Below are positions 1 to 64,000 of a stretch of DNA of 64,000 bases, one piece after another. The stretch is from an uncultured Clostridia bacterium (GTDB lineage: Bacteria; Bacillota; Clostridia; Oscillospirales; Acutalibacteraceae): contig CALWVE010000033.1 of NCBI GenBank assembly GCA_944384905.1, positions 1-64,000 of the forward strand, read 5' to 3'. The position numbers and the translations under genes are program-made. Each line of letters starts with the position of its first letter. Position 1 is the first letter of the stretch. The notes beneath the pieces were generated by a model. It saw only the letters and a program-made list of their open reading frames with translations, made no database searches and was not told the origin of the DNA.

Positions 1-15
1 TCAGCGCATCCAACT

Positions 16-54
16 TAAAACAAAACTGACACCACTCGAAAAGCGATGTCAGTT
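16..54 (-). terminator. Terminator-like hairpin downstream of the Na/Pi transporter
   Basis: Perfect 8-bp arms AACTGACA (24-31) and TGTCAGTT (47-54) are followed on the minus strand by a T-rich tail (25 down to 16). It lies about 110 bases past the stop of the leftward Na/Pi transporter gene. I see nothing else in 55-161. Confidence 0.5.
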
Positions 55-161
55 CGTTGCTTAAAAAATAATTGTTACTACCATTTAGGCTGTTTTGTAC
101 TGTCCGCACAAATTAGGGCAGTCCAAAAACGGGAACGCTGTTTTGCTTTTTAAAAGACTAA

Positions 162-1934
162 TTAGGAAACATGCTGACCAACCAGCGAGGGCTTAATCGA
201 ATATTTAAGCTTATATTCGGCATAAAGCTCATCGTATTCACGGCTATCCAACTTAACATTGTTGGTGTACTCGTGCATCTCAAAGCTGTCATTGGCAATT
301 TCGATAATGCAGCCGGCAATGTTGGAACAATGGTCGGAAACGCGCTCCAGGTTTGTAAGGATATCCGAAAGAACAAAGCCCAGTTCAATCGTACATTCGC
401 TGTTCTGCAAGCGGGCAATATGATTCTTTTTAATCGTATCACGCAGAGAATCAATGACCTGCTCCAACGGTTCCACTTTAGCAGCTGCCACCAGATCGTT
501 ATCGGTAAGCGCTTTAATAGCAAGCTGGAGAATTTCGGATAGCGCCTTCATCATCACAGAAATCTCCCGCGTAGCATCGGCCGAGAAAGAAAGATTGTTG
601 TCGTGAATTTCTTCCGCTGCTTCAACCATATTTACCGCATGATCGCTGATGCGCTCCAAATCACCGATAATATGCAGCAGTTTGGAAACCTCGCGGCTAT
701 CGTTCACAGACATGTCATGGCTACTGAGCTTGACCAGGTAATCGCCTAAAACGTCTTCATACTTATCAACGGAAGCTTCTTCTTCTCGGATATTTGCTGC
801 AACGGTGCTATCGAACTTATCAAAAAGCGTAAAGGAGGAAAGAATAGAGTCGCGTGTAGTAGAAGCCATTTCGTTGGCAACATTACGGGCCTGTTCCACA
901 GCAACACTGGGCGTATTCATAAAGCGCTCGTCCAACATATGGGCGTTGCCTTCATTCTTTCCGGAGCGAACCGTAAGGTTAGCCAGCTTTTCCAGAACGC
1001 CGGAAATGGGCATCAGAATTGCTATAGTAATGATGTTGAAGAGGGTATGTACAAATGCAATTCCCAGCGGTGTAATCGGCTGTTCTACAATAGAGAACTG
1101 GAAAATAGCATTCAAACCGCAATAAACGCTCAAAACAACAATCGTTCCGATTACGTTAAAATACAGATGGATGAAAGCAGCTCTCTTGGCGTTTTTCGAA
1201 GTACCTACGGAAGAAAGCAGCGCCGTAATGCAGGTACCAATATTCTGGCCCATAATGATCGGGATGGCGGTACCAACACTGACCGTACCGGACAGAGAAA
1301 GAGACTGCAAAATACCGACAGAAGCGGAAGAAGACTGGATGATCATCGTGAGAATAGCGCCTACCAATACGCCGAGAATCGGGTTAGAGAACAACAGCAT
1401 CATCTGTTTGAACGCCTCGTTCTCTGCCAAAGGCGCTACTGCATCCGACATAGCCTCCATGCCGAACATCAGAACCGCAAAACCAAGGAAAATAACGCCA
1501 ACATCTTTCTTTTTGCTATCTTTGGCAAACATCTGCATAGCAACGCCTATGATAGCCAAAATCGGTGTAAAGGTTGAGGGTTTGCACAGCTGAATGAAGA
1601 AGCTATCGCCGCTGATACCCGTTAACGAAAGCAACCAGGATGTAACCGACGTACCCAGGTTTGCACCCATGATAACACCGACGGATTGCCCCAGTGTAAG
1701 GATACCGGAATTAACAAAACCCACGACCATAACCGTGGTAGCCGACGAAGACTGGATAACAGCCGTAACAGCTAAACCAACCAAAAAACTTTTGAACTTA
1801 CTGGATGTTAATTTGCTCAGGATCGATTTCAGTTTGTTGCCCGTGCTTTTTACCAGTGCATCGCCCATTACGGACATACCGAACAAAAACAGAGCGAGAC
1901 CGCCTAAAAGCGCGAGTACATTGAAAATATTCAT
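162..1934 (-). CDS. Na/Pi cotransporter family protein with C-terminal PhoU-like domain
   Basis: This 590-residue inner-membrane protein should carry sodium-coupled phosphate import or export. The N-terminal half (about residues 1-310) has two inverted Na/Pi cotransporter repeats, each with the family's QSSS signature (residues 61-64 and 200-203) in a hydrophobic context. The C-terminal part (about 340-570) is a soluble helical PhoU-like domain. Length and domain order match the bacterial NptA/YjbB-type family. The ATG follows an AAAGGA site and a good promoter. It is a single-gene unit with no pst/pho genes beside it, so its link to phosphate control is unknown. Confidence 0.93.
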   Translation of the reverse strand: MNIFNVLALLGGLALFLFGMSVMGDALVKSTGNKLKSILSKLTSSKFKSFLVGLAVTAVIQSSSATTVMVVGFVNSGILTLGQSVGVIMGANLGTSVTSWLLSLTGISGDSFFIQLCKPSTFTPILAIIGVAMQMFAKDSKKKDVGVIFLGFAVLMFGMEAMSDAVAPLAENEAFKQMMLLFSNPILGVLVGAILTMIIQSSSASVGILQSLSLSGTVSVGTAIPIIMGQNIGTCITALLSSVGTSKNAKRAAFIHLYFNVIGTIVVLSVYCGLNAIFQFSIVEQPITPLGIAFVHTLFNIITIAILMPISGVLEKLANLTVRSGKNEGNAHMLDERFMNTPSVAVEQARNVANEMASTTRDSILSSFTLFDKFDSTVAANIREEEASVDKYEDVLGDYLVKLSSHDMSVNDSREVSKLLHIIGDLERISDHAVNMVEAAEEIHDNNLSFSADATREISVMMKALSEILQLAIKALTDNDLVAAAKVEPLEQVIDSLRDTIKKNHIARLQNSECTIELGFVLSDILTNLERVSDHCSNIAGCIIEIANDSFEMHEYTNNVKLDSREYDELYAEYKLKYSIKPSLVGQHVS

Positions 1935-2006
1935 GATGCCTGTCCTTTCGATTTTACTCTTTTTTCTGCTTCTTTCCTAATCTTCCATCTATGTAAAACC
2001 GTTCAC

Positions 2007-2038
2007 CTGTTTTTCACGAAAAAAACCGCGAAAAACAG
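2007..2038 (-). promoter_or_regulatory. Leader hairpin in the Na/Pi transporter 5' UTR
   Basis: Nine-base arms CTGTTTTTC (2007-2015) and GAAAAACAG (2030-2038) are perfectly complementary with a 14-base loop. The hairpin lies between the promoter and the start codon of the transporter. It could be an attenuator or a transcript-stabilising element. No ligand class is recognised. Confidence 0.4.
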
Positions 2039-2057
2039 AATTTCAGCGGATATTTAA

Positions 2058-2086
2058 ATTATATATAAAGTCAAAAGCGTTTTCAA
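2058..2086 (-). promoter_or_regulatory. Promoter for the Na/Pi transporter
   Basis: On the minus strand: -35 TTGAAA (2086-2081), 17-base spacer, -10 TATAAT (2063-2058). It gives a leader of about 115 bases carrying the 9-bp hairpin. Confidence 0.7.
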
Positions 2087-2140
2087 GTTAAATCTACATA
2101 AAACAGCATCCAAATTTCCATGTAAATTTTTACATATATT

Positions 2141-3124
2141 TTATAATCGATTTCTGAATTTCAATCCATAACATGGGCTATAGTCTACACGCACAATCGA
2201 AGCTGCATCATCAGACGCTTCTTTTTGTGATTTCGTATAGGTTACGGAAGCGGCAGACGAAATCAATCGAATTTTTTGGCAAATATCTTCCGGCAGCGGA
2301 CAATCAGTCTGCCAGACTAACCAAAGGAACTGCACGCGCACCTTTTCATCTTCCTGCAAAAATTCGCGCGAATCCATACGATCGGAAGGCACAAAAGACA
2401 TGCGAAGCCCATCCGCCGCCTGAAGTACACGGTCATCCGGCAGTAAGGTTGTCAGTACATAGCGGCAAATATCCGGCAAAAAGCCGGTCTGCTGCTCCAA
2501 TGTAAACGCGTTGCGACCCAAAAGTGCCGCAAAAGCCCGCAGGCGATTACTCAGTAAACGCATATCATCAGTTTGCAGAGAAGACGCGAAATTTTCGCCC
2601 AAGCCGTCTGCCGCCGTCACAACCAGATCATCGCGGCAGCGAGCCAGAATATCGTGATCGGGAATCTGCAAACCTGCCGGCAGATGAACTCTTCGCAGGG
2701 AACTGCATCCGCCCAGGTCAACCGAGCGCACAGAATCGGGCAGGTGAATCTCCTGCAAAGAAGAACAATCGTAAAATGCATCGCCGATTTCTTCAATTCC
2801 ATCCGGCAAATCGACGCGCCTCAGCGAATTGCATCCCTGAAAAACGTTCAGTCCCAACTTCGGACTGGCCGGACCGACAAAGCGAACCTGCCGCAGATTC
2901 CGGCACCGGGCAAACGCATGGTCTTCGATGCAAGTAATGGACGGCGGGATCACTACTTCTAACAAAGAATTCAATTCAGCAAACGCACGTCTGGAAATGC
3001 GCACAACCGGAACAAAGCGATATCGTTCCGGCAAACTGACCGAGGCCATATCGGTTTCACATCCGACAATCGTATAAGCCGGACCACTTTGTGTTTTGAT
3101 TGGCATATATTTTAATTTCAGCAT
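2141..3124 (-). CDS. Leucine-rich repeat (BspA/LRR_5 type) protein
   Basis: 327 residues. The N-terminal half has several LRR_5/BspA-type repeats of the form 'LRRVDLPDGI..IGDAF..CSSL' (about residues 45-175), the type found in BspA-like proteins of gut bacteria. The C-terminal half (about 180-327) has no repeats and matches nothing I recognise. No signal peptide or anchor is visible, so unlike many BspA proteins it looks cytoplasmic. The start is supported by a GGGGGA-rich site. It is a lone gene, and its role (protein-protein contact scaffold) is only inferred from the fold. Confidence 0.75.
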   Translation of the reverse strand: MLKLKYMPIKTQSGPAYTIVGCETDMASVSLPERYRFVPVVRISRRAFAELNSLLEVVIPPSITCIEDHAFARCRNLRQVRFVGPASPKLGLNVFQGCNSLRRVDLPDGIEEIGDAFYDCSSLQEIHLPDSVRSVDLGGCSSLRRVHLPAGLQIPDHDILARCRDDLVVTAADGLGENFASSLQTDDMRLLSNRLRAFAALLGRNAFTLEQQTGFLPDICRYVLTTLLPDDRVLQAADGLRMSFVPSDRMDSREFLQEDEKVRVQFLWLVWQTDCPLPEDICQKIRLISSAASVTYTKSQKEASDDAASIVRVDYSPCYGLKFRNRL

Positions 3125-3459
3125 TCCTATTCCCCCATTTCTCCTATTTCAATTATATCATGCGTCGAACCGCCGCGCGATACTTCGCGGATAAGTCAAA
3201 GTAAAATTGATAGCTCAAGTCCCGCGGCAGGTTTCTCATTTTATTTTACCTTGTTTGCAAACTAATTTCTTCCCATAAGCTGAAATCGCCTACCAGACGG
3301 CAGGCGATTCAATTTGTTAAATAGACAGACATGATTGCCGGTTACGCGGCCGCTCAATTTAAATTTCAGTTAAAGCGAAGCGAGGGTACCGAGCGACCCG
3401 CGATTTATCTGCGGAGATTCTCCGCATCGCCTGCCAAACGGCAGGCGAATCAAACGGCC
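3125..3459. other. Hairpin-rich intergenic region, no gene
   Basis: No open frame looks real here. The region holds three strong dyads: 3284-3309 (AATCGCCT.../...AGGCGATT), 3410-3427 (TGCGGAGA-T-TCTCCGCA) and 3427-3448 (TCGCCTGCC-AAAC-GGCAGGCGA). The first and last are near-copies of one another about 143 bases apart. None has a clear T-run on the minus strand, so which one ends the his operon is uncertain. Confidence 0.6.
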
Positions 3460-3783
3460 TCAGGTATTATGATCAACCTGATGGAAAGTTTTCAGGTTAC
3501 CCTGTTTCTGATGGCGGCGGGCCAGTTCGGCTTCCACTTCTTCGGGCGTGATGCCTTCGTTGGCCATCATCACGGTAAGATGATACAGCAGATCGCTGAT
3601 CTCCCCGATCGTATCTTCTTTTACGCCGTTTTTTGCAGCGATGATGACTTCGCTGCACTCTTCGCCGCATTTTTTCAGAATTTTATCGAGACCTTTTTCA
3701 AACAGATAGCAGGTATACGAGCCTTCGGCTTTTTCCGCTTTGCGGGCTTCTACCGTAGCATACAATTCTTTTAAAATATCCAT
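3460..3783 (-). CDS. hisE: Phosphoribosyl-ATP pyrophosphatase (HisE)
   Basis: 107 residues. HisE hydrolyses PR-ATP to PR-AMP, the second step of histidine synthesis. It is an all-alpha MazG-like enzyme, and the conserved acidic metal-binding helix is seen as 'KCGEECSEVIIAAKNG' (about residues 35-50), followed by 'EISDLLYHLTVMM'. An upstream in-frame ATG exists, but the start at 3783 has a GGGGAGG site and fits the family's length. It is the last gene of the his operon, 13 bases after hisA::hisI. In many bacteria HisE is fused to HisI; here HisI is fused to HisA instead. Confidence 0.95.
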   Translation of the reverse strand: MDILKELYATVEARKAEKAEGSYTCYLFEKGLDKILKKCGEECSEVIIAAKNGVKEDTIGEISDLLYHLTVMMANEGITPEEVEAELARRHQKQGNLKTFHQVDHNT

Positions 3784-3796
3784 TGTTTCCTCCCCT

Positions 3797-4852
3797 TTAC
3801 AGCAGCTTCTTGAAGAAACAGCTGTGGTTGCCGGTATGGCAAGCGGCACCTTTCTGGTTTACCTGTACCAACAGCGTATCGTCGTCGCAGTCGGCATAAA
3901 TGTTTACAACCTGCTGTGTATGGCCGGAAGTCGCGCCTTTGTTCCACAGTTCCTGACGGCTGCGGCTCCAGAACCAGGTAAAGCCTGTTTCCAGCGTTTT
4001 CTTTAAAGACTCACGATTCATATAAGCCAGCATCAGCACTTCACCTGTACCGGCATCCTGCACCACGGCCGGAATCAGTTCGCTTTTGGCAAAATAGCGG
4101 TTGATATCGATTTCTGAAGCTGTTTTCCGCTCACTCATCCGGCGGGCTTCCGTTAAAGCCATGCGCAGGTCGATTGCCCCAGCGTAGATCGCTTTGCCGA
4201 TAATCGCGCCATACAGGTTCAGATTATACAGATCGATAATATCTTTCAGATTTCCCACGCCGCCGCTGGCAACAATTTCGCAGGAAACCGCATTATTGAT
4301 GCGGTCAAGCATTTCCAGATTCGGCCCGTTGAGCGTACCATCCTGTGAAATATCGGTGACAATCAGATAACGCACACCAATCTGTTCCATGCGGCGTGCC
4401 AGTTCCAGATAATCTACCGAGCTGGTTTCCGTCCAGCCTTCCGCCGCAACCATGCCGTGACGGGCATCGATGCCCACCGCGATGGAATCACCGTATTTCT
4501 GAACGGCTTCCTTAACAAAACCGGGATTCTGCAAAGCCGCAGAACCGAGAATCACCCGGCGAATCCCGTTTTCGAGGTAATCTTCTACCTGCTGCATGGA
4601 ACGGATTCCGCCGCCGACTTCAATTTGCATTTTCGTATTTTGACGCACACGCAAAATCGTTTCGCGATTCAGCGGATGACCGGCTTTGGCGCCGTCCAAA
4701 TCGACCATGTGCAGCCAGCGCGCACCGGCTTGCTGAAAACCGAGCGCGGTCTCTACGGCGTCTTCCGCAACTTTCTGCGCCGTAGCGTAGTCCCCTCTGA
4801 GCAAGCGGACACACGAGCCTTCATGCAGATCAATAGCAGGCAAAAGTATCAT
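3797..4852 (-). CDS. hisA-hisI: HisA-HisI fusion: ProFAR isomerase / phosphoribosyl-AMP cyclohydrolase
   Basis: 351 residues with two complete enzymes. Residues 1 to about 238 are HisA, a (beta/alpha)8 isomerase: start MILLPAIDL with catalytic Asp8, 'GIDARHGMV', the second catalytic Asp in 'TDISQDGTL', and phosphate-binding 'ASGGVGN'. Residues about 248-351 are HisI, which opens PR-AMP: '[16 protein letters not shown]', 'FWSRSR', the metal acidic run 'DCDDD', and zinc cysteines in 'ACHTGNHSC'. The join is in frame with no stop. HisF normally lies between hisA and hisI in his operons; here it is missing and the neighbours are fused. RBS ACGGAGG precedes the ATG. Confidence 0.95.
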
Positions 4853-4869
4853 AAAACGTCCTCCGTTTC

Positions 4870-5454
4870 TTATTCCAGCATTCCTTTTGTGGAAAGCGCT
4901 TCCCCGCTTTCCTTGGGCGTGACCGCCGCCCGCAGCGCATGCGCCACGGCTTTGAACATAGCTTCAATCATATGATGTGCGTTTTTGCCGTACAGGCAGC
5001 GCACATGCAGGGTCATACCCGCGTTCTGAGCAAACGCCCGGAAAAATTCTTCTGTCATGCAGGTATCAAACCCGCCGCAGCGTTCTTCGGAAAAATCCGC
5101 TTCGCATACCGTAAACGGGCGGCCGCTGATATCCACAGCGCAAAAAGCCAGCGCTTCGTCCATCGGGATATAAAAGCTGCCGTAGCGGCTGATCCCGGCG
5201 CGGTCTCCGAGCGCCTGACGGAATGCCGTTCCCAGCACAATCCCGGTGTCTTCGATCGTATGATGGCAATCTACTTCCAAATCGCCTTTTGCGCAAATCT
5301 TCAAGCCAAAGCCGCCGTGTACGCCCAGCGCCGTGAGCATATGGTCAAAAAAGCCGATTCCGGTCTGAACCGAAACTTCTCCGCCGGAAAGATCGAGCGA
5401 AACCGTAATATCCGTTTCGCGTGTCTGGCGGGAAACCGAAGCCGTTCGTGCCAT
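4870..5454 (-). CDS. hisB: Imidazoleglycerol-phosphate dehydratase (HisB)
   Basis: 194 residues, the monofunctional dehydratase that converts IGP to imidazole acetol phosphate. The manganese-binding histidine motifs are present: '[15 protein letters not shown]', '[10 protein letters not shown]' and '[10 protein letters not shown]'. No histidinol-phosphatase domain is attached, so that step must come from another gene. The ATG at 5454 (MARTAS...) is preferred over one eight codons upstream because AAAGGGGTG sits nine bases before it. It lies between hisD and hisA::hisI in a tight operon. Confidence 0.95.
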
Positions 5455-5484
5455 ACAACCTGCACCCCTTTCTTTCAAACAGAC

Positions 5485-6780
5485 TTACTTTTCGGCCTGC
5501 ATCCGAACTTCCACCGCGTTGGCGTGAGCGGTCAGTTCTTCGGTTCGGGCCAGGGTAACGATATCCTGCGCCGCTTCCTGCAAGGCGTTCTGTGTATAGT
5601 AAATAAAGCTGGATTTTTTAATAAAAGCATCCACCGAAAGCGGCGAGAAGAAACGCGCCGTGCCGCCGGTGGGAAGCACGTGGTTAGGTCCGGCAAAATA
5701 ATCGCCCAGCGGTTCCGGAGAATAATTTCCCAGGAAAACAGAACCGGCGTTATCGAGACGGCCGATGTATTCCATCGGATTTTCGCAGCAGACTTCCAGA
5801 TGCTCGGGCGCCAGTTCGTTGGCAAATTCCACGGCCTCGTCCATCGTATCGCAGACGATCATGGCACCGAAATCACGCAGGGAAGCTTCGATGATCTCGC
5901 GGCGGCTCAGGTAAGCCGACTGCCGGACAATCTCGGCTTTTGTGGCTTCGGCAAGCTTAAGGCTGGGTGTAATCAGAATGGCGGAAGCCATTCGGTCGTG
6001 CTCGGCCTGGCTCATCAGGTCGGCCGCCAAAAATACAGGATCGGCGCTTTCGTCGGCAATCACCAGAATTTCGCTGGGACCGGCGATCATATCGATATCC
6101 ACCACACCGTACAGATGCTTTTTAGCGGTCGCCACGAAGATATTGCCGGGGCCGACAATTTTATCGACCTTCGGAATCGACTGCGTACCGTAAGCCAGCG
6201 CAGCCACAGCCTGTGCGCCGCCCACCAGAAATACGCGGTCTACACCGGCCGCCATGGCGGCTGCCAGCACATCGGGGTTCGGGTGTCCGTCTTTTCCGGG
6301 AGGGGTGCACATGATGATTTCCCCTACACCGGCGATCTTAGCAGGAATCGCATTCATCAATACAGAAGAAGGATAAGCCGCCGTACCGCCCGGCACATAA
6401 ATACCAACACGGTGCAGGCCGCGGATACGCTGTCCCAAAATCACGCCGTTCGGCTGCGGATCAAGCCACGACTGCTGCTTCTGGCGCTGATGAAACGCGC
6501 GGATATTTTCGGCGGCGCGCTCCAGGGAAGCCAGAAAAGCCGGATCACAGCTTTTGGTCAGTTCGGCGATTTCTTCACGGGTGATTTCCAGGCGTTCCGG
6601 GCACCAGCCGTCGAAACGGGTGGTGTATGCACGGACAGCCTCGTCGCCTTTTTCTTTGACAGCCGCGACAATCTCGGCCACAGCGCCGTCTACCTTGCGG
6701 TCGTTTTCGGCGGCGCGCTCCTTGAGTTTACGGATAAAGGAACGGCAGTAAGCCGCATCCCCTTTAGCAATCTGTATCAT
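5485..6780 (-). CDS. hisD: Histidinol dehydrogenase (HisD)
   Basis: 431 residues, full length. It oxidises L-histidinol to histidine with two NAD+, the last two steps of the pathway, using one zinc. Family motifs are visible: '[23 protein letters not shown]' region (about 120-140), '[12 protein letters not shown]' with the zinc ligand His, and the C-terminal '[10 protein letters not shown]'. The start has a GGAGGAG site. It lies 17 bases after hisG and 30 before hisB. Confidence 0.96.
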
Positions 6781-6797
6781 GAAAAACTCCTCCGTTT

Positions 6798-7436
6798 TCA
6801 GGCTTTTTTCGCAATTTCGGCTTCCATTTTTTCGGTAAGCGCTTCAATTTCCTGCTTGCGCAGTTTCATGCTGGCGGCGTTGACGATCAGCCGCGCCGAA
6901 ATCGGCACAATATCCTCCACCACGGCCAGGCCGTTTTCTTTGAGCGTAGTGCCGGTTTCTACAATATCGACGATCCCGTCGGAAAGCCCCAGAAGCGGAG
7001 CCAGTTCCACCGAACCTTCGATGCGGATAACCCGTATATCCATATTTTTGCCCTCGAAAAAACGGCGGGCAACATTGGGATATTTGGAAGCGATCGTTTT
7101 GGCGGCATAGCCTGCGTAAAAATCACAGCCGCTCGGAGCAGCCAGCGCAAAGCGGCACCGGCCGAAACCGAGATCGAGCACTTCGAAAAAATGCCCGCCG
7201 TGCTCAAGGATCGTGTCTTTCCCCACAACGCCCATATCGCACACACCGTGTTCCACATAGGTGAGCACATCGGCGGCCTTAGCCAGCACGACTTCAATTT
7301 CGCCGCTGCCGACAGGCAGGATCAGCTTGCGGCCCTTTTCGCGAACCTTGGTACAATCGTAACCGATTCGCTCGAACAATTCAACTGTTTTTTCTTCCAG
7401 ACGTCCTTTGGTCAGCGCAATGCGGAGCGGTCTCAC
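6798..7436 (-). CDS. hisG: ATP phosphoribosyltransferase, short form (HisG-S)
   Basis: 212 residues, the short HisG lacking the C-terminal regulatory ACT-like domain. It condenses ATP with PRPP, the committed step, and the short form needs HisZ for activity and feedback control; hisZ is directly upstream. Seen: 'RIALTKGRL' at the N-terminus and the PRPP-binding 'IVDIVETGTTLKENGL' near residue 165. The GTG at 7436 is chosen because AGGAGG lies seven bases upstream. It overlaps the hisZ stop as GTGA, so the two subunits are probably translationally coupled. Confidence 0.95.
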   Translation of the reverse strand: MRPLRIALTKGRLEEKTVELFERIGYDCTKVREKGRKLILPVGSGEIEVVLAKAADVLTYVEHGVCDMGVVGKDTILEHGGHFFEVLDLGFGRCRFALAAPSGCDFYAGYAAKTIASKYPNVARRFFEGKNMDIRVIRIEGSVELAPLLGLSDGIVDIVETGTTLKENGLAVVEDIVPISARLIVNAASMKLRKQEIEALTEKMEAEIAKKA

Positions 7437-8623
7437 AGGCACACCTCCTCGATTTCATCCGAAACAAAGATGATTTTTTTGATTCCCTGCGTTTCGGCAT
7501 AAGCGCGGGCTTCTTCCCGGCTTTCGAAGAGGGAATTATCACAGCGCAGTTCTTTTTGCGCGTATTTGTTCAAAACCTGAAGCCCGCGGGCTTCAAACCC
7601 GGCATCGCTATGCACCAATACATCCGGAACATCGGCCGGCTCTTCCTGCATCATACGCAGGCCGGTGATGGCATCCACCCGAACGGAGAACCCGACGGCC
7701 GGCATGGGGCAGCCAAAGTTTTCAAGCAGGTTATCGTAGCGGCCGCCGAACAAAACGGCATCGCCCCAATCTTCTACATAGGCGCTGAAAACCACGCCGG
7801 TGTAATAGTTGTTGCGCTGAACGAGTCCCAAATCGACCATGACCTGTTCGGAAGAAAGTCCCATGCGGCACAGCGCTTCATACAGTGTGCGCAGATACCC
7901 GAGCGTTTGCAGGGTGTCTTCCCCGCACATCAACTCGGCGGCTTCTTCAAAGACCTCCGCTCCGCCGAACAGACGCGGCAGACGACGCATAGCGGCCGCC
8001 GCAGGCAGATCGCCCAGCGGATCGAGCAGATTGGAAAGCTCCGCGTAGTTTTTGCTTTCGATGGCTACACGGATATCCTCGCGGACTTCCTCGCTGACCG
8101 GCAGACGGCGGGCCAGCGAACGGAACACATCGGCGTGACCGATTTCAATACGATAGCGTCCGACACAGCGTTCCAGCGCTTCAGCCGCACAGGAAATCGC
8201 TTCCAGATCGGCTTTCAGGCCGGAAGCGCCAAGCAATTCGATACCGAATTCGTCCGTTTCGTCACTGCGGCCCGTCAGCTGCACATTGCTGCGGTACACC
8301 GGATGATTGTAAAACAGCCGAATGGGACGCGGCAGATTCTGCAGCCGGGTCGCCGCCAGACGGGCGATCGGCACGGTGGAATCGGGACGGAGCACAACCA
8401 GACGGCCGTGCTGATCGGTTGTCTTATACATATTTTCGGGCAGGATACCGGTTTCCAAGCCCTCGAACACATCGTAAAATTCAATGCCCGGCGTCATCAC
8501 TTCCCGGTAACTGCGGGCAGCAAAAAACGAAGCCAGTTCATCTTCTACACGTCGACGGACAACGCATTCCCGGAAAAGAACGTCTTTGGTGCCTTCCGGC
8601 GTGATCTTATTATATCGTTTCAT
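7433..8623 (-). CDS. hisZ: ATP phosphoribosyltransferase regulatory subunit (HisZ)
   Basis: 396 residues, a histidyl-tRNA synthetase paralogue without the anticodon-binding domain, the partner of short HisG in a hetero-octamer. The class II core is seen in 'TPEGTKDVLF', 'VLRPDSTVPIARLAA' and 'YYTGVVFSAY'. The extra length over about 390 residues is a small C-terminal extension. The ATG at 8623 (MKRYNK...) has an AAAGG site eight bases upstream, better than the upstream in-frame ATG at 8647. It is the first gene of the his operon, with its own promoter 59 bases upstream. Confidence 0.93.
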   Translation of the reverse strand: MKRYNKITPEGTKDVLFRECVVRRRVEDELASFFAARSYREVMTPGIEFYDVFEGLETGILPENMYKTTDQHGRLVVLRPDSTVPIARLAATRLQNLPRPIRLFYNHPVYRSNVQLTGRSDETDEFGIELLGASGLKADLEAISCAAEALERCVGRYRIEIGHADVFRSLARRLPVSEEVREDIRVAIESKNYAELSNLLDPLGDLPAAAAMRRLPRLFGGAEVFEEAAELMCGEDTLQTLGYLRTLYEALCRMGLSSEQVMVDLGLVQRNNYYTGVVFSAYVEDWGDAVLFGGRYDNLLENFGCPMPAVGFSVRVDAITGLRMMQEEPADVPDVLVHSDAGFEARGLQVLNKYAQKELRCDNSLFESREEARAYAETQGIKKIIFVSDEIEEVCL

Positions 8624-8681
8624 ATTGTAAACCTTTCGTGTCAGCAAAAGCCGTTACGCTTTAGCTTAGTAGCACGGTAGT

Positions 8682-8710
8682 ATACTAGCACACGAATTTC
8701 ACCTTGTCAA
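8682..8710 (-). promoter_or_regulatory. Promoter of the his operon
   Basis: On the minus strand: perfect -35 TTGACA (8710-8705), 17-base spacer, -10 TAGTAT (8687-8682). The leader is only about 50 bases, too short for a T-box, so histidine control is more likely through HisZ-HisG feedback or an unseen repressor. Confidence 0.8.
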
Positions 8711-8713
8711 GCA

Positions 8714-11700
8714 TTAAAACAGGGATACCTGGCTGCTTTCGGGCAAATCCTTCAGCGAACCGGCCTCGCGCAATACATCGATAACAGCTTTGGAGACTTT
8801 GGAACGGCTCTGGAACTCATCTACAGAGAGGAACTCTCCCCCGCCTTCGCGTGCCTGAGCCAAACTGTGCGCCGCCGCTTCGCCCACACCGGGCAGAGAA
8901 GAGAACGGCAGACGGATTTTGCCGTCTTCCACCAGGAAACGCTTGGCATCCGACTTATACAGATCGACGGGCAGCAGGCTGATCTTGCGCGCCAGCATCT
9001 CGTTGATGATCTGGAACGTGGCATAAGCGGCTTCTTCTTTGGCGCTGGCTTCTTTGCCCTTCATTTCGATTTCCTTCATGCGGCGCACAACGGCTTCTTT
9101 GCCTTTGAGCGCGGTTACGCCGTCGAAGTCGTCGCTGCGAACGGTAAAGTAGGCCGCGTAATATTCAACCGGGCGGTGCACTTTATACCAGCCCAGGCGC
9201 AGGGTAGCGATCATATAGGCCGCGGCGTGCGCCTTCGGGAACATGTACTTGATCTTCATACAGGAATCGATATACCATTCCGGCACACCATGGTCGCGCA
9301 TGGCCTGCAGATGCTCTTCTGTAAGGAGCTTTTTCGCCTTGCCCTTACGGGTGATTTCCATAATCTTAAAGGCCATTTTCGGTTCCAAACCCTTGAGCAG
9401 CAGGTAGGTCATGATGCTGTCACGAGTACCGATTACCTCGGAAATGGTGCAGGTGCCGTTTTTAATGAGATCCTGTGCGTTGCCCAGCCACACGTCCGTA
9501 CCATGCGAAAGGCCCGAAACCTGCAAAAGGTCCGAAAACGTTTTCGGCTGAGAATCGATCAGCATCTGACGCACAAACGAAGTGCCGACTTCCGGCAGCG
9601 AGAACGTTCCGGTCTGGGAATCGATATCTTCCGGCTCCACCCCCAGCGCTTTGGTGGACGTGAACAGCGACATCACTTCGGGGTCGCTCATCGAAACTTT
9701 CATCACCGGGATACCGGTGTAGTCCTCCAAATAGCGGTAGATGGTGGGCACATCGTGTCCGAGTTCATCAAGCTTGCAGATCGTATCGTGGATGGAATGG
9801 AAATCGAAGTGTGTCGTGATGTTATCGGACTTCTGATCGTTGGCGGGATGCTGTACGGGGCAGAAATCGTAGATTTCCATGCCGCGGGGCACAACAACCA
9901 TGCCGCCGGGGTGCTGGCCGGTTGTACGCTTAATACCGGTACAGCCGATGGCCAGCCGTTTTTCTTCGGCACGGCGCAGAATGGTTCCCCGTTCTTCGGC
10001 ATATTTTTTCACAAAGCCGATGGCTGTTTTGTCGGCCACCGTGGCGATGGTACCGGCTTTGAACACGTTATCGCGGCCGAACAGCGTTTCCGTGTAGCGG
10101 TGCGCACCGCTCTGGTATTCGCCGGAGAAGTTCAAGTCGATATCGGGCACCTTATCGCCGTCGAACCCCAGGAAGGTTTCGAACGGAATCGTATGGCCGT
10201 CGCGGTCGCACGGCTGGCCGCAGACCGGACAGTTTTTCGGCGGCAGGTCAAAACCCGAACCCACACTGCCGTCGGTGATAAATTCACTGTGTTTACAGTT
10301 GGGACAGATGTAATGCGGTTCCAAGGGGTTAACTTCCGAGATACCGGACATACTGGCCACGAACGAAGAACCAACGGAACCACGCGAACCAACTAGATAG
10401 CCGTGGGCTTCGGAATCGGCCACCAGCTTCTGCGCGGTCATATACAAAACGGAGAAACCGTGTTTATTGATGGAGTCCAGCTCACGCTTGAGGCGCTTCT
10501 GCACGATTTCCGGCAGCGGATCGCCGTAACGCTGTTTGGCGCGTTCCCAGCAGATGGAGTTGAGCTGCTCTTCGGCGCCGTCGATAAACGGCGGGAAGTT
10601 TCCGGGCGGAATGGGACGAACCGTTTCAATGCTGTCCGCAATCTTCACGGTGTTGGTCACCACAACTTCATAGGCTTTTTCCGCGCCGAGATACGCAAAT
10701 TCTTCCAGCATTTCGGCCGTCGTGCGCAGATACAGCGGCGCCTGGTCTTCGGCATCGGAGAAGCCCTGTCCGGCCATCAAAATCTTGCGGAAATTGGAAT
10801 CTTTCGGATCGAGGAAATGCACGTCGCAGGTGGCTACAACCGGCTTATTCAGCTTTTCGCCGATGCGGACGATCGTACGGTTATATTCACGCAGAGTTTC
10901 CACGTCGGGTGCTTCGCCGTTTCGCACCATAAACATATTGTTGCCGATCGGCTGAATTTCAAGGTAATCATAATAATCGGCGATTTTGCAGAGCTGATCG
11001 AACGGCTCGTTGTTACGAATGGCGTGGAACAGTTCTCCGGCTTCGCACGCGCTGCCGATAATCAGGCCCTCGCGGTATTGATCAAGTACGCTTCGCGGCG
11101 TACGCGGACGCTTGTAATAATAATCCAGATGGGCAAACGAAATCAGCTTGTACAGATTTTTCAGACCGGTCTGGTTTTTGACCAAAATAATCTGGTGATA
11201 AGTAGGCAGTTTTTTCGGGTCACCGCCAGCCAGTGCGCCGTTGATCTGAGAAAGTTCACTGATACCAGCGTCCGTTTTTAGGCGGCTGACCAGGCGCAGG
11301 AAAATTTCGCCCAACACGGCGGCATCATCGCAGGCGCGGTGATGGTTGAAAGGCTTAAGCTTAAGATAAGAAGCGACCGTATCGAGCTTGCAGTTTTTGA
11401 TACCCGTTAAAAGCGAACGGCACATCGGCACGGTATCGATAAACGGATACACAAACGGCACGCCGCAGCGCTGCCCGGCTGTACGGAGAAACGAGGTATC
11501 AAACCCGGCGTTATGCGCCACCAGCACGGCATCTTCGCCGCAAAATTCATAAAACGCGCGCAGGGCTTCGTCTTCCTTCGGCGCGCCTTTCACCATCTCG
11601 TCTGTAATGCCGGTGAGTTCGGTGATCTTGGCCGGAATCGGCTTTTCGGGATCGACAAATGTATTGAACGAATCGGTCACTTCCCCGTTATGCAGGCGAA

Positions 11701-13054
11701 CGGCGCCGATTTCGGTGATCCGCTCGGTTTTGGGGCTGAGTCCCGTCGTTTCCAAGTCGAAGCAGATGATGTCACGGTCGAGCGAACCGGCGGCATCACC
11801 CGACACGGCGGGAACCAGGTCGTTGACAAAATAGGCTTCCACGCCGTAGATCACCTTGAATTCTCCGCCGTCTTTGGTAATCGATTCAACCGTGTTCATC
11901 GCTTCCGGGAAAGCCTGGGCCACGCCGTGGTCGGTGATGGCAATCGCCTTATGCCCCCATTTATAGGCGCGCTTAATCAGGTCTTCCGCTGTGGAAACGC
12001 CGTCCATGCTGGACATGGTGGTATGCAGATGCAGTTCCACACGCTTCTCTTTCGCGTCATCAATCACCTTTACCTGTTCCACCGTGGCGATACTGCGGGG
12101 ACGCATGACGTTTTCTTTATCGTATTTATCGTAGGTGACTTCACCGCGCACCAAAATGCTCATGCCTTTGGAAAGGCCGTCCAGCGGCTTGCACTGGGCG
12201 ATATCCTGAATGATCTTGAGCGACATGGAGTCGGTGTAATCCGTGATATCGATGGAATAAATTTTGCGTGCGCCATCGCGGGTTTCTTTCGATTCAACGC
12301 TGAAAATCTCGCCCCAGATCGTCGCCGTTCCAATATCGGGCGTAACATCGCGGATCGGGATGGGATCGGCTTTCGTGGAATGTCCCATAATATCGCGCGC
12401 CGTACCGCGCAGAATGGTGGGATACAAAGAATCGCCGGCACGCTTATTGATCGCGCGGGATTCTCCTCGCTCGCGCATGGCTTCTTCATAGCGTTCCATC
12501 TCTTCCACAGCTTCTTCGCGGCGCTTCTTTTCCTCTTCGTGATGGATGCGTTCCAGCAGGGAATCATCCATTTTATCAATGCTAAGTTTACCGGCAAAAC
12601 GCACCTTGAGCGAAACGGAGAACCAATCGCGGATGACTTCTTCAATGCGCCGGTCGTAACGCCGGGCATCCAGAAATTCAAATCCGCCATGCAGCAGCGA
12701 CACCTGCAAAACGCCGTCCTGAATCAAGACTTCGGCGTCTTTCAGCGTACCGTTCAGGCTGGCATCGCGTTCTTTTAAGTAAGCAACAATCGACGGGAAG
12801 CAATCCGCCGAAAAGCTTTCCGGCGGGAAAGCGGGCTGAATGATTGCCTGACGCAAACGAAGCGCCGAAGCCATCAGCGCGCGCTCTGCGGCAAAAATCT
12901 TTTCCCGGGAAACGAAATCGCCAAAACGCACCCGCATCAGCAGCTCGCGGGAATCGGGATCGACCGCAAGCGTCATCACTTCCCCCGCTGCGACTTCCGG
13001 CGGCAAAGCGGCCTGAATCGTCTGGGGGGTAAAAATATCGGCTATTGTTTTCAA
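8714..13054 (-). CDS. polC: DNA polymerase III alpha subunit, Gram-positive type (PolC)
   Basis: 1446 residues, the replicative polymerase with built-in proofreading. In order: N-terminal and OB-fold regions; first half of the PHP domain ('VELHLHTTMSSMDG', about residue 335); an inserted DEDD 3'-5' exonuclease ('CFDLETTG' from about 420, 'HNAGFDTSF'); the rest of PHP; then the polymerase core with a zinc-knuckle ('CPNCKHSEF', 'CPVCGQPC') and the catalytic 'PDIDLNFSGEY'. The start is a TTG six to seven bases after GGAGG. It is the last gene of the pyrH-to-polC block; the his promoter sits just downstream. Confidence 0.97.
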   Translation of the reverse strand: MKTIADIFTPQTIQAALPPEVAAGEVMTLAVDPDSRELLMRVRFGDFVSREKIFAAERALMASALRLRQAIIQPAFPPESFSADCFPSIVAYLKERDASLNGTLKDAEVLIQDGVLQVSLLHGGFEFLDARRYDRRIEEVIRDWFSVSLKVRFAGKLSIDKMDDSLLERIHHEEEKKRREEAVEEMERYEEAMRERGESRAINKRAGDSLYPTILRGTARDIMGHSTKADPIPIRDVTPDIGTATIWGEIFSVESKETRDGARKIYSIDITDYTDSMSLKIIQDIAQCKPLDGLSKGMSILVRGEVTYDKYDKENVMRPRSIATVEQVKVIDDAKEKRVELHLHTTMSSMDGVSTAEDLIKRAYKWGHKAIAITDHGVAQAFPEAMNTVESITKDGGEFKVIYGVEAYFVNDLVPAVSGDAAGSLDRDIICFDLETTGLSPKTERITEIGAVRLHNGEVTDSFNTFVDPEKPIPAKITELTGITDEMVKGAPKEDEALRAFYEFCGEDAVLVAHNAGFDTSFLRTAGQRCGVPFVYPFIDTVPMCRSLLTGIKNCKLDTVASYLKLKPFNHHRACDDAAVLGEIFLRLVSRLKTDAGISELSQINGALAGGDPKKLPTYHQIILVKNQTGLKNLYKLISFAHLDYYYKRPRTPRSVLDQYREGLIIGSACEAGELFHAIRNNEPFDQLCKIADYYDYLEIQPIGNNMFMVRNGEAPDVETLREYNRTIVRIGEKLNKPVVATCDVHFLDPKDSNFRKILMAGQGFSDAEDQAPLYLRTTAEMLEEFAYLGAEKAYEVVVTNTVKIADSIETVRPIPPGNFPPFIDGAEEQLNSICWERAKQRYGDPLPEIVQKRLKRELDSINKHGFSVLYMTAQKLVADSEAHGYLVGSRGSVGSSFVASMSGISEVNPLEPHYICPNCKHSEFITDGSVGSGFDLPPKNCPVCGQPCDRDGHTIPFETFLGFDGDKVPDIDLNFSGEYQSGAHRYTETLFGRDNVFKAGTIATVADKTAIGFVKKYAEERGTILRRAEEKRLAIGCTGIKRTTGQHPGGMVVVPRGMEIYDFCPVQHPANDQKSDNITTHFDFHSIHDTICKLDELGHDVPTIYRYLEDYTGIPVMKVSMSDPEVMSLFTSTKALGVEPEDIDSQTGTFSLPEVGTSFVRQMLIDSQPKTFSDLLQVSGLSHGTDVWLGNAQDLIKNGTCTISEVIGTRDSIMTYLLLKGLEPKMAFKIMEITRKGKAKKLLTEEHLQAMRDHGVPEWYIDSCMKIKYMFPKAHAAAYMIATLRLGWYKVHRPVEYYAAYFTVRSDDFDGVTALKGKEAVVRRMKEIEMKGKEASAKEEAAYATFQIINEMLARKISLLPVDLYKSDAKRFLVEDGKIRLPFSSLPGVGEAAAHSLAQAREGGGEFLSVDEFQSRSKVSKAVIDVLREAGSLKDLPESSQVSLF

Positions 13055-13069
13055 AGTAATCCTCCGCTT

Positions 13070-14134
13070 TTACAGGGCCTCAATTTCCGCCATCAGGGCG
13101 TCTACCAGTTCATCTTCTTTTACTTTTCGCAGGATCTGACCCTTTTTAAAGATCAGTCCTTCCCCGATTCCACCGGCCAAGCCGATATCGGCTTCTCTGG
13201 CTTCTCCGGGGCCGTTGACCACGCAGCCCATCACAGCCACCGTGATATCTTTGTTCACCGATTGCAGCCGGTTTTCAACTTCTTTGGCGATGCCGATCAG
13301 ATCGATCTGCGTACGTCCGCATGTCGGGCAGCACACCAGCCGCGGGCCATGCGTCATACCGAGCGCCGAAAGAATATCTTTTGCGGCGCGGATTTCTTCC
13401 ACCGGATCGGCCGTAAGGGAAACACGGATCGTGTCGCCGATGCCGCGCTGCAGCAGGCTGCCGATTCCGATCGCCGATTTGACAAGCCCCATCCGTGCCG
13501 TACCGGCTTCCGTTACGCCGAGGTGAAGCGGATAATCACACCGCTCGCTGACCAGCTCATACGCGCGGATCATGGTATCGACATCGGACGATTTAATGGA
13601 AATGACAATATCATTAAAATCGAATTTTTCCAGCAGAGAAACGTGATAAAGCGCGCTTTCACACAGCGCCTGTGCCGTGGGGGAACCGTATTTGGCCAGG
13701 ATTTCCTTTTCTACCGAACCGGAGTTGACGCCGATGCGGATCGGCACCCCGTGGCTGCGGCAAGCCTGTGCCACCGCCTTCACACGGTCGTCAGAACCGA
13801 TGTTGCCGGGATTGATGCGCACTTTATCCACGCCGGCTTCCACAGCGGCCAGCGCCAGACGATAATCAAAATGGATATCCGCCACAATCGGAACCTGTAC
13901 GGCTTTTTTCAAAGCGGGGATCAGCGCCACCGCTTCCTGATCCGGCACAGCCGCGCGGATGATTTCGCACCCGGCCTGTTCCAGCAAAACGGCCTGACGC
14001 ACACTGCCTTCTATATCATGAGCCGGTACATTGAGCATAGACTGTATGCTCACGGGCGCTCCCCCGCCGATGCACACGTTTCCGGCCTTAACCTGCCGCG
14101 TTGTTTTTCTCTGGATTCCCATTTTCTGCTCCAT
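13070..14134 (-). CDS. ispG: 4-hydroxy-3-methylbut-2-en-1-yl diphosphate synthase (IspG/GcpE)
   Basis: 354 residues. A [4Fe-4S] enzyme making HMBPP in the non-mevalonate (MEP) isoprenoid pathway. The TIM-barrel half is followed by the cluster-binding half with 'CCPTCGRTQ' and 'GCVVNGPGEA', which supply the three cysteines and the conserved Glu. Its length is typical of the two-domain bacterial form. GGAGG sits seven bases before the ATG. It shares the MEP pathway with dxr two genes upstream. Confidence 0.96.
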   Translation of the reverse strand: MEQKMGIQRKTTRQVKAGNVCIGGGAPVSIQSMLNVPAHDIEGSVRQAVLLEQAGCEIIRAAVPDQEAVALIPALKKAVQVPIVADIHFDYRLALAAVEAGVDKVRINPGNIGSDDRVKAVAQACRSHGVPIRIGVNSGSVEKEILAKYGSPTAQALCESALYHVSLLEKFDFNDIVISIKSSDVDTMIRAYELVSERCDYPLHLGVTEAGTARMGLVKSAIGIGSLLQRGIGDTIRVSLTADPVEEIRAAKDILSALGMTHGPRLVCCPTCGRTQIDLIGIAKEVENRLQSVNKDITVAVMGCVVNGPGEAREADIGLAGGIGEGLIFKKGQILRKVKEDELVDALMAEIEAL

Positions 14135-14169
14135 CCTTTTCCTCCGTAAAGATGCCGAAAACCGGGGGC

Positions 14170-15234
14170 TCAGCCAAAGGAGCCGCCGGTGATCAGACGA
14201 ACAATATCATTAAATGTGATAACAACCATAAACGCCATCAGCGCAACAAAACCGGCCGCATGCACCCAGCCCTCATATTTGGCCGGAACAGGCTTGCGGC
14301 GGATTCCCTCAATAATCAGGAACACCAGGCGGCCGCCGTCGAGTGCCGGAAGCGGCAGCAGGTTCACGATTCCAAGGTTGACGGTGATAACCGTCATCAT
14401 CATCAGGATATTATTGAACGCATCCAAAAATCCGGTTTCAAGTCCGGCGCTGGCTGCCTGCGTGATCGCCTGTGCGGTGCCTACAGGCCCTGCCATTTCA
14501 TTCAGGCCAAACCGACCCGTCACCAAGCCGGCCAAGCTGGCCCAAACCATACGCACAACAGAAACGGTTTCGGTAAACGTATTTTTCAAAATCGAAAAAA
14601 CCGTGCGCTCTTCGGGATAAACATAAAAATCAAGCTGAACAACCTGTTGTCCGTTGCTGTCTACCGTTTTCAGCGCCACATCATCAAAAGAAAGCACCTG
14701 ACCGCCACGCTGAACCTGGATATCCACGCTGTTCGGATCAGCCAGCGCCAAAGCAAAGCTGAGGTCGCGAGCTGTGTAAATCCGGTATCCGTCTACCGAA
14801 TAAAACGTATCATCAACCTGAAGACCCGCCGACTGCAGGGCAGAGCCTTCGGGGAATTCCGCAATTTGTGGGGTCATGAAAACGGGCTGCTGAATCTGCA
14901 GGAAAAACATCATCACCAAACCGATCACGATATTCATAAACGCACCGGCGGCCACAATGATAATCCGTTTCCAGACTTTGGCCTTACCAAAAGCGTATTC
15001 ATCTTCGCTTTCTTCATCCTCGCCCTCCATGGCGCAGTAACCGCCGATATGAAGCAGACGGATGGAATAGGCCGTTTCTCCTTTTTGAAAACCAAACAGT
15101 TTCGGCCCCATACCAATGGCAAATTCATTGACGCGCACACCGGAAAGTTTCGCGGTAATGAAATGGCCGAATTCATGCACAAAGATAATCAGGCTGAACA
15201 GCAAAACAGCCAGAATCGCCAACAAGACGCCCAA
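14170..15234 (-). CDS. rseP: Site-2 intramembrane metalloprotease (RseP/RasP family)
   Basis: 354 residues. Cuts transmembrane segments of anti-sigma factors and signal-peptide remnants within the membrane. Seen: the zinc motif HEFGH near residue 20 in the first membrane segment, a central PDZ domain (about 120-200), and the third-ligand motif 'LPALDGGRL' near the C-terminus between further hydrophobic helices. The start is TTG, seven bases after AAGGAG. The position between dxr and ispG is the standard Firmicutes arrangement. Confidence 0.95.
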   Translation of the reverse strand: MGVLLAILAVLLFSLIIFVHEFGHFITAKLSGVRVNEFAIGMGPKLFGFQKGETAYSIRLLHIGGYCAMEGEDEESEDEYAFGKAKVWKRIIIVAAGAFMNIVIGLVMMFFLQIQQPVFMTPQIAEFPEGSALQSAGLQVDDTFYSVDGYRIYTARDLSFALALADPNSVDIQVQRGGQVLSFDDVALKTVDSNGQQVVQLDFYVYPEERTVFSILKNTFTETVSVVRMVWASLAGLVTGRFGLNEMAGPVGTAQAITQAASAGLETGFLDAFNNILMMMTVITVNLGIVNLLPLPALDGGRLVFLIIEGIRRKPVPAKYEGWVHAAGFVALMAFMVVITFNDIVRLITGGSFG

Positions 15235-15249
15235 AAAATCACTCCTTTA

Positions 15250-16404
15250 TCAAGCAAGCGAAGCCACCAGCGCACGGGCGCGGGCATCGGCTTCCAAAAT
15301 ATCTTCCACGGCAAACGTCTGCACATCAGGCTGACGCGCCGCCGCTTCCCGGGCCAGTTCCGGGATAGCCAAAAACGGGATTTTCCTTTGCAGGAACAAC
15401 GCGACCGCCGCCTCATTGGCGCCGTTTACGGCCGCGGGAACCAATCCGCCGCGCCGCATCGCTTCACGGCAAAGCGGCAGGCAGCCAAACGTTTCTTCAT
15501 CCGGCTCAAAGAAGGTAAGCTTTGCAAATTCGGCCAGATTCAGCCGTTTCACCGGCGACGGGAAACGCTTGGGGTATGTGAGCGCATACTGGATGGGAAT
15601 ACGCATATCCGGCACGCCCAGCTGAGCAATTACCGAATTGTCGTTGTATTCGATCAGCGAATGCACTACGCTTTCGCGATGAACCACCACATCGATCCGA
15701 TCTTCGGGAACACCAAAAAGCCACGAAGCTTCCATGACTTCCAGCCCTTTATTCATCATTGTAGCGGAATCGATGGTGATTTTTGCACCCATGCTCCAGT
15801 TCGGGTGCTTGAGTGCCATTTCCGGTGTAACCTGCTCGAGTTCCTTGCGGGTTTTACCGAAGAACGGTCCGCCCGAAGCCGTGAGAATCAAACGGCTGAG
15901 ATCGTGTTTGCGCGGGCAACCTTGCAAACACTGGAAAATCGCGGAATGTTCGCTGTCTACGGGGTAAATCGCCACGTTTTTTTCGCGTGCAGCCTGCATC
16001 ACAAGCGCACCGCCCACAACCAGCGTTTCCTTATTGGCCAGCGCAATCGTTTTTCCGGCCTCAATCGCCGCCAAGGTAGGACGAAGCCCCACCATGCCCA
16101 CGACGGCATTCAGTACGACATCCGCATCGCCGCGCACGGCTTCCAGCAAACCTTCCATGCCGGAAAGCACACGCACGGAAAGATCGGCTGTACGCACGCG
16201 AAGATCAGCCGCAGCCTGTTCGTCAAACAAAACCGCCATCGGAACCTTAAACGCGCGGATCTGCTCTTCCAGAGCGGCAACGTCACGATTGGCCGCTAAA
16301 ACCGAAACGGAATAAGCATCTTCCGTTCCCTGCAGGCAGCGGACAACATCCAGCGCCTGTTTTCCGATTGAACCGGTAGAACCCAGAATACAAAGTTTTT
16401 TCAT
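15250..16404 (-). CDS. dxr: 1-deoxy-D-xylulose 5-phosphate reductoisomerase (Dxr/IspC)
   Basis: 384 residues. Makes 2-C-methyl-D-erythritol 4-phosphate, the committed MEP-pathway step. NADPH-binding 'GSTGSIGKQAL' is at residues 8-18; the catalytic loop and metal site are in 'ASGGPFF' and 'HPNWSMGAKITIDSATMMNK'. Full length. A GAGAGGAA site precedes the ATG. It is followed after 15 bases by rseP. Confidence 0.96.
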   Translation of the reverse strand: MKKLCILGSTGSIGKQALDVVRCLQGTEDAYSVSVLAANRDVAALEEQIRAFKVPMAVLFDEQAAADLRVRTADLSVRVLSGMEGLLEAVRGDADVVLNAVVGMVGLRPTLAAIEAGKTIALANKETLVVGGALVMQAAREKNVAIYPVDSEHSAIFQCLQGCPRKHDLSRLILTASGGPFFGKTRKELEQVTPEMALKHPNWSMGAKITIDSATMMNKGLEVMEASWLFGVPEDRIDVVVHRESVVHSLIEYNDNSVIAQLGVPDMRIPIQYALTYPKRFPSPVKRLNLAEFAKLTFFEPDEETFGCLPLCREAMRRGGLVPAAVNGANEAAVALFLQRKIPFLAIPELAREAAARQPDVQTFAVEDILEADARARALVASLA

Positions 16405-16501
16405 CCGTTTTTCCTCTCATGGGTTAAGTATACCCGTGACGGCGAAAAAGGTGCAATCTCAGTTAGACTGAAAATCACACCTTCCCGCAAATAAACGTCC
16501 A

Positions 16502-17314
16502 TCAGCCGAAAATCGGCAAAAATGTCAAAAGAAAATAAACAAAGGGAGCCACAAAAATCACGCTGTCGAAACGATCGAGAATACCGCCGTGACCCGGAAT
16601 CAGGTGGCTGAAATCCTTAATGTGGCAGCTGCGTTTAATCAGCGAAAAACTCAGATCACCCAAAACGGAGTAACCCCAGCCGATCGCGCCAATCAAAACC
16701 AGCGGCAGATAATGTACCTGCGTCTGAGAATACGCGCTGAAGGCCAAGCCGCAGGCAACCATTACCAGCACGTTAAAGATAAATCCGCCCACAGCGCCTT
16801 CAATCGTCTTTTTTGGGCTGATATTGGGACACATTTTATGTTTGCCGAAAAATACGCCGGCAAAATATGCGCCCACATCCGCCGCCCAGGCTGCCAGAAT
16901 GGTGATAATTACAGGGAACATGTTGTGTTCCGTAGAATGATTTCGGATAAGCACAAGCGTAGTAAGTGCAGCCGGAATCATAACAGACATCAGCATCAGC
17001 ACACCGATATCTTTAAACGAAACGGAAGCATGTTCCTTGAGCTGCGCCGTAAACATCAGCGTGAGATACAAAAACACCACAAGCGGCCCGATCGGTACCA
17101 CGGTGGAAAACGGAAGGGCCACCGCACAAAGCAGGCTCGGGACTAAAAATGTGTACCGTTTAGCCATTCCCATTGCCCCGAACAGTTCCATGACGGCCCA
17201 GGAAGAAATGACCGCTACAACAATATTCAGCGCAAGCGGAAATGATGAATTAAAAACAACAATTGCCGCAACAAAGAGAACCAGGATTGCACCGGAAAGA
17301 ATTCGTGTTACCAT
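16502..17314 (-). CDS. cdsA: Phosphatidate cytidylyltransferase (CdsA)
   Basis: 270 residues with about eight membrane segments. Makes CDP-diacylglycerol from phosphatidate and CTP for phospholipid synthesis. The C-terminal family signature is clear: 'SLIKRSCHIKDFS' followed by 'IPGHGGILDRFDS'. The ribosome site is weak. It lies 43 bases after uppS in the conserved block. A gap of about 97 bases separates it from dxr, and I see no terminator T-run in that gap. Confidence 0.95.
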   Translation of the reverse strand: MVTRILSGAILVLFVAAIVVFNSSFPLALNIVVAVISSWAVMELFGAMGMAKRYTFLVPSLLCAVALPFSTVVPIGPLVVFLYLTLMFTAQLKEHASVSFKDIGVLMLMSVMIPAALTTLVLIRNHSTEHNMFPVIITILAAWAADVGAYFAGVFFGKHKMCPNISPKKTIEGAVGGFIFNVLVMVACGLAFSAYSQTQVHYLPLVLIGAIGWGYSVLGDLSFSLIKRSCHIKDFSHLIPGHGGILDRFDSVIFVAPFVYFLLTFLPIFG

Positions 17315-17357
17315 GTGTCGTTCCGGCGATCGCCGGATTCCCCCATTTCACTAGGTT

Positions 17358-18080
17358 TTACTTCACGCCGCCAAAACGACGGGAACGGCGGGCATATTCC
17401 CGCAGAGCATCGTCCAGATCTTTTGTGGTATAATCCGGCCAAAGAATATCGTTATAAACAAATTCCGCATAAGCCGACTGCCACAGCAGAAAATTGGAGA
17501 TGCGTTTTTCGCCGCTGGGGCGGATAATCAAATCCGGATCCGGTTCCCCGGCAGTGTAAAGATGATTCGAAATCATCGCTTCGTCAATGTCATCGGGGCG
17601 CAGATTTCCCGCCTCCACCGCCTGAGCCAAACTGCGAACCGCACGCGTAATTTCGGCGCGGCCGCCGTAGTTCATGGCAATGTTCAGCGTCATGCCTTTC
17701 CGACCGGCAGAATTACGGGCAATATACGTTTCCAGTTCCCGCAGTTCTTTCGGGAAAACAGAAGAATCGCCCAAAAAGCGAATGCAAATATCCCGATCGG
17801 AAAAATTATCGATGGCATCTTGCAGATACGTTTTGAACAGCCGCATCAAAGCCGAAACTTCTTCCGGCGGTCTGGACCAGTTTTCGGTTGAAAACGCGTA
17901 AACGGTAAGGCACGGAATACCGATTTCGGCGGCATACAAAGCGATTTTTTTAAAAACCTTGGCACCGGCCACATGGCCCGCACTGCGGGGCAGCCCCCGC
18001 TTTTTGGCCCAGCGGCCGTTGCCGTCCATAATGATGCCGACATGCCGGGGAAATACCGGCAGTTCGTCACGAATGCTCAT
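17358..18080 (-). CDS. uppS: Undecaprenyl diphosphate synthase (UppS)
   Basis: 240 residues. Cis-prenyltransferase that builds the C55 carrier for peptidoglycan from products of the MEP pathway encoded in the same block. The diphosphate-binding motif 'GIIMDGNGRWA' is near residue 15, and the C-terminal 'PDLIIRPSGEKRISNFLLWQ' region matches the family. One base separates the frr stop from the ATG, and the GGAG site is inside the end of frr, so the two are coupled. Confidence 0.97.
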   Translation of the reverse strand: MSIRDELPVFPRHVGIIMDGNGRWAKKRGLPRSAGHVAGAKVFKKIALYAAEIGIPCLTVYAFSTENWSRPPEEVSALMRLFKTYLQDAIDNFSDRDICIRFLGDSSVFPKELRELETYIARNSAGRKGMTLNIAMNYGGRAEITRAVRSLAQAVEAGNLRPDDIDEAMISNHLYTAGEPDPDLIIRPSGEKRISNFLLWQSAYAEFVYNDILWPDYTTKDLDDALREYARRSRRFGGVK

Positions 18081-18081
18081 A

Positions 18082-18636
18082 TTAGATCTCCATGATCTCG
18101 GCGCGCTTGGCTTCCGCGATCTGGTCGATTTCCTTGCAGTATTTATCCGTCAGATCCTGGGTCTTCTTTTCGCCCTGCTTCTGATCGTCTTCGGTGATTT
18201 CACCGGTCTTTTTCAGCGCCTTGATCTTTTCAATGGCATCACGGCGAATGGAGCGAACCGCAACCTTGGATTCTTCGGCCATCTTGCTGATATCCTTAGC
18301 CAAATCACGACGACGTTCCTCGGAAAGCGGCGGGAAAGTCAGACGGATCAGTTTACCGTCGCTCTGGGGATTTACGCCCAGATCGGACTTCTGGATAGCC
18401 TTTTCGATCGCGCTGCACACGGAACCGTCCCAGGGCTGGATCACCAGCACGCGGGCTTCCGAAACAGAAACGGCAGCCAGCTGATTAACCGGCGTAGGAG
18501 CACCGTAATAATCAACGGTGATATGGTTGAGGACCGCCGGGTTGGCACGGCCGGCGCGGATTTCCGCGTAGTTGGCCGAAAGAACAGAAACTGTTTTCTT
18601 CATCTTGTCTTCTGCTTTTTGTATAACCGTTTTCAT
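18082..18636 (-). CDS. frr: Ribosome recycling factor (Frr)
   Basis: 184 residues, the standard RRF length. It splits post-termination ribosomes together with EF-G. Recognised by the N-terminal helix with 'AEIRAGRANPAVL', the central 'ALRTE'-type beta domain ('VLVIQPWDGSVCSAIEKAI') and the basic C-terminal helix. GGAGG precedes the ATG. It lies between pyrH and uppS as in most Firmicutes. Confidence 0.97.
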   Translation of the reverse strand: MKTVIQKAEDKMKKTVSVLSANYAEIRAGRANPAVLNHITVDYYGAPTPVNQLAAVSVSEARVLVIQPWDGSVCSAIEKAIQKSDLGVNPQSDGKLIRLTFPPLSEERRRDLAKDISKMAEESKVAVRSIRRDAIEKIKALKKTGEITEDDQKQGEKKTQDLTDKYCKEIDQIAEAKRAEIMEI

Positions 18637-18661
18637 AATAGTTTCCTCCGAAATAGTGAAC

Positions 18662-19366
18662 TTATTCTACGACCGTACCGATCTTCTCACCGCACACGGC
18701 ACGGACAATATTCTGGGGATCATCGATGCTGAACACCATGATTTTAATGCCGTTATCGCGGCACATAGTGGCTGCTGTCATATCCATAACCTGCAGGTTC
18801 TTTTCCAGAATGTCGCTGAAAGTCAAGCGGTCAAAGCGGACAGCATTGGGATTCTTCTTGGGATCGCTGTCGTATACGCCGTCTACCATCGTGGCCTTCA
18901 GGATAATATCACAGTTGAGTTCTGCCGCACGCAGAGAAGCGCCGGTATCGGTTGAAAAGAACGGATTGCCCGTTCCGCAGCCCAGAATAACGACCGTTCC
19001 TTCTTCCAGCTTGCGGACAGCTTCATCGCGCACATACTGATCGGCAATGGCATTCATTTCAATCGCGGTCTGTACACGAACGGGAACCTGCATCTGCTCC
19101 AGCGTATCAGCCAGACCCAGCGCGTTAATCACCGTAGCCAGCATGCCCATGTGGTCCGCACGGGTGCGTTCCATTTTGCCGCTGGAACGGCCGCGCCAGA
19201 AATTGCCGCCGCCAACAACAACCGCCACTTCAACACCCAGATCGTGGAGCTGACGAATGGGTTCGCACATAGCCTGTGCAATATCAAAATCAATGCCGTG
19301 CCCTGCCGCACCGGCCAGGGATTCACCGCTGAGTTTGAGCAGAACGCGTTTGTACTGTGGTTTCAA
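18662..19366 (-). CDS. pyrH: UMP kinase (PyrH), TTG start
   Basis: 234 residues. Phosphorylates UMP to UDP; amino acid kinase fold. Seen: 'VLLKLSGESLAG', the glycine loop 'VVGGGNFWRG' and the C-terminal 'MDMTAATMCRDNGI' region. An in-frame ATG lies 10 codons upstream, but the AAAGGA site ends eight bases before a TTG at 19366, which gives MKPQYKR..., the usual N-terminus of the family. I therefore place the start at this TTG. It is the first gene of the pyrH-frr-uppS-cdsA-dxr-rseP-ispG-polC block. Confidence 0.94.
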   Translation of the reverse strand: MKPQYKRVLLKLSGESLAGAAGHGIDFDIAQAMCEPIRQLHDLGVEVAVVVGGGNFWRGRSSGKMERTRADHMGMLATVINALGLADTLEQMQVPVRVQTAIEMNAIADQYVRDEAVRKLEEGTVVILGCGTGNPFFSTDTGASLRAAELNCDIILKATMVDGVYDSDPKKNPNAVRFDRLTFSDILEKNLQVMDMTAATMCRDNGIKIMVFSIDDPQNIVRAVCGEKIGTVVE

Positions 19367-19426
19367 AGCCAATCTTCCTTTCACCCAAACACACAAATGT
19401 GGGGCTGTTAGATTTTTCTACTGTTA

Positions 19427-19455
19427 ATTTTACAATATCTGCCTCGTAAAGTAAA
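19427..19455 (-). promoter_or_regulatory. Promoter of the pyrH-polC block
   Basis: On the minus strand: -35 TTTACT (19455-19450), 17-base spacer, -10 TAAAAT (19432-19427), about 55 bases before the pyrH start. It explains how pyrH is transcribed apart from rpsB-tsf. Confidence 0.6.
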
Positions 19456-19524
19456 GGGGAATTCATCGAATTGACGAAATATTCACAGACCGTTCATGCC
19501 AAAGCAGAAAACGGCCTTGGTCTA

Positions 19525-20112
19525 TTATCTGCGTCTCGGCGAAGGAATGGTACAGCCGGCCAGCAGATCATACCGGCGAATATACTCCTCAACAGGCAAA
19601 TCATTTTTTAAATAATGACACAGCAACGCCGCACAGGCTTCGCTATCGCTGCCCGCCCGATGATGATCCAGCGGGATATGAAGGCTTGCGCACAGCGTAT
19701 CCAGCCGGTGATTGGGCACCTGCGGCAAACAGCGGCGTCCCCAAGGGCTTCTCCCCATCTGACAAGTACAGGCGTATTCCGCAATCGGCTTCCATTGTAT
19801 GCCATACGCGCGCAGACATTTGGAAAGCACGCTCATATCGAACGGCGCATTGTGTGCAACCAACACGCCGTTCTCCATCAGCCAGGCCAGTTTGGCTTCC
19901 CACAATTCGGGGAACGTGGGAGCCAGTGCAGCTTGTTCCGGTAAAATACCGGTAAGCTGGATATTAAACGCATGAAAACGCACTTCGGGGTTAACGAGCG
20001 TTGAAAACGTTTCGACGATTTCCGCGTTTTCAACCACCGCAACACCGATCGCACTCATCCGGTCATTGGCCGCGTTCGGCGTTTCCGTATCAAAAACAAC
20101 ATATCGTTCCAT
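19525..20112 (-). CDS. DnaQ-like 3'-5' exonuclease
   Basis: 195 residues. DEDDh exonuclease: ExoI 'FDTETPN' near residue 6, ExoII 'AHNAPFDMSVL' near 100, ExoIII 'HRAGSDSEA' near 165. The whole protein is one exonuclease domain, as in stand-alone proofreading or RNase T-like enzymes; the substrate cannot be told from sequence. A GTG three codons upstream is an alternative start. It is 33 bases after the CofE-like gene and probably co-transcribed with it. Several extra cysteines (CTCQ, CASL, CAALLC) stand out but form no known motif. Confidence 0.85.
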   Translation of the reverse strand: MERYVVFDTETPNAANDRMSAIGVAVVENAEIVETFSTLVNPEVRFHAFNIQLTGILPEQAALAPTFPELWEAKLAWLMENGVLVAHNAPFDMSVLSKCLRAYGIQWKPIAEYACTCQMGRSPWGRRCLPQVPNHRLDTLCASLHIPLDHHRAGSDSEACAALLCHYLKNDLPVEEYIRRYDLLAGCTIPSPRRR

Positions 20113-20145
20113 CTGCCGCACGCCGCCTTTCTTTAAAGCATTTGC

Positions 20146-21336
20146 TTATTTCGTGTAGTTATCGAAATAGCCCTGAATGTAGATAATCGGCGTACCCTTA
20201 TCGCCGCTGCCGGAAGTCAGGTCGGCCAGAGAACCGATCAGGTCGGTCAGACGTCTGGGCGTCGTACCCTGAGATACCATGCTGCCCTTCAGGTCGGCAT
20301 CCTTGTGCTTAATATAATCGGAAATAGCAGCCTTGAGTTCTTCGCCCTTCAGATCGGCAAAGTTGTTATCGGCCAGATATTTCAGCTTCACTTCGTTGGG
20401 CGTACCTACCAGTCCTTCAGTATAAGCCGGGGAAACAACCGGGTCGGCCAGTTCCCAAATTTTGCCTACCGGGTCTTTAAAGGCACCGTCGCCATACACC
20501 ATGACTTCCACGTTCTTGCCGGTCTTTTCCAGCAGCTTGGCGTGTACGTCATCTACAAAAGCCTGGCAGTCACGCGGGAACAGCTTCACGGTGTCTTCCG
20601 TAGCCTTATTGGAACCGAGCAGACCGTAATCGGCGTTAAAGCCGCTGCCGTTGATGGACTCATTCATGATCTCATCCAGACCGTATACTTTTTCGGCACC
20701 GGCGGCTTTGAGCAGGCGCTTGGTACGAGCGCGGGTATGAATGTCGCAGCAAAGCACGCTCTTGGTATAATCCAGAATGGTTTTGCAGTTGTTGGCCAAA
20801 ACAACTTCTACCTCTGCGCCGCATTCCGTGATGAGCTGCTTATAGTATTCGATATAATCCACACCGGTAAACGTATGCTTATGGTAGCCGAACAATTCGC
20901 GGAAACGAGCTTCCGTGAGTACATCCGTCCAGGGATTGACGCCCTTTTCATCGAGCGAATCCAGATCGATCAGGTGGTTGCCCACTTCATCGGAAGGATA
21001 GCTGAGCATGAGCACAATCTTCTTGGCGCCCTTAGCAATACCGCGCAGGCAGATGGAGAAACGGTTACGGCTGAGGATCGGGAAAATTACGCCGATCGTA
21101 TCATCGCCGAACTTAGCTTTCACATCAGCGGCAATAGCATCGATATGCGCATAGTTACCCTGTGCACGGGCAACCACCGCTTCGGTAACGGCTACAACGT
21201 CGCGGTCTTCAATCGCAAATCCCGCGCTTTTGGAAGCATCCAGAACAGACTGGATGACGATTTCACTCAGATTATCACCTTCACGAATAATGGGGGCGCG
21301 AATTCCCCGGGAAACGGTACCGACTAATCTTTCCAT
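20146..21336 (-). CDS. CofE-like (F420-0:L-glutamate ligase family) protein
   Basis: 396 residues. The N-terminal half (about 1-250) matches the F420-0:gamma-glutamyl ligase fold, with 'GIRAPIIREGDNL' and 'VVAVTEAVVARAQGNY'. The C-terminal part contains 'VYGDGAFKDPVGKIWELADPVVSP', found in Clostridia homologues. No cofC, cofD or cofGH genes are nearby, and most Clostridia are not known to make F420, so the glutamate acceptor is uncertain. The ATG at 21336 lies 11 bases after AGGAG; a GTG three codons upstream is also possible. Confidence 0.8.
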   Translation of the reverse strand: MERLVGTVSRGIRAPIIREGDNLSEIVIQSVLDASKSAGFAIEDRDVVAVTEAVVARAQGNYAHIDAIAADVKAKFGDDTIGVIFPILSRNRFSICLRGIAKGAKKIVLMLSYPSDEVGNHLIDLDSLDEKGVNPWTDVLTEARFRELFGYHKHTFTGVDYIEYYKQLITECGAEVEVVLANNCKTILDYTKSVLCCDIHTRARTKRLLKAAGAEKVYGLDEIMNESINGSGFNADYGLLGSNKATEDTVKLFPRDCQAFVDDVHAKLLEKTGKNVEVMVYGDGAFKDPVGKIWELADPVVSPAYTEGLVGTPNEVKLKYLADNNFADLKGEELKAAISDYIKHKDADLKGSMVSQGTTPRRLTDLIGSLADLTSGSGDKGTPIIYIQGYFDNYTK

Positions 21337-21390
21337 GTTGGTCACGACTCCTAACTAAACAATAAATAAAAATAAACAGCATAAATGCCC

Positions 21391-21474
21391 CCAAAATAAA
21401 TTCTGGGGGGAAAATCTGCCGGATGCGGCAAATTCCGCAATCCTTATTATAGTAAAAACATGCGGATTAGTAAA
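21391..21474 (-). promoter_or_regulatory. Promoter and leader hairpins of the CofE-like gene
   Basis: On the minus strand: -35 TTTACT (21474-21469), 17-base spacer, -10 TATAAT (21451-21446). The leader then has a hairpin with arms CCCCCA/TGGGGG at 21391-21412 and a smaller GCGGAATTTGCCGC dyad upstream of it. No T-run follows, so this is not a simple terminator. Confidence 0.55.
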
Positions 21475-21550
21475 GTACCGGTTTTAACGAAATTTTGACA
21501 ATTTTCAAAAAATACCATACAGCTCTTTAACGGAAGCGTTTTCATAACGA

Positions 21551-21580
21551 AATCCACCCTGCCATTTTGCAAGGTGGATT
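21551..21580. terminator. Terminator-like hairpin between the CofE-like and DUF3021 genes
   Basis: Arms AATCCACC (21551-21558) and GGTGGATT (21573-21580). It lies just past the stop of the leftward DUF3021 gene. The T-rich stretch is on the plus-strand side, so its direction is ambiguous. Confidence 0.45.
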
Positions 21581-21591
21581 GCTTTGTTCTA

Positions 21592-22056
21592 TTATTTTTT
21601 ACAATTCAGCCGATCGAGTTCTGCATTCATCCTGCGGATATTTTTGCGCCCTACAAAATACTGTACAAGCCAAACCACAACAAAAATAGCAAAGAAAATG
21701 CCGAAATAACTGAAAAATCCCAGAACACTATGTTCCATCCAATACGTCACATAAGCGATCGGCAGCATAACAAGCGAAACCACGAGGAAATAAATACCCG
21801 TCTGTTTCACGAGGCTCCAATGCTCAAGCTCCCAGATCACCGAAGCGGCCGCAAACCCTGTCCCGAGCAGTCCGCACAAAACCGTCTGAAGCGCAACCGC
21901 GCCGATTTCGTTTCCAACCATCGAAATGAAATCGGGTACGCAAGGCCAAAAATGCCCCTGGCCCCAAATCAGGGAAAGGATAATCACAATCACCTGTCCC
22001 AGTGTTACGCCTCCCAAAAAACCGACAAATCCACGCTGCAAAATCTTCTTTTTCAT
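21592..22056 (-). CDS. DUF3021 family membrane protein
   Basis: 154 residues, four predicted membrane helices with a short basic C-terminal tail. DUF3021 proteins are small membrane proteins encoded directly after a LytTR DNA-binding regulator, as here (11-base gap). Such pairs are described as LytTR regulatory systems in which the membrane protein holds down the regulator's activity; that role is inferred from the pairing. Start ATG with a GAGGTGA site. Confidence 0.85.
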   Translation of the reverse strand: MKKKILQRGFVGFLGGVTLGQVIVIILSLIWGQGHFWPCVPDFISMVGNEIGAVALQTVLCGLLGTGFAAASVIWELEHWSLVKQTGIYFLVVSLVMLPIAYVTYWMEHSVLGFFSYFGIFFAIFVVVWLVQYFVGRKNIRRMNAELDRLNCKK

Positions 22057-22067
22057 CTTAATTCACC

Positions 22068-22508
22068 TCATAATCCCAGCAATTGTTTGATTTTCGATAC
22101 ATATCTTCTGGAAACATACGTCGTTGTGCCGTTTGAAAGCCGCACGCAGATCGTTCCCACCAGATTCAAATCAAAATGAAGGACCTGATTCAAATTGATA
22201 ATTTCCGAATTGGAAATACGGACAAAACGCCGTTTATCCAGCCGCTCTTCCCATTCATACAGACGCTGGCGAAGCGCATACTCCCCTTTGGCGGTTGCGG
22301 CGAAAATCTTCCCGTTTTGCGCATAAACACGGATCAGATCATCCGGATTCAACAATTCTACCCGATCATCCTGTATACCGGGAATCAGGCTTGGGGATTC
22401 CTCGCCAAGCTGCCGGATGATTTGATTGATTTCCTCCGTCATGCCGGCCGCTCGGATCACGACCTCCGGCTCCGAACAGGACGCATCGATTTCAAAACGA
22501 ATTTTCAC
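22068..22508 (-). CDS. LytTR-family DNA-binding transcriptional regulator
   Basis: 146 residues. The C-terminal LytTR domain (about 50-146) is clear: 'LLNPDDLIRVYAQNGKIFAATAKGEYALRQRL', 'RFVRISNSEIINLNQV' and 'TTYVSRRYVSKIKQLLG'. There is no receiver domain, as is usual for the DUF3021-paired type. The start is GTG after GAGGTGATC. Autoregulation is likely: a palindrome sits inside its promoter. Confidence 0.92.
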   Translation of the reverse strand: MKIRFEIDASCSEPEVVIRAAGMTEEINQIIRQLGEESPSLIPGIQDDRVELLNPDDLIRVYAQNGKIFAATAKGEYALRQRLYEWEERLDKRRFVRISNSEIINLNQVLHFDLNLVGTICVRLSNGTTTYVSRRYVSKIKQLLGL

Positions 22509-22533
22509 ACGATCACCTCTTTCTTACAGCTAT

Positions 22534-22562
22534 AGAATACGAAATTCCCGGGAAATATGCAA
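22534..22562 (-). promoter_or_regulatory. LytTR/DUF3021 promoter with a palindromic operator in the spacer
   Basis: On the minus strand: -35 TTGCAT (22562-22557), 17-base spacer, -10 TATTCT (22539-22534). The spacer contains the perfect palindrome TTCCCGGGAA (22545-22554), a plausible binding site for the regulator's own control. Confidence 0.55.
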
Positions 22563-22644
22563 TCGTTTTCAGCTACTCGGTCTTTTTAAAAACATAACCG
22601 GTCAAAAGTGCTTGGTCGGATCTATTTCTTCTTGGTAAAATCAC

Positions 22645-22673
22645 TTTGCAAGCGGCCGATCCTGTGCTATAAT
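22645..22673 (+). promoter_or_regulatory. Promoter of the MFS transporter gene
   Basis: -35 TTTGCA (22645-22650), 17-base spacer, -10 TATAAT (22668-22673). A short GCGGAATAGCCGC dyad (22695-22707) follows in the leader, ahead of the AAGGAGG site. Confidence 0.6.
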
Positions 22674-22725
22674 GGTCACGTTTTATGCTTTTGCGGAATA
22701 GCCGCTTCAAGGAGGATGAATCTGC

Positions 22726-23907
22726 ATGAACCCCAATTACCAGCACACCATGTATGCCTGTTTTACCGGCTCTGCCTCACAGGCGATCATCAACAATTTC
22801 GCGCCCCTGCTTTTTTTGACATTCCAATCGACTTATGATATTCCTCTATCCCAAATCACTTTTCTGGTAACATTCAATTTCGGCCTTCAGCTGCTGATTG
22901 ATTTGATTTCGGCCGGGATTGTGGACAAAATCGGCTATCGCATTTCGATTGTAGCCGCTCATGTACTCGCCTCACTCGGGCTGATCTGTCTAGCGGTTCT
23001 GCCGGAAATTTTCCCCGATCCGTTCACCGGGCTGCTCACTGCCGTTATGATTTATGCCATCGGCGGCGGCTTACTGGAAGTTTTGGTCAGCCCGATCGTA
23101 GAAGCCTGTCCGAGTAAAAATAAAAAAGCCGCCATGAGTTTGCTGCATTCTTTTTACTGTTGGGGGCATGTAGGCGTCGTTTTGCTTTCCACGTTGTTTT
23201 TCACCCTGGCCGGTATCGAGAACTGGCGTATTCTGGCGTTTATCTGGGCCATTATTCCGGCCGTCAATGCCGTTGCTTTTACGCGCGTGCCGCTGGCCAG
23301 CTTAATGGAAGAGGGCGAGCGCGGTCTTTCCATCCGTGAGTTGCTGACCAACCGAATCTTCTGGGTGATGGTTATTTTGATGCTATGCGCCGGAGCCTGT
23401 GAGCAATCCGTCAGTCAGTGGGCTTCCACGTTTGCTGAAACCGGCCTGCACGTCAGCAAAACCGTAGGCGATTTGATGGGACCGATGCTGTTTGCCATCT
23501 GCATGGGACTCTCGCGCGTATTGTACAGTCGCAAAGGTGAACAGCTAAATCTTCCCAAATCGCTGTTGGCCAGCAGTTTGCTGTGTGTGGCCAGTTACTT
23601 GGTGATTTCGCTTTCCCCCATTCCTGCGCTTGGGCTTTTGGGCTGCGGTATCTGCGGATTTTCGGTTGGTCTTTTGTGGCCTGGCACATTCAGTCTGGCA
23701 GCTGCGGCTTTGCGCCGCGGCGGAACCGCCCTATTCGCGCTGCTGGCGCTTGCCGGTGATCTGGGATGTTCCGTAGGTCCTACCGTTGTGGGACGAGTCA
23801 GCGGACTTGCCGGCGGCACGCTGCAAATCGGCATTCTGGCTGCAATCATTTTTCCGCTTGTTCTTACCGGCGGCGTTTTGCTGAGCCGCAAATATTTACG
23901 AGCCTGA
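22726..23907 (+). CDS. MFS transporter, FucP-like/sugar-type
   Basis: 393 residues with 12 hydrophobic segments in two halves, the usual major facilitator layout. It resembles the fucose permease-like group ('FVTFNFGLQLLIDLISAGIVDKIGYR' contains the A-motif variant D..DKIG.R after TM2). The substrate is unknown, and no catabolic gene is next to it. ATG with AAGGAGG eight to nine bases upstream. It is the only rightward gene in the 19-29 kb stretch and stands in its own unit with promoter and terminator. Confidence 0.85.
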   Translation: MNPNYQHTMYACFTGSASQAIINNFAPLLFLTFQSTYDIPLSQITFLVTFNFGLQLLIDLISAGIVDKIGYRISIVAAHVLASLGLICLAVLPEIFPDPFTGLLTAVMIYAIGGGLLEVLVSPIVEACPSKNKKAAMSLLHSFYCWGHVGVVLLSTLFFTLAGIENWRILAFIWAIIPAVNAVAFTRVPLASLMEEGERGLSIRELLTNRIFWVMVILMLCAGACEQSVSQWASTFAETGLHVSKTVGDLMGPMLFAICMGLSRVLYSRKGEQLNLPKSLLASSLLCVASYLVISLSPIPALGLLGCGICGFSVGLLWPGTFSLAAAALRRGGTALFALLALAGDLGCSVGPTVVGRVSGLAGGTLQIGILAAIIFPLVLTGGVLLSRKYLRA

Positions 23908-23918
23908 TTCCATAAATC

Positions 23919-23957
23919 AAAGGGCCGGAACCGATGAGTAGGTTCCGGCCCTTTTTT
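23919..23957 (+). terminator. Rho-independent terminator after the MFS gene
   Basis: Perfect 12-bp stem AGGGCCGGAACC (23921-23932) / GGTTCCGGCCCT (23941-23952), 8-base loop and a T6 run. It also insulates the leftward DUF4097 gene. Confidence 0.9.
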
Positions 23958-23998
23958 AGAAAGATGAAAAGAATAAAACCAAAATTTGCTAAAATACC

Positions 23999-24940
23999 TT
24001 AACCAATCGTCAAACGAACATCTCCGCTGGTCGTAGAAATCGTACAGGTCTGCGATTGAGATTGATTTTGAGGCACCTGCACATCCCCCGAAAGGCTGTT
24101 GACAAAAAATTGTTTTCCGCTTAAAAGAGATCCTTCCACACAGCCGCTGACAGTTGTCACTTCAATTTCTGGTGCATCAAATCCTACAAAACCCACATCA
24201 CCGCTGGTCAATTGAAACCTAGCCTTCTCGCTTGCTTCACTCTGGTTGACCGATACATTTCCGCTCACACTGGTAATCCCTATCGTCTTTGCTGTACTGT
24301 CTTGCACATGAATATCGCCACTGGTTGTTTTGAGTTCCAGCTTATCGCCGGTAAATTTCTGTACCGACACATTACCGCTGACAGATTCAGCATTCAAAGT
24401 CTGGCTAATCTGAGCTTGTCCTTCCAAATTTCCGCTTGCACTATACATATCTACGTTTGTGAAAGCGAAATCCGATGGAAGAATAACGTTCCCGCTTGCA
24501 GTCTTTACCGACAAATTCTGGTATGTATTTTGCGGCAGATAAAGGGTGACATCTTCCGGAGCGGAAAACTGAAAATTAAAAAGATTTTCCTGCCAGTTTT
24601 CTTCATTTTTTATAACTCTCAACGTGTTGTCCTTGACTTCGACCGTAAAATCCGCATCATCTTTCACAGGGCAAACCACTTTACAGGTACCGTCCTCAGA
24701 AGGAACAAATTGAACGTTTTCCCATTCGGTAGAAATCTCAATTTGATCAAAATCGCTTTCGGCTGTATAGGTTTTTTCTTGATAGGAAACTTCAATCGAA
24801 TAGGTTTTCTTATAGACAAGTCGACTATTGAATTTGGAAAAATCAAAGCCAGCCATTGCGACTGAAGCCATCGTCATAACGCCGCCAACAACGATACAGC
24901 AAGCTGCTAGGATGATACAGATTTTTTTACCTTTTTTCAT
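23999..24940 (-). CDS. DUF4097 family beta-strand repeat protein
   Basis: 313 residues. One N-terminal hydrophobic segment (about 6-30) anchors a secreted domain made of regularly spaced short repeats containing 'SGDV', 'SGNV' and 'TSGDI' turns (about 130-313), a right-handed beta-helix-like fold called DUF4097. The ATG at 24940 lies eight bases after AAGGGGG, which overlaps the DUF1700 stop. Last gene of a PadR-DUF1700-DUF4097 operon; these three occur together in many Firmicutes and are thought to act in envelope stress or bile/antibiotic sensing. That role is inferred. Confidence 0.85.
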   Translation of the reverse strand: MKKGKKICIILAACCIVVGGVMTMASVAMAGFDFSKFNSRLVYKKTYSIEVSYQEKTYTAESDFDQIEISTEWENVQFVPSEDGTCKVVCPVKDDADFTVEVKDNTLRVIKNEENWQENLFNFQFSAPEDVTLYLPQNTYQNLSVKTASGNVILPSDFAFTNVDMYSASGNLEGQAQISQTLNAESVSGNVSVQKFTGDKLELKTTSGDIHVQDSTAKTIGITSVSGNVSVNQSEASEKARFQLTSGDVGFVGFDAPEIEVTTVSGCVEGSLLSGKQFFVNSLSGDVQVPQNQSQSQTCTISTTSGDVRLTIG

Positions 24941-24945
24941 CACCG

Positions 24946-25536
24946 TTACCCCCTTACAAATCGTTTTTTAGCCCACAACACAAACTGGCGACTCAACGAA
25001 ACAAGTCTCACCGAAAGCGCATTAAAAGCAAAGAACAACAAAACACCAACACCCAAAGAAATCAAACCAACACCGATGTAAAAAGGAACCTGCAAATTTA
25101 TACCTGTAAACAAAGCGATACCGCTTTGAACCCAAGCAGCTACGCCACACAGAACAAACGCTAAATTGACGGCGTATAATGCCGCAATCATGATCCAAAT
25201 TGTCAAATAGATCGCAAAAAAGGTAAGTACAAAAGCAAAAAGCAAAGGAACCCAAACCGGCGATCCAACAATTAGCAAAATGATCTCCCACACCGCCAAC
25301 GGACGGGTTGGTCGCGCTTTAGCCTTTACCACTTTGGTAAGCGGCATATCAAGCAGGATCTGCTGGGCAATTTCTTCCGATGTTTCCATCGCCGCTACAG
25401 CCTCTTCCTCTGACACACCATCTTCGATTCGATCGTCAATCATTTCACTATAATACTCTAATGATTTGTCGATATCGCTTTGCGGCAGCCCATGCAGCTG
25501 TTCCCGCAAAGAAGTGAGAAAAGTCTGCTTATCCAT
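24946..25536 (-). CDS. DUF1700 family membrane protein
   Basis: 196 residues. The N-terminal soluble segment 'LHGLPQSDIDKSLEYYSEMIDDRIEDGVSEEEAVAAM' (split, about 12-50) is the diagnostic DUF1700/HAAS helix-turn unit. Three or four membrane helices follow (about 80-180) and a basic tail. The ATG overlaps the PadR stop by eight bases, so it is translationally coupled. HAAS domains are known to work with PadR-like regulators, which matches the gene order. Confidence 0.88.
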   Translation of the reverse strand: MDKQTFLTSLREQLHGLPQSDIDKSLEYYSEMIDDRIEDGVSEEEAVAAMETSEEIAQQILLDMPLTKVVKAKARPTRPLAVWEIILLIVGSPVWVPLLFAFVLTFFAIYLTIWIMIAALYAVNLAFVLCGVAAWVQSGIALFTGINLQVPFYIGVGLISLGVGVLLFFAFNALSVRLVSLSRQFVLWAKKRFVRG

Positions 25537-25849
25537 GATCTGTTTCCTCCCTGGTTATAAACTGATAGATTCTAAGGATTTCTTTCCACTCTTCCCGAAA
25601 AGCTTCGATTCGTTCTAATCCCGCCGGCGTAATATGATAATATTTTCGTAGCCGACCAGAATGTTCAATCGATCGAACGGTAAGAAGTTCAGCGGCCTCT
25701 AACCGACGTAAAATCGGATACAGCGTGGATTCCGAGATTTCTACATAAGGCTTCATATCCTTAATGATCTGATATCCATATGAATCCGCATCTTTTATAG
25801 CGGCAAGAACACAGACTTCCAAAAGCCCACGTTTGAGCTGAATGTCCAT
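25529..25849 (-). CDS. PadR-family transcriptional regulator
   Basis: 106 residues, the short PadR form: winged helix with 'KRGLLEVCVLAAIKDADSYGYQI', 'STLYPILRRLEAAELLTVR' and the wing 'GRLRKYYHITPAGLERI'. It probably represses its own operon in response to an envelope signal. An inverted repeat overlaps the promoter directly upstream. Confidence 0.93.
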   Translation of the reverse strand: MDIQLKRGLLEVCVLAAIKDADSYGYQIIKDMKPYVEISESTLYPILRRLEAAELLTVRSIEHSGRLRKYYHITPAGLERIEAFREEWKEILRIYQFITREETDHG

Positions 25850-25868
25850 TTCAATACCTCCTTTCGTA

Positions 25869-25901
25869 TTATACTATATCACGCGTAGTATAACGTGTCA
25901 A
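25869..25901 (-). promoter_or_regulatory. PadR operon promoter overlapped by an 8-bp inverted repeat
   Basis: On the minus strand: -35 TTGACA (25901-25896), 17-base spacer, -10 TATAGT (25878-25873). The inverted repeat TTATACTA (25869-25876) / TAGTATAA (25886-25893) covers the -10 and the spacer. This is the expected place for an autorepressor site. Confidence 0.7.
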
Positions 25902-25911
25902 GAGGCATAAG

Positions 25912-25937
25912 AAAAAAGCGTCCCGAAGGACGCTTTT
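25912..25937 (-). terminator. Rho-independent terminator after the first URO-D family gene
   Basis: Stem AGCGTCC (25917-25923) / GGACGCT (25928-25934), loop CGAA on the plus strand, T6 run on the minus strand (25917 down to 25912). It is three bases from the stop codon of the URO-D family gene. Confidence 0.85.
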
Positions 25938-25939
25938 CT

Positions 25940-27202
25940 TTATTTTTGATTATAATCACGAACAGCCTGATACATAGCCAGAATATTTTCTACGGGCGTT
26001 TTGGCTACGATATTATGGATCGGCGCAAACACATAACCGCCGCCCTGTGAAAGAATTTCTAAACGTTCCAAAACCTGCTGACGGACTTCTTCCGGTGTAC
26101 CAAACGGAAGCGTTTTTTGGGTATCTACGCCGCCGCCCCAAAAGACCAGCTTCTTACCATATTTCTCTTTGAGCATGCGCGCGTCCATCCCCTTAGCGGA
26201 AAGCTGAACCGGATTGAGAATATCGACACCCATCTCCACAAAGTCATCGAGATAGTTCACGATGCTTCCGCAGCAATGGTAAAAAGTCTTCCAAGAAGTA
26301 TTCTGATGCACCCAATCGTTAATACGTTTGTAAAACGGCTTATACAGTTGGCAGAACACTTCACGCGGGAAAAATTCTCCGTTTTGTGTACCGAAATCAG
26401 TACCGCTGATCCAGACAATCTGAATACGGTCCCCTACGGCTTCACGATAGATCTCCAGATTTTTCAGCATGGCAGTCGTCTGCATCTCGAATACTTCTTC
26501 GATATATTCAGGGTACAGAAGGTGCGCCATCAGCCAATCTTCAAAACGGCGGATGCCCTTCGGTGCCAACAATTGCGGACCGGCAACCAGAGCGCTGTCG
26601 CCTAAACCTGCCCCACCCAAATTGCCTATAATGGCATAATCTGTTTCTTCATACAAACGCTTCGATTTTTCTTCGAGATAACGCGCCGTGCTGTCATCCA
26701 AAATCGGAAAATCATCCCGGAAATCTTCCGCAGGCGTCAAATTATCTTCATCAAAGTCGGGACTGCGATTTATATTATCAAAAAAGTAACCGCCCGCCGG
26801 CATGTGTCCGCTGGGGCCGACCGAACGGTTTCCCTGGGGATAAATGTAAATGGACCCGTCTTCGGCAAAATCGAACGCGTTTCCCTCAGAAACCAAAGTC
26901 GGCGTCCCATCCGGCATAGGAAAAGCTTTTAGCTTACCGTCCGGCACGCCGAACATGTTGGAGGGATTGTTTAAACCAATTACATCAGATCCGGCAAAAG
27001 CCATAAGTTCAGGGTCAATTTTGCCCAGCATTTGAAACGTTTCACTGATCTCGACCGGTTTGGATTCCAACCCCAGTGCTGCACGCAAACGATACAAGGT
27101 GCTTGCATTCATTCCGGTTTGTCCGGTCGCTCCCAAATCAACCGGAACACGGTCAGGCTGTTTGTGCTCAATGGCACAAATGATTCTCTCTCGTGGTGTC
27201 AC
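25940..27202 (-). CDS. URO-D superfamily protein, methyltransferase-like (retains H-x-C-G)
   Basis: 420 residues. TIM-barrel of the uroporphyrinogen decarboxylase / MtaA / CmuA superfamily; the N-terminus is 'VTPRERIICAIEHKQPDRVPVD'. It lacks the haem-pathway signature of true HemE. It keeps H309-x-C311-G312, resembling the zinc-ligand motif of cobalamin-dependent methyltransferases such as MtaA. The reaction is unknown; corrinoid-linked methyl transfer is the best guess. The start is a GTG 10 bases after AGGAG; an upstream in-frame start would run into the tsf terminator. No corrinoid protein gene is nearby. Confidence 0.82.
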   Translation of the reverse strand: MTPRERIICAIEHKQPDRVPVDLGATGQTGMNASTLYRLRAALGLESKPVEISETFQMLGKIDPELMAFAGSDVIGLNNPSNMFGVPDGKLKAFPMPDGTPTLVSEGNAFDFAEDGSIYIYPQGNRSVGPSGHMPAGGYFFDNINRSPDFDEDNLTPAEDFRDDFPILDDSTARYLEEKSKRLYEETDYAIIGNLGGAGLGDSALVAGPQLLAPKGIRRFEDWLMAHLLYPEYIEEVFEMQTTAMLKNLEIYREAVGDRIQIVWISGTDFGTQNGEFFPREVFCQLYKPFYKRINDWVHQNTSWKTFYHCCGSIVNYLDDFVEMGVDILNPVQLSAKGMDARMLKEKYGKKLVFWGGGVDTQKTLPFGTPEEVRQQVLERLEILSQGGGYVFAPIHNIVAKTPVENILAMYQAVRDYNQK

Positions 27203-27228
27203 AATACAACAACTCCTCTTGTATGGTA

Positions 27229-27262
27229 TAAAAATCCCCGGCCGGTACAACCCAGCCGGGGA
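27229..27262 (-). terminator. Rho-independent terminator after tsf
   Basis: Stem TCCCCGGC (27235-27242) / GCCGGGGA (27255-27262), followed by T5 on the minus strand. It ends the rpsB-tsf operon and sits in the leader of the URO-D family gene. Confidence 0.85.
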
Positions 27263-27285
27263 CAAATGCCTGTTTTATAACAAGC

Positions 27286-28212
27286 TTATTTTACCATGTT
27301 GGCAACTTCGTCAGCAAAGTTGTCTTCACGCTTCTGCAGGCCTTCGCCCTTTTCGAAACGTACATAGTCAACAACCTTCATGCTGCCGCCAGCCTTCTTG
27401 GCCATTTCTTCAACATACTGAGCAACCGTAACATCGCCGTTCTTAACGAAAGCCTGCTGCATCAGGCAGTTCTGCTCGTAGAACTTCTTGATACGGCCCA
27501 CAATCATCTTTTCCTTGATGTTCTGCGGCTTGTTGGCGTTCTTGGGATCGTTGTCGATCTGGCCCAGCAGAACTTCCTTTTCCTTCTCCAGATCTTCGGC
27601 GGGAACGGTGGTCTCGTCGAGATACAGCGGATTCAGCGCAGCAATCTGCATAGCTACGTCTTTGCCGCATTCCTGCAGAGCTTCGCTGCCGGAAGCAGCT
27701 TCGTCGGCTTCAAAGCGAACCAGCACGCCGATACGGCCGCCGCCGTGTACATAAGACACGCAATCGCCTTCATAGCGAACGAAACGACGAATCTTCATGT
27801 TTTCGCCGATGGTCTGAATCTTTTCCTTCAGCAGAGCATCAACGGTCATGTCGGTGCCGGCAGCCTTGCAGGCCAGCAGAGCATCAACATCAGCCGGATT
27901 GTTTTCCATAACGGTATCGGCGCAGGTCTTTACGAAAGCCTGGAAATCGGCGTTCTTGGCCACGAAGTCGGTTTCGGCGTTGACTTCGATTACAACACCG
28001 ACTTTACCGCAGGAAGAAACTTCCGCAAAGGCAACGCCTTCAGCGGCAACACGGCCGGCCTTTTTAACGGCAGCAGCCAGACCCTTCTCACGAAGGATAT
28101 CGATAGCGGCTTCCATATCGCCGTTGGCATCGGTCAGCGCTTTTTTGCAGTCCATCATACCGCAGCCGGTCTTCTCACGAAGAGCAGCAACGTCTTTTGC
28201 AGTAAAATTCAT
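27286..28212 (-). CDS. tsf: Elongation factor Ts
   Basis: 308 residues. Nucleotide exchange factor for EF-Tu. The N-terminal UBA-like module 'LREKTGCGMMDCKKAL' (about 12-28) and the core's 'NAETDFVAKN' (about 80) are conserved. Full length with the C-terminal coiled module. AGGAGG precedes the ATG. It follows rpsB by 48 bases in the usual order. Confidence 0.97.
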   Translation of the reverse strand: MNFTAKDVAALREKTGCGMMDCKKALTDANGDMEAAIDILREKGLAAAVKKAGRVAAEGVAFAEVSSCGKVGVVIEVNAETDFVAKNADFQAFVKTCADTVMENNPADVDALLACKAAGTDMTVDALLKEKIQTIGENMKIRRFVRYEGDCVSYVHGGGRIGVLVRFEADEAASGSEALQECGKDVAMQIAALNPLYLDETTVPAEDLEKEKEVLLGQIDNDPKNANKPQNIKEKMIVGRIKKFYEQNCLMQQAFVKNGDVTVAQYVEEMAKKAGGSMKVVDYVRFEKGEGLQKREDNFADEVANMVK

Positions 28213-28260
28213 AATTTTGATCCTCCTGATTCCTTTCGGGTATACGTTCGGGCAAACGAA

Positions 28261-28995
28261 TTATTCAGCTTCGGCGGGAGCTTCTTCAGCTTCTACAGCG
28301 GCAGCGCCCATCTGGCCTTCGCGGCCTTCGATGATGGCGTTAGCCATAGCGCCGGCGATCAGCTTCACAGCGCGGATAGCGTCATCGTTGCCGGGGATCA
28401 CATAGTCGATTTCATCGGGATCGCAGTTGGTATCTACAATAGCTACCACCGGGATGCCCAGACGACGGGCTTCAGCAACAGCAATGTGCTCCTTGCGGGG
28501 GTCCACAATGAACAGAGCATCGGGCTGCTTCTTCATTTCTTTGATACCGCCGAGGAACTTTTCGAGTTTCTCGATTTCGAGGTTCAGCTTGACAACTTCC
28601 TTCTTGGGGAGCAGATCAAACGTACCGTCTTCGCTCATCTTCTTGAGCTGGTTGAGACGCTCAATGCGGCGGCGAATGGTGGTGAAGTTGGTGAGCATAC
28701 CGCCCAGCCAACGAGCGTTAACATAGTAAGCGCCGGCACGAACGGCTTCTTCCTTGATGGATTCCATAGCCTGCTTCTTGGTGCCTACGAACAGCACGTT
28801 GCCGCCTTCAGCGGACAGGTCACGGATAAAGTTATAGGCTTCTTCGAGCTTCTTCACCGTCTTCTGCAGATCGATGATGTAGATGCCATTGCGCTCCGTA
28901 AAGATATAGGGAGCCATTTTGGGGTTCCAGCGTCTGGTCTGATGACCAAAGTGAACGCCTGCTTCGAGAAGCTGTTTCATAGATACAACTGCCAT
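28261..28995 (-). CDS. rpsB: 30S ribosomal protein S2
   Basis: 244 residues, the standard S2 length plus a short Ala/Glu-rich tail. Clear motifs: '[19 protein letters not shown]' (split), '[10 protein letters not shown]', '[12 protein letters not shown]' and '[20 protein letters not shown]'. CAAGGAGG is eight to nine bases upstream. First gene of the rpsB-tsf operon. Confidence 0.98.
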
Positions 28996-29107
28996 GGGTA
29001 AAATCCTCCTTGGTTTTTCCTCCGCAGCCTGTTTTCCGACGAGAAGACCGGAATTTTTTGTCCGGCACCAATCCGATCAGGCATGCGTGTGTTTTTTTGG
29101 CCTGAAT

Positions 29108-29136
29108 AGTATAGCACGTCACGTGCAAAAAAGCAA
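29108..29136 (-). promoter_or_regulatory. Promoter of rpsB-tsf
   Basis: On the minus strand: -35 TTGCTT (29136-29131), 17-base spacer, -10 TATACT (29113-29108). The leader of about 105 bases includes a CCGG(A)...CCGG dyad (29050-29070) that might serve S2 feedback control. That is not shown. Confidence 0.65.
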
Positions 29137-29183
29137 GCTTTTATTTAAAATTCCTGCAATTTTTACGTTAAATCCCTTTCGGA

Positions 29184-29717
29184 TCAGAACAGAATACAGG
29201 AAACATAGGTTACGGTAGCCTCGCCGTTGTTGTATTTTACGCCGTTGCGGCGGCAGACATCGCTGACAAACAAACCGTAGGCTTCCATGGGAACCATCAT
29301 TTTATCCGGGAAACGGCACGGTTCATCCGGGCAGGTACAGGTTTCGCAATTGCGGCAGCCGCCTGCGCCCAGAGGAAGCAGATCGGGATACTCGGGGCGC
29401 AGCTCTTCCACAGCCTGCAAAAACTGTTTCTGATGTCGGCGTCCGCCTTCCTGCATACCTTCATAATCGAAGGAATCTTCCAGCTGTGTAGCGGTTGTCA
29501 TGATAATACCGTTTTGGTGCGCCTGGATTCTTTCGGTACATTCTTCCAGCGTTCCGCAATACGGCGGGCAGCTCCATTTATGTCCGTATGCGCCGCAGCG
29601 GTCGGCCGCGCACATCTGACGAATTTCCGGCATGGGAACCAGGTCTTTCACATTCACTTCGGCCACTTCGGTAAAACCGATTTTCTTCATACGTTCAATC
29701 AAATTTTTCATATCCAT
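29184..29717 (-). CDS. DUF2284 cysteine-rich metal-binding protein
   Basis: 177 residues with about 14 cysteines in clusters: 'CAADRC', 'CPPYCGTLEEC', then 'GGCRNCETCTCPDEPC', plus a C-terminal cysteine. This is the DUF2284 pattern, thought to bind iron-sulfur or other metal. It is recognised as a family, but its function is not known. The ATG at 29717 is favoured by GGGGGAG eight bases upstream. It is divergent from a URO-D family gene; DUF2284 proteins often lie near corrinoid or methyltransferase genes, so a redox partner role is possible but inferred. Confidence 0.85.
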   Translation of the reverse strand: MDMKNLIERMKKIGFTEVAEVNVKDLVPMPEIRQMCAADRCGAYGHKWSCPPYCGTLEECTERIQAHQNGIIMTTATQLEDSFDYEGMQEGGRRHQKQFLQAVEELRPEYPDLLPLGAGGCRNCETCTCPDEPCRFPDKMMVPMEAYGLFVSDVCRRNGVKYNNGEATVTYVSCILF

Positions 29718-29784
29718 TTTCAGTTCTCCCCCTTGTAATTCCAATCAAACTCCTGTAGAATTTCGTCATGGAACTTTGTGTTTC

Positions 29785-29813
29785 ATACTAGCACAAGCGC
29801 CGGATGGTGTCAA
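29785..29813 (-). promoter_or_regulatory. Promoter of the DUF2284 gene
   Basis: On the minus strand: perfect -35 TTGACA (29813-29808), 17-base spacer, -10 TAGTAT (29790-29785). It lies in the 152-base divergent gap shared with the second URO-D family gene. Confidence 0.75.
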
Positions 29814-29869
29814 TCGTTTTGCCGCCAAAACGCACGGCGAATTTGCTTATTGGAAAGGCAGGAGTTTGT

Positions 29870-30838
29870 ATGAAAGAAACCCACAAGCAGCGCTTTGAAA
29901 AAGCCCTGCGCCGAGAGCCGATCGTCGGCCACGTTCCACAGTTTGAACTGGTCTTCTTCCTCACGATGGAAGCGTTCGGCAAAGTTCATCCCTCTCATCG
30001 ATACTACTCTCAGTGGAACCAGATGTCCTTTGCGGAAAAGAAACTGCACATGCAGGAAATGGCCGACATTTATGTTATGACGGCCAAGCGGTATGATCAC
30101 GACGCCATTTTTGTCCATCCCAATCCCGCCGGGCTGGAAGAAATCAAATGGCTGCTGGAACTGATCCGCGAACAAACCGGAGACGACTATTTCATCATGA
30201 TGCACGGCGATACCACCGTAAGCATTCCGACCGGCGATGATATGATGGAATTTTCAGTGCGCATGTATGAAGATCCGGAAAGCATTCACGACGAGCAAAA
30301 ACGCGCGCAGGATGCCGCGGCAAAGCGGGCGGCCGCTCTTTCGGGAACCGGTCTGCTCGACGGTTTTGCGCTTTGTTCGGACTATGCGTTTAACGTGAAC
30401 CCGTTCTTCTCCCCCGACTTGTTTGAAGAACTGGTGGCGCCGCATCTGAAAGAATGCATCGATACCTACCGCGGTCTGGGTTTTTACACCATCAAGCACA
30501 CGGACGGCAACATCAACCCGATTCTTGATCAGATTGTTGCTTGCGGTCCGGACGCCCTACATTCCATCGATCCGCAGGGCGGCATGAACCTTCTGGAGGT
30601 GCGCCGCCGCTACGGCGACAAAATCTGCACCATCGGAAACGTTAACTGCGGGCTGCTGCAAACCGGCACCGAAGAAGAAGCTGCCGCCGATGTACGCCGC
30701 TGTTTGCGTGAAGGCATGACGGGCGGATACGGCTTTATCTTCTCCACCTCAAACTGTGCTTACACCGGTCTGCCGCTCGAACGATACGAGCTGATGCAGA
30801 AAATCTGGCGTGAAGAAGGCATTTATTCCGCTGAATAA
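29870..30838 (+). CDS. URO-D superfamily protein of unknown substrate
   Basis: 322 residues, a URO-D/MtaA-type barrel ('KQRFEKALRREPIVGHVPQFE' at the start, 'YTIKHTDGNINPILD' and 'SIDPQGGMNLLEVRRRYGDKI' later). At the zinc-motif position it has H210-T-D212-G rather than H-x-C-G. The change of ligand argues against a classical MtaA reaction, and the haem HemE signature is missing. The ATG at 29870 has AGGAG six bases upstream; an in-frame GTG further upstream lacks a site. It is divergent from the DUF2284 gene. Confidence 0.8.
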   Translation: MKETHKQRFEKALRREPIVGHVPQFELVFFLTMEAFGKVHPSHRYYSQWNQMSFAEKKLHMQEMADIYVMTAKRYDHDAIFVHPNPAGLEEIKWLLELIREQTGDDYFIMMHGDTTVSIPTGDDMMEFSVRMYEDPESIHDEQKRAQDAAAKRAAALSGTGLLDGFALCSDYAFNVNPFFSPDLFEELVAPHLKECIDTYRGLGFYTIKHTDGNINPILDQIVACGPDALHSIDPQGGMNLLEVRRRYGDKICTIGNVNCGLLQTGTEEEAAADVRRCLREGMTGGYGFIFSTSNCAYTGLPLERYELMQKIWREEGIYSAE

Positions 30839-30981
30839 ACAAACTGAGAGTCATTGGCAGATATAAAAGGGAACCCCCGGCGAGGGTTCCCTACGAATCA
30901 ACATCCCCCGGATGTTTGATTCTACCTTCCTGCGCTTATGAAGGCAAAGAAATTCCGCTCTCTGCGGAGAGCGGCCAAAGG

Positions 30982-31036
30982 GTGTTGCTTGCCAGTGGCA
31001 AGCATTGAAACACCGACCGAGCCAGCAGGCAAGAAT
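30982..31036 (+). repeat. Inserted hairpin module A
   Basis: 55 bases directly after AAAGG. With the preceding G it folds as outer stem GGTGTT/AACACC (30981-30986, 31009-31014) and inner stem GCTTGCC/GGCAAGC (30987-30993, 30997-31003) with loop AGT. A 22-base tail from GACCG to AGAAT ends it. The base-paired layout is shared with module B. It is absent from repeat copy 2, where two bases (CT) occupy the site. Confidence 0.8.
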
Positions 31037-31068
31037 CTGCCTTTGGAAACCGCAAACCTTTGAAAAGG

Positions 31069-31124
31069 GCGCCGTGTGCCAGTGGCACACAAGCAAGGCG
31101 CCGACCGCAGCGGCAGCGAAGAAT
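31069..31124 (+). repeat. Inserted hairpin module B
   Basis: 56 bases, again directly after AAAGG. Outer stem GGCGCC/GGCGCC (31068-31073, 31097-31102), inner stem GTGTGCC/GGCACAC (31074-31080, 31084-31090), loop AGT, then a 22-base tail with 16 of 22 bases equal to module A. Compared with A it has three compensatory pairs in the outer stem and two in the inner stem. In copy 2 the site holds only TT. Confidence 0.8.
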
Positions 31125-31162
31125 TGATCGAAACTTTTACGTTTAAGGCTTATCAACAGATT

Positions 31163-31199
31163 AAAAGCTCGGATGCGATATCTCCGCATCCGAGCTTTT
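31163..31199. terminator. Bidirectional terminator next to the DUF6054 gene
   Basis: Perfect 15-bp stem AAAAGCTCGGATGCG (31163-31177) / CGCATCCGAGCTTTT (31185-31199), 7-base loop. It lies one base from the stop of the leftward DUF6054 gene. Confidence 0.9.
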
Positions 31200-31200
31200 G

Positions 31201-31527
31201 CTAGTTTAAAATTTCGCGCAGGCAGTCGAGAAAAGCTTCTTCCCCGAATGTGTTGACCTTAAAGAACATCGCCTGGCTGCCGCCGGCCGCAATGGCGGTA
31301 AGATGAATATCTCCGTCTCGGCCGAAAAGCACCACCGTCAGACTAACCCGGTTGCCGCCCATAAAGCTATAGCGTTCAAACACACGGATACTGCATCGGG
31401 TATCGCCCGTTCGGTTGTCGTCCGCTTCTTCCAGGCTGGCCGAAACGCTGCCGTTCACGATCCCGTTTTCGATTTTGTTCAGCCAGTAATCAAAATCACC
31501 CGTTAAGCGTGCTGTCATTTTTGCCAT
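31201..31527 (-). CDS. DUF6054 family protein
   Basis: 108 residues, soluble, alpha/beta. It matches the small Firmicutes family DUF6054 ('ARLTGDFDYWLNKIENGI', 'VLFGRDGDIHLTAIAAGGSQAMFFKVNTFGEEAFL'), of unknown function. The ATG at 31527 lies seven bases after AAAGGGGG; an upstream in-frame start would overlap the preceding gene. Last gene of a channel/beta-helix/DUF6054 group. Confidence 0.75.
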   Translation of the reverse strand: MAKMTARLTGDFDYWLNKIENGIVNGSVSASLEEADDNRTGDTRCSIRVFERYSFMGGNRVSLTVVLFGRDGDIHLTAIAAGGSQAMFFKVNTFGEEAFLDCLREILN

Positions 31528-31540
31528 TGTAAATCCCCCT

Positions 31541-32770
31541 TTATTCGGTCTGCCAGCTTCCGCTTTCAAATTCGGAAGCTCTACGGTAAACGCCTTTCCA
31601 ATAGAAAGAACGATCGGTTACAGGTTCTACGCGATTGCCGGAAAAGACAAACTGATCTTCAGCTTCCGGCGCAACAATTGAATACACCACGGAGCCGTTG
31701 GGCGCTTCACCCAAATGGTTGTCTTCCACTCGGATTTCGCCGCCCGGCGTGGCCTGATCGATCCGCCAGATAAACAGATGGTGTCCCATCGGCTGCGGCC
31801 AGATTTCGGAACGCCGCGGCAAAGTTTCCCCCTGCATAGCAAAGCCCGTTCCAGCGCCTCGGCAAATATTTTTAGAAAATACCGTTCGGCGCGGCATAAT
31901 ATCGCGCACCTCATACGCCGCCATACCGTAACGCTCGCAGGTACAGCCTGTAAAAACGATATCTTCCGGCGGCGGGAACGGCATCTTGCCCTGATGGGTA
32001 AAACAGGAATCGTAGACATCCTGGAAAACACAATTTTGAATTCGCACCTGCCGCGCGCCGTTCCAGAATTCCACACCGTTTCCGAAACGGATTTTCAGAT
32101 CTTTATTCCACACCATACCGCCGATGAACGAGAACGTGCAGTTTTCCAGCGTAATGTCTTCCGCTTTTTCGGCGGCAAACCCATGCACGCCGCTGCCCCA
32201 GAAAGCCAGATCACGGAAAACAACATGTGCTGAAGCCTTGGCTAAAACACGCTCGGCATAAACGGCCGCTTCAATATTCTTCCAGTAAACCGCCGGATTC
32301 TCTGTACAATATAGGTACAGTCTATCCTGCGGGTCGCGCGCTTGATGATGCTGTTCGGTTTTGCCAAACCCAGAATCCCACCAATCGCCCGGATTTTGCA
32401 GTTCTTCGCGGCTCCAGCGCAGCGTACCGCAGCTCGATTCATCAAAAATCAGGTTGCCCGGCTCGCTGGGCAGCGGATGATCCCACATCCATACATTCGA
32501 AGCATATTCTTTCCAGCCCGATGGTTCCGAAAGCGAAACGCTGCCCCGAAACTGCGGCGCATCACCTTCTCCGTAAGCGCCCCACACAATCGGAGCATCT
32601 TTCGATCCTGCCGGTGAATCAATCGCCCCGCGGATCACGCTGCCGCGCCTGAACAAAACGGTATCGCCCGGCAAAATTTTGAGATCTTTCCATGTTTCGC
32701 CCGCAGATTCCGGTGAAAGCGCATTGTTTTTCCTGCTCCCGTTTTCGGGATCAATATAATAAACAGCCAT
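31541..32770 (-). CDS. Right-handed parallel beta-helix protein
   Basis: 409 residues. It starts 'YYIDPENGSRKNNALSPESAGETWKDL', typical of pectate-lyase-like beta-helix proteins of gut Clostridia, and has the repeated pattern 'DITLENCTF', 'VRIQNCVF', 'DIVFTGCTC' (about 205-270). No signal peptide is visible, so it may act on imported oligosaccharides inside the cell or be exported otherwise. The substrate is unknown, and catalytic residues cannot be assigned. It lies between the channel gene and DUF6054. Confidence 0.75.
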   Translation of the reverse strand: MAVYYIDPENGSRKNNALSPESAGETWKDLKILPGDTVLFRRGSVIRGAIDSPAGSKDAPIVWGAYGEGDAPQFRGSVSLSEPSGWKEYASNVWMWDHPLPSEPGNLIFDESSCGTLRWSREELQNPGDWWDSGFGKTEQHHQARDPQDRLYLYCTENPAVYWKNIEAAVYAERVLAKASAHVVFRDLAFWGSGVHGFAAEKAEDITLENCTFSFIGGMVWNKDLKIRFGNGVEFWNGARQVRIQNCVFQDVYDSCFTHQGKMPFPPPEDIVFTGCTCERYGMAAYEVRDIMPRRTVFSKNICRGAGTGFAMQGETLPRRSEIWPQPMGHHLFIWRIDQATPGGEIRVEDNHLGEAPNGSVVYSIVAPEAEDQFVFSGNRVEPVTDRSFYWKGVYRRASEFESGSWQTE

Positions 32771-32821
32771 ACCTTTGCGCGTGTCCGATCGGCACGCATC
32801 CTCCCCTCGTTTGAAAAAAAC

Positions 32822-33481
32822 TTATTCCTCGACCGAAAAACGGATCCGAGGCAGATTCCAACGATAAACCGTAGCCAGTATACGAATCGCGATCACAACG
32901 AACATGGCGATCAAAACCGCAGGAATCTCGTGGACCGAAAAACGAACCAGCAGATAATAAAGCAGGCTCCCCGCAATGGAGGCCACCGCGTAAATGTGTT
33001 TGGTGAAAACCAGCGGAACCGTACAGCACAGAATATCCCGCAGAATACCGCCGCCCACGCCGGTCATCATCCCTAAAAAGACACAGAAAATCCAGTTTTC
33101 TCCGTGTCCGGCCTGGATAGCGATCTGCACGCCGGTAACGGAAAACGAAGCCAGACCAATGGCGTCGAAGATGTTGTTAATGGCTTCTACCGTGAGATGG
33201 CTGCGGCGGTAAGCGTCCCGAAGAATCTGCACCGCCAGAAAAACCACCAGCGCCGCCGCCAGCGAAAGATAAATATACGTATAGTTATAGAAAGCACGGG
33301 GCGGGAACTGCCCAAGCAAAACATCCCGGATCACGCCGCCGCCCATAGCGGTAACCGCGCCCATGGAAAGCACGCCGAACAAGTCCATCCGCCGGCTGAC
33401 AGCCACCATGGCCCCGGCCACAGCAAAAGCCACCGTTCCGATAATATCCAAAAGATAAGAAGCATATCCCAAAGTAGGCAT
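32822..33481 (-). CDS. Trimeric intracellular cation channel (TRIC/UPF0126) family protein
   Basis: 219 residues, seven membrane helices made of two repeated halves, each with a glycine-rich motif: 'MGAVTAMGGGVIRDVLLG' (about 43-58) and 'MMTGVGGGILRDILC' (about 135-148). These are the UPF0126/YadS signatures, whose bacterial members are TRIC-type cation channels. The C-terminus is shortened relative to nothing obvious. Own promoter upstream. Confidence 0.9.
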   Translation of the reverse strand: MPTLGYASYLLDIIGTVAFAVAGAMVAVSRRMDLFGVLSMGAVTAMGGGVIRDVLLGQFPPRAFYNYTYIYLSLAAALVVFLAVQILRDAYRRSHLTVEAINNIFDAIGLASFSVTGVQIAIQAGHGENWIFCVFLGMMTGVGGGILRDILCCTVPLVFTKHIYAVASIAGSLLYYLLVRFSVHEIPAVLIAMFVVIAIRILATVYRWNLPRIRFSVEE

Positions 33482-33512
33482 GGTACGATCCCCCGCTTGT
33501 CAATTCGCCCCT

Positions 33513-33541
33513 AGTATACCATCCCTTCCCCCGGTTCGCAA
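33513..33541 (-). promoter_or_regulatory. Promoter of the TRIC-family channel gene
   Basis: On the minus strand: -35 TTGCGA (33541-33536), 17-base spacer, -10 TATACT (33518-33513), about 30 bases before the start codon. Confidence 0.65.
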
Positions 33542-33561
33542 GAGTCATTCGTCCTCACACA

Positions 33562-33595
33562 AAACAAAAGCGGCCGGCGTAAATTGCCGACCGCT
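33562..33595 (-). terminator. Terminator after the MarR gene
   Basis: Stem AGCGGCCGGC (33569-33578) / GCCGACCGCT (33586-33595) with one mismatch, and a TTTTGTTTT tail on the minus strand (33569-33561). Confidence 0.75.
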
Positions 33596-33606
33596 GATCG
33601 CAGCTT

Positions 33607-34041
33607 TTAATTGTTACTGTTCGAACGCATAACTTCCATCGCGTGCAACACAGCCTCGCGTTCTTCCTGGCTGATGCCGTCGGCGATCTTACTGCTCCAT
33701 TCATCCAGACAGCTGATGATAACCGGAACCATCTCCTCGCCCTTTTCGGTGAGGAACAACTTATTCTGCCGGCGGTCGTTTTCATCGACCTCACGGCGGA
33801 TATAACCCAGCGTTTCCAGCTGCTTAACCCGCTTGGAAACCGTACATTTTTCAATATAAAATGTAGAACAGATTGTATCCTGGCTCATTCCGGGATGACG
33901 ATGCAGAAATGTGATAAACATATGCATAGCTCCCGTGAGTCCATACGGACGCAGTCGTTCACCCAAAAAACGTTTACGCTGCCGATTGAGATAAGCCAAC
34001 AGACGATCAAAATTGCGCGGGAATTCATCAGTGATAACCAC
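33607..34041 (-). CDS. MarR-family transcriptional regulator
   Basis: 144 residues. Winged helix-turn-helix with dimerisation helices at both ends: 'GMSQDTICSTFYIEKCTVSKRVKQLETLGYIRRE' (split, about 50-85) and the wing 'DRRQNKLFLTEKGEEM'. The start is a GTG seven bases after AAGGAAGG. It is divergent from rhaBA with about 330 bases between them; control of the rhamnose genes is possible but not shown, since MarR proteins usually control efflux or stress genes. Confidence 0.9.
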   Translation of the reverse strand: MVITDEFPRNFDRLLAYLNRQRKRFLGERLRPYGLTGAMHMFITFLHRHPGMSQDTICSTFYIEKCTVSKRVKQLETLGYIRREVDENDRRQNKLFLTEKGEEMVPVIISCLDEWSSKIADGISQEEREAVLHAMEVMRSNSNN

Positions 34042-34121
34042 AGATATCCCTTCCTTTCTCAAAAAACGGCGCTTTTGCTGCCGTTTCTACCCATACAGCT
34101 AAAACTTGTCTAGTTTATATT

Positions 34122-34149
34122 ATTATACCATCCCGTTAAAAAAAGTCAA
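34122..34149 (-). promoter_or_regulatory. Promoter of the MarR gene
   Basis: On the minus strand: -35 TTGACT (34149-34144), 16-base spacer, -10 TATAAT (34127-34122). Confidence 0.65.
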
Positions 34150-34266
34150 TCTTTGAAACATTTTTTAAAGTTAATCATTTTTCACCCCCTATCCATGCTC
34201 AATTGTGCGCATAAATGATCGGAACCCGGATTTATTCTGCACACTTCGCGAAATTATCGCCAGATA

Positions 34267-34295
34267 TAGACAAGCGCATTTCAATTCGCTATAAT
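34267..34295 (+). promoter_or_regulatory. Promoter of rhaBA
   Basis: -35 TAGACA (34267-34272), 17-base spacer, -10 TATAAT (34290-34295), with about 75 bases of leader before the GTG of rhaB. Confidence 0.65.
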
Positions 34296-34375
34296 GAAAA
34301 TACACAGGCATCTCACGTAAATTCGTATTGTTTTGGGCGTGATGCCGAATTTTCACGCAGAAAGGCGGGTTCATT

Positions 34376-35848
34376 GTGAAAAAAGTTCTGGCTTTTGACT
34401 TTGGAGCTTCCAGCGGCCGTGCCATGCTGGGATCTTTTGATGGTAAAAAAATTCAGATGGAAGAAATCCATCGTTTTTCCAACGACACCGTAACCGTTAA
34501 CGGGACGTTCTACTGGGACACCCTGCGACTGTTTTTTGAAATTAAACAAGGTATTTCTCTGGCTATCCAGAAGGGCGGTTTCGACGCCATCGGTATCGAC
34601 ACCTGGGGCGTCGATTTCGGTATGCTCGATAAGAAAGGCCGTCTGCTGGGCGCACCGGTTCATTACCGCGATGCACGTACCGAAGGCATGCCCGAAGAAG
34701 TTTTCAAAACCGTAAGCAAAGAGGAAATCTATGCCCGCACCGGCATTCAGTGCATGCGTATCAACACGCTGTATCAGCTTTATTATCTGACGCATCATGA
34801 TGCCGAACTGTTCTCTTTGTGCGATAAGATCCTGATGACGCCCGATCTGTTCGCTTATTTCCTCACCGGCGAAATGCGCGGCGAAATGACCAACGCCTCC
34901 ACCACCAACCTGATGGATGCCAAAACCAAAACATGGGATACGGAGCTCTGCGAAAAATTGGGCATCCCGACGCATATCCTGCCTGAAATCATCGCACCCG
35001 GCGAAGCCTACGGCACCCTTTCCAAAGATATCTGCGAAGAGCTGGGTTGTGATCCCGTGCCGGTCATCGCCGTAGCGACACACGACACCGCCAGCGCCGT
35101 TGTAGCTACGCCCGCACAGACCGACGATTTCGTATACATCAGCTGCGGCACCTGGTCGCTGTTCGGCATTGAAAGCGATTCCCCCATCCTCTCGGATGAA
35201 GCCATGGCCGCAAACTTCACCAACGAAACAGGCTATAACAAAACAACCCGTTTCCTGAAAAACATTATGGGTCTGTGGATCATTCAGGAATCCCGCCGTC
35301 AGTGGATCCGCGAGGGACAAAACGTGACCTATGCCACGCTGGAACAGGATGCCCTGGGCTGCGAACCGTTCCGCTGCTTTATCGACTGCGACGATCCTTC
35401 GTTTGAAGCACCCGGCAATCTGCCGCGCCGCATTCAGGAATTCTGTGAACGCACCGGACAGTACGTTCCGCAGACGCGCGGCGAAATCATGCGCTGCATC
35501 TACCAGAGCCTGGCCATGAAATACCGCTATACATTTGAATCGCTGAAAACGCTGCGCGGACGCGATTTTGCTTCGATCAACGTCATCGGTGGCGGCACGA
35601 AAGATAACTTCCTGTGCCAGCTTACCGCAAACGCCACCGGCGTTCCGGTTGCGGCCGGCCCCAACGAAGCAACCGTCATGGGCAACATTGCCGTTCAGCT
35701 GATTGCGCTGGGCGAAATCTCTTCTTTGAAGCATGCCCGCGAAGTTGTTACCGCTTCGACCGATCTGAAAACATACCTGCCCGTCGCGGAAGAAAAGCCG
35801 CTTTGGGATGAGGCTTATCAGAACTATCTGAAAATTCTGAATGCCTAA
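34376..35848 (+). CDS. rhaB: Rhamnulokinase (RhaB)
   Basis: 490 residues, FGGY carbohydrate kinase. Phosphorylates L-rhamnulose with ATP. Seen: '[16 protein letters not shown]' (ATP phosphate 1, residues 3-18), '[13 protein letters not shown]' (about 76-88), '[11 protein letters not shown]' and '[16 protein letters not shown]' near the C-terminus. The start is GTG with AAAGGCGGG upstream. It is followed 35 bases later by rhaA; the aldolase rhaD is not in the window. Confidence 0.95.
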
Positions 35849-35883
35849 AAGGAACATTTCTTAATTACAAGGAGGAAACCTCT

Positions 35884-37140
35884 ATGCGTGAAGATATCAA
35901 ACAGGCTTATGAACTTGCCAAAGCAGCCTATGCCGCCATCGGCGTAGATACCGACAAAGCTATGGAAGAGCTGAAAAAGATTCAGATTTCCATGCACTGC
36001 TGGCAGGGCGATGATGTACAGGGCTTTTTGTTTAAAGATGCTTCCCTTTCGGGCGGCATTCAGGCAACCGGCAATTATCCGGGCAAAGCCACCACGCCGG
36101 ACGAACTGCGTTCCGACATTGAATTTGCTTATTCCCTGATTCCCGGTAAACATCGCTTCAACCTGCATGCCATTTATGCCGATACGGATGAAAAAGTAGA
36201 TCTGGACGAACTGGAACCCCGCCACTTTGAAAAATGGGTTGCCTGGGCTAAGAAACTGGGCATCGGTCTCGATTTCAACCCCACCTGCTTCTCCCATCCG
36301 ATGGCCGAAAGCGGATTCACGGTTTCTTCCGCAGATGACAAGGTTCGTAATTTCTGGATCGAGCACTGCAAGCGTTCCCGCCGCATCGCCGATTATTTCG
36401 GCCGTGAACTCGGCACCAAGTGCGTGACGAACTACTGGTTCCCGGACGGCTACAAAGATATCCCGGTAGACCGCGAAGCTCCCCGCCGCCGCATGATGGA
36501 ATCCCTGGATGAAATCTTCAGCGAAGAGATGGATCCGCAGTACAATTTGGATGCCATCGAAAGCAAGGTATTCGGTATCGGCGTAGAAAGCTACACCGTA
36601 GGCTCCAACGAATTTGCGCTGGGCTATGCCATTTCCCGCGACAAAGCCTACTGCCTGGATGCCGGTCACTTCCACCCCACCGAAGTGATCTCCGATAAAA
36701 TCGCTTCCGTTCTGATGTACACCAAGGAACTGCTGCTGCACGTTTCCCGTCCGGTTCGCTGGGACTCCGACCACGTAGTGATTCTCGACGACGAGCTGAA
36801 CGCGATTGCACAGAGCCTGGTTCGCACCGGTCTGATCGAACGCACGCACATCGGTCTGGACTTCTTCGATGCTTCCATCAACCGCATTGCGGCTTGGGTA
36901 ATCGGCACGCGCAACATGCTCAAAGCCTTGCTGAAAGCCTATCTGGAACCTACCGAAGAACTCAAGAAGATCGAACTTGAAGGCGATTATACCAGCCGTC
37001 TGGCTCTGACGGAAGAACTCAAGATGTATCCGTTCGCCGCAGTTTGGGATTACTACTGCGAAACCATGGGCGTACCGGTTCGCGACAGCTGGCTGCCGAT
37101 GGTAAAAGAATACGAAAAAAATGTGCTCTCTAAGCGCTAA
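35884..37140 (+). CDS. rhaA: L-rhamnose isomerase (RhaA)
   Basis: 418 residues, standard length. Manganese-dependent isomerisation of L-rhamnose to L-rhamnulose, the substrate of RhaB. Recognised by '[11 protein letters not shown]' (about 39-49), '[16 protein letters not shown]' (about 131-146), 'DAGHFHPTE' and '[13 protein letters not shown]'. AAGGAGG is eight bases upstream. It forms an operon with rhaB and ends in a terminator. Confidence 0.96.
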
Positions 37141-37151
37141 AAGCTAAAAAG

Positions 37152-37191
37152 AAAGTCCAAATGCAGAAGATTTCTTCTGTGTTTGGACTTT
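37152..37191 (+). terminator. Terminator after rhaA
   Basis: Stem AAAGTCCAAA (37152-37161) / TTTGGACTTT (37182-37191) with an inner AGAAGA/TCTTCT helix, then a TTATTCTTGTTT tail. Confidence 0.8.
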
Positions 37192-37308
37192 ATTCTTGTT
37201 TGATTCGGAAAATGATCCGGCCAAAATCGAAAACTGCCTCAAGGCACCGGAACGCGCGGCTTTTGAGATTATTACCGGAAGAAGAAAACTCAACTAAAGA
37301 AAAGAAAT

Positions 37309-37328
37309 CCGCAGACAACAGCCTGCGG
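37309..37328 (-). terminator. Terminator after the HAD hydrolase gene
   Basis: Stem CCGCAG (37309-37314) / CTGCGG (37323-37328) with the minus-strand tail ATTTCTTTTCTTT. It is 16 bases past the stop of the leftward HAD gene. Confidence 0.65.
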
Positions 37329-37343
37329 CTTTTGCTTTACAGC

Positions 37344-38033
37344 TTACAATTCTTCAAAAATCTGGGGAAGTTCTGCAAGTGTGGAAACGGAACGATCAAA
37401 CATCGACGAATCGGATACTGTTTCGCCGGTTGGATTATACCAGATACAGCGCAGCCCGGCGTTTCTTCCTCCTTGCATATCGCTGGAAAGCGAATCGCCG
37501 ACAATCACCGTTTCTTCGCGGCAAATTCCGCCGGGGATACGGGCAAAGCAAAGCTCAAAAAAACGAGGATCCGGTTTATTCACGCCGATTTCTTCCGAAA
37601 CAAAACAATCGTCCATCAGACGGTCAAATCCAGCCAGGCGCATGCGGTTTCGGGAAGTATAGGTGTTTCCGTTGGTCACAATGTACTGCCGGTATTTTCC
37701 GGAAAGAGAAGCGCACAGCTCGTAAGAACCGGGGATAAAATACGCCGCCTGTCCCAGCACACGCGGGTAAAGCCTAGCTGTGGCTTTGACATCTGCCGAA
37801 ACGCCTAGCTGTTGAAACAACCGCTCGAAACGAAGCGTATACAGCTGTTCGCGTGTAATTTCTTTTCGTTCCAGCTGTTTCCAACAGGTGTCGTTAATCT
37901 GGGAATACAACTGAATCGTTTCGGGCGTAGGTTCAACACCCGCCTTGGATAATACTTTGCGAATCGCAAACGATTCCGCTTTTTTAAAATTGAGCAGCGT
38001 TCCATCCAGATCCCATAAAATTGTACGGATCAT
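37344..38033 (-). CDS. HAD-superfamily hydrolase (YjjG-like nucleotidase/phosphatase)
   Basis: 229 residues. HAD motif I 'LWDLDGTLLNF' at residues 6-16, a helical cap, motif II 'IVTNGNTYT', and motifs III/IV 'EEIGVNKPDPRFFE' and 'VIVGDSLSSDMQGGRNAG'. The closest recognisable group is the YjjG/TIGR02254 pyrimidine nucleotidase type; the substrate is unproven. GGAGG precedes the ATG. It is 124 bases downstream of the AICAR formyltransferase gene, read in the same direction, and could share its riboswitch control. Confidence 0.85.
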   Translation of the reverse strand: MIRTILWDLDGTLLNFKKAESFAIRKVLSKAGVEPTPETIQLYSQINDTCWKQLERKEITREQLYTLRFERLFQQLGVSADVKATARLYPRVLGQAAYFIPGSYELCASLSGKYRQYIVTNGNTYTSRNRMRLAGFDRLMDDCFVSEEIGVNKPDPRFFELCFARIPGGICREETVIVGDSLSSDMQGGRNAGLRCIWYNPTGETVSDSSMFDRSVSTLAELPQIFEEL

Positions 38034-38157
38034 CTTATTTCCTCCTTACTGCGTTCCGATTCAAGCGGCGGGCGGCAGTATTTTTTCAGCTTTCGGGTTA
38101 CAGCTACGATTTCCTCAAAAAACGGGGGCTCGGCACATGGTCGAACCCCAGAATATT

Positions 38158-39342
38158 TTAGTGATGGAACAGACGGATTCCCGTAAATGCCATGGCCAGG
38201 CCGTGCTGGTCGCAGCAATCGATGACGGCATCGTCACGCACGGAACCGCCGGGCTGTGCAATATACGAAACACCACTGCGGCAGGCGCGCTCGATGTTAT
38301 CGCTGAACGGGAAGAACGCATCGCTGCCCAGCGCCACACCGGTGATACCGGCAAGATAGGCTTTCTTTTCTTCGCGGGTCAGCGGCTGCGGCTGCTCGGT
38401 GAAATACTGCTGCCAGATACCGTCGGCCAGAACTTCGTCGTATTCATCGGAGAGGTAGACATCGATTACGTTGTCGCGCTCCGGACGGCCGAGCTTCGGC
38501 AGGAAGGGCAGATCCAGCACACGGGGATGCTGACGCAGATGCCAGCGGTCGGCCTTATCGCCGGCCAGGCGCGTGCAGTGAATACGGGACTGCTGACCGG
38601 CACCTACGCCGATAGCCTGTCCGTCTACCGCGTAGCATACGGAGTTGGACTGTGTATATTTGAGGGTAATCAGCGCCACAATCAGGTCGCGCTTGGCGGC
38701 ATCGGGCAGTTCCTTGTTCTTTGTGACCAAATTTTCGAGCAGAGCTTCGTCGATCTTCAGGTTGTTGCGGCCCTGTTCAAACGTAATGCCGAATACCTGC
38801 TTGCGCTCGATTTCTTCCGGAACATAATCGGGATCGATCTTGACGATATTGTAGTTGCCGTTCTTCTTCTTTTTCAGAAGTTCCAGCGCTTCATCCGTAT
38901 AGCCGGGCGCAATCACGCCGTCGGATACTTCGCGCTTGATCAGACGAGCCGTCGTCTTATCACACACATCGGAAAGCGCGATCCAGTCGCCGAACGAAGA
39001 CATACGATCCGTACCGCGCGCACGGGCATACGCCAGCGCCAGCGGAGAATCATCCAGTCCCTTTACATCCTGTACGAAGCAGGCTTTTTTCAGCGCGTCG
39101 CTCATCGGAAGACCCAACGCGGCGGAAGTGGGGCTGACGTGCTTAAACGAAGCGGCACAGGTCACGCCGGTGGCTTCTTTCAGCTCCTTAACCAGCTGCC
39201 AGCTATTGAAGGCATCGAGGAAGTTGATATAGCCCGGGCGGCCCGAAAGGATTTCGACCGGCAGTTCCCCGCCGTTTGCCATATAAATGCGGGCAGGCTT
39301 CTGGTTGGGGTTACAGCCATACTTCAGAGAAAATTCATTCAT
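38158..39342 (-). CDS. Stand-alone AICAR formyltransferase
   Basis: 394 residues. Transfers a formyl group from 10-formyl-THF to AICAR in purine synthesis. It corresponds to the C-terminal AICARFT part of PurH, but has no N-terminal IMP cyclohydrolase (MGS) domain. The active-site 'ASFKHVSPTSAA' (Lys-His, about 65-76) and C-terminal 'FFPFSDNIERACRSGVSYIAQPGGSVRDD' region (split) are present. IMP cyclohydrolase must be made elsewhere. A ZTP riboswitch with terminator lies directly upstream, fitting its substrate, since ZTP/ZMP (AICAR) builds up when 10-formyl-THF is short. Confidence 0.93.
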   Translation of the reverse strand: MNEFSLKYGCNPNQKPARIYMANGGELPVEILSGRPGYINFLDAFNSWQLVKELKEATGVTCAASFKHVSPTSAALGLPMSDALKKACFVQDVKGLDDSPLALAYARARGTDRMSSFGDWIALSDVCDKTTARLIKREVSDGVIAPGYTDEALELLKKKKNGNYNIVKIDPDYVPEEIERKQVFGITFEQGRNNLKIDEALLENLVTKNKELPDAAKRDLIVALITLKYTQSNSVCYAVDGQAIGVGAGQQSRIHCTRLAGDKADRWHLRQHPRVLDLPFLPKLGRPERDNVIDVYLSDEYDEVLADGIWQQYFTEQPQPLTREEKKAYLAGITGVALGSDAFFPFSDNIERACRSGVSYIAQPGGSVRDDAVIDCCDQHGLAMAFTGIRLFHH

Positions 39343-39397
39343 GTTGAAACGCTCCTTAACTTCATTTTTCGGAAAAGTACACGCAAATTAAAACGAC

Positions 39398-39435
39398 AAA
39401 AAAGGCAGCTTCGTAACGTTCGCTGCGAAGCTGCC
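39398..39435 (-). terminator. Intrinsic terminator of the ZTP riboswitch
   Basis: On the minus strand the stem GGCAGCTTCG (39435-39426) / CGAAGCTGCC (39413-39404) is followed by T6 (39403-39398). Its 5' arm overlaps the last bases of the conserved aptamer CTGGGC, so ligand-bound aptamer and terminator exclude one another. Confidence 0.9.
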
Positions 39436-39500
39436 CAGACGGCCGGCAAAAGAAACTCCTGCTCCCCCGTGGTTTCCCACATATGCCGTCAGTCACAGGA
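39433..39500 (-). promoter_or_regulatory. ZTP (pfl) riboswitch aptamer
   Basis: On the minus strand the pfl-motif signatures occur in order: GTGACTGACGG (39496-39486), GTGGGAAACCAC, GGGGAGC, and the 3' piece CCGTCTGGGC (39442-39433). Pfl-motif RNAs sense ZTP/ZMP and switch on folate and purine genes. The next gene is AICAR formyltransferase, a classic target. Coupled to the overlapping terminator, this is an ON switch by anti-termination. Confidence 0.93.
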
Positions 39501-39512
39501 ATTTACTCTTTA

Positions 39513-39541
39513 TTTATACCATATTCGTCATGCCGCGTCAA
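39513..39541 (-). promoter_or_regulatory. Promoter of the ZTP riboswitch and AICAR formyltransferase gene
   Basis: On the minus strand: -35 TTGACG (39541-39536), 17-base spacer, -10 TATAAA (39518-39513). Initiation a few bases before the aptamer is expected. Confidence 0.75.
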
Positions 39542-39551
39542 GAGGAAAGCA

Positions 39552-41090
39552 TTATACGGGAATAAGAAGTGTACGGGCTTCCTCAATCGTATCCTCATAA
39601 CAGTCGTTTTCTTCGCGCAAAGCCGAAACACCGGCGCGATGGCTCTTGGCAATATCCCATACACGCTCGCCCGCCTGTGCAAAATAAACGGCAAGCGCCG
39701 CATTATTTTCGGGATAAGCCTTATCGTGTTCCGTTTCTACCGCACTGATATACGTCATATTCTGTGTTTGCGACAAGCGGAAGCAGATCATCAATTCAAC
39801 GGAAATTTCCAGCGCATCGGCGGCCTCAATTCGATAGGCACTTACACGGGGCAATTCCAAATCGGCCGAAACACGCACGCCTTTTCCCATCCCGGCATCG
39901 GCCAGCGTTTCGGAAAATTCCACGGCCTGCTCGGTGTAAAATGGCGTCCCGGAAAGATCCACGCCCAGCACGCACAGCGTATACCGGCCCTTTCCATGCA
40001 GTCCGCTGTCATCCGTAAAGGCGTTGACGCTGCCGCTTTCTGCCCACACATCCGTAATGCTCGATACTTCGTGACCCGCGATCTCGAAGCGCACTTTTTT
40101 AGAGAAGCGTTCGCGGCGGAAAGAAACACCGGAAACGAACGTATCCTGCGCGTGTTCCAGCGCAACCGGGCAGCGCGTGGAATACGCGTCGGTTACAAAT
40201 TCGATGCTTTCTTCGCAATAAGCCGCGCCGTACAGAAACAAGCGAACCCAGATATCGAGCCGCGTATTTTCGCCGGTTGCTTCCGCTTTGGGGCTCACCG
40301 TGACTTCGCCTGCATCCAACCGCAGATCCAGCACGGCGTCTTCCGTAAGACCGGGGCAATCTTCCAGGCGCGAGAACGGAATTTCAAACGTCATCGGTTC
40401 CAGTGTCACGCCGTCTGCCGCCGAAAGATACAGCACACAGACGTTTAGCATACCTTTCACCAAAAGCTTGCCTTCCACAACCCGCGTCTCGTCCATTCGC
40501 ACGGTACAGGCACTGCGCAGAATCGTTTCAACAGGCGGCTTACCCGCCGGAAACTCCTGACTGTCTTCTACAGTGAACTGAGAACAGCATTGCGCCCGAG
40601 CGGTGCTGATCGAAACCGGTTCTTTCAGAAATTCAATGTCTTCCCCACCCGTGGTGTCTAGAAGCGCCTCTCCCCGCTTTTCCGTTACAAAAGCACTCAC
40701 CGAAAATGCGCCGTGGATATCGACCCGGCGTGCACTCACAGCCCGGCAGTTGATGTAATCGCATTTCGCCCGCAGGGAGACGCAAGGGTCGGTGACACTG
40801 TGCTTGAGTTTAATCTGAAGAGAAAACTGCTGACGAGCCTCACAGGAATGAACCGCGTCCCCATGGGTATCGAGATAATAAACGTGGATCACACACGTTC
40901 CGTCGCACACCAAAGTATCCTGCATAACCGAATAGGAAGAAATCTCCGGCGAAAAGCGGCATTTCAGGATTTTTTGAATATCGCTGCAATAATCCGGCAG
41001 GGTAAAATCAATATCGATGGGATGTTCATGACAGCCATCGAACAAAACATCAAAGCGTTCGAAAGCTTCTTTTGCATAAATCTGATCCAT
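39552..41090 (-). CDS. sipL: SipL-like spore protein: SPOCS (DUF3794) repeats plus LysM
   Basis: 512 residues. Three SPOCS/DUF3794 modules (about 30-150, 180-290, 320-440; for example 'IDIDFTLPDYCSDIQKILKC') followed by a C-terminal LysM-like domain ('YFAQAGERVWDIAKSHRAGVSAL', split, about 460-512). This is the architecture of SipL, the Clostridia protein that binds SpoIVA to build the spore coat. The ATG at 41090 has AAAGGAGCG upstream. It supports a spore-forming, or formerly spore-forming, organism. I judge SipL by layout; other SPOCS-LysM proteins exist. Confidence 0.85.
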   Translation of the reverse strand: MDQIYAKEAFERFDVLFDGCHEHPIDIDFTLPDYCSDIQKILKCRFSPEISSYSVMQDTLVCDGTCVIHVYYLDTHGDAVHSCEARQQFSLQIKLKHSVTDPCVSLRAKCDYINCRAVSARRVDIHGAFSVSAFVTEKRGEALLDTTGGEDIEFLKEPVSISTARAQCCSQFTVEDSQEFPAGKPPVETILRSACTVRMDETRVVEGKLLVKGMLNVCVLYLSAADGVTLEPMTFEIPFSRLEDCPGLTEDAVLDLRLDAGEVTVSPKAEATGENTRLDIWVRLFLYGAAYCEESIEFVTDAYSTRCPVALEHAQDTFVSGVSFRRERFSKKVRFEIAGHEVSSITDVWAESGSVNAFTDDSGLHGKGRYTLCVLGVDLSGTPFYTEQAVEFSETLADAGMGKGVRVSADLELPRVSAYRIEAADALEISVELMICFRLSQTQNMTYISAVETEHDKAYPENNAALAVYFAQAGERVWDIAKSHRAGVSALREENDCYEDTIEEARTLLIPV

Positions 41091-41177
41091 AATAACGCGC
41101 TCCTTTACTTTTTCTTGCCAATTCATATGCCGATTGAGGAAAAAATATGCACAGATATGAAATTTGTCGTGATAAGC

Positions 41178-41206
41178 TTGTAAAGCGGGCGGCGTTGTGC
41201 TATACT
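41178..41206 (+). promoter_or_regulatory. Promoter of the THF riboswitch and folT
   Basis: -35 TTGTAA (41178-41183), 17-base spacer, -10 TATACT (41201-41206). The predicted start near 41213 falls just before the aptamer. Confidence 0.75.
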
Positions 41207-41214
41207 TCCTAAAA

Positions 41215-41309
41215 ACAGAGTAGGAATATGTGCGTTAAGATCCGCGTGGACGGGGAGTTGCCCGCGGGCGATGGAGTTTTCCAGCGATGCATATTCCGCA
41301 TCCCGCTGT
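41215..41309 (+). promoter_or_regulatory. THF (folT-type) riboswitch aptamer
   Basis: The order matches class I THF riboswitches: closing stem ACAG/CTGT (41215-41218, 41306-41309), AGTAG, stem GGAATATG/CATATTCC, the conserved GCGTTAAG (41232-41239), GGACGGGGAGTTG, a CTGGAG-like hairpin with loop TTTT, and 3' GCATCCCGCT. A structured stretch follows, including CCCGG/CCGGG and TTGTTTTACAAAACAA overlapping the approach to the AAGGAGG site. This suggests control of translation or termination of folT. Confidence 0.9.
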
Positions 41310-41386
41310 AAAACACCCGGTTGCTTTGCCGAAAGGCGGGCCGGGCGATGCGGCGTCTTTGTTTTACAAAACAAGGAGGCTTTTTT

Positions 41387-41905
41387 ATGCTCAAAAAACG
41401 TGAACACCTCGAAACCATGATGATGCTGGCGCTGCTTTTGGCTATGCAGATCCTGCTCTCGCGCTTCTTTTCCATTACGGCGCTGAGCCAGAAAATCGGC
41501 TTTTCCTTTTTGCCTGTTTTTCTGGCGGCACGCCGAAACGGCATTCCTGGCGCGGTCTTTGTGGGCGGCGTAGGCGATTTAATCGGCGCGCTTGCTTTCC
41601 CCGTAGGGCCGTATTTCTTCGGATTTACGGTAACGGCGGCGCTGGGCGGCGTACTGTACGGCGCATTTTTTAAGCGCAGTGTTTCCTGGCTTTCAATTAT
41701 AGCCGCTGTTGTGCTGTTCCAGATTTTTGGCTCTCTGGTGCTCAACACGGTTTGGCTTTCCATGATGCTCGGCAAGGGCTTTTGGATTTTGCTGCCCGGC
41801 CGCGTGATGCAGGCCATTATTATGGTTCCTGTACAGGTTGTGGTTGGCGGTTTGTTCCTGCGCCGTCAGGCCGTGAACCGTCTGCTGCATCAGACTGCTG
41901 TGTGA
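41387..41905 (+). CDS. folT: ECF transporter S component, folate-type (FolT)
   Basis: 172 residues, five or six membrane helices. Substrate-binding subunit of an energy-coupling factor importer; it needs shared EcfA/EcfT encoded elsewhere. The N-terminal 'LLLAMQILLSRFFSI' and 'RRNGIPGAVFVGGVGDLIGALAFPVGPYFFGFTVTAALGGVLYG' region (split) match the folate family. The ATG at 41387 has AAGGAGG eight bases upstream. The THF riboswitch directly upstream makes folate the likely substrate. Confidence 0.92.
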   Translation: MLKKREHLETMMMLALLLAMQILLSRFFSITALSQKIGFSFLPVFLAARRNGIPGAVFVGGVGDLIGALAFPVGPYFFGFTVTAALGGVLYGAFFKRSVSWLSIIAAVVLFQIFGSLVLNTVWLSMMLGKGFWILLPGRVMQAIIMVPVQVVVGGLFLRRQAVNRLLHQTAV

Positions 41906-41921
41906 TGAAAATAAATAAGTC

Positions 41922-41937
41922 TCTGCCTTCGGGCAGA
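41922..41937 (+). other. Small hairpin after folT
   Basis: TCTGCC-TTCG-GGCAGA is split around position 41928-41931. It resembles the start of the stronger terminator 14 bases on. No T-run follows, so its role is unknown. Confidence 0.4.
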
Positions 41938-41950
41938 TTATAAAAAGAAA

Positions 41951-41988
41951 AACCTTCTGCCCGGATCCCCGCCCGGCAGAAGGTTTTT
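41951..41988 (+). terminator. Terminator after folT
   Basis: Stem AACCTTCTGCC (41951-41961) / GGCAGAAGGTT (41975-41985) with further GG/CC pairs in the loop, then a T5 run. Confidence 0.9.
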
Positions 41989-42066
41989 AGCTTATTGAAA
42001 AAGATATGCGTAATTTAACAGCTTATACAAATAAAAAGTTAGAAAAAGCGTTTTCTAGACGAGACA

Positions 42067-42230
42067 GGGAACCCCCGGCGAGGGTTCCCTACGAATCAAA
42101 CATCCGGTGGATGTTTGATTCTACCCTCCTGCGCTTATGGAAGTAAAAGAATTCCGCTCTCTGCGGAGAGTGGCCAAAGGCTCTGCCTTTGGAAACCGCA
42201 AACCTTTGAAAAGGTTTGATCGAAACTTTT
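42067..42230 (+). repeat. Multi-hairpin intergenic repeat, copy 2 (no inserted modules)
   Basis: The same chain as at 30869-31134: GGGAACCC/GGGTTCCC (42067-42089), GAATCAAACATCC/GGATGTTTGATTC, CCGCTCTC-TGCG-GAGAGTGG (a G-T wobble keeps the pair), CCAAAGG (42174-42180) / CCTTTGG (42186-42192), AAACCTT/AAGGTTT, ending TGATCGAAAC. It lies in a convergent gap between folT and a GNAT gene. The rest of the gap, 41989-42066 and 42231-42289, is AT-rich without features. Confidence 0.85.
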
Positions 42231-42289
42231 TATATTTGTTAATTTCTCTGTAGCTTTAGACTTTATAGGCCGTCTACTTTATCACGTTT

Positions 42290-42730
42290 TTACAGATCAA
42301 ACCGAAAAATCTTCACCGCCCGTTTTCCCTCGGCATACATTTCGTTATCCGAAGGAATAGCGGCTGTTTCCAAATAGCGCCCGCCGGCGATTTCGCATGT
42401 TCTGGCTGACGCTGCATTATCGGGAACACAGGTAATAATCAGGTAATCCATTCCATGCTTTCGCGCCTGATGAAACAAAAGCGCACACGCTTTGGCGGCA
42501 TACCGATGTCCGCGATACGCTTCTTCGATACCATAACCGATATTCCCGCCGATATACGTTTTCTCGTTGTGCCCGATCCGCAGATCACAATGGCCGATTG
42601 TTGTCCCATCCGGCAAACAGATCTCAAAGTAATAAGCCGGAAGCCAGCGCTTCTGCGGCTGTTCTTCTGCTGTTTTTACCAGACGGAGAAAAATTTCGTC
42701 TGTACGCAAATCGTCACAATCGTAAAACAC
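42290..42730 (-). CDS. GNAT-family N-acetyltransferase
   Basis: 146 residues, one acetyltransferase domain of the RimJ/RimL-like type. Acetyl-CoA binding is suggested by 'GYGIEEAYRGHRYAAKACALL' (split, about 75-96), with the R-G-H-R-Y-A variant of Q/R-x-x-G-x-G/A. The C-terminal 'VPDNAASARTCEIAGGRYLE' is typical. The start is GTG with GGGAGGTG upstream. The substrate is unknown. It is a lone gene. Confidence 0.85.
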   Translation of the reverse strand: MFYDCDDLRTDEIFLRLVKTAEEQPQKRWLPAYYFEICLPDGTTIGHCDLRIGHNEKTYIGGNIGYGIEEAYRGHRYAAKACALLFHQARKHGMDYLIITCVPDNAASARTCEIAGGRYLETAAIPSDNEMYAEGKRAVKIFRFDL

Positions 42731-42765
42731 AAGGGCACCTCCCAGTCATTCTAAAACAGCGCTAC

Positions 42766-45408
42766 TTACACTCTGCTTTGATGGCAGACCAGATACAGAA
42801 TTTGCCGGTGTTTTGAGAGTTCCAGCAAAACTTTGAGAGCACGGCGGATTTTTTCCTCATCCAGCGTGGCAAAAGGATCATCCAGAATCAGCAGCGGCTT
42901 TTCACCCGGGAACAGCGCATCCGTAACCGCCAGACGCAGGCAGATATCCATCAGCGCGCGGTATCCCTCGCTGAACGCTTCGGCCGGACGCGCCGCGCCG
43001 CTGCGCCGGGCGGAAACACGCAGGTCGGCATCCAGCGAAGCTTCGCCGAACGCTTCATCTACCGCCTGCATATAGTGGTTAAACTGACGGGCAATCGTAT
43101 CTTTATAGCGGACATTCAAACTGGTGCGGGCTTTTTCAAGCCACTCCATCGTTCGGGTCAGCGTATCAAAATGCTGATTGGCGATTTGAAGCTGTTCTTC
43201 ACATTGTGCCAGTTCCGTTTCGGTTTGGCTTACAGCCTCTACCGCGGCATCCAGGCGGACGGTTTCGGCATCGCAGGCCGAAATACGGCGCAAAAGTTCG
43301 TCGCGGGCACTTTGCAGTTTGCGGTTCTTGTCTTCCAGTTCTTCAAGCGGAGGCAGCGACGGGTCTACACCCTCGTCGCGGTGTTCGCGATTGAATGCCG
43401 CGAGCGCAGTGCGGGCTTCTTCTGCGGCTTTATGAGTCTCGCTGGCTTCGCGCACGCCATCGCGGATACGCACGACGGCGTCTCCCAACCGCTCCAAACG
43501 CCCGATTTTAGGCAGATGATAGCGATCAAAAAACGCCAGTACGGCAGACTGCGCCTCGCTTTCACGGCGATGAAGCTGTTCCAGCCGCTTTTCATACGCG
43601 GCAAGTTCTTCCCGGCGGCTATGCAGATCGTGCAGACGTTCCCGCACTTTTTGCAGCGCTTCTCCGTAAGGCAGGCTTTCCGGATCGAAATACCGGCCAA
43701 AGAAAAGATTCAGCGTTTTCTGCGGCTGCTTCATATTCTGGCTGTACTGCGCACGAATCCGCGCCAAACGGATCTCGTTTTCACGCAGCTGATCAAACTC
43801 TGAAAGCGCGGCATCCAGTTCAAACAAAAGCGGCTCGGTTTTTTCATTCACGGCATTTAATCCGAACGGAGCCGTACAGGCCGCGACCGTTTGTGCAGCG
43901 GCTTTTGCGGCATTGGCACGCTCCTGCGCACGGCTTAGCTGCGCATCGATGCGGTTCTGCCGCGCAGCGCGTTGCTGTTCGGCCTCTTCTTTTCTGCGGT
44001 TATATACAAAAACGGAACCAACCGCGCAGAGCAGCGCCCCAATGCAAGCGCCAACGCCAGCCCAAATTCCGGCTATCTGCAAAACAAACAGCAAAACGCC
44101 AACCACAGCCAGCACACCGGCCAGCACCCACAGTCCAACGGGCGGCACGGCCTTTGCAGGGGACTGTGCCTGCAGCGTTTCCGCTTCTTCGCGGGCCGCA
44201 TCCCGTTCGCGGCAGATGAATTCATATTCCGCCAACGTGCGGCGCGCCGAGGAAATTTCCTCGCGGGTCAGCTTTTTCCCGTCGAAACGGCGGCGCAGTT
44301 CGGCCAATCGACTGGCTTCCGCCGGGGAAAGCACGCTGCCGCTCACGATCAGCGCCATTTCCTCATACTGCCGCACGGTTTCGGCGGTTTGGTTGAGTTC
44401 GTACTCGGTAGGCTCCAGATTTTTGAAAAAAGCCTGCGCCTGTTCGAGCCGCTCGCGCACGGATGTATCCTGTTCGGCTTCTACAATCTGTCTGCGCAAG
44501 GAAGAAGCCAGTTCGGCCTGTTCCCGGCAGTCTTCCAGTTCCTGCGGACTGGGAATACCATGGGCAAAAAAGGTGACAAACCGCTTTTCCTGCTGTTCTT
44601 TCTTCGCCACCTCGTTTTGAAGCCGCGTACGCTGCGCTTCCACTTCTTTAACGGCCCGCTGTTCAGCCGCGGCTTTTTTCTGGCGGCTTACAACGGCCAA
44701 TTCTTTTTCAACCGGGGCAAGCATTCCGCGGGCTTCTTCGCCTTTTTTGCGAATCTCCTGCAAACGCGCAAGCTCTTCCTGCTGCTGTTGCAAGCGGCGG
44801 CGAAGCATTTCCTGTTCTTCTGCCAGACGAGCCGTTTCCCCGCCTGTTCCGCGCTTAAGACCGTAAAACCGGCGGCGTTCATCCAAAGCACGCACGGCAG
44901 CGTCATAATTGCGCACATCGTCGGTGTTTTCAACCAGACCGGTCAGGCGCGCCGAAATGCTGTTGGTAATCCCGGCGGAAAGTCCCCGCTGGGAAAGATA
45001 GGTTGTACGCGAAAAGGCCTCCGCATCCAGGCCAAACAGTTCCTCGCCGAGATTTTCGGAATAATCGGAACTTACCTTGCCTGTAACCAAATCGATCAAG
45101 GTAAACACGTCGTCTTTGCCCTTCGGTTCAAACCGGCGTTCCACACGATAAGCGTGGCCGTCCACCTCGAAATCGAGCGAACCGCCAAACACACCGCCCT
45201 GCCAGGGCGTATAGCGTTTACGTTCGTTTTCGTCGAGCGAACGCTTGGTACTTACGGGCAAACCGTAAAACATAGCCTTAATAAACGCGGCCAGCGTTGT
45301 TTTTCCAAAGCCGTTTTCTTCCAGAAAAATCGTAAATCCCGGCTTAAATTCCCGCTCGAAAGAAGAAAGCGTACCGAAATTTTCTACCGAACACCGAAGC
45401 AGTTTCAC
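42766..45408 (-). CDS. SbcC/YhaN-like AAA ATPase with coiled coils and central membrane segments
   Basis: 880 residues. N-terminal half-ATPase with Walker A 'ENGFGKTT' (about 30-37), a long coiled coil (about 190-430), two hydrophobic segments (about 415-475, 'VGLWVLAGVLAVVGVLLFVL'), a second coiled coil, then the C-terminal signature and Walker B 'LLILDDPFATLDEEKI' near 840. The membrane hairpin inside the coiled coil is as in B. subtilis YhaN, not SbcC. The GTG start overlaps the upstream gene's stop (GTGA), so it is coupled to its metallophosphoesterase partner. Confidence 0.85.
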   Translation of the reverse strand: MKLLRCSVENFGTLSSFEREFKPGFTIFLEENGFGKTTLAAFIKAMFYGLPVSTKRSLDENERKRYTPWQGGVFGGSLDFEVDGHAYRVERRFEPKGKDDVFTLIDLVTGKVSSDYSENLGEELFGLDAEAFSRTTYLSQRGLSAGITNSISARLTGLVENTDDVRNYDAAVRALDERRRFYGLKRGTGGETARLAEEQEMLRRRLQQQQEELARLQEIRKKGEEARGMLAPVEKELAVVSRQKKAAAEQRAVKEVEAQRTRLQNEVAKKEQQEKRFVTFFAHGIPSPQELEDCREQAELASSLRRQIVEAEQDTSVRERLEQAQAFFKNLEPTEYELNQTAETVRQYEEMALIVSGSVLSPAEASRLAELRRRFDGKKLTREEISSARRTLAEYEFICRERDAAREEAETLQAQSPAKAVPPVGLWVLAGVLAVVGVLLFVLQIAGIWAGVGACIGALLCAVGSVFVYNRRKEEAEQQRAARQNRIDAQLSRAQERANAAKAAAQTVAACTAPFGLNAVNEKTEPLLFELDAALSEFDQLRENEIRLARIRAQYSQNMKQPQKTLNLFFGRYFDPESLPYGEALQKVRERLHDLHSRREELAAYEKRLEQLHRRESEAQSAVLAFFDRYHLPKIGRLERLGDAVVRIRDGVREASETHKAAEEARTALAAFNREHRDEGVDPSLPPLEELEDKNRKLQSARDELLRRISACDAETVRLDAAVEAVSQTETELAQCEEQLQIANQHFDTLTRTMEWLEKARTSLNVRYKDTIARQFNHYMQAVDEAFGEASLDADLRVSARRSGAARPAEAFSEGYRALMDICLRLAVTDALFPGEKPLLILDDPFATLDEEKIRRALKVLLELSKHRQILYLVCHQSRV

Positions 45409-46466
45409 AGCTGCACCCCTTCCCCGAGCAGCGCGCGGATTCCGCACGTCAGCACGCGTTCCTTTTCTTCCTGCGGCATACGCGAGGCCAAAACCATCCG
45501 CACAAACTCTCCCTTTAAGGAAACGTCGTTGCGATAGGCCGCGGGATCAATCGCCAGACGGCTTTCGTCATAGACTTCGGCAAAATAAAAATGTGAACGA
45601 AGCTGCTGTGTGAGATACGAAAGATCTTTTTCGGTTTCTACTTCATAGTGGCCGGTCAGGATCACGCGAACCAGATCCTCGGCCGGAAGATTATCCACAG
45701 CGCCTAAAACGGCCGCTTCCACCTCGCGGGTCGTTACACAGCCCGTAATATCGGCTTCCACTTCATGCAGCGTACGGCGCGCCAAGGAAACAAACTGCAC
45801 GCTGCGCCGGTCGGTATCCAGCACGATCATGCCCTTGCTGCCGCATTCGTCAAAACCGCGTCCTTCCAAACAGCCGGAATACGCCCAAACGCCGCGCTGA
45901 TCCAGCTTTTTGCAAGTATACGTATGGTAATGCCCCAAAGCCAGATAGTCGATATTTTTATTCTGAAGCCGGGGCAGGCAAACCTGGTCTTCTCCGGCCG
46001 ATGTGCCCTGCGCTCCATGGAAAACAGCAATATTAAACGGCTCTTTCGGAAAATCAACCGTATCATACAAATCCGGCGCCGAAAGATCTTCCGCCCCGCC
46101 GATGCGCACGTTTTCCAGCGAAAAAACCTTGAACTCCGATGAAAACAAGTGCAGATTTTCCGGCAGGTTCATGCCTTCAAAAGCCTGATGGCCGCCGTCG
46201 TGGTTGCCGCGCAGCAGATAAAAATCGATCTGCGGGTAATTGCGAACCGTATCAAGTACAAAAGCGGCCGCTTTGCGCGTAACGCGCGAAACATCAAACA
46301 AATCGCCGGCAATAATCACGGCGCGAACCTCGTTTTCTTTGGCATAAGCCGCCATAGCGGCAAACGTTTGCAGCATTTCGCTGCGTCGGGCAGCCGCCTT
46401 ATCCGGCGGCAGATGCGTGCCCAAAGCGGAATCCAGATGGATATCCGCGCAATGGATCAATTTCAA
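45405..46466 (-). CDS. Metallophosphoesterase, SbcD/YhaO-like DNA exonuclease
   Basis: 353 residues. Calcineurin-type phosphoesterase motifs: 'HCADIHLDSALG' (5-16), 'IIAGDLFD' (about 52-59), 'LLRGNHDGG' (about 86-94) and 'LALGHYHTY' (about 176-184). The group is the DNA repair exonuclease SbcD/YhaO. With the ATPase it should form an Mre11-Rad50-like complex, here probably membrane-bound. The start is TTG with AAGGGAG upstream. No recN or recombination genes are next to it. Confidence 0.9.
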   Translation of the reverse strand: MKLIHCADIHLDSALGTHLPPDKAAARRSEMLQTFAAMAAYAKENEVRAVIIAGDLFDVSRVTRKAAAFVLDTVRNYPQIDFYLLRGNHDGGHQAFEGMNLPENLHLFSSEFKVFSLENVRIGGAEDLSAPDLYDTVDFPKEPFNIAVFHGAQGTSAGEDQVCLPRLQNKNIDYLALGHYHTYTCKKLDQRGVWAYSGCLEGRGFDECGSKGMIVLDTDRRSVQFVSLARRTLHEVEADITGCVTTREVEAAVLGAVDNLPAEDLVRVILTGHYEVETEKDLSYLTQQLRSHFYFAEVYDESRLAIDPAAYRNDVSLKGEFVRMVLASRMPQEEKERVLTCGIRALLGEGVQL

Positions 46467-46569
46467 TCCGGTCAGCTCCCTTTTCTCTCCCAGTTATCTG
46501 CATCAAGTGCAGACAGTCATGCGTATTAAGTATAGCACAGCTGACAATATAAAGGAAAGGGCAAAAAAT

Positions 46570-46605
46570 AAAAAAGCCGACACAAAACAACGGTTTTGCA
46601 TCGGC
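46570..46605 (-). terminator. Terminator after the DUF5808 gene
   Basis: Stem GCCGACACAAAAC (46576-46588) / GTTTTGCATCGGC (46593-46605), 11 of 13 pairs, then T5-6 on the minus strand, 14 bases past the stop codon. Confidence 0.8.
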
Positions 46606-46618
46606 CCTAAAGAGATGT

Positions 46619-48004
46619 TTATGCGTGCTGCGGCTGCATGGATTCAGCCAGTGCGGACACGTTTTCTTTTCCGCGGAAAGAGAAAATGTAGGTTTTCCGA
46701 TCGGTTTGGATGAGCAGGAAATCATCGTCTGTCGGATCGAGCAGAACTTCACAGGAAGCATAACCGTCTACCCGGAAAGTACCCTTATACAGCGTGGGGA
46801 AATTCGTGCCCATCTGTTTGGAGCAATCCGGCAAATCTTCGAGAACGCTTACGTTTTGAACATCCGATTTTTCCACGGTATAGGTCGTTATTCCATGGCT
46901 TACGGTCAGTTCCGTTTCCGAGACCGTACAGGTGATCGGAGAAAATTCCTCGGAAACCATCCAAACGCCCAGAAGCGGCATCAGCAAAATCAGCAGCGCC
47001 GCAAAGCCCATAAAGATTTTGCCGGCCGGACGCGCCAGATTGACACTGCTGTTCATACCGACACGATCGTTGACAATCAGGTGGCTGTCATTTTTGTTGT
47101 AGTAGAATTGTCCCCAAATCCAGAACGCATCTTCATCGGCGTACGGTGTTTCTGCGTTTGACATACCGGCGGCGGTCAGCTCTTGCTGGCGGGCGCGCAC
47201 ATGCAGTTCGATACCCAGCGCCGCCACACAAAGTACAGCCGTATACACCACGATGGCTGCCAGGAAAATCCAAGAAGAATCGCCCCAGACCATGGCAAAT
47301 TCCAGACCCAGCGTAAGCCAGGCCATCAAGAGCCACATCGTATTCCAGCCGCGGCGGCGTACCCGGGTGAGTGCGACGTTCAGGTCGGTGTTCTCCCCCA
47401 CCGTATCGGCGCGGCGGCGGATCAGAAACGCACACATCGGGCCGCACAAGGCTACAATGACAGCGAACGTGATGGACGTGATCGTCAGCGGCCAGAAATC
47501 ATTGGCGTCTCTACGGAAAATCACCAGCAAAAGAACCGGAACCAGCGAAAGCACACTGCTGATGATAAACTGCGCACGGTGTACGCGGAACGGTTCCCGC
47601 ACAGCGGCCTGCAAATCGGCAACCACAAACTGCTTACCGGCAGGCATCGGAGAAAACCAGTTATTTTCACGCTTGAGCTTCATCAGGCTGCGGTTTGCCA
47701 ATGCATAAACCGCTACGGGCACGGCAATAGCTGGGATCAACCAGATACACAAAAGCAATGTCACAATCGATCCATACTGAATCGGCATACATCCAAACGG
47801 AAGCACGAACAAAACAGCACACACCAGACGCAGGCGGCGCAGATAAGTTTTACACACAGCCAGAACCCGTTCGTCCTGCTGGGCGGCTGGGGTCAGTGTG
47901 ACGCCCAGAATAATATTCTTTTTGGGCTTCACTTCGTTTCTCTGCACAAAATAGAGGATGGGGATCATCAGATCAAAACAAACAATCAAAAACAGATTGA
48001 ACAT
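46619..48004 (-). CDS. DUF5808/DUF1648-like membrane protein with bPH-like C-terminus
   Basis: 461 residues. About eight membrane segments, a central soluble stretch with 'WGQFYYNKNDSHLIVNDRVGMNSSVNLARP' (split), the DUF5808 pattern, and a C-terminal soluble domain after the last helix (about 370-461) that looks like a bacterial PH domain. The ATG at 48004 has AGGAG eight to nine bases upstream. It follows the GntR gene by 14 bases; this YtrA-type GntR plus membrane protein pairing is common in Firmicutes and suggests response to cell-envelope antibiotics, which is inferred. Confidence 0.75.
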   Translation of the reverse strand: MFNLFLIVCFDLMIPILYFVQRNEVKPKKNIILGVTLTPAAQQDERVLAVCKTYLRRLRLVCAVLFVLPFGCMPIQYGSIVTLLLCIWLIPAIAVPVAVYALANRSLMKLKRENNWFSPMPAGKQFVVADLQAAVREPFRVHRAQFIISSVLSLVPVLLLVIFRRDANDFWPLTITSITFAVIVALCGPMCAFLIRRRADTVGENTDLNVALTRVRRRGWNTMWLLMAWLTLGLEFAMVWGDSSWIFLAAIVVYTAVLCVAALGIELHVRARQQELTAAGMSNAETPYADEDAFWIWGQFYYNKNDSHLIVNDRVGMNSSVNLARPAGKIFMGFAALLILLMPLLGVWMVSEEFSPITCTVSETELTVSHGITTYTVEKSDVQNVSVLEDLPDCSKQMGTNFPTLYKGTFRVDGYASCEVLLDPTDDDFLLIQTDRKTYIFSFRGKENVSALAESMQPQHA

Positions 48005-48018
48005 GAGGTTTTCTCCTC

Positions 48019-48399
48019 TCACAGATTTTCCTTGCCGTCGGCCTGCTCGAACAGGCTGCGGCACACGGACATAAACTCTTCATACGAACACCCGGACGCC
48101 CGGGCCTCACAGATGATGCGTTCCAGTTCTTCTCGCGTATGAGATGAAAGCTTTCCGGGAGAGCGCAGCGCCACGCAAGCGCCATTTCGCCGTCCCATGG
48201 TAATGTAGCCTTCTCCCTTGAGAAGCTGATACGCTTTGCTGACGGTCATCATGTTCACGCCGGCTTCATCCGCCAGCGCCCGCACAGAAGGAAGCCGTTC
48301 CCCCGGCAACAAGCGCCCGTCTGCAATCCCCCGAACAATCTGATCCCGGATTTGCCGGTAGATCGGAAGATCGTTTTCAAAATCCAGCTGGATCAACAT
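48019..48399 (-). CDS. GntR-family (YtrA-type) transcriptional regulator
   Basis: 126 residues, the short YtrA form with a GntR winged helix ('LPIYRQIRDQIVRGIADGRLLPGERLPSVRALADEAGVN', split, about 10-50) and a short helical C-terminus. The start at 48399 has AAGGAGG seven bases upstream. It is encoded ahead of the membrane protein, and a perfect 16-bp inverted repeat covers its promoter, so it most likely represses itself and that gene. Confidence 0.93.
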   Translation of the reverse strand: MLIQLDFENDLPIYRQIRDQIVRGIADGRLLPGERLPSVRALADEAGVNMMTVSKAYQLLKGEGYITMGRRNGACVALRSPGKLSSHTREELERIICEARASGCSYEEFMSVCRSLFEQADGKENL

Positions 48400-48416
48400 A
48401 CATCTGCCTCCTTTCG

Positions 48417-48451
48417 TCTTATTTGTATTATAAAGTATAATACAAATAAGA
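48417..48451 (-). promoter_or_regulatory. Perfect 16-bp inverted repeat, GntR operator
   Basis: Arms 48417-48432 and 48436-48451 are exact complements around the 3-base centre AAG; the inner halves read GTATTATA and TATAATAC. It covers the -10 box of the GntR promoter. Its length and symmetry fit an operator of a GntR/YtrA dimer. Confidence 0.85.
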
Positions 48452-48462
48452 TAAAAAGTCAA
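48434..48462 (-). promoter_or_regulatory. Promoter of the GntR gene
   Basis: On the minus strand: -35 TTGACT (48462-48457), 17-base spacer, -10 TATACT (48439-48434). The -10 and most of the spacer lie within the inverted repeat. Confidence 0.75.
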
Positions 48463-48491
48463 GAATATCTCACAAAAAATTTTATAAAGGC

Positions 48492-48520
48492 TTGTTTCAT
48501 AAAAGAAATTGCGGTACAAT
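48492..48520 (+). promoter_or_regulatory. Promoter of the third URO-D family gene
   Basis: -35 TTGTTT (48492-48497), 17-base spacer, -10 TACAAT (48515-48520), 54 bases before the ATG. The divergent GntR operator ends 40 bases upstream of this -35. Confidence 0.55.
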
Positions 48521-48574
48521 GCCCTAAAAGGAAACGCCTGACTCCATCGAAATCAACATGAAAGGGGTATTCCA

Positions 48575-49690
48575 ATGATCTGGAACCGAGAAGATTATCT
48601 GGCACACATGCGTTTTTCCTATACCGGCAAAGAAATGTTTACCGAGCTGTTCGGCCTTTTGGTAGGGCTCGAAAAAGAATGGCGGCAGCAGGGCGCCAGC
48701 GAGCAGGAAATCGACCTTTCTGCTTTCGGCTGGGACAGCGTCCGCTATGCCACGCTGCCGATCCGCTGCGGCGCCATCACCGGCCTTGAGCCGCGTGTTT
48801 TAGAAGACACGCCGACGTATACCCTTTCGATCGATGAAATGGGACGCACGAAAAAGCTAATTAAGTCGAGCGCTACCATTCCGCTGCCGCTCGATTATCC
48901 TGTAAAAAACATGGATGACTGGCTGAAAATCAAACACTGGTACACGTTCCGTGAGGATCGCGTGGATTGGGAAGCGCTGGACAATCTGGCTGCCCGTCAA
49001 AAAGAAGGCACGCTGATTCTGGCGCACATGCCCGGCGGATTTGACGAACCCCGGCAGCTAATGGGCGAAGAAGAATTGTGCCTGGCCTTTTATGAACAGC
49101 CGGAACTGATTGAAGACATCCTGAAAACGATTTCGGAAACCTGCCTGAAAATTTACGAACGGGTCGCCTCCCGCGTCACGGTGGACTGCCTGTGTGTTCA
49201 TGAAGACATGGCCGGAAAATCCGGACCGCTGGCCGGGCCCGCGCAGATTGAAGAATTTATCGGCCCTTACTACCGCAGCATCTGGGAACCGCTGCACGCA
49301 GCGGGGAGCACCCTGTTTTCGCAGGACAGCGACGGCAACATGAACGCCGTGATCGAGCCATTTATTCAGGCGGGCGTCAATGTGTTCTATCCCTGTGAAC
49401 CGGCCGCTGGCATGGATATTGTGGAGCTGCGCCGCAAATACGGGACACGCGCCGCCTTTAAAGGCGGGATCGACAAACACGCCCTGCGCGGCACGCTGGC
49501 CGATGTGGAAGCGGAACTCAACCGCAAAATCTGTCCCGAAACCATGGGCGGCGGCGTAATTTTTGCTCTGGATCACCGCATTCCAAACGGCGTGCCCATC
49601 GAAAACTACCGGTATTACGTCCGGCGCGGCCGCGAAATGCTTGGGCTTCCCCCGGCTGAACCTTCTCCCTTTGTGCGTATGGCGTTTTAA
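48575..49690 (+). CDS. URO-D superfamily protein without His/Cys zinc motif
   Basis: 371 residues, URO-D/MtaA-type barrel, the C-terminal half of which ('DIVELRRKYGTRAAFKGGIDKHALRG', 'VIFALDHRIPNGVPIENYRYYVR') matches the other two members. The metal-motif site reads D251-S-D253-G, with neither His nor Cys. The HemE signature is absent. A non-haem, possibly non-corrinoid reaction is likely; sugar- or aromatic-linked roles have been suggested for such proteins, but I cannot assign one. RBS AAAGGGG precedes the ATG. Confidence 0.8.
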   Translation: MIWNREDYLAHMRFSYTGKEMFTELFGLLVGLEKEWRQQGASEQEIDLSAFGWDSVRYATLPIRCGAITGLEPRVLEDTPTYTLSIDEMGRTKKLIKSSATIPLPLDYPVKNMDDWLKIKHWYTFREDRVDWEALDNLAARQKEGTLILAHMPGGFDEPRQLMGEEELCLAFYEQPELIEDILKTISETCLKIYERVASRVTVDCLCVHEDMAGKSGPLAGPAQIEEFIGPYYRSIWEPLHAAGSTLFSQDSDGNMNAVIEPFIQAGVNVFYPCEPAAGMDIVELRRKYGTRAAFKGGIDKHALRGTLADVEAELNRKICPETMGGGVIFALDHRIPNGVPIENYRYYVRRGREMLGLPPAEPSPFVRMAF

Positions 49691-49696
49691 AATAAC

Positions 49697-49726
49697 GAAA
49701 AAAGCTCCCGCCTACAAAACGGGAGC
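49697..49726. terminator. Bidirectional terminator between URO-D family and SHOCT genes
   Basis: Stem GCTCCCG (49704-49710) / CGGGAGC (49720-49726); T6-7 on the minus strand and CTTTCT on the plus strand. Confidence 0.85.
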
Positions 49727-49740
49727 CTTTCTATGTTCTT

Positions 49741-50091
49741 TTATAGATCTTTGAGAATCTCGGCACGTTTGGCTTCGTACTCTTCCCGGGTGATCAGGCC
49801 GCGATCATAAAGATTTTTCAGTTCCGTTAAACGGGCTTCCGTGTGGCTGGGAGCCGTTTCAAATCCATACGGTTCCTCTTCAATCTGAATTTCTCCCGTC
49901 GTTACACCATTTTTAGAGAAAACATTGATTCCGTTAAAAATCGTAATCGCAAGCGCCATAATGGTCCACAAAATACCGAACGGTCCGGCCGCAGGAATCA
50001 CAACAAACAAACCGATACAAACAAAAATCACACCCATCACAAGCCCCATGGCAGACGGAGCTTTTCCGGGACGATAATGAATGCGTCTCAT
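49741..50091 (-). CDS. SHOCT-domain membrane protein
   Basis: 116 residues. Two membrane helices (about 15-55) followed by a linker and the C-terminal SHOCT module 'LTELKNLYDRGLITREEYEAKRAEIL' (split, about 88-115). SHOCT is a small oligomerisation domain of unclear role. Start and stop overlap with the Rrf2 gene as ATGA, so it is translated with it. It looks like the last gene after the dgt-dnaG-rpoD-rrf2 run. Confidence 0.85.
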   Translation of the reverse strand: MRRIHYRPGKAPSAMGLVMGVIFVCIGLFVVIPAAGPFGILWTIMALAITIFNGINVFSKNGVTTGEIQIEEEPYGFETAPSHTEARLTELKNLYDRGLITREEYEAKRAEILKDL

Positions 50092-50522
50092 TCGTTTTCC
50101 TCCTCAGGATCTGTATGACAAGTACAACCGTTTTCTCCGCAGATGGCGGCAAATGTATAAGAATCTAACTTTTGCCGCACCAGATCGGAAATTTCACGGT
50201 AGATGGCATGAAATCGGCAGTCTTTATGCGTGCACGTATAAGCGCTGCTCTGGCAGCGATTGAGCATATACGGACCTTCCACGGATTCAATCACTTCGCG
50301 CAGGGTAATTTCCTGTGCCGGCTTTGCCAGCTGATAACCGCCCTTGGCCCCTTTGTAAGACCGTACAATGCCATCCGTTACCAGACGATGCAGGATTTTC
50401 AGGCAGAAGCGCTGCGGAATCTGTGTGCGTTCGGAAATGGTACGAGCATCCGTTTTATCGCCCAACCGCGTCAGCAGTTCCACAATGCGCACCGCATAAT
50501 CCGCCTCCAGGGTCATATGCAT
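50088..50522 (-). CDS. Rrf2-family regulator with possible iron-sulfur site
   Basis: 144 residues. N-terminal winged helix 'LEADYAVRIVELLTRLGDKTDARTIS' (split) and 'YKGAKGGYQLAKPAQEITLREVIESVEG' (split), as in IscR, NsrR and RsrR. Cysteines at 'CQSSAYTCTHKDC' (about 90-102) match the position where IscR/NsrR hold their cluster, and a second group 'CGENGCTCH' lies near the C-terminus. So it may sense redox, iron or NO. The start is ATG, ten bases after AAAGGAG. It follows rpoD. Confidence 0.88.
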   Translation of the reverse strand: MHMTLEADYAVRIVELLTRLGDKTDARTISERTQIPQRFCLKILHRLVTDGIVRSYKGAKGGYQLAKPAQEITLREVIESVEGPYMLNRCQSSAYTCTHKDCRFHAIYREISDLVRQKLDSYTFAAICGENGCTCHTDPEEENE

Positions 50523-50547
50523 GACGGTGTTTCTCCTTTCAATCGGC

Positions 50548-51648
50548 TTAATCCAGGAAATCCTTCAGCTTCTTGCTGCGGCTGGGATGACGAAGCTTGC
50601 GCAGTGCCTTGGCTTCGATCTGACGAATACGCTCACGGGTTACGTTGAATTCCTTTCCCACTTCTTCCAGCGTGCGGGAACGGCCGTCTTCCAGACCAAA
50701 ACGCAGACGCAGTACTTTTTCTTCACGGGGGGTCAGGCTATCGAGCACTTCGCCCAGCGTTTCCTTAAGCAGGGTATGAGAAGCGGCATCGGCCGGCGCG
50801 GGTGCGTCGTCGTCGGGAATAAAATCGCCCAGATGGCTGTCTTCTTCTTCACCGATCGGCGTTTCCAGCGAAACCGGTTCCTGCGCCACGCGCATGATTT
50901 CGCGAACCTTATCCACCGGCATATCGAGTTCTTCGGAAATTTCATCGGCAGTCGGTTCGTGGCCGTTGGAACGGAGCAGCTGGCTGCTGACTTTCTTCAC
51001 TTTATTGATGGTTTCAACCATATGCACCGGGCTACGGATGGTACGGGCCTGGTCGGCAATCGCACGGGTAATGGCCTGACGAATCCACCAGGTAGCATAG
51101 GTGGAGAACTTAAATCCCTTGGTGTAGTCGAACTTTTCAACGGCTTTAATCAGACCCAGGTTACCTTCCTGAATCAGATCCAAAAACTGCATGCCGCGGC
51201 CCAGATAGCGCTTGGCGATACTGACAACCAGACGCAGGTTGGCTTCGGACAGACGCTTTTTGGCGGCTTCGTCGCCGTTGGTGATGCGCACGGCCAGATC
51301 AACTTCTTCATCCGGCGTAAGCAGCGGCACGCGGCCGATTTCCTTCAGGTAAATCTTAACCGGGTCGTCGATCGAGATACCTTCGGTGGAAAGAGCCAGT
51401 TCAAGGTCTTCTGCCTCGGCGTCGGCCACAACTTCGTTGATATCGAAATCATCGATCTGGATATCTTCTAAATCGCCTACAACATCGATGCCCTGGGCTT
51501 CCAGCGTATCATAGAATTTTTCAATCTGATCGGGCTCCACGTCAAATTCGCTGAGCGCGTCCAGAATCTCTTTATTGGTCAGCTGGCCTTTGCTTTTCCC
51601 CTGCTCAACCAGTTCACGGATGGCGGTTTTTTTATCGGGTGCTCCCAT
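50548..51648 (-). CDS. rpoD: Primary sigma factor (RpoD/SigA)
   Basis: 366 residues, the usual Firmicutes SigA size. Region 1.2-2.4: '[16 protein letters not shown]', '[49 protein letters not shown]' (split), region 3 '[11 protein letters not shown]', and region 4.2 '[36 protein letters not shown]' (split). Regions 2.4 and 4.2 predict the TTGACA/TATAAT promoters seen here. Three in-frame ATGs cluster at the start; AAAGGA nine bases before 51648 favours that one. It is downstream of dnaG, as in most Firmicutes. Confidence 0.97.
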
Positions 51649-51674
51649 CGTTTCCATTCCTTTCATTCCTGCGT

Positions 51675-53441
51675 TTATTTCTTCTGATTTCTCAGTGATT
51701 CAATGTATTTAGAAAGTTCCTGCGGATCGGCGGAACGCGCCGATTCGGAATCCGGCCGCCCGGAGGCTGCCCGGATCACGCGGATACAAGCCGCGGCGTC
51801 TTCCCGTGTAGGCGGAATCTCGCTATATCGTGCCAGAATCCGCGCCACGGCGGAAATCTCGTCCTGTGTCAGTTCTCCGGAAAAATCAGCCAGAGAAACC
51901 GATGCGGAATATAGCATTTTACTTAAAACGGCATGATATACACGTCGGTTGAAATTTGTGACAAAATCCTCGGGTTTCAGCCGTTCCCGGCAGAAATCTG
52001 CCCCATCCGGATGGCAAAACAAGTACGCAAGGATCGTTTCTTCGGCGTTTGCCGCCCGCAGATGCTTCTGCTTTTCCTTATTCACGGGGTCGTTGGCGCC
52101 GGACATTTCGCGGGTCTGTTCCCGGAATTGCTGTTCGCGCACACGCTTGGCCGAACGCCGGGCCGCTTTGGAAGCCTGCGCCAGCACAGCGCTTTTGTCA
52201 ATGCCGATCTCTTCCGCCAGACGCGACGCATAGACTTCCCGTTCGATCGGGTTGTCCATCCCGGCCAGCAATTCGGCGGCCTGCGTCACATACTGAACTC
52301 GCCCGTCGGGGGTATTCAGATTGCAGCGCGCACGGATTTTTGTCAAACGGTAATCTACGTCGTTGCCGCTCGATTCGATCAGCGCCTTAAAGCGCGCGGG
52401 GCCGTCTTTGCCGTAGGTGCGCATAAATTCATCGGGGTCTTTATTTCCCGGGACAGTCATCACGCGCACGTTAAGCCCGGCCTGCCGCAAAATCGGAATC
52501 GCGCGGGACGCGGCTTTTTGTCCGGCCTCGTCGCTGTCGTAACAGATGATCGCTTCTTTGGCATAGCGGGCGATAATCCGCGCCTGCTCGGCCGTAAGCG
52601 CCGTTCCCAGCGACGCGATGGCGGTTCGAAATCCCGCCTGATGCAAGGCGATTACATCCATATAGCCTTCGGCCAGAATCAGCGTATCGCTGTTCTCGTT
52701 TTTGGCAAAGTTCATCGCGAACAAGCCGCTGCTTTTATGGTAGACCGGTGTATCGGATGTGTTGATGTACTTGGGCTTTTCGTTGGTAAGGATTCGTCCG
52801 CCGAACGCCACCACGTTGCCTCTGAGATCGATAATCGGGAACATGGCGCGCGCCGTAAAACGATCGACCGGATAGCCGTTTCTGGAAAGAAACGCCACAT
52901 TGGCCTGCACCATTTCTTCCTTGGAAAAGCCTTTTTTCTTCAGATGGTTGACCAGTTCAAACCGGCCCTCGGGCGCAAAACCCAGCCCGAAATGACGGAT
53001 GGTCGACGGAGAAAGCCCGCGGCGGGTAAAATAATCCAGACCGGCTTTTCCCTGCGGCGAAAGCAGCACAGTATGATAAAAACGGGCAGTTTCGCGGTTG
53101 ACTTCCAACACACGGCGGCGCAGATTCGCCATAGAATCATCCACCGCATTTTCCGGCACGGTAAGCCCTGCACGCTGCGCCAGCAGACGAACGGCTTCCA
53201 TGTAATCGAGATTTTCGATCCGGCGGATAAAGGTAATCACATCGCCGCCCACATTACAGCCGAAACAGTAGAAAGAACCGTTTTCGGGATAAATATTGAA
53301 CGACGGCGTTTTTTCGTTATGAAACGGGCACAGCCCGATATAGTTGCGCCCACGTCTTTTCAGCGTAACATAAGAAGAAACCACGTCGGTGATATCGCAG
53401 CGCGATTTCAGTTCCTGCAAAAAAGAATCCGGTAAAGGCAC
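51675..53441 (-). CDS. dnaG: DNA primase (DnaG)
   Basis: 588 residues. In order: the CHC2 zinc finger '[11 protein letters not shown]' ... 'CFGCNVGGD' (about 35-70), the primase core with Toprim '[18 protein letters not shown]' (about 260-280) and '[11 protein letters not shown]', and the C-terminal DnaB-interacting region. The start is a GTG eight bases after AAAGGAGG; an upstream start would overlap that site. It sits 186 bases... (coupled) between dgt and rpoD: 48 bases after dgt and 26 before rpoD. Confidence 0.97.
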
Positions 53442-53489
53442 TTTTGAAACCTCCTTTCTGCCTGAACACAAAATCAAATGGCAAAAGGT

Positions 53490-54503
53490 TTAAAAATGCA
53501 GCTCCCATGCCTGTGGAATAAACAGATGCTGATAGGTTGCCACGGCAAAACGATCGGTCATGCCCGCAATATAGTCGCAGGCGGCGCGGTCATAGCCGTC
53601 TTCTTCGGCGATGATCCGAAGATCTTCGGGCAGATGCTCGGGCCTGCGATAATACTGGAAAAGATCTTCCATCAAACGCGGCACCTTGGCCTCTTCCTTT
53701 TTGGCATAGGGATTTTTATAAACCGACTCCCACATAAAAGCGTAAAGAAGATCAAACGCTTCCTGCGTCTGCCGGTCCATACCCACGGTATCCCCGGGGC
53801 TGTTTTCTACAACAGAGGTTACCAGCGAAGTGATCCGCCGGGTTTTGGTGTCACCCAGTATGCGTTTCGCCCGGGCTGGAATGTCTTCTTCCCGGATGGC
53901 CGCGGCACGCACGGCGTCGTCGATATCATGATTGATATAGGCGATCCGGTCGGCCAGGCGAACGATCCGCCCCTCTTTGGTGGCGGCTTCTTCGCCGGTG
54001 GTGTGGTGCAGAATTCCGTCGCGCACTTCCCAGGTAAGATTCAGGCCGAGCCCGCCTTTTTCCAGGCGTTCCACCACACGGACACTCTGTTCATAATGGC
54101 GGAAACCGCCGTCGCACAGCTCGTTGAGCACCCGCTCCCCGGCATGTCCAAACGGGGTATGTCCCAGATCATGCGCCAGGGCAATGGCTTCGGTGAGATC
54201 TTCGTTGAGCCGCAGTGCACGCGCAATCGTGCGCGCAATCTGCGAAACCTCCAGCGTATGCGTCAGCCGGGTGCGATAATGATCGCCGACCGGCGAAAGA
54301 AAAACCTGCGTTTTATGTTTCAGACGTCGAAATGCCTTACAGTGAATAACCCGATCGCGGTCTCTTTGATAAACCGTGCGCAGCGGATCTTCCGGCTCAA
54401 ACCGCTCGCGCCCGCGCGAATTCGCCGAAAAAGCGGCCTGCGGACACAAAAGATAGGCCTCCGCCTGCTGGGTATATTCCCGGGGCAATAAGGATGAATC
54501 CAT
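53490..54503 (-). CDS. dgt: Deoxyguanosinetriphosphate triphosphohydrolase (Dgt-like)
   Basis: 337 residues. HD-domain dNTPase with 'KHKTQVF', 'RLTHTLEVSQIARTIA' and 'ALAHDLGHTPFGHAGE', giving the H...HD...D metal set. It releases tripolyphosphate from dGTP or other dNTPs. In Firmicutes it often stands directly upstream of dnaG-rpoD, as here. The ATG at 54503 follows GGAGGT by eight bases. Confidence 0.94.
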   Translation of the reverse strand: MDSSLLPREYTQQAEAYLLCPQAAFSANSRGRERFEPEDPLRTVYQRDRDRVIHCKAFRRLKHKTQVFLSPVGDHYRTRLTHTLEVSQIARTIARALRLNEDLTEAIALAHDLGHTPFGHAGERVLNELCDGGFRHYEQSVRVVERLEKGGLGLNLTWEVRDGILHHTTGEEAATKEGRIVRLADRIAYINHDIDDAVRAAAIREEDIPARAKRILGDTKTRRITSLVTSVVENSPGDTVGMDRQTQEAFDLLYAFMWESVYKNPYAKKEEAKVPRLMEDLFQYYRRPEHLPEDLRIIAEEDGYDRAACDYIAGMTDRFAVATYQHLFIPQAWELHF

Positions 54504-54568
54504 TCCTCCCACCTCCGTTCTGATAATATATACGCGGTTTTTTAAAAAAACACTCTTTTTTATTTAAA

Positions 54569-55204
54569 TTAAATTTCTTCCGGAGAAAAAGCAAAATAAC
54601 GCGAGCCTTCCTCTTTCACCGTGCTGCTGCCGTTGGTTGCATCGGCCAAAGCCTTTTCAAAAGCCGGCAGACCTTCCGGCGCCATATGGAAAGAAATCGT
54701 AACGGCATCGTCGTAAACCGTATCGTCGATAATGCCGCCGTGTTCGGGAACCAGCGACGCCAACCGGCCGTAAAACGTATACGCGCAGCGCACGGAAAGC
54801 AGCAAACATTCTTTCATCACCTGCACGCCGGCCGCTTTTACGGCAATGGAAGCGCCGTGCGAATATGCGCGAACCAAGCCCCCGCCGCCCAGCAGAATGC
54901 CGCCGAAATAGCGGGTCACGACGATAACAGCGTCCGTGATGCCCGGCTTACGCAAGACATCCAGAACCGGCACGCCCGCCGTTCCCTGCGGCTCACCGTC
55001 ATCGGAATAGCGCATGATCCCGCCCTCGCGCAGAATATAGGCGTATACATTGTGGGATGCATCCCAATGTTTGGAACGGATTTCCTGAATAAACGCCAGC
55101 GCTTCCTCTTCCGTTTGAACCGGACGGCAATAGCCGATAAAACGCGAACGCTTTTCTACAAAAGCATCCTCTCCCGGCGCCGCCACGGTGGTATACTGAG
55201 CCAT
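54569..55204 (-). CDS. YigZ/IMPACT family protein
   Basis: 211 residues. N-terminal UPF0029/IMPACT domain (about 1-130): 'EKRSRFIGYCRPV', 'YSDDGEPQGTAGVPVLDVL' and 'VTRYFGGILLGGGGLVRAY'. A C-terminal DUF1949-like domain (about 135-200) follows. The family is linked to translation stress but has no settled function in bacteria. GGGAGGGG is upstream of the ATG. It is 57 bases before dgt. Confidence 0.92.
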   Translation of the reverse strand: MAQYTTVAAPGEDAFVEKRSRFIGYCRPVQTEEEALAFIQEIRSKHWDASHNVYAYILREGGIMRYSDDGEPQGTAGVPVLDVLRKPGITDAVIVVTRYFGGILLGGGGLVRAYSHGASIAVKAAGVQVMKECLLLSVRCAYTFYGRLASLVPEHGGIIDDTVYDDAVTISFHMAPEGLPAFEKALADATNGSSTVKEEGSRYFAFSPEEI

Positions 55205-55241
55205 ATCGATTCCCCTCCCTTACAAAACACGGTAAAATGAA

Positions 55242-55268
55242 AACAGCGGCACGAAATGTGCCGCCGTT
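55242..55268 (-). terminator. Terminator after rpmE
   Basis: Stem CAGCGGCAC / GTGCCGCCG (with one G-T or mismatch; 55244-55266) and the minus-strand tail TTTTCATTTT (55243-55234). It is about 20 bases past the rpmE stop. Confidence 0.8.
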
Positions 55269-55286
55269 GTTTCACAGAGAAAACTC

Positions 55287-55487
55287 TTATTTGAGGCCGT
55301 AGCGCTTCTTGAACATATCGACGCGTCCGCTGGTATCAACCAGTTTCTGCTTGCCGGTAAAGAACGGATGGCACTTGGAGCAAATTTCAACATGAATGTC
55401 TTTTTTGGTGGAACGTGTTTTAATCACGTTGCCGCAGGCACATGTGATCGTTGTTTCCTCGTAGACCGGATGCGTATTCTCTTTCAT
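55287..55487 (-). CDS. rpmE: 50S ribosomal protein L31, zinc-binding (RpmE)
   Basis: 66 residues. The zinc-ribbon form: 'CACGNV' and '[12 protein letters not shown]' supply four cysteines (C15, C17, C36, C39 approximately). '[22 protein letters not shown]' is the family's core. AAAGGAGG precedes the ATG. Single-gene unit with its own promoter and terminator. Confidence 0.96.
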
Positions 55488-55565
55488 GGCTCTTCCTCCT
55501 TTGAATAGGATTACAAAAATACGTTTGACCTAAACGAAGCCGCGGCACACTGCCGCAACATAAAG

Positions 55566-55594
55566 ATAATAGCACAACAAAAAGGAAAATGCAA
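55566..55594 (-). promoter_or_regulatory. Promoter of rpmE
   Basis: On the minus strand: -35 TTGCAT (55594-55589), 17-base spacer, -10 TATTAT (55571-55566), with TGTGC before the -10 (extended -10). Confidence 0.7.
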
Positions 55595-55619
55595 GGAAAA
55601 AATCAAAAAAATACGGAAT

Positions 55620-56510
55620 TTATCCCTGCCAGCCCAGATAATCGACGTAATCTTCCACGGTCATGTCCAATCGGCGCATCTGACGTGCATGTGCGCTGCC
55701 GACATAGCGGATCACCGTAAGATCCGCTTCCATTCCGGTGGAAACTTCGCCGTTTGCGGGATATCTGAAAACAAAACCGTAGGTAATGGCAAAATTATTC
55801 AGCCACTGATACGCTTCACTCTTGGTGAAATCACCGCTCGAAGCCAGGCGCACACACAATCCTGTCTGGAAATCGCACATACCCGGGCGGCCCACCTGTT
55901 TTTCCGCTGTGGTCATCGCCATGATATGGGTCATGCCGGACTGTTCCAGCCGAGACACCGCTTCATTGAAAAGCGTTTCCTGTTCTTCATAAGAAACATA
56001 GCCGCCGGAAAATTCCAGCGTAACACCGTCTTTCGCGGCTGCATCCACCATAGCCTGAAGCGCAGGCACAATCCGCTCATCCACTGAAACACCCTGGAAA
56101 GATGCAAGCTCGGGTACATCATCCGCCGGAGCCGAATGATCTTTATTGATCAGTTTCAGCGAAATGCTGTCGGCATAAACAGGCAGACCGTTTTCGTCGT
56201 AGGTGACGGCCGGTTCCACCGAAACCGTCGACTCTTCGGAAGAAGCAGACGAAGAGCTGCCGGAAAGCATAGAAGAAACTTCCTTTTGCTGCTTGAGATA
56301 CGGAAGAATTCCGTTTGTGGTCACATAAATGCCGAAAGCCACAACAACAAGCGCCAACAAAACGCCGAAAATTTTCAGAAATCTTCCCATCCAAAGCACA
56401 TCGGCATAGTCGCGATAAGCATTAAATTTTGTTTTGGGCCGTTTAGGCGGCGGCACCGGGCGGCCACTCGATTCCCGATACCGTTTAGGTCTGGAATGTT
56501 TTGGTTTCAT
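55620..56510 (-). CDS. VanY-like (peptidase M15B fold) protein lacking zinc ligands
   Basis: 296 residues. Basic N-terminus, one membrane helix (about 43-65), a Ser/Glu-rich linker, then a D-Ala-D-Ala carboxypeptidase (VanY) fold. The fold's landmarks are present ('FSGGYVSYEEQ', 'CDFQTGLCV' 212-220, 'FVFRYPANGEVSTG', 'RYVG' 268-271). But where VanY has S-E-H-Q-T-G-x-A-x-D this protein has F214 and R221, and where VanY has E-P-W-H it has D263-L-T-V266. All three metal ligands (His, Asp, His) are replaced. It is probably a non-catalytic cell-wall protein. Confidence 0.78.
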   Translation of the reverse strand: MKPKHSRPKRYRESSGRPVPPPKRPKTKFNAYRDYADVLWMGRFLKIFGVLLALVVVAFGIYVTTNGILPYLKQQKEVSSMLSGSSSSASSEESTVSVEPAVTYDENGLPVYADSISLKLINKDHSAPADDVPELASFQGVSVDERIVPALQAMVDAAAKDGVTLEFSGGYVSYEEQETLFNEAVSRLEQSGMTHIMAMTTAEKQVGRPGMCDFQTGLCVRLASSGDFTKSEAYQWLNNFAITYGFVFRYPANGEVSTGMEADLTVIRYVGSAHARQMRRLDMTVEDYVDYLGWQG

Positions 56511-56671
56511 AAATCCCTCTGTATCATCTATACAAAATACAATTCTATTATTTCACAGTCGCAACACAACGTCAAGGGGAAGCAAAAAAAGATTCCTACT
56601 GGATTTTCCGCGCGGGCTGTGCTATACTGGTGCCATCAAAATCTCTGTTATTTTGAGGAGGCGTATTGAAC

Positions 56672-57553
56672 ATGAAGCAAATCAAAATCGGTACCTGTAT
56701 TCCGGGTAATCAGGCCCCCGAATGGATTCCCCATATGATCGCGGCAGGTTATGAATCCGTATCCATCAACTTCCACATGTCTTTGGGCGGCGTGGATTTG
56801 AAAGAATACCATCATGTTATCCGCGAAGCGCTGGGCGATTCCGGCGTTGGCGTGGGTTCCATCGGTTTTTACTGCAATGCGCTGCAAAATGAAGAACAGC
56901 GCAAAACGCTGGAAACCGCCATTGATGTAGCCCATCTCTATGGCACCAACATGGTGAGTACCTTTGCCGGCGCATTGGACGGCGAAAGCGTAGAAGCCGC
57001 TATCCCCCGCTTTAAGGAAGTTTTCGGTGAGCTGACCCGCCGTGCGGAAGACCGCGGTGTAAAACTCGTGATCGAAAACTGCCCGATGGGCGGAACCTGG
57101 AGACGCTGCACCTGCAACATCGGCTTTAACCCCAAGGCATGGGAGCTGATGTTCGACGCCGTACCCAGCGACGCTTTGGGTCTGGAATGGGAACCGGCTC
57201 ATCAGATGGGCCAGCTGATCGATCCCGTTGCCCAGCTGCGCGAATGGGCCGACAAAGTCTATCACATGCACGGCAAAGACGCCACGGTAGACTGGGACGC
57301 CGTTAAACGCTACGGCATTCACGGCGACAAGCCGTTTGCGTATATGCGCATGCCCGGCTTCGGCGATGTGAACTGGCGTGATATTTTCTTTATTCTGCAT
57401 CAGCACGGCTACGAAAGCGACATCTGCGTAGAAGGCTACCACGACCCGATCTATTCCGGCGAATGGGAAATGACCGCTCAGCTGCATGCACTCAATTATC
57501 TGAAATGGGCGCGCGGCGGCGAATTCGTTCCCAATCCGTGGGATAAAAAGTAA
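56672..57553 (+). CDS. Sugar phosphate isomerase/epimerase-like TIM barrel
   Basis: 293 residues, xylose isomerase-like (AP endonuclease 2) barrel. Metal-site residues are likely in 'VIENCP' (Glu), 'LEWEPAHQ', 'MHGKDA' (His) and 'CVEGYHDP' (Glu). It belongs to the COG1082 group, whose members work on inositols, tagatose-type sugars or related acids; the substrate is unknown. The ATG at 56672 has GAGGAGG ten bases upstream; a TTG six bases earlier is less favoured. An extended -10 (TGCTATACT) lies upstream. Single-gene unit. Confidence 0.85.
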   Translation: MKQIKIGTCIPGNQAPEWIPHMIAAGYESVSINFHMSLGGVDLKEYHHVIREALGDSGVGVGSIGFYCNALQNEEQRKTLETAIDVAHLYGTNMVSTFAGALDGESVEAAIPRFKEVFGELTRRAEDRGVKLVIENCPMGGTWRRCTCNIGFNPKAWELMFDAVPSDALGLEWEPAHQMGQLIDPVAQLREWADKVYHMHGKDATVDWDAVKRYGIHGDKPFAYMRMPGFGDVNWRDIFFILHQHGYESDICVEGYHDPIYSGEWEMTAQLHALNYLKWARGGEFVPNPWDKK

Positions 57554-57576
57554 ACTTAGCTTTGGCTTATGCAAAA

Positions 57577-57604
57577 GCAGGAATTCCTCATCCGGAATTC
57601 CTGC
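57577..57604. terminator. Bidirectional terminator between the isomerase-like and ABC permease genes
   Basis: Perfect 11-bp stem GCAGGAATTCC (57577-57587) / GGAATTCCTGC (57594-57604), 6-base loop, T6 on the plus strand and a shorter TTTTGC tail on the minus strand. Confidence 0.9.
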
Positions 57605-57653
57605 TTTTTTATTTCAACCTTTTTCAAGCACAGCCGCAAACAACTTTTGCGCG

Positions 57654-59723
57654 TTACGATTCCGCATAATAAACGGAACGAATAAATTCAACCAATTCAG
57701 GGTTTTGGGTTCCGGAGAAGTTAATTTCTACACGCACACCAAGCTCATCGGTATCCACGGAATCATCCAGCAAACCGATCCAATCCGAATCCGCAATGGA
57801 CTGCGGCAAGGCAGATTCGAGGTAGATTGTACCCATGGCAGTAGGCGTGTAATTTTCCATATCGATCGGAGTGAGTTCCTTCAGCAGGGCAACCAATTCG
57901 CTTTTCTGCTGCGGCGTCAGATCGTTCCAGAAAATAAACATATTTTCGCTTTTGTAAATATCGCCGTACTTGCTCTCGAGTTCCTCATACTTTTTGTCGT
58001 ATGCGTCTCCGGTGAGTTTTTCCAGCTCGGCTACTTCTTCTGCATGTACGTACGTATTGTAATCGATTTCCAGCGATTTGATCTGATTTAGCAGATCGGA
58101 ATAGCCAAACGTATCTTCACCGACATAAGGAACTTCATTCAGACGCTGTTCAAACGCCTTAACCTCGTCATCGCGATTCTGTTTATACAGCGAGATCAGC
58201 CGATACTGACGTACAACCTTACTGCCGTCTTCCAGATAATACGTGAACTGAATCCGGTGTCCAAAGGAGAAGCTATCAGAAAGCGGATTAAGTGAACCCG
58301 ATACCATGCGGGTCAGGTCTTTCTGCAGCTGAATAACCTTTTCGATGTTTTCTTCTCCGGTATAGCATTCATTCAGATCGGCCAAACGTCTGCCGTCTTC
58401 ATCAACCAGCGAATATTCCAAATCCCGCGGCGCTAATTCCGTATTGACATCTGCCGCGCCATTATAGGCATATTCTGTTGCAACCATGGAGCCCATATTC
58501 GAAACGGTACAGTATTTCACGTCCGAAGCTTTCGGAGCGGTATAGCCGTATCCGAACAAGCCGAAACAGGAAATAAAATAGAACGCGAAGAACGCAGCGA
58601 CGAACACGCCGTATGTGATTGTTCCGCGGGCAAAATGACGCAGACCGCGCGAATACAGCGCTTCCACAACGGTGTTGGCAGCCAGAGCGCCCAGCAAAGC
58701 AAACAGGATAAAGACCAGATCCGACTGATAGATCAGAGCGGCGATATACCCCAGACCGAATGCACTGGAAGCGGAAACCAGGAACTTCATGCCTTCTTTC
58801 AGCGGCGAGAACGAATAGGTGCTCTCGGCATATTCGCTCTTGCGGCGCTTATACAGCAGCAGAGAAGCGACAATCAGCAAAACGGTGAGGAAAATCCACC
58901 AGATTGTAAAGGAAAGCGGAACACGTGATTGCAAAGCTGTAATCGAATTCGCTTGCTCTAATGTCCAATAGCTTTGCAGCAAATAAGCGGCAAACGGCGA
59001 AAACGCCGTAATCACAGTAACGTCGGCCGAGAAAAGATAACCCGGTACAACGGCTTCCAGAAAAGCCTGCATCAAAAGGAGCAAAACGGGATAGGCCACC
59101 GAAAGGATAGAAGCCGAAACCACGGCGTCCATCATCGTTCCGCTTGCCACACACATGAACATGACAAAGGCAAAGCACGAAACCATGCCAAGCAGCAGAT
59201 AAAACAGCTGCGTAAATACAAAGGAGAACATCATCCCCCAGTAAGCGCCGGTGTTTCCCGCAATCAGCGCAGTCATCAGCGTGCAGACCACCACGGGAAC
59301 CGCCAGCAGGGTAAGCCCCGACAAAAAGTTGGCCGCCAAAAACGGTACACGGCGCACCGGCAACGCATGGAACGTATCGACGCTGCGCTTTCTGTGCATA
59401 AAACCAAACAGGCCCATGCCAAACACCGCAGAGAAAATGATAGCAAGCGGCTTAAGAACAAAGGTAAACAGAAGTACCAGAACCGACTGATAAGCGGATG
59501 TGATATACAAACGCGTCTCTTCGGAAAGCTGACTGAGGAATACCTGTGTTTCACTGTTGATATTCAGACGGATCGCGCTGGAGATCAGCATAAACAGAAC
59601 CGGAAGGAACAAAAGCATCAATCCGGCATACAGGAAAAACGGGCCTCGGCATTTACGCAGCCCATAGCGCCAGGTTGCACCAAACAGGCGGGGAGGTTTA
59701 TTTGAGGATGTTTTCAAGGTCAT
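57654..59723 (-). CDS. ABC transporter permease with large extracytoplasmic domain (YtrC/DUF6449-like)
   Basis: 689 residues. About six membrane helices in the first 300 residues and one or two near 320-410, then a long C-terminal soluble part (about 410-689) that should face outside. The pattern fits permeases of YtrBCD-type systems of Clostridia. The ATG at 59723 lies nine bases after GGAGG and overlaps the ATPase gene by 26 bases. A cell-wall antibiotic or lipid substrate is inferred only from the GntR-ABC context. Confidence 0.8.
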   Translation of the reverse strand: MTLKTSSNKPPRLFGATWRYGLRKCRGPFFLYAGLMLLFLPVLFMLISSAIRLNINSETQVFLSQLSEETRLYITSAYQSVLVLLFTFVLKPLAIIFSAVFGMGLFGFMHRKRSVDTFHALPVRRVPFLAANFLSGLTLLAVPVVVCTLMTALIAGNTGAYWGMMFSFVFTQLFYLLLGMVSCFAFVMFMCVASGTMMDAVVSASILSVAYPVLLLLMQAFLEAVVPGYLFSADVTVITAFSPFAAYLLQSYWTLEQANSITALQSRVPLSFTIWWIFLTVLLIVASLLLYKRRKSEYAESTYSFSPLKEGMKFLVSASSAFGLGYIAALIYQSDLVFILFALLGALAANTVVEALYSRGLRHFARGTITYGVFVAAFFAFYFISCFGLFGYGYTAPKASDVKYCTVSNMGSMVATEYAYNGAADVNTELAPRDLEYSLVDEDGRRLADLNECYTGEENIEKVIQLQKDLTRMVSGSLNPLSDSFSFGHRIQFTYYLEDGSKVVRQYRLISLYKQNRDDEVKAFEQRLNEVPYVGEDTFGYSDLLNQIKSLEIDYNTYVHAEEVAELEKLTGDAYDKKYEELESKYGDIYKSENMFIFWNDLTPQQKSELVALLKELTPIDMENYTPTAMGTIYLESALPQSIADSDWIGLLDDSVDTDELGVRVEINFSGTQNPELVEFIRSVYYAES

Positions 59724-60600
59724 AACCGGCCGCCTCCATTTCATTGATAAAGACTTCTTCCAGCGAAAGCGGAAGCGTTTCGAAGAAGATCGGGTGTAAA
59801 CTTTCGAACACGCGGTTGATTTCGCGCTCTTCCCCGCGCACCACCAGATTCAGCAAAGAGCCCTTGGCTTCCCAAGTGACAATATCCAGCTGCTGTTTGA
59901 GCTGTTCGATCTCGGGCATGGGCCGGAAAGCCGCCTGGATTTTATGAATGCCCAATTTGATGGAATCGAGGTCTTTTTCCAGCACAATCCCGCCGCGGTG
60001 GAGCATACCGATATAATCGCAAAAATCCTCCAGCTCGCGCAGGTTGTGCGACGCGATTACCACGCTCATGTTCCGCTCGGCTACTTCGCCCGAAACGATA
60101 CGCTTGAGCAGCTGACGCATGACAGGATCAAGTCCGTCGAAAATTTCGTCCATAATCAGATAATCCGGGCAGCAGGAAACCGCGCAGATGAGCGCGCACT
60201 GGCGCTGCATACCTTTGCTCATTTCCGAAAGGCGCTGTTTTTTGCCTACCGGGAAAATGCGGCTCAGGTATTCGAACTTTTCTTTGCTCCAGCGTCGGTA
60301 GAACCGCGCATAAAACGCCGCCAGGTCCTGCAAAGTCTGGCCGGACTGGAAATAAGGATAATCCGACAAAAAGAAAATTTTCTCTTTAACCGACGGATTT
60401 TCATACGGCGACTCGCCGTCTACGGTCAGGATTCCTCCGTCGCCTTCATACACGCCCACAATGGAACGCAAAAGCGTAGATTTACCGGCACCGTTGGAGC
60501 CAACCAATCCCACAATGACACCCGGTTCCACTTTAAGCGAAATATGATCGAGCGCACAATATGTTCCAAATTTTTTTGTAAATTCACGAATTTCGATCAT
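59698..60600 (-). CDS. ABC transporter ATP-binding protein
   Basis: 300 residues. Walker A 'GLVGSNGAGKSTLLRSI' (about 32-48), signature 'SEMSKGMQRQCALI' (variant of LSGGQ, about 126-139), Walker B 'CPDYLIMDEIFDGLDP' (split), H-loop 'ASHNLREL'. The C-terminal 80 residues are a family extension ('PMPEIEQLKQQLDIVTWEA'). The ATG overlaps the GntR stop (ATGA). It works with the next permease. Confidence 0.93.
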   Translation of the reverse strand: MIEIREFTKKFGTYCALDHISLKVEPGVIVGLVGSNGAGKSTLLRSIVGVYEGDGGILTVDGESPYENPSVKEKIFFLSDYPYFQSGQTLQDLAAFYARFYRRWSKEKFEYLSRIFPVGKKQRLSEMSKGMQRQCALICAVSCCPDYLIMDEIFDGLDPVMRQLLKRIVSGEVAERNMSVVIASHNLRELEDFCDYIGMLHRGGIVLEKDLDSIKLGIHKIQAAFRPMPEIEQLKQQLDIVTWEAKGSLLNLVVRGEEREINRVFESLHPIFFETLPLSLEEVFINEMEAAGYDLENILK

Positions 60601-60977
60601 ACGGCCTCCACCCCTCTCTCGTGAATGTATTGTTCGCAGATTTGCTGAAGGGTTTCGGCTGCAAATCCGCAGTCTAATGCGAAGCCAATGGCTTCGTGCA
60701 GCTTTTCGCGGGCCAACGCCTGCTGTTGTTCCACGGCTTGTGTTTCGCCTGCGATAAACGATCCTTTGCCGGGGACCGAATAGATCACGCCGTCTCGTTC
60801 CAGCATCTGGTACGCTTTCTGTACCGTATTGGGATTGATGCCCAATTCCACAGCCAGGGAACGAACAGCCGGCAATTTTTCATCTTTCTCAAGCGCACCG
60901 GCTGCCGCCATTTTCGTTACCGAACGATACAGCTGTTCGTATATGGGCAAGCCGCTTTTATAATCCAGATAAAACAC
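60597..60977 (-). CDS. GntR-family (YtrA-type) regulator of the ABC operon
   Basis: 126 residues, short GntR: 'LPIYEQLYRSVTKMAAAGALEKDEKLPAVRSLAVELGINPNTVQKAYQMLERDG' (split, about 10-65) plus a short helical end. The start is a GTG nine bases after AAAGGAG, inside a longer open frame whose earlier starts lack a site. Overlap with the ATPase gene shows an operon; it should repress that operon unless an envelope signal relieves it. Confidence 0.93.
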   Translation of the reverse strand: MFYLDYKSGLPIYEQLYRSVTKMAAAGALEKDEKLPAVRSLAVELGINPNTVQKAYQMLERDGVIYSVPGKGSFIAGETQAVEQQQALAREKLHEAIGFALDCGFAAETLQQICEQYIHERGVEAV

Positions 60978-61055
60978 CGCCGCAATCTCCTTTCTCAAAA
61001 TGTACTCCGTGTGTACCAAACGAGTGAACTGTCCTATTGCGCTTAGTACAGTCAT

Positions 61056-61084
61056 ACTCTACCATACCTGTTTCTTCCTGTCAA
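61056..61084 (-). promoter_or_regulatory. Promoter of the GntR-ABC operon
   Basis: On the minus strand: perfect -35 TTGACA (61084-61079), 17-base spacer, -10 TAGAGT (61061-61056). Downstream, GTACTAA (61049-61043) and TTTGGTAC (61023-61016) are near-inverted and may be the GntR site. Confidence 0.65.
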
Positions 61085-61118
61085 GGCATTCTGCAAATTT
61101 TCATTTCTTTTTTGCATA

Positions 61119-61151
61119 CAAAAATCCCGGCCGCTTGCATTGCGACCGGGA
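61119..61151 (-). terminator. Terminator after the P-type ATPase gene
   Basis: Stem TCCCGGCCGC (61125-61134) / GCGACCGGGA (61142-61151), one mismatch, and T5 on the minus strand. Confidence 0.8.
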
Positions 61152-61170
61152 AACTGATACAATAGGTCAA

Positions 61171-63795
61171 TCACTTTTTTCGAGATGAAGAAGAAAACAG
61201 GGCTTTTTCCAATTCGCAAACCACAAGCGGCAGCACGGAAAGCGCACAAACGATTCCCCACTGCGGAAGGGTTAGAACCGCGGTATGGAAAATACCGGCC
61301 AATGCCGGAACGGCAATCACGACGATTTGCAGCAGTGCGCAGAACGCACACGCCGCCACCAAAGCTCGATTGGAAAACAGTCCGATTGAAAAAACAGAGC
61401 TTTTGCTGCGCATATTAAAGGTATGCACAAGCTGAGAAAAACTTAAAACGGCAAAAGCCATCGTCGAGCCGATTTGAGGAGACGCAGGCGAAACATCAAA
61501 GAACACACGGCCGATGGAATAGGCCAGCAGCGCCAGTGCGCCGATCAGGCAGCCTTCAACTGCAATGGCAAATCCCGCGCCGCCGGAAAAAACACTGCGG
61601 CTGTCTTTGACAGGCGGCTGTTCCATCACATCGCCGGCAATCGGTTCCACACCCAGCGCCAGCGCGGGGAATGAATCCGTAACCAGATTCACCCACAAAA
61701 GCTGAATCGCCGAAAGCGGTGCCGGGATTCCCAGCAGATACGCCGTAAAAACAAGCAAAATTTCGCCGATGTTACACGAAAGCAGAAAATGAATCGTTCG
61801 GCAGATGTTGCGGTAAACGCCGCGGCCTTCCCGTACAGCGGAAACAATCGTGGCAAAATTATCGTCGGTAAGCACCATATCCGCCGCCGATTTGGCCACT
61901 TCCGTTCCCCCGAGCCCCATGGCGCAGCCGATATCCGCGGCCTTGAGCGCCGGGGCATCGTTCACCCCGTCGCCGGTCATAGCCACGACGTGCCCTTGCG
62001 CCCGGAACGCTTTCACCAAGCGAACTTTATGCTCGGGAGAAACGCGGGCAAAAACGCGGCAGGACTGCACACAACTTTCCAGCTGCTGGGGCGTCATGGA
62101 ATCGATCATCGCGCCTGTGGTGACATTGCCTGTCGTATCGATACCGACCTGACGGGCAATCGCCGCGGCTGTTGCGCCGTTATCGCCGGTAATCATAACC
62201 GGCCGAATCCCCGCCCGCAGGCATTGTGCTACGGCCTTTTTCACTTCACGGCGCGGCGGATCTTCCATGGCGATCAAGCCGCAGAATAGCAAATCGCTCT
62301 CGGTCTCCCGGTCATCCCGGGGCACGGAAGCAACATCGCGGACGGCCACGGCCAGCACGCGCAGCGCCTCATTGGCCATGCCGCGGTTAAGAGACAGCAG
62401 CCGGTTTTTCAGCGCGGGCGTCAGCGCAACGGCGCGCCCGTTTTGCAAAACACGGTTACAATGTGCCAGAATAATTTCAGGCGCGCCTTTACAGATAATC
62501 CGGTACGCTTTTCCATAGCGGACGGCTACCGTCATCCGTTTGCGCTCCGATGTAAAGGGAATTTCCCCCACCCGCGGGCAGCGAACCGCCAATTCCGAAA
62601 GATTTTCCCGGCAGGCCCGGACCAACGCCGTTTCGGTGGGATCGCCCATCGGTTTTCCATCGGGTGCGGCGGTGCAATTGGTACACAAAGCCGCCAGCGT
62701 CAGCAATTCATCGGCCACGTCGCTTTCGGGCTTCAATTCACCCGAAGCATCGGCTGTGCGCACAACCGTCATGCGGTTTTGTGTGAGCGTTCCGGTTTTA
62801 TCGGAACAAATCACCGTTGTGCTTCCCAGCGTTTCCACCGCGGGTAGCCGACGGATAATGGCGCGTTTTTTAGCCATACGGCCCACGCCCAGCGCCAATA
62901 CAATCGTAACGACCGCCGTCATGCCTTCCGGAATGGCGGCCACGGCCAGGCTGACGGAAATCAGCAGCATCTCAAGCGGCGCGCCCCGGCGAAGAAGTCC
63001 CATCACGAAAATCAGCGCACAGATAGCAAGCACGCCAATAGCAAGCAGTCTGCCGGTACGCGCCAGGCGCAGCTGCAGCGGCGTTTTGGGTGTTTCTTCT
63101 TCGGCCAGCATCGCGGCAACCTGCCCCACCGCCGTATCCATGCCCGTAGCCACCGCAATTCCCGCGCCATGCCCGGCCACCACACTGGTGGACGCATATG
63201 CCATGGTGTGCCGTTCGGCCAAAGGGGCCTGCGGCGTGCAGACCGCGTCCGCCTGTTTGAGCGTCGGCTCCGATTCTCCGGTCAGCGAAGATTCTTCGGT
63301 TTTGCATTCCAGTGTTTCAACCAGCCGCAAATCGGCCGGAACAATATCGCCGTCTTCAAGCAGAACCAGATCTCCGGGCACCACTTCGGTACAGTCGATC
63401 GTCTGGCGGCGGCCGTCGCGCACCACCGTGGCGTGCGGAGAAGAAAGCTTGCGCAGCGCTTCAATCGCGTGTTCTGCGCGGCTTTCCTGAATAAAACCAA
63501 TCACCGCATTGGCGAAAACAATCAATAGGATAATCAGCGCATCAACCGAGCCGTTTTCACCGCTGATGCGTGCGGCCACCCACGAAACGGCCGCCGAAAC
63601 CAGCAAAATCATCACCATCACATCGGAAAACTGCGCGAGAAATTTTCGGATGGGTCCGCGTGTTTTGGCGCGGCGTATTTCGTTTTTCCCGTATTCCCTT
63701 CGCCGCGCGGCGGCTTCCCGCGCAGAAAGCCCCTGTTTACTATCCGTTTTCATGGCCTGGGCCGTATCCCGGGCCGACATCGCATGATAATCCAT
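61171..63795 (-). CDS. P2-type cation-transporting ATPase (Ca2+ type)
   Basis: 874 residues, about ten membrane segments. N-terminal cation ATPase domain, 'TGES' (residues 180 region: 'SLTGESEPT'), TM4 '[20 protein letters not shown]' (split) with the Ca2+-ATPase PEG motif, phosphorylation '[12 protein letters not shown]' (about 330), '[18 protein letters not shown]' and TM6 '[17 protein letters not shown]' with the N..D pair. This matches SERCA/PMR1-type exporters, which remove Ca2+ or Mn2+ from the cell. Na+/K+-type members cannot be excluded by eye. RBS in GAGGCAGGGGGG precedes the ATG. Confidence 0.93.
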
Positions 63796-63913
63796 AAAAA
63801 GCCCCCCTGCCTCATGAAACTTCCTGCTGTGCAGGACAGCAAAGCCATACAGAAAACTTATATGGCAGACAGGTAGGGTTTATGACGCACCAAAACAGAA
63901 AGGAGCCCTGACG

Positions 63914-64000
63914 ATGGAGCTTTTACTTTTTATTCAAGAACACCTGCGAACGGCAATCGGAGATTTTTTCTTTCCGCTGGTTACGCATCTCGGCGACGCC
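63914..64000 (+). CDS. PAP2-like phosphatase, N-terminal fragment (runs off the window)
   Basis: The first 29 codons only: MELLLFIQEHLRTAIGDFFF, then PLVTHLGDA. This opening ('I..F..P..T.LGD') is typical of membrane PAP2-type phosphatases (undecaprenyl-PP or phosphatidate phosphatase). AAAGGAG is 9-10 bases upstream of the ATG. The rest is outside the window, so the call is tentative. Confidence 0.6.
   Translation, partial: MELLLFIQEHLRTAIGDFFFPLVTHLGDA

Follow-up and report, generated by a model that had tools for sequence, protein, structure and literature searches.

The 64,000-nucleotide stretch of DNA analysed here (the window) represents contig 33 of a genome with 42 contigs and 2.19 Mb from an uncultured Clostridia bacterium of the family Acutalibacteraceae. 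It holds two copies of a composite repeat of six hairpins, which differ by whole compensated blocks, and the first copy contains two modules that the second one lacks (Table 1). This raises the question of whether the modules are merely parts of the repeat or small elements with a mobility of their own.

Table 1. Positions, in the window, of the repeat copies, the modules and their helices, with neighbouring genes and two riboswitches also present in the window.
Feature	Position	Strand	Basis or remark
Gene flanking host repeat copy 1	ends 30838	+	
Host repeat copy 1, composite multi-hairpin, intergenic, between convergent gene ends	30868-31140	+	sequence
Hairpin E, 5' arm (CCAAAGG), target of module 1	30975-30981	+	sequence; empty form 42174-42192
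Module 1 (55 nt)	30982-31036	+	sequence; preceded by AAAGG, AGAAT at end
Module 1, P1	30981-30986/31009-31014	+	covariance model, fold
Module 1, P2 (loop AGT)	30987-30993/30997-31003	+	covariance model, fold
Module 1, residual P3 bulge	31004-31008	+	
Module 1, P4 (then end GAAT)	31021-31023/31028-31030	+	
Hairpin E, 3' arm (CTGCCTTTGG)	31037-31046	+	sequence
Hairpin F, 5' part (ending CCTTTGAAAAGG), target of module 2	31054-31068	+	sequence; empty form 42199-42218
Module 2 (56 nt)	31069-31124	+	sequence; preceded by AAAGG, AGAAT at end
Module 2, P1	31068-31073/31097-31102	+	covariance model, fold
Module 2, P2 (loop AGT)	31074-31080/31084-31090	+	covariance model, fold
Module 2, bulge	31091-31096	+	
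Module 2, tail and weak P4	31103-31124	+	
Gene flanking host repeat copy 1	31201-31569	-	
ZMP/ZTP riboswitch	39426-39506	-	Rfam, above gathering score
THF riboswitch	41214-41310	+	Rfam, above gathering score
Host repeat copy 2, both sites empty	42066-42220	+	sequence comparison

An earlier, sequence-only reading of the locus had described two modules that follow AAAGG, replace two bases and end in AGAAT, and a comparison with copy 2 bears this out. Module 1 occupies the loop of hairpin E, between CCAAAGG and CTGCCTTTGG, and module 2 is placed after the AAAAGG of hairpin F, between CCTTTGAAAAGG and TGATC, whereas copy 2 reads CCAAAGG-CT-CTGCC and AAAAGG-TT-TGATC, with CT and TT standing in for the modules. 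The fold ascribed to both, a 6-bp outer and a 7-bp inner stem with an AGT loop and a bulge of 5-6 nt on the 3' side, is likewise found in the sequence and in the minimum-energy structures of modules 1 and 2 (-22.5 and -25.8 kcal/mol; z -3.2 and -2.1). The five compensatory pairs that were claimed are also present: between modules 1 and 2 GGTGTT/AACACC in the outer stem becomes GGCGCC/GGCGCC (three T-A to C-G pairs) and GCTTGCC/GGCAAGC in the inner stem becomes GTGTGCC/GGCACAC (two pairs), and the tails, which fold into a further hairpin (P4), are identical at 16 of 22 positions. The first helix begins one base before the module itself, with the last G of AAAGG paired; in module 1, the last G of the target CCAAAGG pairs with C 31014. 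Modules 1 and 2 match the covariance model described below with 57.8 bits (E 9.3e-10) and 53.2 bits (E 7.7e-9), respectively. They are not chance resemblances: a search of the window with model R1 finds exactly these two modules and nothing else, and a pattern of core plus tail, without AAAGG, has 23 matches in the window genome and none in the reversed-pattern control.

Within the window genome, the modules are tied to the repeat. A BLAST search with a 291-base query gave 58 matches in about 40 places. Five complete copies of module 1 and two that are cut by contig ends all lie in hairpin E, the sites of which are mostly empty; hairpin F holds about 13 copies of module 2 and a related hairpin F' (between CACCTTTTGAAAAAGG and TGGACG) another 6, with at least 18 hairpin F sites empty and about 19 filled. 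Several contigs (C16, C17, C18, C19, C20, C23, C25, C27 and C37) end in or beside module-bearing repeats, which indicates that near-identical copies broke the assembly and that the number of module copies is a lower bound. Because all copies of module 1 reside in hairpin E and all copies of module 2 in hairpin F or its variant, we infer that one old insertion into each hairpin was probably followed by multiplication of the modules as passengers of the repeat. Recent independent movement is thus not shown in this genome, where all copies sit at fixed positions of one repeat. Related high-copy hairpin composites without the module occur in other genera of the family (L082-L103). In many copies, the hairpin repeat is linked to a member of a second family of intergenic repeats (GCCGCGYGACTTGAGCT...GCGAAGTATCCTGCGGCGGTTCGCCGCC; flanks of L005, L011, L012 and L013).

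These patterns could be taken to mean that the modules are passive repeat parts, spread solely by recombination or gene conversion of the composite. The nearly identical copies, all in hairpins E or F, and the contigs that end there are in line with this. However, members of the family have also inserted into phage and tnpV genes, into fragments of tRNAs and into one another, and empty orthologs exist, which refutes the explanation for the family as a whole. It could still hold for the window genome, and overall we regard it as improbable.

The window modules belong to a large, previously uncatalogued family of folded mobile DNA elements. The full element is a three-way junction of helices P1, P2 and P3 followed by hairpin P4 with a GGCA or GACA loop, and it extends from GG to GAGAC in the order P1 (GGTGC/GCACC), P2 (7 bp, loop RGT), a variable P3, single-stranded GACCGA, P4 (3 bp) and GAGAC. 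Many relatives have a full hairpin P3 at the place of the bulge in the window modules, which is the remnant of a P3 that they have lost. The covariance model (R1) rests on 30 members of the family, among them one sequence per module type of the window genome. In the alignment of these 30 sequences, 98% of the cells are paired and double changes occur at 15 of the 21 pairs, in all four helices; the covariation is 0.467, as compared to 0.116 (sd 0.013) when shuffled (0 of 500) and at most 0.096 with slid partners, and a set of 85 sequences aligned to the model agrees. Pairing in P1 and P2 was required at the initial collection, which inflates the paired percentage of these two helices, and P3 and P4 were not selected for. 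Selection on the fold, as previously inferred from the window alone, is thereby confirmed.

A known RNA family is ruled out, in that neither the window modules nor 14 loci had a match in Rfam 15 at the gathering score, and one locus had none at E<=10. No description of the element was found in the open-access literature; subscription journals and preprints were outside the scope of this search. Three further ideas led nowhere: the RGT loop shows no pairing relation to the bases that follow GAGA, no long autonomous version carrying a gene within P3 turned up in the loci examined, and 5' versus 3' truncation is uninformative as a sign of reverse transcription since the loci were chosen by their 3' tail. 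Some 5'-shortened modules (L158, L180, L183 and L197) are preceded by a common stretch similar to TTAAGTTAATGACATTG, a sign that a module remnant may form the base of another composite repeat.

The collected matches extend far beyond the window and its genome. The core-plus-tail pattern without AAAGG was found in 15 of 398 genomes of the taxonomic family, where a single genome holds as many as 95 copies, and its reversed control was never found. The tail alone matches at least 120 stretches of GTDB genomes, mostly from gut and rumen Clostridia, with carriers in Acutalibacter, Neglectibacter, Anaeromassilibacillus and rumen Ruminococcus bins; a few tail-only matches in unrelated phyla lack the upstream helices and serve as a natural negative control. 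Of the genomes sampled from the order, 44 of 394 contain matches to model R1, as do 26 of 391 from the class; in the phylum sample of 398, matches are confined to the window genome and two others of the same class, with none outside the class. The family is also present in phages, and no match to the module was obtained in the plasmids searched.

That the family is mobile is well supported, as inferred from the comparison of sequences; no transposition has been observed. A small phage gene reads GCAGAAGG directly followed by TGAGAGTCC in the empty state (L362) and is 66 nt longer in a form that is 96% identical (L251). A phage holin gene (PF05105) is filled in L246 and empty in L282, and phage C5-methyltransferase genes carry modules at one or two sites in L196 and L252, with empty counterparts in L265, L272 and L273. 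A tandem tRNA-like copy in L231 provides a clean empty site (ACGGGG-CTCG). Furthermore, modules are nested within P3 (L201) or P4 (L237) of other modules, and an identical 63-mer is present at unrelated sites in a phage gene (L252), a tnpV gene (L440), intergenic DNA (L438/L441) and a hairpin repeat (L443). For several sites, the inference of an empty state rests on relatives that are 70-83% identical, and some of the phage insertions share descent. Intact tRNA genes are rejected as hosts: the matches are tRNA fragments, and removal of the module recovers no tRNA. The TnpV gene in L184 (GIW...MNNIQN) looks as if the DNA between two module insertion sites had been deleted, which is what recombination between two modules would produce.

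The empty sites, the nesting and the identical 63-mer support the earlier suggestion of a small inserting element with a site preference, but the preference is not for AAAGG. When the flanks of 109 modules outside the window genome were listed, AAAG(G) preceded only 14 of them, which rules it out as the target, whereas G precedes the GG of the module in 101 and a purine is found one position further back in 107. The target is (A/G)GG. The flanks are complementary over at least six pairs in 31 modules, as compared to about 10 in shuffled pairs, which indicates that hairpin loops are favoured as landing places. No target duplication was seen at pairs of empty and filled sites, and the right junction is loose, varying by 0-3 bases. 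On the left, the GG before the element pairs with the CC that closes P1, and the helix therefore spans the junction. This pairing is consistent with the alignment, but the GG columns barely vary and their covariation carries no information.

All insertions in recognisable genes, namely phage protein genes and tnpV, are in the sense orientation. Nearly all coding insertions are read in one frame after a glycine codon (GGN) and yield GCGCPVDTSAEGRSTDRAGRRD-like peptides, as in tnpV (PF14198), where in-frame modules occur at two positions (L440, L452 and L442), the C5-methyltransferase genes and the small phage gene. Among the phage coding insertions, an empty state could be inferred for five, of which four are in frame (net additions inferred as +66, +66, +63 and +63) and one of +62 breaks the holin frame. 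Module lengths elsewhere show no bias to multiples of three. Splicing of the element out of transcripts was considered and rejected: no one rule of excision would restore every host, and most of the insertions in phage genes are inferred to be in frame in the DNA already. The in-frame insertions instead favour tolerated translation, and they would be tolerable in that the forward frame used is free of stop codons within the element. The translational bypassing elements (byps) are small hairpin insertions in genes, and the bypass in phage T4 gene 60 has a glycine take-off codon. The insertions described here differ from these: they are open, mostly keep the frame and show no matching landing codon.

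In several groups, the phage copies occupy 5' leaders and lie immediately ahead of the ribosome binding site, always in sense (L458, L462, L465, L466, L468 and L471); most of these six leaders have an ACYACCRAAAGG-like stretch on the other side of the module. Together with the strong covariation, such positions might point to a cis-regulatory structured RNA under selection at each site. We find this hardly credible, given the insertions in coding genes, tRNA fragments and other modules, the unrelated neighbours, the up to 95 copies per genome and the lack of an Rfam match.

The orientation of the phage copies also bears on whether the element acts as RNA. Thirteen of the 14 orientable sites are sense to their gene or leader, in excess of what the (A/G)GG composition predicts (composition-corrected P 0.007 if the sites are independent), but some sites share ancestry. 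One could thus imagine an RNA-level element, SINE-like or reverse-splicing, whose folded RNA either enters transcripts or is primed at a nick with a GG end and is then copied back to DNA, and for which the RNA-like three-way junction, the strong covariation and the conserved tetraloop also speak. However, one phage pair (L472/L473) is antisense to its gene cluster, copies in the host repeat lie in both orientations, and the reverse transcriptase domain RVT_1 (PF00078) is absent from six module-rich genomes (G124, G224, G114, G293, G051 and G721), although helpers on phages or plasmids are not excluded. We therefore hold such an element to be unlikely, and see only a slim chance for the version in which the folded RNA enters transcripts directly behind (A/G)GG, where the target GG completes its first helix, and a helper copies it back into DNA. 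If true, this would represent a tiny mobile RNA without a described counterpart in bacteria.

The explanation that we favor, and consider likely, is that the modules are non-autonomous mobile elements of 52-71 nt in the Clostridia and their phages, which, as we infer, enter by a GG-guided single-strand insertion with the help of an unidentified enzyme. The element would move as a folded single strand, either ssDNA or RNA, with the target GG pairing to an internal CC of the element (GCACC then GACCG), so that the finished P1 spans the left junction, and a trans-acting enzyme would loosely join the GAGA(C/A) end to the right flank. The single-strand, GG-guided step taken by itself is an inference in which our confidence is only tentative.

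Among candidate enzymes, a Y1 (HUH) transposase of the IS200/IS605 type or a RAYT could mobilize a miniature element as a REP-like folded ssDNA hairpin with a base-paired target. The subterminal hairpins, the absence of both terminal repeats and target duplication, and the insertion point 3' of a fixed short target (L231, L251 and others), which would pair with an internal guide, resemble the single-strand hairpin logic of these systems; IS608 recognises its target by base pairing (PMC5934647). Y1 genes were present in 8 of 12 searched genomes. However, Y1_Tnp (PF01797) has no match in the window genome (G000) or in the module-bearing G124, G224 and G387. Furthermore, the new element differs from IS200/IS605 in having no ORF of its own, a target GG rather than a tetranucleotide and an imprecise right end, and its stem sequences vary freely within a single genome. 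The REP/BIME repeats associated with RAYT (TnpA-REP) are also high-copy small hairpins without terminal repeats, sometimes within genes, but they have a GTAG/CGTC tag (PMC3733652), whereas parsed copies of the new element end in GG and GAGAC/GAGAAT with no unpaired terminal tag of that kind, and its larger fold has freely co-varying stems. We consider a Y1 or RAYT origin unlikely. The IS110 DEDD transposase (PF02371) was absent from G000, G124, G224, G293, G051 and G721. As a resident mobiliser in all carriers, Y1/RAYT, reverse transcriptase and IS110 can each be rejected, being missing from several module-rich genomes; a phage-borne helper or an unknown enzyme is possible.

Like MITEs, the element is short, non-autonomous and repeated, but with GGTGC at the 5' end and GAGAC at the 3' end it has no terminal inverted repeats, nor does it duplicate its target. 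Since the defining features failed, we did not file it under REP/RAYT or MITE. It resembles the Rickettsia palindromic elements in being inserted both between genes and in frame in protein genes, but these mobile palindromes are about 150 bp and reported from Rickettsia (PMC10969869), whereas the new element is 52-71 nt long, resides in the Clostridia and also in phages, folds as a three-way junction and targets (A/G)GG.

Our findings describe a widespread mobile element of gut and rumen Clostridia and their phages that is smaller than most of those described and has an unusually clear structural signature. By in-frame insertion, it lengthens phage methyltransferases and TnpV proteins by about 21-22 residues. 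With the fold, the (A/G)GG target and a set of genomes without the usual transposases at hand, the question of what moves orphan palindromic repeats becomes directly testable.
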